The position numbers and the translations under genes were made by a program. 20,276 bases of DNA. Origin: a virus. The first letter of the stretch is position 1, and each line of letters opens with the position of its first letter. Location: IMG/VR virus record IMGVR_UViG_3300009184_000286, positions 1-20,276 of that record; one strand, 5' to 3'. Shown in pieces: positions 1-20,276 of this stretch. The notes beneath the pieces were generated by a model, which made no database searches, was not told the DNA's origin, and saw nothing but the letters and a program-made list of their open reading frames with translations.

Positions 1-1
1 A

Positions 2-73
2 CCTAAAGAAGACAGTCAGCCAAAACAAGCCCCTAAGAAGGCAAGTTTTGATGATGAAGACATGCCTTTTTGA
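2..73 (+). CDS. ssb: Single-stranded DNA-binding protein, C-terminal end (partial)
   Basis: Only the last 23 codons are inside the window; the gene runs off the left edge. The visible residues are a Lys/Gln/Pro-rich linker followed by the tail DDEDMPF and a TGA stop. An acidic tip ending in Pro-Phe is the hallmark of bacterial and phage SSB proteins (E. coli SSB ends in DDDIPF). In that family the tip docks partner replication and repair proteins while the missing N-terminal OB fold binds ssDNA. Its position at the head of the + strand cluster fits a DNA-metabolism module. The identification rests on the tail alone, but the linker plus terminal motif is distinctive. Confidence 0.8.
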   Translation, partial: PKEDSQPKQAPKKASFDDEDMPF

Positions 74-87
74 GTTAATATAAACCC

Positions 88-143
88 GAGGGGAGAGCTG
101 TGCAAAGGATTTTCCTAGCTTGCAGACGAGCAGTTTTCCCCTC
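88..143 (+). promoter_or_regulatory. Long imperfect hairpin between ssb and the next gene, likely RNA structure
   Basis: Bases 88-100 (gaggggagagctg) pair with 131-143 (cagttttcccctc) over 13 consecutive positions. Two of these are G-U pairs (95/136 and 97/134), so pairing is complete only in RNA made from the + strand. Inside it, 101-109 pairs with 113-116 and 120-124 around a three-base loop, with a three-base bulge (117-119); 125-130 form an asymmetric internal loop. The arm is not followed by a T-run, so it does not look like an intrinsic terminator. It ends 7 bases before the AGGAG of the next gene. Possible roles are a 5' UTR translational control, a processing site or a small RNA; none is shown. 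Confidence 0.55.
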
Positions 144-161
144 ACCTAATAGGAGTTAATG

Positions 162-500
162 ATGAGTTTACTAACGAGCGTGTATTTTAAGGATACCTTT
201 AACAGACTCTTTGGTTCAGAGCCAAAGATGATGGTCAGGACCACAGATCCAGACACAAGCATGGATGCTGCTGAGAGGGTTGACTCAACAACACTTGAGC
301 AACAGGTCTATGAAGTTATTGCCAAGCATCCTGGCGGGTGTATTGCAGAGGAAGTTATGTCTTACTTCCCCAATCATGGCGTACAAACAATTAGTCCACG
401 ATTTGCGCCACTACTTCGCAAAGGTCTTATACAAGACACTGGCGAAAGACGCAAGGCTTCTACAGGCCATTCTCAACGAGTTTTGAAAGCAATTAAATGA
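162..500 (+). CDS. Winged-helix-like small phage protein
   Basis: About 112 residues. The second half, from roughly residue 43 (LEQQVYEVIAKHPGG) to the end, reads as a compact winged-helix fold: helix, a short turn, a probable recognition segment (QTISPRFAPLLRKGLIQ), then a basic wing ending SQRVLKAIK. The segment TTDPDTSMDAAE before it is a motif I associate with small phage proteins of this sort. AGGAG lies at 151-155, so the ATG at 162 has a 6-base spacer while the ATG at 159 has only 3; 162 is preferred. A further in-frame ATG pair at 228 lacks an SD. Its stop overlaps the next start (ATGA). DNA binding is inferred from fold resemblance only. Confidence 0.7.
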   Translation: MSLLTSVYFKDTFNRLFGSEPKMMVRTTDPDTSMDAAERVDSTTLEQQVYEVIAKHPGGCIAEEVMSYFPNHGVQTISPRFAPLLRKGLIQDTGERRKASTGHSQRVLKAIK

Positions 501-679
501 TAGAAAAACCCCCGTATTCAAAGATTAGTTACCCGTCCAAGCCAAACAAAGATTTCAAATGGGAATCAGGCTCTGATGTCCAAGCCATCTGGAGAAAACA
601 TGGATGGACTCCACCCTCGGAGAAAATGTTGCCACCACCACCTGAGAAATATCAAGAGCCTTTAAGGAGAGTGAGATGA
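497..679 (+). CDS. Small conserved-looking phage protein, unknown function
   Basis: Sixty residues, basic and proline-rich, with aromatic residues in a central segment (KWESGSDVQAIWRKHGWTPP) that looks like a short recognition or helical motif. No domain with a known activity is recognised. It overlaps the gene before and the gene after by 4 bases each (ATGA at both junctions), which supports it as a real, translationally coupled gene. There is no strong independent SD at its start, consistent with re-initiation. The overlapping - strand reading frame is a shadow. Confidence 0.65.
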   Translation: MIEKPPYSKISYPSKPNKDFKWESGSDVQAIWRKHGWTPPSEKMLPPPPEKYQEPLRRVR

Positions 680-921
680 ATAAAAATACTGTATTGCGAT
701 CTGCCTTGAAAGAGCTTGAATGGCTATCAAAAATGGATGATCCATCTGAATCATTAGTGCAAACAGTCAAAGACATAAAGTCTGTATTAAAAGCGCCTAA
801 ACATAGATGGCAAGGTCTTACAGCAGATGAGTTCGTTTATTTTTGCTCTTATGTTGACCATGAGACTCTTGACCAAATTGAAATTACTTTAAGGAAAAGA
901 AATGAGCTATGCAGCAATTGA
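676..921 (+). CDS. Hypothetical small phage protein
   Basis: Eighty-one residues, mostly predicted helix, with no recognised domain. A GLTADEF motif lies near residues 47-53. The start follows AAGGAGAGTGAG, a good SD, and overlaps the upstream stop by 4 bases. It ends 20 bases inside the following MazG-like gene. It sits in a run of early or accessory + strand genes. Nothing in the sequence gives a function. Confidence 0.65.
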   Translation: MNKNTVLRSALKELEWLSKMDDPSESLVQTVKDIKSVLKAPKHRWQGLTADEFVYFCSYVDHETLDQIEITLRKRNELCSN

Positions 922-1210
922 AATAAAGATTTTGCAATGGTCTGAAGCCCGTAAGATCATTCCGAACAGCAACCCAGAGTCTCAGCTACTCAAGGCCGTC
1001 TCTGAAATAGGAGAACTAGCAGATGCCACGATTAAAAAAGACAGAGAAGCTATTGTGGATTCTGTTGGTGATGTCATGGTCTGTCTTATTAATTACTGCG
1101 CTCTTCAAGACATCAATCTGGTAGACTGTATGGAAATAGCATACGATCAGATCAAGAATCGTAGGGGTACTCTTTTGCCCAACGGAGTCTTCCAGAAGGA
1201 TTCTACTTAG
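902..1210 (+). CDS. MazG-like nucleotide pyrophosphohydrolase
   Basis: 102 residues, the usual size of a single-domain phage MazG-like protein. The all-alpha NTP pyrophosphatase pattern is visible: E35-x-x-E38 in SEIGELADA, followed about 15 residues later by D53-S-V-G-D57 and a hydrophobic helix. These acidic side chains normally bind Mg2+ and the triphosphate. The usual second Glu before Val-Gly-Asp is Ser here, with Asp53 just before it. Family members hydrolyse (d)NTPs to monophosphates; phage copies are proposed to clean the nucleotide pool or to alter host alarmone signalling. AAGGA precedes the ATG. It is the last + strand gene and overlaps the convergent - strand gene by 8 bases. Confidence 0.8.
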   Translation: MSYAAIEIKILQWSEARKIIPNSNPESQLLKAVSEIGELADATIKKDREAIVDSVGDVMVCLINYCALQDINLVDCMEIAYDQIKNRRGTLLPNGVFQKDST

Positions 1211-1346
1211 CAAGTAAGTAAAGCCCCACATTGCTAAAGGCGTACCCTGCGTACACAATAGCCATGTGTGGGTTATCTTTCCATAGCTGTTCACCAGCGA
1301 TATAGGCATAGATTGCCCCTGTGAGGATGATTAACCAGGCGCTCAA
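1203..1346 (-). CDS. Small membrane protein with TTG start
   Basis: A 47-residue frame on the - strand. Its TTG start (1346-1344) overlaps the upstream phosphoesterase stop as TTGA, mirroring the ATGA overlaps used throughout this operon. The product begins SAWLIILTGAIYAYIAGEQ, a hydrophobic segment of about 16 residues, has a short polar loop (WKDNPH), then a second hydrophobic segment with YAGYAFSNVGLYLLAK at the end: two short membrane spans or hairpins. I recall similar tiny membrane proteins, with an AGYAFSNVGL-like end, in other phages. It is the last gene of the late operon and its 3' end overlaps the convergent MazG-like gene by 8 bases. Function unknown. Confidence 0.65.
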   Translation of the reverse strand: MSAWLIILTGAIYAYIAGEQLWKDNPHMAIVYAGYAFSNVGLYLLAK

Positions 1347-2329
1347 AATGCACCTACATCAACTACCTCACCCCTGAACTGGATTTGGTCTTCATCAAAC
1401 TTGTGGACTAACTCAGGCCATAAGAGTTGTCCATTAAAGAAGTTCAGCACCGCAAAGCCCGATCTGTGGTTATTGGGGTTTATCTCAGCATAGGTGAATT
1501 GTGGGCCATCAGTCTCAGCCAATGTTCCTGTGTCTATGCCATAGCGAACTCCGTTATAGTCACTAAACGGGGTCACTTTCAAGGAATGCAGGTGTCCAGT
1601 AACGATTGACACACCCGCATTAACAGTATTGTTGTGAGTGGCATGGATTCCACCCTTGTAGCGGTGCTTAACAATGACATTCTCAGTAGGCCATACTGCC
1701 CAACAGAAGTCCCAATCTGGGATATGGTCTGTCAGCTTAAAGCCTTGAACTTCTTTAAATTGCGGTGCGTGTTGCGCTAATCTGTTGCCAAACCGAATAT
1801 CGTGGTTTCCCCATGTAAACAGTAACTTTACATTGTGTCTCGCTGCTTTGGCTACTTCCTCTATCTCACCCAACGCACCTTGCGTAGCTTTTAACTCCTG
1901 AATGACAGAAGTTTGGGGTTGGTCAGTTACGTCATGGCGGCTTATGGTAGACCCATCAAACGCATCCCCGTTACATATTACCGCCTTGGGTTTAAACTCT
2001 TGGATGGCCCATAGAAGCCCTTTAAAGGCTGTTGTTCGTTGACCAGGTATGAAGTGCGCATCAGAGAAAATAATTACACAGCCGTCTTCTATGCCTAGCT
2101 CTATCTGTTTTAAGGGGGAAAAGGATTTGGGTTTGTTTTTGTCGTACTTAACACCTCTGTGGTCACTAGCAACGAGCGACATATTGTAGAATTTTTCCAT
2201 GTTTCTTCTACGCAAATGCACAGCACGAATGTTAATACCAAGATGTTCAGCTACTCTTTGTGCAGACTGAAGTTGACCCCATAATTGGATGAACTCAGTA
2301 TCTGTACAACTCTCATTATTTGAACTCAT
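1343..2329 (-). CDS. Calcineurin-like metallophosphoesterase with N-terminal helix-turn-helix
   Basis: 328 residues. The metallophosphoesterase core shows all signature blocks: DAH (D90, H92), NGDAFD (D122), WGNHD (N175, H176, D177), a His near 222 (VKHRY) and GHLH (H246, H248), which together hold a two-metal centre. Residues about 12-46 (LWGQLQSAQRVAEHLGINIRAVHLRRRNMEK) resemble a helix-turn-helix, so the enzyme may be brought to DNA. Substrate is unknown: nuclease, phosphodiesterase or protein phosphatase are all possible. AAGGG precedes the ATG by about 6 bases; the start overlaps the upstream gene by 14 bases. It lies downstream of the lysis genes, distant from replication genes. Confidence 0.85.
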   Translation of the reverse strand: MSSNNESCTDTEFIQLWGQLQSAQRVAEHLGINIRAVHLRRRNMEKFYNMSLVASDHRGVKYDKNKPKSFSPLKQIELGIEDGCVIIFSDAHFIPGQRTTAFKGLLWAIQEFKPKAVICNGDAFDGSTISRHDVTDQPQTSVIQELKATQGALGEIEEVAKAARHNVKLLFTWGNHDIRFGNRLAQHAPQFKEVQGFKLTDHIPDWDFCWAVWPTENVIVKHRYKGGIHATHNNTVNAGVSIVTGHLHSLKVTPFSDYNGVRYGIDTGTLAETDGPQFTYAEINPNNHRSGFAVLNFFNGQLLWPELVHKFDEDQIQFRGEVVDVGAF

Positions 2330-2690
2330 TGGAATCCCTTGTTAACAAGTTTTCTAGGAGATTGACAACTCTATGCTCTTGCATATCAACCTCATCTTGA
2401 GATGACTTTGGGTCTTGGGCTACAGTTATAAGATCGTGCAAAAACACATGAAGTAACTCATGCAAAGCAGTCTTATCAAGTGAATCTTGGGTGATCTTCT
2501 CAGCACCAAAATCACCTAATCTGTAGGTAGCAAGCCTAGCTATATCGTTAAATTCCACAGAAGCCATAGCAGCCTTCGCTGGCTTCATTCCCTTCTCAAT
2601 TCTCCAGTCTCCAAGACTTAGTACTTGTTGCCACTTTTTGACACTTTGTGCAAACAGTTCAGCGTGTTCTGGCGTAGGAATGTTAGACAT
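2316..2690 (-). CDS. Putative HExxH zinc metallopeptidase-like protein
   Basis: 124 residues. HELLH at residues 77-81 matches the HExxH zinc site, set in a helix (KTALHELLHVFLHDL). A downstream EH (105-106) or H85 could be the third ligand. The N-terminal part includes a WQQVLSLGDWRIE segment and a short beta-rich stretch ending in TYRLGDF, as in small phage and SprT-like or minimal metallopeptidase proteins. Peptidase activity is inferred from the motif only; no substrate is suggested. AAGGTG lies just before the start. A 35-base gap separates it from the endolysin gene upstream in transcription; it then overlaps the phosphoesterase by 14 bases. Confidence 0.65.
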   Translation of the reverse strand: MSNIPTPEHAELFAQSVKKWQQVLSLGDWRIEKGMKPAKAAMASVEFNDIARLATYRLGDFGAEKITQDSLDKTALHELLHVFLHDLITVAQDPKSSQDEVDMQEHRVVNLLENLLTRDSNEFK

Positions 2691-2725
2691 TTCAACACCT
2701 TATACAGTATTTATGACAATTATAT

Positions 2726-3322
2726 TTAAGATGCCAACACAAGTAATGCGTGATCTATGTGTTTTATGCGGTCTTCTAGCCCTATAAAACCACCATTTAT
2801 CTTCTTTGTTAAAGTTTTGTAATCTTTGGTGTCAGCGTATTGATTGAGCTTATGGGTGTCCCAAAACCATCCCGCAGTCAAAGCCGCATACATTGGAGTC
2901 GCCACCAACTCAGGTTGCATTACAAAATCCACCCCTAGAGCCTGACCTGCGTGAAAATAGTTTGCATGGCCTGTCAATTGGATACATCCTCTGCCTCGGA
3001 AACGATAGCCATCACCAGAAGCCTCATCCCTGTTGCCCATGCGATTCGAGTAAACAGTATTGGCAATCAACTTAGGATTACGAGCGCAAGCCTGTGCCTT
3101 GGCAACATCAAACCTTTTAGGCCATAGCTTCTGCAAAGCCTCTGCACGATAGTTCAAATTCTCTTCAAGGATTCTAAAGTTCCCACATTCATGCCCACAT
3201 TGGCCAATGAAAGCCGCTTGTCTAACGGGATTAGAGATGTCAAAGCGTTCAAAAGTGGCATTTAGGGCATCTACCCACTCCGCACCAATGTGAAGTTGTT
3301 TAAGTTGTTCAGCGTTTATCAT
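2726..3322 (-). CDS. Endolysin, glycoside hydrolase family 19 (chitinase-like muramidase)
   Basis: 198 residues, the typical size of single-domain phage GH19 endolysins. Diagnostic blocks: QAAFIGQCGHECGNF with the catalytic-type Glu45 after His44, LEENLNYRAEALQKLWP immediately after (E53 or E54 a candidate second acid), and YRFRGRGCIQLTGHANY, the conserved GH19 substrate-cleft motif. These enzymes cut peptidoglycan glycan strands in Gram-negative walls. There is no signal peptide or membrane anchor, so export would depend on a holin. It lies just after Rz/Rz1, overlapping Rz by 14 bases, so the block works as a holin-spanin-endolysin cassette. Confidence 0.9.
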   Translation of the reverse strand: MINAEQLKQLHIGAEWVDALNATFERFDISNPVRQAAFIGQCGHECGNFRILEENLNYRAEALQKLWPKRFDVAKAQACARNPKLIANTVYSNRMGNRDEASGDGYRFRGRGCIQLTGHANYFHAGQALGVDFVMQPELVATPMYAALTAGWFWDTHKLNQYADTKDYKTLTKKINGGFIGLEDRIKHIDHALLVLAS

Positions 3323-3806
3323 TCAACAGGTCTCTCATCTGGTTATACGAGTCTACGCAAGCATTCAAAGCGATAGTATTCTTATCCCCTTGGGCAACTA
3401 TTTCTGCGATGGCATCGATTGTTGCTCTTTCGGCATCAGAAGGTTCATTAATCTGTCTGTCAGATTCACTGGTTGCTTTTGAATTTGCGCTGGTAGAGGA
3501 GGAACTTGTGGAGGCTTGTACGTTACTTGGGGGGCAGAGGCGCAACTTGCCAGCACGATTGGCAACAGCAAGAGCAGTAGTTTTTTTGTTGATAGCATCA
3601 TTGGCTTCCTGTAGTTTGGCAGATTGTTGATTAAGTTTTTCACTCATGTTTTGCTCGATCTGACGAGCTTCTTGATTCTTTTCAGCAATGGCAATCTTCA
3701 TGTCTTCATCACGCTCTAGCCATCCATAGTGGTGTCCAACTTGATATGTACCAAATAGAGATACCAAAACACCCACAATAAGCCACGGGAGAGGTATTGG
3801 GAACAT
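3309..3806 (-). CDS. Rz: Inner-membrane spanin subunit (Rz-like)
   Basis: 165 residues. One N-terminal membrane span (residues about 7-24, WLIVGVLVSLFGTYQVG) is followed by a charged, heptad-like region (about 31-85, EKNQEARQIEQNMSEKL and on) that should form a periplasmic coiled coil, then a Ser/Thr-rich low-complexity stretch and a helical C-terminus. This is the i-spanin plan; with Rz1 it bridges and fuses the two membranes after wall breakdown. The low-complexity stretch is where the Rz1 frame is nested, so it is probably shaped by overprinting. Start and upstream stop overlap as TAATG. Assignment rests on topology and on the nested Rz1. Confidence 0.8.
   Translation of the reverse strand: MFPIPLPWLIVGVLVSLFGTYQVGHHYGWLERDEDMKIAIAEKNQEARQIEQNMSEKLNQQSAKLQEANDAINKKTTALAVANRAGKLRLCPPSNVQASTSSSSTSANSKATSESDRQINEPSDAERATIDAIAEIVAQGDKNTIALNACVDSYNQMRDLLNDKR
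3398..3601 (-). CDS. Rz1: Outer-membrane spanin lipoprotein (Rz1-like), nested in Rz
   Basis: The frame lies wholly within Rz in another reading frame, as in lambda. The likely product (about 67 residues from the ATG at 3601, or 66 from 3598) starts with a Lys-containing n-region, a Leu-rich core and the lipobox LASC; the mature lipoprotein is proline-rich (VTYKPPQVPPLPAQIQ). It would sit in the inner leaflet of the outer membrane and bind Rz. AGGA lies 5 bases before the ATG at 3601. The longer frame from 3643 adds 14 residues before the signal peptide and is less likely. Confidence 0.8.
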   Translation of the reverse strand: MMLSTKKLLLLLLPIVLASCASAPQVTYKPPQVPPLPAQIQKQPVNLTDRLMNLLMPKEQQSMPSQK

Positions 3807-4324
3807 TATTCAGCCTCTTTTCTTGCGTTAGCTAATTCTTCACGCTCATAGTCATCTTCTAAATGATCTGGAGGCGTAGTCGGAGGAGGACCAGGAGTCC
3901 AAGATTCATCCAACTCTGGGTTCTTCCAAACAGGCATAGCACCAAATGGTTGACTAGGCAAACCATACGCAGATTGCGGATGGGCATAGGAAGCGTTAAA
4001 ACCGCCCTGAGAGCCTCCATAACCCATTGGGTGACACATTGGTTGCGTTGGAGGACTAAACGCTCTGGCGGCACTAGACATAGCCCGTTTGCCAATAACT
4101 CCACCAATACCGCCAACGATCAGCAGAACAATGTCGTTCAGCATTTTGGTATAGGCTTGGTCAATTGGAGCCATACTTTTGATTGGCTGAGTAACAAAAG
4201 TGACCGAGTAAAGTAAAGCGGCAACAATAAACATGAGAATAAGTGTGACGCAAATCACAACAAATCCCCAAATCCTTACCTCAATTTCTTCAGTTGTTAA
4301 CTTTTGTTTCTGGTTGAGTATCAT
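3806..4324 (-). CDS. Two-TM membrane protein, holin candidate with long Pro/Gly-rich tail
   Basis: 172 residues from the ATG at 4324 (GGAG about 10 bases upstream). Two hydrophobic spans: about 18-44 (RIWGFVVICVTLILMFIVAA) and about 61-79 (MLNDIVLLIVGGIGGVIGK), then a long hydrophilic Pro/Gly/Tyr-rich tail ending in acidic repeats. Two spans and placement directly before spanin and endolysin fit a class II-type holin, but the ~90-residue tail is long for a holin. An ATG at 4462 would give 218 residues but would overlap the upstream lipoprotein gene by 173 bases; the shorter start overlaps it by only 35. Holin function is inferred from position. Confidence 0.65.
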   Translation of the reverse strand: MILNQKQKLTTEEIEVRIWGFVVICVTLILMFIVAALLYSVTFVTQPIKSMAPIDQAYTKMLNDIVLLIVGGIGGVIGKRAMSSAARAFSPPTQPMCHPMGYGGSQGGFNASYAHPQSAYGLPSQPFGAMPVWKNPELDESWTPGPPPTTPPDHLEDDYEREELANARKEAE

Positions 4325-4499
4325 TGATTTTTTTCTCCAAGATTGGGGCAACCAAGTACTCAGGGCAAGTCTGAGTGAATTGGCATCTAGGTTTTTGACA
4401 TGGTTCAGCATGGAAATTATCTGGGTTTTGGCAAAAATAGCGATATTTCTCTTCGCATCCAACTAAAAATACAAGTAATACAAGTAATACATATTTCAT
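4290..4499 (-). CDS. Small cysteine-rich lipoprotein
   Basis: 69 residues. The N-terminus MKYVLLVLLVFLVGC is a signal peptide with a lipobox (LVGC, Cys15), so the product should be a lipoprotein. The mature part is short and rich in Cys, Pro and aromatic residues (YRYFCQNPDNF, PCQKPRC, TCPEYL), with four further cysteines that could form disulfides in the periplasm. I associate this layout with small phage lipoproteins near lysis genes. Its start overlaps the stop of the 51-residue membrane protein gene (ATGA). A role in lysis, superinfection exclusion or envelope binding is possible and unproven. Confidence 0.7.
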   Translation of the reverse strand: MKYVLLVLLVFLVGCEEKYRYFCQNPDNFHAEPCQKPRCQFTQTCPEYLVAPILEKKINDTQPETKVNN

Positions 4500-4651
4500 T
4501 TACCTAAACCAATCCTTCCAAGTAGGAGATTGACAATTCTGTCAGACAGATCATCAGGTAAGAACTTTAGAAAACCTAAGAAGTACAAAGCCACACATCC
4601 GTAAACGAATATTTTTAGGCATAAGTCAAAGGTCTTCTGGTACTCATTCAT
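4496..4651 (-). CDS. Tiny one-TM membrane protein (51 residues)
   Basis: A 51-residue frame joined to both neighbours by 4-base ATGA overlaps: its ATG at 4651 overlaps the stop of the 4648-5145 gene, and its stop overlaps the lipoprotein start. The product has a short polar start (MNEYQKTFDL), one hydrophobic span (about residues 11-31, LKIFVYGCVALYFLGFLKFL), then an acidic turn (PDDLSDR) and an amphipathic tail (VNLLLGRIGLGK). Both overlaps strongly support it being real. It fills what would otherwise be a 150-base gap. Pinholin-like or regulatory roles are guesses. Confidence 0.75.
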   Translation of the reverse strand: MNEYQKTFDLCLKIFVYGCVALYFLGFLKFLPDDLSDRIVNLLLGRIGLGK

Positions 4652-5145
4652 CTGCCACATCTATGAGTAGTTGCACAGAAATCCATCAACTCATAAATGC
4701 CAACAAACACTAAAAACAACACAAAGAAGATTCCACCTATTGCCAAACCAATTTCTAGCTGTTCTTGCTCTTTTTGTTTAGCTTCTTTTTCTGCTCTTTT
4801 TAGCGCACTTATCTCTTTGGCATCTGCTAAATCCATCTCTGCTTGACGAGCCTTTATCTTCTGCCAAACATCAATTTTTCCAGTTTGCATAAAAAGCAGT
4901 TTTAACTCCTCCTCAAACGCTCTAGCCTGTTCTAAAGCCATCTCAATCTGGAGGGCAGTACCCATGTTTGAGCCTTTGCCAGACTGCTTGGCTTGAAGCA
5001 TTGCCTTTGTAGCTACAGACTTTGCGTCAAATAACTTGCCAATCATGGGCGCAAGTGAGCCTAAGTCATTGGCAACCTTTGCTGCCTTTTTGACCATGCT
5101 AATTGCTGACTGTATGCCAGCTAAAGCCGTTATAGGATCAATCAC
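4648..5145 (-). CDS. Helical protein with C-terminal TM, conserved phage type
   Basis: 165 residues from the GTG at 5145, which overlaps the preceding small gene as GTGA and gives an N-terminus of the form MIDPITALAGIQ, the start I expect for this type of phage protein. An ATG at 5166 would add seven residues but has no SD. Residues to about 60 form an amphipathic helix-rich part (VKKAAKVANDL, SKATKAMLQAK-like), then a Glu/Lys-rich coiled coil (KARQAEMDLADAKEIS, KRAEKEAKQKEQEQLE), then one TM span near the C-terminus (IGLAIGGIFFVLFLVFVGIY) and a short basic end. It lies between virion-protein and lysis genes. Function unknown. Confidence 0.75.
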   Translation of the reverse strand: MIDPITALAGIQSAISMVKKAAKVANDLGSLAPMIGKLFDAKSVATKAMLQAKQSGKGSNMGTALQIEMALEQARAFEEELKLLFMQTGKIDVWQKIKARQAEMDLADAKEISALKRAEKEAKQKEQEQLEIGLAIGGIFFVLFLVFVGIYELMDFCATTHRCGR

Positions 5146-5267
5146 TTCTTTTCTACCTTTTTCCATTCAATACAGTAGACTTTTCGGTTGTAAACATCCC
5201 CAACCCAAACCCACTTAACGCACCTGTACTCAATAGATACAGCCAGTAAAAAACTAATTAATTCCAT
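5142..5267 (-). CDS. Tiny protein, 41 residues, probably coupled
   Basis: The frame starts at ATG 5267, overlapping the preceding 30-residue frame by 10 bases, and its TGA stop overlaps the next gene's GTG as GTGA. The product begins with a short hydrophobic segment (MELISFLLAVSIEY) and continues as a Trp/Tyr/Val-rich, basic beta-like stretch (VKWVWVGDVYNRKVYCIEW) ending in lysines. It is too short to classify. Overlap architecture is the main support; the coding track otherwise leaves this stretch empty. Confidence 0.55.
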   Translation of the reverse strand: MELISFLLAVSIEYRCVKWVWVGDVYNRKVYCIEWKKVEKK

Positions 5268-5350
5268 ACCCAAATCATTACTGATATAAACCAGATGATG
5301 AGGCAAACCATACCGACTGCCGCAATAGTTGCAAGCAGCCAGTCTTTCAT
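5258..5350 (-). CDS. Very small one-TM peptide, 30 residues
   Basis: ATG at 5350 lies one base after the stop of the 818-residue transglycosylase gene. The product is almost entirely one hydrophobic span (LLATIAAVGMVCLIIWFISV) with a charged KDW start and an IWVWN end. A single-span peptide between virion and lysis genes could be a holin, antiholin or small membrane chaperone. The evidence is reading-frame continuity, composition and tight packing; there is no clear SD, so coupling to the upstream gene is assumed. Confidence 0.5.
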   Translation of the reverse strand: MKDWLLATIAAVGMVCLIIWFISVMIWVWN

Positions 5351-5351
5351 T

Positions 5352-7808
5352 TTATCTAAACAAGTCTAAAAGACCTGTTGCCGATGGGAAAAAGTTTTCT
5401 GGGTTTGTGGTTGCAGCGTTTATTCCCTGACCCATTGCTGTACCCATACCACCAGTACCTTGAAGTTGCTCACCAAGCAAATATCGTGTACCACTTGGGC
5501 TGCTTAAAACATTAGACAGTCTATTAGCCATTGGTGGAACTAATGTGACACCCGCCATAGCACCCAAAGTTGGATCAAATCCAAGTGATGTAGCAGCACC
5601 AGCTCCTGCACCTGCACCCATTCCTGTTGTCATCAAAGGAACATTTAATGCGCCTGTTTGAGGTGCTACTTTAGGAGTTACAGCACCACGAGTTGCATCA
5701 ACAATATTGCGTAATAAGCCAACTTCACTCATAACTTCTGGCGTCTGACCCATAACCATTCTTTGAGCAGAAGGAAGTTCAGACCTACCTAGATTTAGTG
5801 TTCTGGTAAAAGCAGGAGATGACAACATAGCCGCTGCATCTGAATTTATTGCAGCATTACGGGCTTGATTAAGTATTGAGTATTGAGCCGCTTGTCTACC
5901 AGTATCAGACATCAAATTAACAGCTAATTCAGCAGTAGCAGGATTGCCCGTCAAACTAAAGCTTTGAGCAATTTTATCAATTTCATTTGGAGCTGTTTTG
6001 CTAGAAACAATTTTATAAATATCTGGATCTTGTCTAAAAGGAACAACAGTATTTCTAAACTGCTCCATTGCACGAGCGTGTTCTGCACCAGCAGGAGTAT
6101 AGACAGGCTTGTTATTTAAAGTTCTAGGAGCCGCCCAAGCATCTACATCATTTGCAAGACCTCCATATAACTTAGATAAAGCCGCTATTTGTTCTTCACC
6201 ATAGGTAGCGGGTGCTTTTTGTACTCTGTTTAGTTCAGATCCAACTGATTTTTGTAAGGTTCTCAGTTCTTTATAAGTTCCACCACCAGCTTGATTTAAA
6301 TTATTTGCACGTTCTACAAGTTTGGTAATAAAGGCATTATCTGCAACAGCAGGGAACTTATCTAAAACCTCAAGAGTTGCAGTATTTGTATTTGATAAAG
6401 GAATTTGAGTATTCCCTGCCAACTTTTCAGCACGATCAAATATTGGAGAAACAGCATCTTTAGCATTACGATATTGAGTTCTTAAATCATTAGCAATAAC
6501 TAACTTTTCTCCACCTTCTTTTGTAATGGAAGCTGGTTTAACTTGTTCAGTAACTTTTTCAATTAAATCACGAACTTGTGCAGATTTTGCTTGATTTGCA
6601 TCTTGTGTTGTATCGCCAAATTGACGAGTTTTACGCAACAACGCAGAGCCTGGTCCACCAACATCACCAACATCAATATTTACACCACGTTGTGCAGCAG
6701 ACTCAATCAATTGGCCAGTTACAGGATCACGATAACGTGTACCAGAAGGTATATTACCTGCACGAGCCGCAACAGCACTAGCAGGTAAACCTGCAGCTAA
6801 GTTAATGCCTAATAAAGCTAAAGGATTTTGGACATCATAAACACTACGTGCAATTTCAGCCGCTCCAGTACCAGCGGTAGCACCTGCCACTTGAGCAATC
6901 GGTTGAGCCGCCAATCCACGACCAACCACTTGTGCTGTTAAATTAGGAGCTTGTTGCAATAGTCCACCAACACCACCCATTACAGGAATCCCTGCTACTG
7001 CACGAGTAACATTGGCAATCCCTTTTTGGAATTCAGTTTCTGGTTGTGGCAAACCAAGCATATTTGCAAAATTGGACATTGCTTGGCTAGGGTTTTGAAG
7101 CTGACTACCAGTAGCCCTGTTAATCAACATATTTAATGGTGATCCAACTATGTCAGCAATTCCTCCCGCACCTTCCAATCCATACCTAATTGTCCGACCA
7201 ACTTCATTGACGGCTTGATTGCCTAAACGATTAAAAGTAGTACCTTGCGGTGCAGGAGCTTGTTGAACAACAGCTTCGCCAAGCATTGATGGATCAATGG
7301 TCCGATATCTAGTGTTTTGCTGCCTATCTGGAGTAGCCATACCTGTCAAATCAATCTTTGGAGATTGTTGATCTGTTGATTGCTCAAGAAAAGAAGGATC
7401 AACTTTACGATAAGTAGCCATTTTTGCACCTACAACTTTCTCAACATAATTTTGAGTTTCTTTAAATGGAGGAACTCCACCATACTTTTCAACTGTACCT
7501 GGACCAGCGTTATAAGCAGCCGCCACCAAAGTGGGATCTTGGAATCGTTCAGTCAACTGGCCTAGATATTTAACACCACCACGGATGTTATCTTTCCAGT
7601 CCATACGATTGACACCAAGATCTTTGGCAGTAGCACTCATCAACTGCATAGGACCATAGGCACGATCATTAAACCTTGTCTTTGGTCCTATTGCGTTAAA
7701 TGAACCGCCAGATTCTGTTTCAACAATCTTTTGAACCAAAGAAAAAGGAACGCCTTGCCTTTCGGCTTCTTGCCTAGCAAATTCGTAAACTTGATCTTTG
7801 GTTGCCAT
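5352..7808 (-). CDS. Virion ejection protein with N-terminal lytic transglycosylase (SLT) domain
   Basis: 818 residues. Residues about 18-125 form an SLT/lysozyme-like domain: VETESGG with catalytic Glu32, RAYGPMQLMSATAKDLG, and AAAYNAGPGTVEKYGG, the usual substrate-groove motifs. Such domains in podovirus internal virion proteins cut peptidoglycan during DNA entry. The rest is long and mostly helical, with Gly/Ala-rich hydrophobic stretches (about 285-355 and in the last 150 residues, e.g. GMGAGAGAGAAT) that may insert in membranes. Its start overlaps the previous gene's stop as TAATG, so translation is probably coupled. Identification as an ejection protein combines domain and position; the enzyme domain itself is clear. 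Confidence 0.85.
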   Translation of the reverse strand: MATKDQVYEFARQEAERQGVPFSLVQKIVETESGGSFNAIGPKTRFNDRAYGPMQLMSATAKDLGVNRMDWKDNIRGGVKYLGQLTERFQDPTLVAAAYNAGPGTVEKYGGVPPFKETQNYVEKVVGAKMATYRKVDPSFLEQSTDQQSPKIDLTGMATPDRQQNTRYRTIDPSMLGEAVVQQAPAPQGTTFNRLGNQAVNEVGRTIRYGLEGAGGIADIVGSPLNMLINRATGSQLQNPSQAMSNFANMLGLPQPETEFQKGIANVTRAVAGIPVMGGVGGLLQQAPNLTAQVVGRGLAAQPIAQVAGATAGTGAAEIARSVYDVQNPLALLGINLAAGLPASAVAARAGNIPSGTRYRDPVTGQLIESAAQRGVNIDVGDVGGPGSALLRKTRQFGDTTQDANQAKSAQVRDLIEKVTEQVKPASITKEGGEKLVIANDLRTQYRNAKDAVSPIFDRAEKLAGNTQIPLSNTNTATLEVLDKFPAVADNAFITKLVERANNLNQAGGGTYKELRTLQKSVGSELNRVQKAPATYGEEQIAALSKLYGGLANDVDAWAAPRTLNNKPVYTPAGAEHARAMEQFRNTVVPFRQDPDIYKIVSSKTAPNEIDKIAQSFSLTGNPATAELAVNLMSDTGRQAAQYSILNQARNAAINSDAAAMLSSPAFTRTLNLGRSELPSAQRMVMGQTPEVMSEVGLLRNIVDATRGAVTPKVAPQTGALNVPLMTTGMGAGAGAGAATSLGFDPTLGAMAGVTLVPPMANRLSNVLSSPSGTRYLLGEQLQGTGGMGTAMGQGINAATTNPENFFPSATGLLDLFR

Positions 7809-9304
7809 TAGTCAAACACCGCTGCATCGCCATTTGGCAAAATGTAAGCAGTCTTTCCATTATCAGGACCGCCAACAACTTTTTTAGTTGGAAGATATTT
7901 TCGTAATGAAGGAGCCTCAAACATTCCCTTTTGGCCTTGTGGTGATGCTGTCCATTTGTTAAGAACATCAGGGCCAGCATTTTTAGGATCAGCAACAAAG
8001 TTATAGAAATCTTCTTTACGTTTATTTGCTTCACGCAAAACTGCTAAGTTAAAGTTGGTTGATTCTTTAGGGTCTGTGATTTGAGCATTACGCTGACCAT
8101 AGTAGCCAATCTCAAAGTTAGAGATCGCTCCAACTGCTTCAGACAAACTTTCTCCTGTCAAAGCATTAATACCTTGACGGGCTGAAATAGCATTTGTTAA
8201 GAATTGTTTATTTCGTTCTCCAGAAACACCCAAACTGTTAAACACATTTCCTAGTTGAGTTCTGACATTTGTAAATGAACCAGTATCAAATCCTGGTTGA
8301 TTGTAAGCATTTTGTAATTGGTCAATTACTGGAGCAGTCTTTTTAGCTGTTTGATAGCCCTTGTAAGCATCAGCAAGAATTGGTTTAAATGCCTCATTTA
8401 ATACAGTTTGAGCTGTACTAGGACCAGTTATTGGTTGTGCAGTAGTCGGTTGAACAACACCTGCTGGTTGTGTAACGCCACCCGTAAGACCTGGAGGTGT
8501 TGCATAAGTAAATGTTGGCGCACCAGTTGAAGTTGTTGATGGACGAGGAATATTAGCTTCACGTGCAGCAGTTTCTGTTCTTGTTCTTGCCGCCAAAGCA
8601 TCCAAAGTACCATTTGCATTAACAATGCCAATAATATTTTGGTTATTATCAAAAGCGTATTGCTCACCTTTTTGAAGCTCTGGCAATGTATTAAGCGCAG
8701 TAGCTTTAGCAAAGCCAGGCGCAGCAGAAATATTAAAGTCTACATTTCCACCTTGAACTGTTGGCCTTGAAACTAAACCAGATCTTGCATCAAAAGATGG
8801 AAGACCACCAATGGGTTGCATATTAGCATTTGTTAAGATTCCACTTGGTTGCATTTTAGGTTGCAAAGAAGTAATAGCTCCAAGCATTGAGCTTTGAGAA
8901 GCAGTAGGCAAGTTAATCACATCTTGCAAAGCATTCTGGATATTGAAAGGCAAACCTTGCGCTCTGGCAGTTTTCAATTCATTTTGTTGTTGAGCAACAT
9001 CTGGAGTTACAGGACCCATGTACTGAGGACTGGCTTCATTAAATTGCGTAGGCATATATTTGCCTTGGAAATTAGCTACAGCCGCACGATCAGCCGCCTT
9101 TTGTTGCATCTCAGTAATAGCTCTTTGGCCACTTAAATACTGATCTGGTACAGATAGAGCAGACTTCAGCCCCATAGAAGGGTCATTGCTTAACAGAGAG
9201 CCAAGCAAGAATTGTTGTGTAGCTTGTTTTTGAAGACTACTCTTCTCTTCATCACTAAGACCAGTAAGCGCTGCATCAGACAGCAAACCAAGATTAAAAG
9301 GCAT
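7808..9304 (-). CDS. Probable virion (ejection-complex) protein, ~500 residues
   Basis: 498 residues, with no enzymatic motif recognised. The N-terminal third has Gln/Met-rich helices (YLSGQRAITEMQQKAADRAA), the middle is Pro/Thr/Gly-rich and probably flexible (PRPSTTSTGAPTF, GVTQPAGVVQPTTAQPITG), and the C-terminal third is helical again (about 325-460), ending in a short beta unit (VGGPDNGKTAYILPNGDAAVF). AAGGAG precedes the start by about 6 bases. Sandwiched between the repeat-rich protein and the transglycosylase, it would be the second component of an internal or ejection complex. That role is positional inference. Confidence 0.7.
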   Translation of the reverse strand: MPFNLGLLSDAALTGLSDEEKSSLQKQATQQFLLGSLLSNDPSMGLKSALSVPDQYLSGQRAITEMQQKAADRAAVANFQGKYMPTQFNEASPQYMGPVTPDVAQQQNELKTARAQGLPFNIQNALQDVINLPTASQSSMLGAITSLQPKMQPSGILTNANMQPIGGLPSFDARSGLVSRPTVQGGNVDFNISAAPGFAKATALNTLPELQKGEQYAFDNNQNIIGIVNANGTLDALAARTRTETAAREANIPRPSTTSTGAPTFTYATPPGLTGGVTQPAGVVQPTTAQPITGPSTAQTVLNEAFKPILADAYKGYQTAKKTAPVIDQLQNAYNQPGFDTGSFTNVRTQLGNVFNSLGVSGERNKQFLTNAISARQGINALTGESLSEAVGAISNFEIGYYGQRNAQITDPKESTNFNLAVLREANKRKEDFYNFVADPKNAGPDVLNKWTASPQGQKGMFEAPSLRKYLPTKKVVGGPDNGKTAYILPNGDAAVFD

Positions 9305-9313
9305 AAAGACTCC

Positions 9314-11290
9314 TTAGAAACCAAGAGCGCCAAGAATTCCTTGGCTTGAACTTGAAGATGATTGACCACCAGCACCACCACCAGGGTTGAGTCCCAATGC
9401 TTGGTTGATGATTTGTTGTTGCTCCAGTGGCAAATTGCGGATTGCATCCAACTGTTGCTGAGTGAACTGTTGTTGTTGTAAACCACTTGTCTGCAAAGCT
9501 TGCGCACCAGTAAGTCCCATTTGTTGAGTGTTTTGAGCAATACCAGCCATTTGACCAGCAGCACCCAAGCGTTGTTGATTGGCAGATAAGCCAGCTTGTT
9601 GATTGGCTAAATTAGCTTGCAAGAAGTTTTGAGCATTTGTCAAGCCAGCTTGTTGAGTCAATCCCGCTTGTTGAGAGGCAGCAGCATTTATAGCCGCTTG
9701 GTTGGCCAATCCTGCTTGGTTAAATGCAGAAGCACCAAACTGACCTGCTTGGTTTTGAGCCGCTTGGTTAGCTAATGATGTTGCTTGCTGATTGGCGGCA
9801 TTGTATTGAGCCATTTGATCGGCAGCAGCAGCATTCTGCAAAGCCGCAGTATTAGCAGCCGTAGAGCCAAACTGTGCAGCTTGATTTTGAGCGGCAACAT
9901 TTGTAAGACCTGCTTGTTGCAAATTACCAACATTAAATTGGTTCATCTGATTCATTGCAGCTTGGTTAGCTAAATTAGCTTGTTGAGCGTTTTGAGTATT
10001 TAACTGACCAGTGCTTAAATCAATACCTTGATTGGCAAGTGAGGCTCTTAATGCAGCATCTTGATTAGCTTGTGCGGCTTGCAGTGCAGTAGCTTGGTTT
10101 AGTTGTTGTGATTGCAAACCAGTAGATTGATTTGCAAGAGAAGCACGTAAGTTTACATCTTGATTAGCCAAATTAGCTTGTTGTTGCAGTTGAGCATTGC
10201 TCAAGCCATACTGAGTATCAACACCTTGGTTGGCCAAAGCCGCACGTAAGTTTGCATCTTGATTGGCCAAACCAAACTGACCAGAAAGTTGTAGTGCTTG
10301 CTGAGTGGTAGCAGCATCTTGGGCTTGATTAAGTTGCTGTGCTTGCATCTGTCTACCAATATCAGCCTCAGAAGCTTGTTGGGCAGCTTGGTAAGCGGCA
10401 GCATTTTGTTGAGCAACCAATCGAGCCGCATTCTCTCCAAAGGCACGATTAGTCTCAGCCTCTGCAACGCCTTGACGAGATCCACCAAATGCACCAGCAG
10501 CAGTAGCTTGAGCAGAAGTTTGTTGTTGTTGCAACTGGCGTGAACGCTCTAAATCTTTTAAACTTTGCTCAGTAACAGCTTGTGTATATGGATTCATATA
10601 CTGCTGAATATTCTGGTTTAAAAATGATCCAGCTTGAATATCACGAACATTCTGACGGGCTTGAGGAGCAATTTGACCTAAAGCCTCAGAAGTAACCTGT
10701 GCACCAGACACACCAGTAGCAGATACATCTCTTGCACCACCTCTTGCTGCTTGTGCGGCAGCGGCTTGTTGTGCGGCAATTCTTTCAGCATCAACATTTT
10801 GTACTCCAATTTGTTGAGCAGTAGCATTTTGAATAGCACTACGATTCAAAGAAGCGCCTTGCGCTAAAGAAGCAGGAGCAGCTTGTGCACCACCAAATTG
10901 TGATGCGGTATAGCCTTGTGAAGCCGCTCTTTGAGCCGCACCCGCACTAGCAGCAGTGCCAGTTTGTGCCGTATAACCTTGTTGAGCCGCTAAAGCTGCA
11001 GGAGCAACAGTAGCACCACCATAAGCATTGTAAGTAACATTTTGTGGATTGTAATTTCCAGCAGCACTGGCAACATTAAATGCTGAAGCCATATTCCTAA
11101 ATTGTTGGCTGTTAGGATCAGCAAGGCTACGTGTAGTCTGTTGAGCAGTTAATTGATCTGGAGTAAAACCTGCAAATTGTTGTGCTCCCAAATTACCTGC
11201 TACACCTTGTGCTCTAGTAAGATTTCCTAAATAAGCATCACGAATTAGCGGATCAAGTTGAGCCACAGTTGTAGAAGAACCACCAGACAT
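9314..11290 (-). CDS. Ala/Gln-rich virion protein with 11-residue repeats
   Basis: 658 residues from the ATG at 11290, which has a perfect GGAGG (11298-11302) 7 bases upstream; an ATG at 11314 would add eight residues and run into the previous gene. The N-terminus (MSGGSSTTVAQLDPLIRDAYLGNL) is non-repetitive and may bind a partner. A region near 210-300 (IAPQARQNVRDIQAG, YMNPYTQAVTEQSL, GAFGGSRQGVAEAE) looks conserved and helical. The stretch from about residue 319 to 575 has strict 11-residue spacing of a LANQ-type motif. The C-terminus ends in a Gly/Ser run and ILGALGF. Position suggests an internal, ejection or tail-tube protein. Function unproven. Confidence 0.75.
   Translation of the reverse strand: MSGGSSTTVAQLDPLIRDAYLGNLTRAQGVAGNLGAQQFAGFTPDQLTAQQTTRSLADPNSQQFRNMASAFNVASAAGNYNPQNVTYNAYGGATVAPAALAAQQGYTAQTGTAASAGAAQRAASQGYTASQFGGAQAAPASLAQGASLNRSAIQNATAQQIGVQNVDAERIAAQQAAAAQAARGGARDVSATGVSGAQVTSEALGQIAPQARQNVRDIQAGSFLNQNIQQYMNPYTQAVTEQSLKDLERSRQLQQQQTSAQATAAGAFGGSRQGVAEAETNRAFGENAARLVAQQNAAAYQAAQQASEADIGRQMQAQQLNQAQDAATTQQALQLSGQFGLANQDANLRAALANQGVDTQYGLSNAQLQQQANLANQDVNLRASLANQSTGLQSQQLNQATALQAAQANQDAALRASLANQGIDLSTGQLNTQNAQQANLANQAAMNQMNQFNVGNLQQAGLTNVAAQNQAAQFGSTAANTAALQNAAAADQMAQYNAANQQATSLANQAAQNQAGQFGASAFNQAGLANQAAINAAASQQAGLTQQAGLTNAQNFLQANLANQQAGLSANQQRLGAAGQMAGIAQNTQQMGLTGAQALQTSGLQQQQFTQQQLDAIRNLPLEQQQIINQALGLNPGGGAGGQSSSSSSQGILGALGF
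9569..10336 (-). repeat. 11-residue (33-bp) coding repeats in the Ala/Gln-rich protein
   Basis: Within the 9314-11290 gene the motif [L/Q]-x-N-Q recurs at intervals of 11 residues or exact multiples. Counted from the longer frame, anchors fall at 327, 349, 360, 371, 382, 393, 404, 415, 426, 437, 448, 470, 492, 503, 514, 525, 536, 558 and 569. Units such as LANQDANLRAA and LANQDVNLRAS are near copies. An 11-residue period suits a long, slightly right-handed helical array. The DNA copies are diverged, so this is an old expansion kept in register. Confidence 0.8.
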
Positions 11291-11292
11291 AA

Positions 11293-11697
11293 TTACACCT
11301 CCGTAGATAGCCAATAATGTGTTGGCTTCATGTTAAATTTAGATACAAAAGTTCTTGACCATCCTCTACGTCCTGTTAAGGTGATCTTGTGGCATCCCAT
11401 GTCTTCAGCGAACTTCTGAATATGGGGGGTGAATGTTTCTAGCTCTGCTAAGTCACCACTTGCCAAAAATATGTGCAAAACCTTCATTCTTGGAAAGTTT
11501 TGTACCTGAGTAACAACTGCGCTGTTAACTCCAGGCCATAATTGCATCGTACAACTGCTTATACAGTCGGCTACGTCCTGCATATTATGAGTGTTATCGT
11601 ATTCTAAAGCAGGTTGAAGTATTTTTTCTACTTTTTGAAAAGATACAGCCCATAATGGTAATTTACCATCGGTTTTGTACTTTTCATAGTCAATCAT
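11293..11697 (-). CDS. Small GNAT-like protein of unknown role
   Basis: 134 residues. The pattern MQLWPGVNSAVVTQ, then MKVLHIFLASGDLAEL, then HIQKFAEDMGCHKITLTGRRGW resembles the central strands and helix of GNAT acetyltransferases (a strand, an acyl-CoA-facing helix, and a GR-GW ending), though the protein is shorter than most. I recall similar small proteins in phage structural clusters. No acetyl-CoA loop (Q/RxxGxG/A) is clear, so it may be a non-enzymatic or degenerate member. It overlaps the upstream gene as ATGA, and its last codons hold the next gene's SD. Confidence 0.6.
   Translation of the reverse strand: MIDYEKYKTDGKLPLWAVSFQKVEKILQPALEYDNTHNMQDVADCISSCTMQLWPGVNSAVVTQVQNFPRMKVLHIFLASGDLAELETFTPHIQKFAEDMGCHKITLTGRRGWSRTFVSKFNMKPTHYWLSTEV
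11298..11302 (-). promoter_or_regulatory. Strong ribosome binding site that fixes the start at 11290
   Basis: On the - strand GGAGG is followed by 7 bases and ATG at 11290. It lies inside the last codons of the GNAT-like gene, whose TAA stop falls between the SD and the ATG. It is the strongest SD noted in the window, suggesting the Ala/Gln-rich protein is made in quantity, unlike neighbours that rely on overlap coupling. Confidence 0.75.
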
Positions 11698-13169
11698 CTT
11701 AAACTGCCAGGTTTCCCATCAAATCTAATAATCCCAACACGCCAATCAGTTAAATCAACACCTTCAATTCTTGCTGAAATTTGTCTACCAGTTAAACGAA
11801 CTGAAGTAGGGTTATTCATTGAATATGGGCCATAGTTGTATTCAGTAGAATTAGGATAAAACCTAGTGCTAAATTTAACTTGCACATCACCAGAAGTCTT
11901 TTCATCAGGTACTAATCCTGTAAGACTCATGGTTCTATCGCCATTTCCTAGTTCTATTGGTCCTGATTCAGCGAATAAAGTCTGTGAATCATAGTTAAAT
12001 CCAACTTCATGCTCATAGACGTAACTATCTGAAGCAACCATAATTGGATTTGAAAAAATACCACGATCTGTACCGCAAGTACGACCAAAAGTACCGATTG
12101 CCCAATGATTCTCATGGTAATTGTAAGAAACGTAAGAATCTACCTCTGTAGATGAAACGCTTGGGTAAAACCACCAAATCTCACCAAAAGTAGAATTATG
12201 TACACAATAAATCTTAGATGCTTGAGCAGTATTTAAATTAGTAAATACATAATCAGAAACATCTGAATTTAAAGGCTTAACAAAACCATCGTATATCCAG
12301 AATCCTGATCCAGACATCCAAATACAAGCATTATCAATACTTGCTACCGATTGTTTAGAAATAACACCACAACCAGAGGCTATACGCTCAAAACTATAAA
12401 TAAATGGTGGGCCAATGTATGTTGCGGTATGCACATCAACATCAGTGAACAGGATAGTAGCGCCACGAATGCGTTTAGCACATTGCAAAGAGCCAATTGT
12501 AGTTAGCTCAAAGTCACCAGCTTGATTTGTTGCGGCAGGTGTCCATACAGTATTGTTTTCTTGGTCACACCATTGAACTTTACGGGGATTACCACCAGCA
12601 CCCAATGCAAACAAGAATCGTTCTTGAGTGGTAATTAAACCTGTGCAACTTGTTGGAGCATTTGTAATGGCAACAGCATCATTGGCAGTATTTAATTGCC
12701 ATTCAAGCAATTTACCATCTTTTGACGAGCAAGCTACTAAATACTCACCCCAAGTATCCAAACTCCATGTAGTAGCAGGAGTAGATTGAGATGTGTCAGG
12801 ACGAGCAATGCCATAGGCAGAACTACCATAAGTTCCATATCCATAACCAATTTTTAAGATTGCATCTGCATCGCCAACAGTAAAACTTGTAGGCGTAATA
12901 TCAGTCAAAGTACCACTCTCATTCATTGAATAAAGGTTTGAATGTGTACCAATTCCGATACGTCTGTTGTTTGTGTTATCACGCCATGTAATCAAGCCAC
13001 GGGCCATGCCTGTCAATTGAGAATTAGAGCGTTTTCTCCACCCACCAACAGGGCGAATTGTTCCTTCGTACCAACGTACCAAATTTGATCCGTTCCAACG
13101 CCCTTTAGACTGATATTCAGTCCCATTTTTATAAACACCAGGAGGAATTTGTAGTGGAATGTAAGCCAT
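11694..13169 (-). CDS. Tail/hub structural protein (beta-rich, ~490 residues)
   Basis: 491 residues with a conserved-looking start (PLQIPPGVYKNGTEYQSKGR, then NLVRWYEGTIRPVGGWRK). The rest shows repeated beta-type blocks with Trp/Tyr/Gly turns (TWSLDTWGEYLVACSSKDGKL, ERFLFALGAGGNPRKVQWCDQ, ASIDNACIWMSGSGFWIYDG), as in a beta-propeller. In short-tailed phages, proteins of this size and order next to the adaptor make the nozzle or hub, or stabilise packaged DNA. I infer such a role; no enzyme motif is seen. Its stop overlaps the next start as ATGA. Confidence 0.7.
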   Translation of the reverse strand: MAYIPLQIPPGVYKNGTEYQSKGRWNGSNLVRWYEGTIRPVGGWRKRSNSQLTGMARGLITWRDNTNNRRIGIGTHSNLYSMNESGTLTDITPTSFTVGDADAILKIGYGYGTYGSSAYGIARPDTSQSTPATTWSLDTWGEYLVACSSKDGKLLEWQLNTANDAVAITNAPTSCTGLITTQERFLFALGAGGNPRKVQWCDQENNTVWTPAATNQAGDFELTTIGSLQCAKRIRGATILFTDVDVHTATYIGPPFIYSFERIASGCGVISKQSVASIDNACIWMSGSGFWIYDGFVKPLNSDVSDYVFTNLNTAQASKIYCVHNSTFGEIWWFYPSVSSTEVDSYVSYNYHENHWAIGTFGRTCGTDRGIFSNPIMVASDSYVYEHEVGFNYDSQTLFAESGPIELGNGDRTMSLTGLVPDEKTSGDVQVKFSTRFYPNSTEYNYGPYSMNNPTSVRLTGRQISARIEGVDLTDWRVGIIRFDGKPGSLR

Positions 13170-13181
13170 ATCTTTATTCTA

Positions 13182-13835
13182 TTACCTAGGTAGGTTAGAC
13201 ACAAAACTCATTGTAGCAATTGCTGATGGAATTGCTGGTCTAGTTGGACTTGTTCCTGCAGCATATTGCTCAATAGATACCCCTGTATCTGTAGTTCTCC
13301 ACATAATTTCAATATAGTCAGTTGCATTTAAACTAGCAAAATAGTTTAAAGCCATGATGATATGAAATGGATCTCCTACACCTTTTCTTGGAGCTAATCC
13401 ATATCTACTGTTAGAGTTGGCAATATTAGTTCCATTTACTCTAAACCAAACATCCACATCTTGTGAAGCATTTGTTGTGTTTGTAAATTGAAGCGAAAAC
13501 TGCAAGTTCCAAATTCCCGCCTCTGTAACAGTAATCCTAGAATTACTAACTATAGTTACGCCATTAGAAAAATCTGTAGTATTGAATGTTACTGGATAAG
13601 CTACAGTAGTACTGGCAACAGTTTGGTCTGTAGAATCTTGAAAAGATCCATAAGGATTATTCAAATATTTGCCACCTTTTGGTCCAGTAACAGACTGAAT
13701 TACATTTAGTAATTTTGTAAAAAACAACCTCAAAATTCCATTATTTTGATTCTGGAGACTTTGAGAATAGACAATTCCTGACGCACCTAAACCAGGTACA
13801 GCAGGAACATCTAATTGTTGTTTTACATCAGCCAT
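13182..13835 (-). CDS. C1q/TNF-like beta-jellyroll virion protein
   Basis: 217 residues. After an N-terminal arm (about 1-60) the sequence follows a C1q-like jelly-roll pattern: YGSFQDSTDQTVASTTVAYP, FNTTDFSNGV, SRITVTEAGIWNLQFSLQF, DVDVWFRVNGTNIANS, IIMALNYFASLNATDYIEIMW, and a final strand near 190-215. Phages use this fold in tail fibres, receptor-binding proteins and capsid decoration. The arm could be the attachment segment. It follows a coiled-coil/TM protein with a TAATG overlap. Whether it is receptor-binding or decorative cannot be told. Confidence 0.75.
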   Translation of the reverse strand: MADVKQQLDVPAVPGLGASGIVYSQSLQNQNNGILRLFFTKLLNVIQSVTGPKGGKYLNNPYGSFQDSTDQTVASTTVAYPVTFNTTDFSNGVTIVSNSRITVTEAGIWNLQFSLQFTNTTNASQDVDVWFRVNGTNIANSNSRYGLAPRKGVGDPFHIIMALNYFASLNATDYIEIMWRTTDTGVSIEQYAAGTSPTRPAIPSAIATMSFVSNLPR

Positions 13836-14059
13836 TACTTTTTAATCCAAGTCTGCCAAACTGCACCAGCAGCAATCACTAACCCGCCAATCCACAAAAC
13901 TGGTTGAGCAATAGATGCTATCCAGTTAAGAACCTTAACAGCACCCTTGGCAGCGTCAATAGCAGTTACAAGGTCTTTAGTGTTCTTATCTATCTCATCT
14001 ACCTTTGCTTCAACAGCTAATAGACGCTCATAGATTTGCTCATGGCTTACATCACTCAT
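13835..14059 (-). CDS. Coiled-coil plus one-TM protein, XhlA/holin-like
   Basis: 74 residues. An N-terminal heptad-like helix (YERLLAVEAKVDEIDKNTK) is followed by a short linker and one C-terminal TM span (ASIAQPVLWIGGLVIAAGAVW) with a basic end. This is the layout of XhlA-type holin-associated proteins and of several phage membrane anchors. It is coupled on both sides (ATGA at its start, TAATG at its stop). It lies far from the endolysin block, so a second holin, a membrane tether for a tail protein or an exclusion factor are all possible. Confidence 0.65.
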   Translation of the reverse strand: MSDVSHEQIYERLLAVEAKVDEIDKNTKDLVTAIDAAKGAVKVLNWIASIAQPVLWIGGLVIAAGAVWQTWIKK

Positions 14060-14523
14060 GGTGCATCAGGCCAAGTAATAGTCCAAGGGAACCCAGTTTG
14101 TGCAGTTACATCACGCAAGGCTTGACGATATAAAGCCCATTCTGCTTTCTTTATGTTTGTCAAAGGTGAGTCATCTACTTGCGTCCAATCAGTGCTTTTT
14201 AGAAGTTCGTTTCTTTGTTTTCTAACTGTTGAGATTTGACCTGCTAGTTTTTGTTCAATCTCTTCAGCGCTTAAACTTACAACTGACCATTGCTGTTCCC
14301 ATCGATTTCGCTCTAAACTGTAAACAGGAGTACCTTGCACAACAGTCTCAGTCATTGCATCATAAGTAGGCTGACCAGTAACAATAACTTGAACCATATT
14401 AAATTCAGCTAATAGATCATTAGAAATCTCAAGTGGAAAGCTAATATTTTTATTACTGGAGCGTAATTGTGCCGTAGTGTATGGGTATCTGACAATTGTG
14501 CCATTTTCAATTTTTGCGTACAT
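14056..14523 (-). CDS. Tail fibre assembly / tail assembly chaperone-like protein
   Basis: 155 residues from the ATG at 14523, with AGGA 6 bases upstream; the ATG at 14547 would overlap the previous gene. The C-terminal 60 residues carry the Phage_tail_APC-type pattern: VRKQRNELLKSTDWTQVDD, KKAEWALYRQALRDVT, GFPWTITWPDAP. The N-terminal half is a beta-rich domain (YAKIENGTIVRYPYT). These proteins help fold or attach tail fibres and are usually encoded beside them, as here. Sure of the C-terminal family; the exact client is inferred to be one or both upstream fibre-like proteins. Confidence 0.8.
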   Translation of the reverse strand: MYAKIENGTIVRYPYTTAQLRSSNKNISFPLEISNDLLAEFNMVQVIVTGQPTYDAMTETVVQGTPVYSLERNRWEQQWSVVSLSAEEIEQKLAGQISTVRKQRNELLKSTDWTQVDDSPLTNIKKAEWALYRQALRDVTAQTGFPWTITWPDAP

Positions 14524-14533
14524 ATTTGTTCCT

Positions 14534-16522
14534 TTATAAAGCGTCAACTGTAACCAAGATTGCTCGATACCTATTAGTGCCAGCAGCAGCGCTTGCCGTT
14601 GCAGTCTTGGAGCCTGTTAATCCCGCTGACAAGCCTTCTTGGTAAGCAGCCTCAATTGTCAGATCAGCATTAACAGCGTTATTAGAGCCTTCAATTGCCT
14701 CAGTCATTCCAGAGGGCGCAGTAAATGTGACTGGAGCACTACTATTACCTTGCGCTCCAAAGTATAGCAATATGCCGTTGGTTGTTGCTGAAACTTCGGT
14801 AGCTGTAATGCTAGTAGTAGACGCTCCAGTGCTTGTTGTACCAGCGATTAAAGTTGAAGGGTCAACACCAACTAGCGTCAACATTACGCCAACTAAAGAA
14901 GACGTAGTTGAACTTGCTGTTGCAATATATGATGCAGCCTCCGATCCATCTGCTATTCGATAGAAGATGTACATACTTGGTTGAAAAGCTGTTGTTGAGT
15001 TGCTATTCCCAGATAACAAAGTCCATCCACTAGGTGTTGAAAAAGATACGTCGGTAGCACCATTTCCTACAGTTGAAGTCACAAACAAAAGCACGTTACC
15101 AGGTGAGCAAGCGGGAGTATTGACTGTTAAGTCTGGCCCAGTAGTTGTGTTGCCGCTTGTGCTGGCTCGATACTGAGCGTAAGGTGTATATGAAGCTGCT
15201 GGCTTAACTGAAATCAATGCCCCTGCTACGCTTGAAGTTGAACCAACAACAAAACTGCGTGTTCCAGAACCACCAGCATAAGACGCAGCGCTATCTTGTT
15301 CTAATAAATTGGATGGGGAATTAATGTCAGCATCAATAGAAATTGTCTGCATATTAGCAGGACCTGTAATTGTGATACTACCGGCTGATCTAGCAACCCA
15401 CGCTAAAATACGAGCGTAATCAACAGACGCAGTAACTTCCGAAACAACTAAAGGAGAAGCTGATGTAGTAATTGTTCCAATTGCGTCATACGAAGCGTTT
15501 CGGTAAGTTGCTATTGCCCCAGAAAGAATATTAGCTGCTGAACTTGCAGTAAATGTATACGTAGACGCTTCTCCTGCTCCTGCTATTTTATATGCTACAC
15601 GAAGACTTGGGGTAGCACCTTGATCTGCAACTTCTGTCCAACCTGTTGCGCCTGTCCAAGTGCGACTACCATCTACACTCATAACACCAACCATTAAATC
15701 ACCTTCTAGGGTTCCTGTAGGCTTGTTAATAATAAGTGAAGCAGAAGTAGTAGAATTTATTGTTGACGCTGAACTTATAAGAATAGGGCCAGGCTGATTT
15801 TGATTGGGGCGCAAAGCTAGTGTTGCTGAACACCAAGCATAGGTTGCTGCATCCGTACCACCGCCTGTCCAAGCAGCAGGATCATACGCACCAGAAACCC
15901 AAGCAACAGACGCAATGGAAGTTTTGCATGAAGTAGCGCTTCCAGCAGCATTTACGTTAATGCCATTTCCCATGCCAGATGGTGTTGTTAAAACAGTGGT
16001 GTTAGTATTAGCTGAAGATCCAAGACCGCAAGCTACAATAATAGCTCCTACTGTAATTGGGGTAATGCTAGGAGCGTTTGGAATAACACTGTTTTGTCCA
16101 GTTGCTGAAGTTGATAACACGTCAAGCGGAAGAACTGTATCTACTCCTCGCCATACTTGAACAACACTAGCTGCGCCACGAGAAGATGCTCCAGAACCAA
16201 GGACTGCAACAGTTGTTTCTGTTCCGTCTGATACTTTATAAGCAACAGCCATTGTTGCTTCATAAGTATCGTCTGAAAAAACATCAACTACTTCAGTATA
16301 GCCAGATGTAGTTACTCCAACATCTGCACGAGCTAATACTGTTGTTGCTGTTCCTGTCACAACAACAATTAAATCACCAGATTGAGGTGAAGAACCACTA
16401 CCACCTGTTAAACTGCTTAAAGTAACGCTGTAAGCAGCACCAGCAGTATTTGTTGCAGAAGCACCACCAACGTACTGAATACCAGCAGCGCTAGATACAG
16501 TTCTTAATTTATCCGCTAACAT
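14534..16522 (-). CDS. Large adhesin-like tail protein with three repeated beta domains
   Basis: 662 residues, Ser/Thr/Ala-rich, with almost no Cys. It contains three successive related domains (about 15-240, 241-447, 448-662), each with a strand like GDLIVVV / GDLMVGVM / GNVLLFVT, then a GYTEV / GWTEV / GWTLL turn, a strand like AVAYKVSDGTET / RVAYKIAGAGEA / FYRIADGSEA, and a block like VVQVWRGVD / ISGAIATYRNA / LVGVMLTLVGVD. This is internal duplication. The plan suits a fibre or adhesin exposed for receptor binding. The start follows the upstream stop with no gap (TAA then ATG). Host-receptor binding is inferred. Confidence 0.75.
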   Translation of the reverse strand: MLADKLRTVSSAAGIQYVGGASATNTAGAAYSVTLSSLTGGSGSSPQSGDLIVVVTGTATTVLARADVGVTTSGYTEVVDVFSDDTYEATMAVAYKVSDGTETTVAVLGSGASSRGAASVVQVWRGVDTVLPLDVLSTSATGQNSVIPNAPSITPITVGAIIVACGLGSSANTNTTVLTTPSGMGNGINVNAAGSATSCKTSIASVAWVSGAYDPAAWTGGGTDAATYAWCSATLALRPNQNQPGPILISSASTINSTTSASLIINKPTGTLEGDLMVGVMSVDGSRTWTGATGWTEVADQGATPSLRVAYKIAGAGEASTYTFTASSAANILSGAIATYRNASYDAIGTITTSASPLVVSEVTASVDYARILAWVARSAGSITITGPANMQTISIDADINSPSNLLEQDSAASYAGGSGTRSFVVGSTSSVAGALISVKPAASYTPYAQYRASTSGNTTTGPDLTVNTPACSPGNVLLFVTSTVGNGATDVSFSTPSGWTLLSGNSNSTTAFQPSMYIFYRIADGSEAASYIATASSTTSSLVGVMLTLVGVDPSTLIAGTTSTGASTTSITATEVSATTNGILLYFGAQGNSSAPVTFTAPSGMTEAIEGSNNAVNADLTIEAAYQEGLSAGLTGSKTATASAAAGTNRYRAILVTVDAL

Positions 16523-18382
16523 TTAAGCCACCGAACCTGTCAAAGCGCCATAAATTGTTGTTCCAACTTTCCAAAGTTGAATAACTGTAAATCCTGTAGT
16601 TGCCAATGTAGGAGCAGTTCCACCAACCCAAGTAACTGCAAGGGTAGTCCATGTAACTGCATAAGCAGTACCATCGTTAATCATTAATGTCATACTTTGA
16701 CCAGCAGCCCATGTACCCGCAGTAGGAGTACGACTCGCACCTAAAGTCCATGTTTGAATAGACCCGTTAGTTGGAGATATTGCTACACCAGCCGCATCAA
16801 CGACTGCATAAACTTCTTCTGTGTAGCCATCATTTAATGTTACACCACTCATTGTTGGAGATGTTGCAAATACTAAAGCACCACTACCTGTTTCATCTGT
16901 AACAGCAGCGGCAAGGTTAGCGGATGTAGGTGTTCCAAGAAATGTAGCAACACCAGTCCCTAAAGAAGTTATGCCTGTACCACCATTAGCAACAGGAAGA
17001 GTACCGCTAACCTGAGTTGTCAAGCTAACACCTGACAATGTACCACCTAGTGTCAAATTACCAGAAGAAGTAACAGTTCCTGTTAATGTAATACCATTGA
17101 CAGTTCCTGTACCTCCTACGCTGGTTACAGTTCCAGATCCACCAGCAGAAATAAATTCAACATCTGTTGCACCAGAATTAACTGCTAAAACTTTACCCGC
17201 ATTTGAAGTAAAGCTAGGCAATAGATTTGTTCTTGCACCAGCAGCAGTAGTTGCCGCAGTTCCACCATTCGCCACAGGAAGAGAACCCGTGACACCAGTG
17301 GATAAAGGAAGACCTGTAGCGTTAGTTAACGTAGCAGATGTTGGTGTTCCCAATATTGGAGTTACAAGCGTTGGGCTTGTTGCAAATACTAGAGAACCAC
17401 TGCCAGTTTCGTCAGTAACAGCCGTAGCCAAATTAGCACTAGAAGGCGTGCCTAAAAATGTAGCAATGCCTGTACCTAAAGATGTGATTCCTGTACCACC
17501 ATTGGCGACAGGCAAAGTGCCAGTAACACCAGTAGACAATGGTAGTCCAGTGGCGTTTGTCAATGTGCCAGACGTTGGCGTTCCAAGAATAGGAGTTACA
17601 AGTGTTGGCGTATTAGCAAACACTAACGCACCAGTACCAGTTTCATCTGTAACTGCGGAAGCAAGATTGGCACTTGAAGGCGTGCCAAGGAAAGTAGCAA
17701 CACCAGTTCCCAATCCACTGACACCCGTACTAATTGGTAAACCAGTAGCATTTGTTAAAGTGCCAGATGTTGGTGTTCCTAGTATCGGTGTAACCAATGT
17801 TGGTGTGTTAGCAAACACCAAAGCACCAGTGCCAGTTTCATCAGTTACAGATGCGGCAAGGTTTGCACTCGATGGCGTTCCTAAGAACGTAGCTACACCA
17901 GTTCCAAAAGACGTAATTCCTGTACCACCATTAGCTACTGGAAGTGTTCCAGTAACGCCTGTTGTCAAGGGAAGACCTGTTAAGTTTGTGGCTGTGCCAC
18001 CAGATGGCGTACCTAAAGCACCGCCATTTACAACGGGAGCGCCAGCACTACCTACGTTAACTGCTAAAGCCGTAGCGACACCAGTTCCAAGCCCAGACAC
18101 GCCAGTGCTAATTGGAAGCCCTGTAGCATTGGTTAAAGTGGCAGATGTCGGTGTGCCAAGAACTGGAGTAACTAAAGTAGGGCTTGTAGATAAAACATTG
18201 TTACCAGTGCCCGTGCTAGTTCCAACACCAGTACCACCTTTTGTTACTTTAAGTAATGGTCCAGCATCAAACAACGCATCAATTGAGTCCAGATCAGTAT
18301 TGATCTTAGTACCCCATGTGTCTGTTGAAGCGCCAACTTCTGGCTTTGTTAAGCCTAGATTTGTGGTGGTTGTATCAGCCAT
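16523..18382 (-). CDS. Tail fibre protein built from repeats
   Basis: 619 residues. The N-terminus ([20 protein letters not shown], then [14 protein letters not shown]) is the virion-attachment segment common to many phage tail fibres. Residues about 68-510 repeat modules such as [34 protein letters not shown] and [13 protein letters not shown], giving a long thin fibre. The C-terminal ~110 residues (from about 510, [16 protein letters not shown]) form a different globular tip ([18 protein letters not shown]). GAGG lies just before the start. A 442-codon open frame on the other strand is a by-product of the repeats. Confidence 0.85.
16853..18181 (-). repeat. Mosaic protein repeats in the tail fibre gene
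   Basis: PTLVTP modules start at residues 68, 194, 259 and 337; NGGTGITS modules at about 151, 295 and 467; FLGTPxSANLA at about 166, 231, 310 and 481. Protein copies are nearly identical, but the DNA differs at many third codon positions (for example GTPT and VTP are written with different codons in each copy). Confidence 0.8.
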
Positions 18383-18390
18383 TTTTTACC

Positions 18391-18435
18391 TCATGTGGCA
18401 ATTTGCCAAAATTGACTATTGTTAACAGATGACAT
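18391..18435 (-). CDS. Possible 14-residue leader peptide upstream of the tail fibre
   Basis: In the 55-base gap between the adaptor and tail fibre genes, ATG at 18435 (2 bases after the adaptor stop) opens a 14-codon frame encoding MSSVNNSQFWQIAT. AGGA lies 5 bases before it, and the frame stops just before the GAGG used by the tail fibre gene. It overlaps a 13-base dyad (18396-18408). It may be a chance frame or a coupling peptide. Confidence 0.25.
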   Translation of the reverse strand: MSSVNNSQFWQIAT

Positions 18436-18437
18436 TT

Positions 18438-19058
18438 TTATCCTAAAGATCTTGCACGAACAATAGGAGTAGAAGCAATAGAAGCTCTTTGATCTGCAAC
18501 TTCAATGTCGCCAATAGAGTTGGCGTATAACTGACCCCATGTGGCAAGACGCTCATCGTCTTTCAGATATGGAGATGCTTCTAACAGCGCACCATATAGA
18601 TACAAGTCTGGCGCATACGTCAAGAGCCAGTTACTTGTGTTTGAATCGCTTAATGCAGGAATCTTAGCATAATATGTAAGTTCCGAGCTATATGTAGTAT
18701 CTGGAGAGGGAACGAACTCAAACTGAGTCCCAACAATTGTGTAATAAGCTGGTTTTCCAACAGTAATATAATTATTGGATTTCAATTCATCAGCTTGAGT
18801 ATCAGTAACAGACTGAAGAATTTGAATAGGGCTTGTATTTAGTTGAAACGCTTTAGCCTGTAGCCAATCAGAAGGGCATGAAAGAAATGCGTTTTGAATC
18901 GACAGAGTGGTACGAGTAACCATTTGGCGAGTACGCAACTTGCGGTTGAACTTGGCTTCTGCAATGGTAATAAAGCTTGGGATAATAGAAGTCAGATCAT
19001 CCCGATTGAGATAATCTGCTATTGCCGATTTAAGCCCTGCAAAAGTATCAAGTGCCAT
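18438..19058 (-). CDS. SU10-type head-tail adaptor protein
   Basis: 206 residues. It matches the adaptor type of SU10-like short-tailed phages: FAGLKSAIADYLNRDDLTSI, then IPSFITIAEAKFNRKLRTRQ, PSDWLQAKAFQLNT, a beta segment (YYTIVGTQFEFVPSPDTTY), LTYYAKIPALSDSNTSNWLL, YAPDLYLYGALLEASPYLKD and a Trp/Tyr-rich helix. Adaptor subunits bind below the portal and link it to the nozzle and fibres. Its position between a capsid-side and a tail-side block fits. It overlaps the glycosyltransferase gene by 11 bases. Confidence 0.8.
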   Translation of the reverse strand: MALDTFAGLKSAIADYLNRDDLTSIIPSFITIAEAKFNRKLRTRQMVTRTTLSIQNAFLSCPSDWLQAKAFQLNTSPIQILQSVTDTQADELKSNNYITVGKPAYYTIVGTQFEFVPSPDTTYSSELTYYAKIPALSDSNTSNWLLTYAPDLYLYGALLEASPYLKDDERLATWGQLYANSIGDIEVADQRASIASTPIVRARSLG

Positions 19059-19713
19059 TTTCTACATCCCTACACGCTAGTGTATGCTCATGTTTGAACT
19101 CAAATGTTCCAATATGGAAGATCTCCTTTGAAAGATCTTGATCCACATAAGTTTTATGCCCATTCTGGGCGGCTCTACGGCAAAACCAAACATCTTCACC
19201 AATGTAGTCTTCCGCAGCGGGAACCCAAGGGATAGCAAACCAAGGATATTCCATAGATTTATAGACTTCGGATTTGACAAGCATTACGCCCATCCCGCAG
19301 TAGTCTACTTCAACAAGTCCTGTTGATTCGTCCTCAGTATATACCCGATTGATAAATGTTGCATCCATATCTGGGGTATTTTTTTTCACCGCTATTGGCT
19401 CTGTAGGGAATCTACGCTTGGCATAGTTTCCACAGACAATACCCGTATCATGTTTTAACAAGCGAATGATGGAATCTTTTGGAAACCGCATATCGCTATC
19501 TAGCCACAGGGTATGGGTACACTCAGCCGCAATAGCATCCCTAGCCAAATCCTGACGTTGGGCTGACAACAAAGTGCCAGAGCTAGTGTAGATCACTACT
19601 TTGTGATTTGTTGTCCCTACAGTAAATCCGACTAATCTAGCCAAATCAAAGGCAAATCCAGAATTAACAAAGTCCCGTGTTGGGACTAATATCCCAATGG
19701 TCTTACTATCCAT
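19048..19713 (-). CDS. Glycosyltransferase (GT-A-type, family 2-like)
   Basis: 221 residues. ILVPTRDF at the start and the DxD motif LWLDSDMRFP (D72, D74) are the nucleotide-sugar and metal site of GT-A enzymes. VDYCGMGVMLVKSEVY (about 136-151), EDYIGEDVWFCRRAAQNG (about 168-185) and a metal-type His in IFHIG (H200) complete the core pattern. There is no TM span, so it acts in the cytoplasm. GGAG precedes the ATG; the start overlaps the upstream stop (TAATG). Encoded among capsid and adaptor genes, it may glycosylate a virion protein or modify host surface sugar; neither is shown. Confidence 0.75.
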   Translation of the reverse strand: MDSKTIGILVPTRDFVNSGFAFDLARLVGFTVGTTNHKVVIYTSSGTLLSAQRQDLARDAIAAECTHTLWLDSDMRFPKDSIIRLLKHDTGIVCGNYAKRRFPTEPIAVKKNTPDMDATFINRVYTEDESTGLVEVDYCGMGVMLVKSEVYKSMEYPWFAIPWVPAAEDYIGEDVWFCRRAAQNGHKTYVDQDLSKEIFHIGTFEFKHEHTLACRDVENGT

Positions 19714-20027
19714 TAAACTTCTCCAGGTCTTGTGCGAAATGCACGATTATCAGGGTCATTCAACCAACGCTTCATGTAGGCTTGGTCATCAAGCTTGCCT
19801 TCGGCTTTCATTTGATAAAACAATGCCATTGGAATGGATGCAACATGGTGCATATCGCCCTTCCAATTAGCTTTTTCATCAAAAGAATTAAATCTATCTT
19901 TGTTGTCTGAAACTATCTGAGTCGCATCAATAATTGTCTCAATGGTGGCTTCGTCTTTTTCGGCATCGTAATGCCACATCTTACGAGTACCAGTTTCAGT
20001 ATTAATGTCAAAAAGTTTTGTGTGCAT
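19713..20027 (-). CDS. Small conserved-type protein downstream of the capsid gene
   Basis: 104 residues. A beta-rich N-terminus (KLFDINTETGTRKMWHYD) is followed by acidic helices and a distinctive end: HHVASIPMALFYQMKAEGKL, then KRWLNDPDNRAFRTRPG. I associate this end with small proteins found beside capsid genes in tailed phages. Function unknown. The ATG is only 2 bases after the T-run of the terminator and has no SD; an internal ATG at 19979 is no better. The message may therefore be weakly translated, or the terminator leaky. Confidence 0.65.
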   Translation of the reverse strand: MHTKLFDINTETGTRKMWHYDAEKDEATIETIIDATQIVSDNKDRFNSFDEKANWKGDMHHVASIPMALFYQMKAEGKLDDQAYMKRWLNDPDNRAFRTRPGEV

Positions 20028-20029
20028 AT

Positions 20030-20060
20030 AAAAAAAGGGTGGGTTATTAGCCCACCCTTT
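20030..20060 (-). terminator. Intrinsic terminator after the major capsid gene
   Basis: On the - strand, AAAGGGTGGG (20060-20051) pairs with CCCACCCTTT (20043-20034) across a 7-base loop, a perfect 10-bp stem. It is followed by further T residues, giving a run of seven T's. It lies 10 bases after the capsid stop and 2 bases before the next start. It should end most capsid transcripts, with read-through feeding the rest of the late operon. Confidence 0.85.
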
Positions 20061-20070
20061 ATATTTCAGA

Positions 20071-20276
20071 TTAGGTCTGAATTGTTGAGTTCAAGTCATA
20101 GACAGCGCCATGAGCTTTCTCATTCTTGATCTTCAAGCCCCACTCACACAAGAGCATACGCTTCTCTGCATCGCCTGTCTTAGCCAGTTCAACTGTCTGG
20201 AAGGGACGCAGATAAGCAACTGATGCGTACTCAGGATCAAGCACGAAAACATCACGCTCACGTTGGAAGCGGTTAG
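20071..20276 (-). CDS. Major capsid protein, SU10/DUF5309-like, C-terminal end (partial)
   Basis: The last 67 codons are present; the gene continues past the right edge. The end reads ERDVFVLDPEYASVAYLRPF, QTVELAKTGDAEKRMLLCEW, then GLKIKNEKAHGAVYDL, the C-terminal pattern of HK97-fold SU10-type capsid proteins (DUF5309 family), with the AKTGD and NE-AHG motifs. It is followed by the terminator, as expected for a gene made in large amounts. With the adaptor gene it supports an SU10-like virion. Confidence 0.85.
   Translation of the reverse strand, partial: NRFQRERDVFVLDPEYASVAYLRPFQTVELAKTGDAEKRMLLCEWGLKIKNEKAHGAVYDLNSTIQT

Follow-up and report, generated by a model that had tools for sequence, protein, structure and literature searches.

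The window, the whole stretch of DNA analysed here, is a virus record of 20,276 bases, and its gene set is of the short-tailed phage type, with an SU10-type head-tail adaptor (PF24175; 18438..19058, minus strand), a nozzle-type protein and a protein with an SLT transglycosylase domain. The adaptor and the nozzle-like protein support the assignment to a short-tailed phage made in the original prediction. The gene of interest encodes a repeat protein and stands in the minus-strand order nozzle, 134-aa protein, repeat protein, 498-aa protein and SLT protein. The nozzle/stabilization-type virion protein (11694..13169; phrog_3287) has 491 aa in all relatives tested, and the upstream neighbour (11293..11697), which belongs to an acetyltransferase-like family, keeps its length of 134 aa in relatives. 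The 498-aa downstream neighbour (7808..9304) has no family match and a length independent of that of the repeat, and the 818-aa SLT protein (5352..7808) would, by its position, be an ejection-type peptidoglycan hydrolase. The repeat gene is found among ejection or internal virion genes, in the neighbourhood of genes for a peptidoglycan hydrolase and a nozzle/stabilization protein, and annotated relatives show synteny with acetyltransferase and internal-virion genes. Elsewhere in the window lie a nested Rz/Rz1-like spanin pair in overlapping minus-strand frames (3309-3806 and 3398-3643, the inner one with a lipoprotein-like signal), an adjoining glycoside hydrolase 19 endolysin (2726-3322) and a tail-fibre-like protein with imperfect repeats (16523-18382, minus strand), whose length varies among relatives independently of the repeat protein. 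A search of genome contigs returned just two distant relatives, both in metagenome-assembled genomes (MAGs), from which no host was identified.

The repeat-protein gene (9314..11290, minus strand) encodes 658 aa when read from ATG 11290. The open reading frame as listed (9314-11314) opens at TTG 11314; ATG 11290 is likely to be the true start because the MSGGSS start motif is found there family-wide, directly past the upstream stop. Residue numbers used here count from TTG 11314, except for AlphaFold2 segments, which follow the 658-aa numbering. From the N-terminus, and all on the minus strand, the protein consists of a conserved domain that is predicted to be helical (MSGGSS...LDP...; 11045..11290); a variable arm, the "tape" (residues about 90-208; 10691..11047), whose length is locked to that of the hendecad zone; an invariant core helix, alpha-1 (SEALGQIAP...NPYTQAV...; 10490..10690), of constant length in all relatives; the GGSRQG turn together with the opening 66-residue stretch of the long helix (10289..10486), which lacks LANQ and is likely the antiparallel partner of alpha-1; the LANQ zone (9563..10288), a series of 22 eleven-residue units whose register is perfect; and a constant C-terminal part (9317..9562) comprising LPLEQQQIINQALG, a Gly-rich linker and a hydrophobic GLLGLLG-like tail.

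A strict 11-residue periodicity, with LANQ anchors on an 11-residue grid, had been proposed for positions 9569-10336, which correspond to residues 327-582 of the minus-strand frame 9314-11314. Both parts of this proposal are borne out. Residue-identity autocorrelation over these residues peaks at lag 11 (z=6.3), as predicted, and at lags 22 (z=8.4), 33 (z=9.2) and 44 (z=6.9), values that none of 2000 shuffles reached at multiples of 11; in the N-terminal 326 residues the lag-11 peak is absent by the same measure. Nine exact LANQ motifs start at residues 349, 360, 382, 393, 426, 448, 514, 536 and 569, with gaps of 11, 22, 11, 33, 22, 66, 22 and 33 and a single phase throughout, and 18 of the 22 units have Asn at one shared phase (p<=0.0002 by shuffling). 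The regular LANQ zone covers residues 343-584, and the grid itself extends unbroken, with zero insertions, from the GGSRQG anchor at residue 277 to LPLEQQ. At the DNA level the units are 40% identical in register versus 29% out of register, and Tandem Repeats Finder detected no 33-bp array in the window, so that the register is not accounted for by a recent duplication of DNA. The 11-residue periodicity is a constraint at the level of the protein.

A search of viral contigs yielded 80 loci, to which later scans added further ones, and 78 distinct proteins carrying both anchors formed the homologue set in which register and repeat number were compared. All 78 keep the register: 21 different anchor-to-anchor distances occur, from 241 to 813 residues, every one of them 10 modulo 11. 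Two segments, SEALG-GGSR (alpha-1; 69 residues) and FLQANLANQ-LPLEQ (C-terminal; 64 residues), have the same length in all homologues, which confines all length variation to the hendecad arm and one N-terminal arm, and both ends of the protein are conserved across the family.

The lengths of these two arms are tightly coupled. In 77 of the 78 proteins the N-terminal arm equals 0.481 x repeat + 88 (r = 0.9998, residual SD 0.96 residues), a slope equivalent to 21 N-arm residues for every 44 repeat residues. The sole exception, L143, misses one 21-residue unit of the N arm that is present in near-identical relatives (compared with L140), its repeat arm being unchanged, a deviation that may be genuine or may reflect a collapsed assembly. 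With a tree built from the conserved parts, independent contrasts yield a slope of 0.48 and r of 0.9998 when L143 is left out, and r of 0.91 to 0.996, varying with the branch-length floor, when it is included. Comparison of arm lengths between distant subfamilies is uninformative wherever their N-terminal domains differ, and the only independent recurrence of the ratio across such subfamilies is that of L100 versus the L094 type (+51 repeat residues, +23 N residues). In phiM5 (L173 versus L174/L175) each core arm has some 40 residues more, a ratio near 1:1 that is suggestive of two helical arms there. No prior account of such arm-length coupling was found in the open-access literature searched.

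The original prediction had also raised the possibility of a length-measuring tape protein. In its usual sense this is unsupported, as the nozzle and acetyltransferase-like proteins are constant in length and the repeat protein varies; when the length of every neighbouring gene was compared with repeat length, none tracked the repeat arm. A virion or tail tape measure finds no support: no tail-length partner was found, the gene set is of the short-tailed type, and neighbour lengths are constant or uncorrelated. The partner matched in length is the second arm of the same protein.

The coupling is also seen between close relatives. In such pairs, 72 of the 81 repeat-arm indels are accompanied by one in the N arm of the right sign and size, with matched N:repeat steps of 5:11, 10-11:22, 32:66 and 42:88; the proteins of L070 and L071, for instance, are 98% identical and carry paired indels of 44 and 21 residues. 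In ten distinct pairs with a single indel, which represent seven to ten independent events (three share L046), the sign agrees in 10/10 and the distances of the indels from the core correlate between the arms (Spearman 0.92). The fit of these positions has a slope of 1.85-1.89 (SE 0.09) and an intercept of 64. This slope falls about two standard errors below the expected 2.08, probably owing to the ambiguous placement of indels within repeats. Pairs with two indels keep hairpin order in 4/4 cases and reverse order in none. Indels matched at corresponding positions and in hairpin order speak for local pairing of the arms.

The ratio between the arms has a simple geometric counterpart. A hendecad is 11 residues in three helical turns, or 16.5 Å. 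Given an alpha-helical repeat arm, with a rise of 1.5 Å per residue, each residue of the N arm would advance by 3.1 Å, as in an extended chain, and the arm ratio equals the quotient of these two rises (1.5/3.1 Å). The N arm has no predicted secondary structure, and its hydrophobicity repeats every 2.64 and 5.22 residues, close to a period of 5.28 (11 x 0.48) and its half. Across the family it has a 21-residue period, with autocorrelation at lags 21 and 42, corresponding to 44 residues in the repeat arm (21 = 44 x 0.48). In the long relative L070, Tandem Repeats Finder detects arrays of 63 bp and 132 bp in the two arms, that is, of 21 and 44 aa. AlphaFold2 places a helix at residues 210-606 of the window protein, in support of the 11-residue helical constraint proposed at the outset, and coil at residues 82-165; the monomer model, of low confidence (mean pLDDT 54), contains no contacts between tape and helix and was considered inadequate as a query for fold searching, and the minimal relative L086 was modelled at pLDDT 38. 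From these data we infer that the arms form an antiparallel, side-by-side hairpin in which an extended tape docks onto a hendecad helix. The intercept of 64 is close both to the offset at which the LANQ zone begins (66) and to the length of alpha-1 in the AlphaFold2 model (58 residues), a coincidence by which alpha-2 would pair with alpha-1 near the core and with the tape farther out. The calculated lengths match in the window, where a tape of about 118 residues, some 37 nm long, would lie opposite 242 hendecad residues measuring 36 nm, and across the family the paired zone is calculated to comprise 12 to 64 hendecads, or about 20 to 106 nm. The longest arms, with about 106 nm paired, exceed any periplasm or capsid diameter and are not explained by a simple conduit spanning the periplasm.

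Searches of Pfam, PHROGs and PDB with the window protein gave no significant match, and its family identity is approached through its shorter relatives (MW202879, L083-L114), which have the same core and synteny. Of the 19 minimal relatives, fourteen have a match to phrog_4287 (best 2.5e-9), which the window protein itself lacks, and the A1 and A2 profiles align over 78 columns at 99.9%. The DNA ejection proteins gp21 and gp22 of phage SU10 belong to phrog_4287, and SU10 gp22 matches the minimal-family profile with a probability of 94.7%. SU10 gp20-24 are present in virions and gone after genome release (PMC9509320). The homologue of Sinorhizobium phage phiM5 (Sm_phiM5_27) is likewise present in the virion proteome. 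Judged by these links, the window protein is probably a distant relative of the phrog_4287 DNA ejection proteins, linked to SU10 gp21 and gp22 and to Sm_phiM5_27 via the minimal relatives. It resembles them in its Ala/Gln/Asn-rich helical sequence, its Gly-rich hydrophobic C-terminus and its gene position among internal virion proteins, but the known members seen have about 230-470 aa and neither a long LANQ hendecad zone nor a matched tape. P22 gp7 gave no real match (14 residues only), and homology to a tail needle found no support, with an hhalign probability of 0.1% each for the minimal-family profile against P22 gp26 and SU10 gp18. Three relatives, L170 (5890-6795), L171 (5746-6984) and L173 (5578-6984), end in a Peptidase_S74 domain (chaperone of endosialidase), which is unexpected for an internal protein, probably accounts for their annotation as tail spikes and hints at a trimer.

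The reading we favour, and consider reasonably probable, is that of an ejection protein of a short-tailed phage in which a hendecad helix with a self-docked extended tape assembles into a conduit or rod. The chain upstream of the hendecad helix would run back along that helix as an extended tape at about 3.1 Å per residue, every 44 helix residues being covered by 21 of the tape. At one end the hairpin would be closed by a short helical hairpin of alpha-1 and the start of alpha-2, turning at GGSRQG, and at the other the N-terminal domain would meet the constant C-terminal part. The repeat protein would leave the head through the tail, ahead of the DNA, and several ejected copies would come together as a long conduit or rod that prolongs the tail across the envelope, its helices cemented by the tape. 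The repeat protein is most likely part of a trans-envelope DNA conduit, which would be oligomeric, with the hydrophobic C-terminus playing a role at the membrane.

Other arrangements must be weighed against this one. An external trimeric fibre or tail needle at the tail tip, freely variable in length and with the extended strand alongside the helix, is unlikely yet the strongest competitor: several phage relatives end in Peptidase_S74, typical of trimeric fibres, and are annotated as tail spike or fibre, the repeat gene lies near the nozzle gene like that of the SU10 needle gp18, and lengths ranging freely up to about 106 nm would be easier to accommodate outside the envelope. The minimal-family profile, however, does not match P22 gp26 or SU10 gp18 and does score with SU10 gp22, phrog_4287 is a DNA-ejection family, and conservation of both ends is unlike that of receptor-binding fibres. 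It is slightly less likely still that the arms do not touch and that each spans a common third structure, be it tail channel, conduit or DNA segment, that would set both lengths. The length law alone fits direct pairing and such shared adaptation equally; it is the indels matched at corresponding positions, in hairpin order, that argue for local pairing, and no other tested gene varies in length with the repeat protein. Highly improbable is the view that the 11-residue steps and the 21:44 coupling reflect structurally meaningless repeat expansion in DNA, by slippage or unequal crossing-over. Long relatives do contain recognisable 63-bp and 132-bp tandem repeats, but the window units have diverged to 40% identity with no 33-bp array, and slippage could neither couple two separate arrays so closely (r=0.9998) nor yield the matched steps from 5:11 to 42:88.

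A self-taped helical ejection protein has partial parallels in other phages. In T7, residues 157-228 of gp16 form an extended "molecular tape" that cements the helical gp15 tunnel (PMC8954989). The likeness would lie in an extended segment running along helices, with which length ratio, paired indels and the AlphaFold2 coil and helix are consistent here, although the low-confidence model shows no contact. T7 divides tape and helices between two proteins, each of fixed length, whereas here one chain carries two coupled, variable arms, and the parallel is one of working. The H-protein DNA tube of phiX174 is a partly hendecad alpha-helical conduit with a lumen rich in Asn/Gln/Arg (PMC7354561). 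Hendecads and an amide-rich composition are common to both, a likeness of working and not of kinship, since H forms a decamer with a fixed 170 Å domain in an unrelated ssDNA phage and has no extended second arm. The H tube has a lumen; the repeat protein may form either a tube wall or a solid rod. Siphophage tail tape measure proteins are also long helical repeat proteins whose length changes in fixed steps, but no tail-length partner was found for the repeat protein, the nozzle and other genes being constant in length, and its homology is to ejection proteins.

Taken further, and more tentatively, the protein may represent a self-taping conduit in which helical wall and tape belong to a single polypeptide, so that 44:21 coupling and 11-residue steps would vary its length from about 20 to 106 nm with the virion unchanged. 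A length ratio between two separate regions that is fixed to about one residue over a more than threefold range reveals their secondary structures, helix and extended chain, from sequence alone, and the coupling predicts an ejection-protein fold not described before. The natural length series offers a test of the reach required of a podophage conduit, and the matched paired indels an evolutionary route by which the length of such a conduit may be altered.
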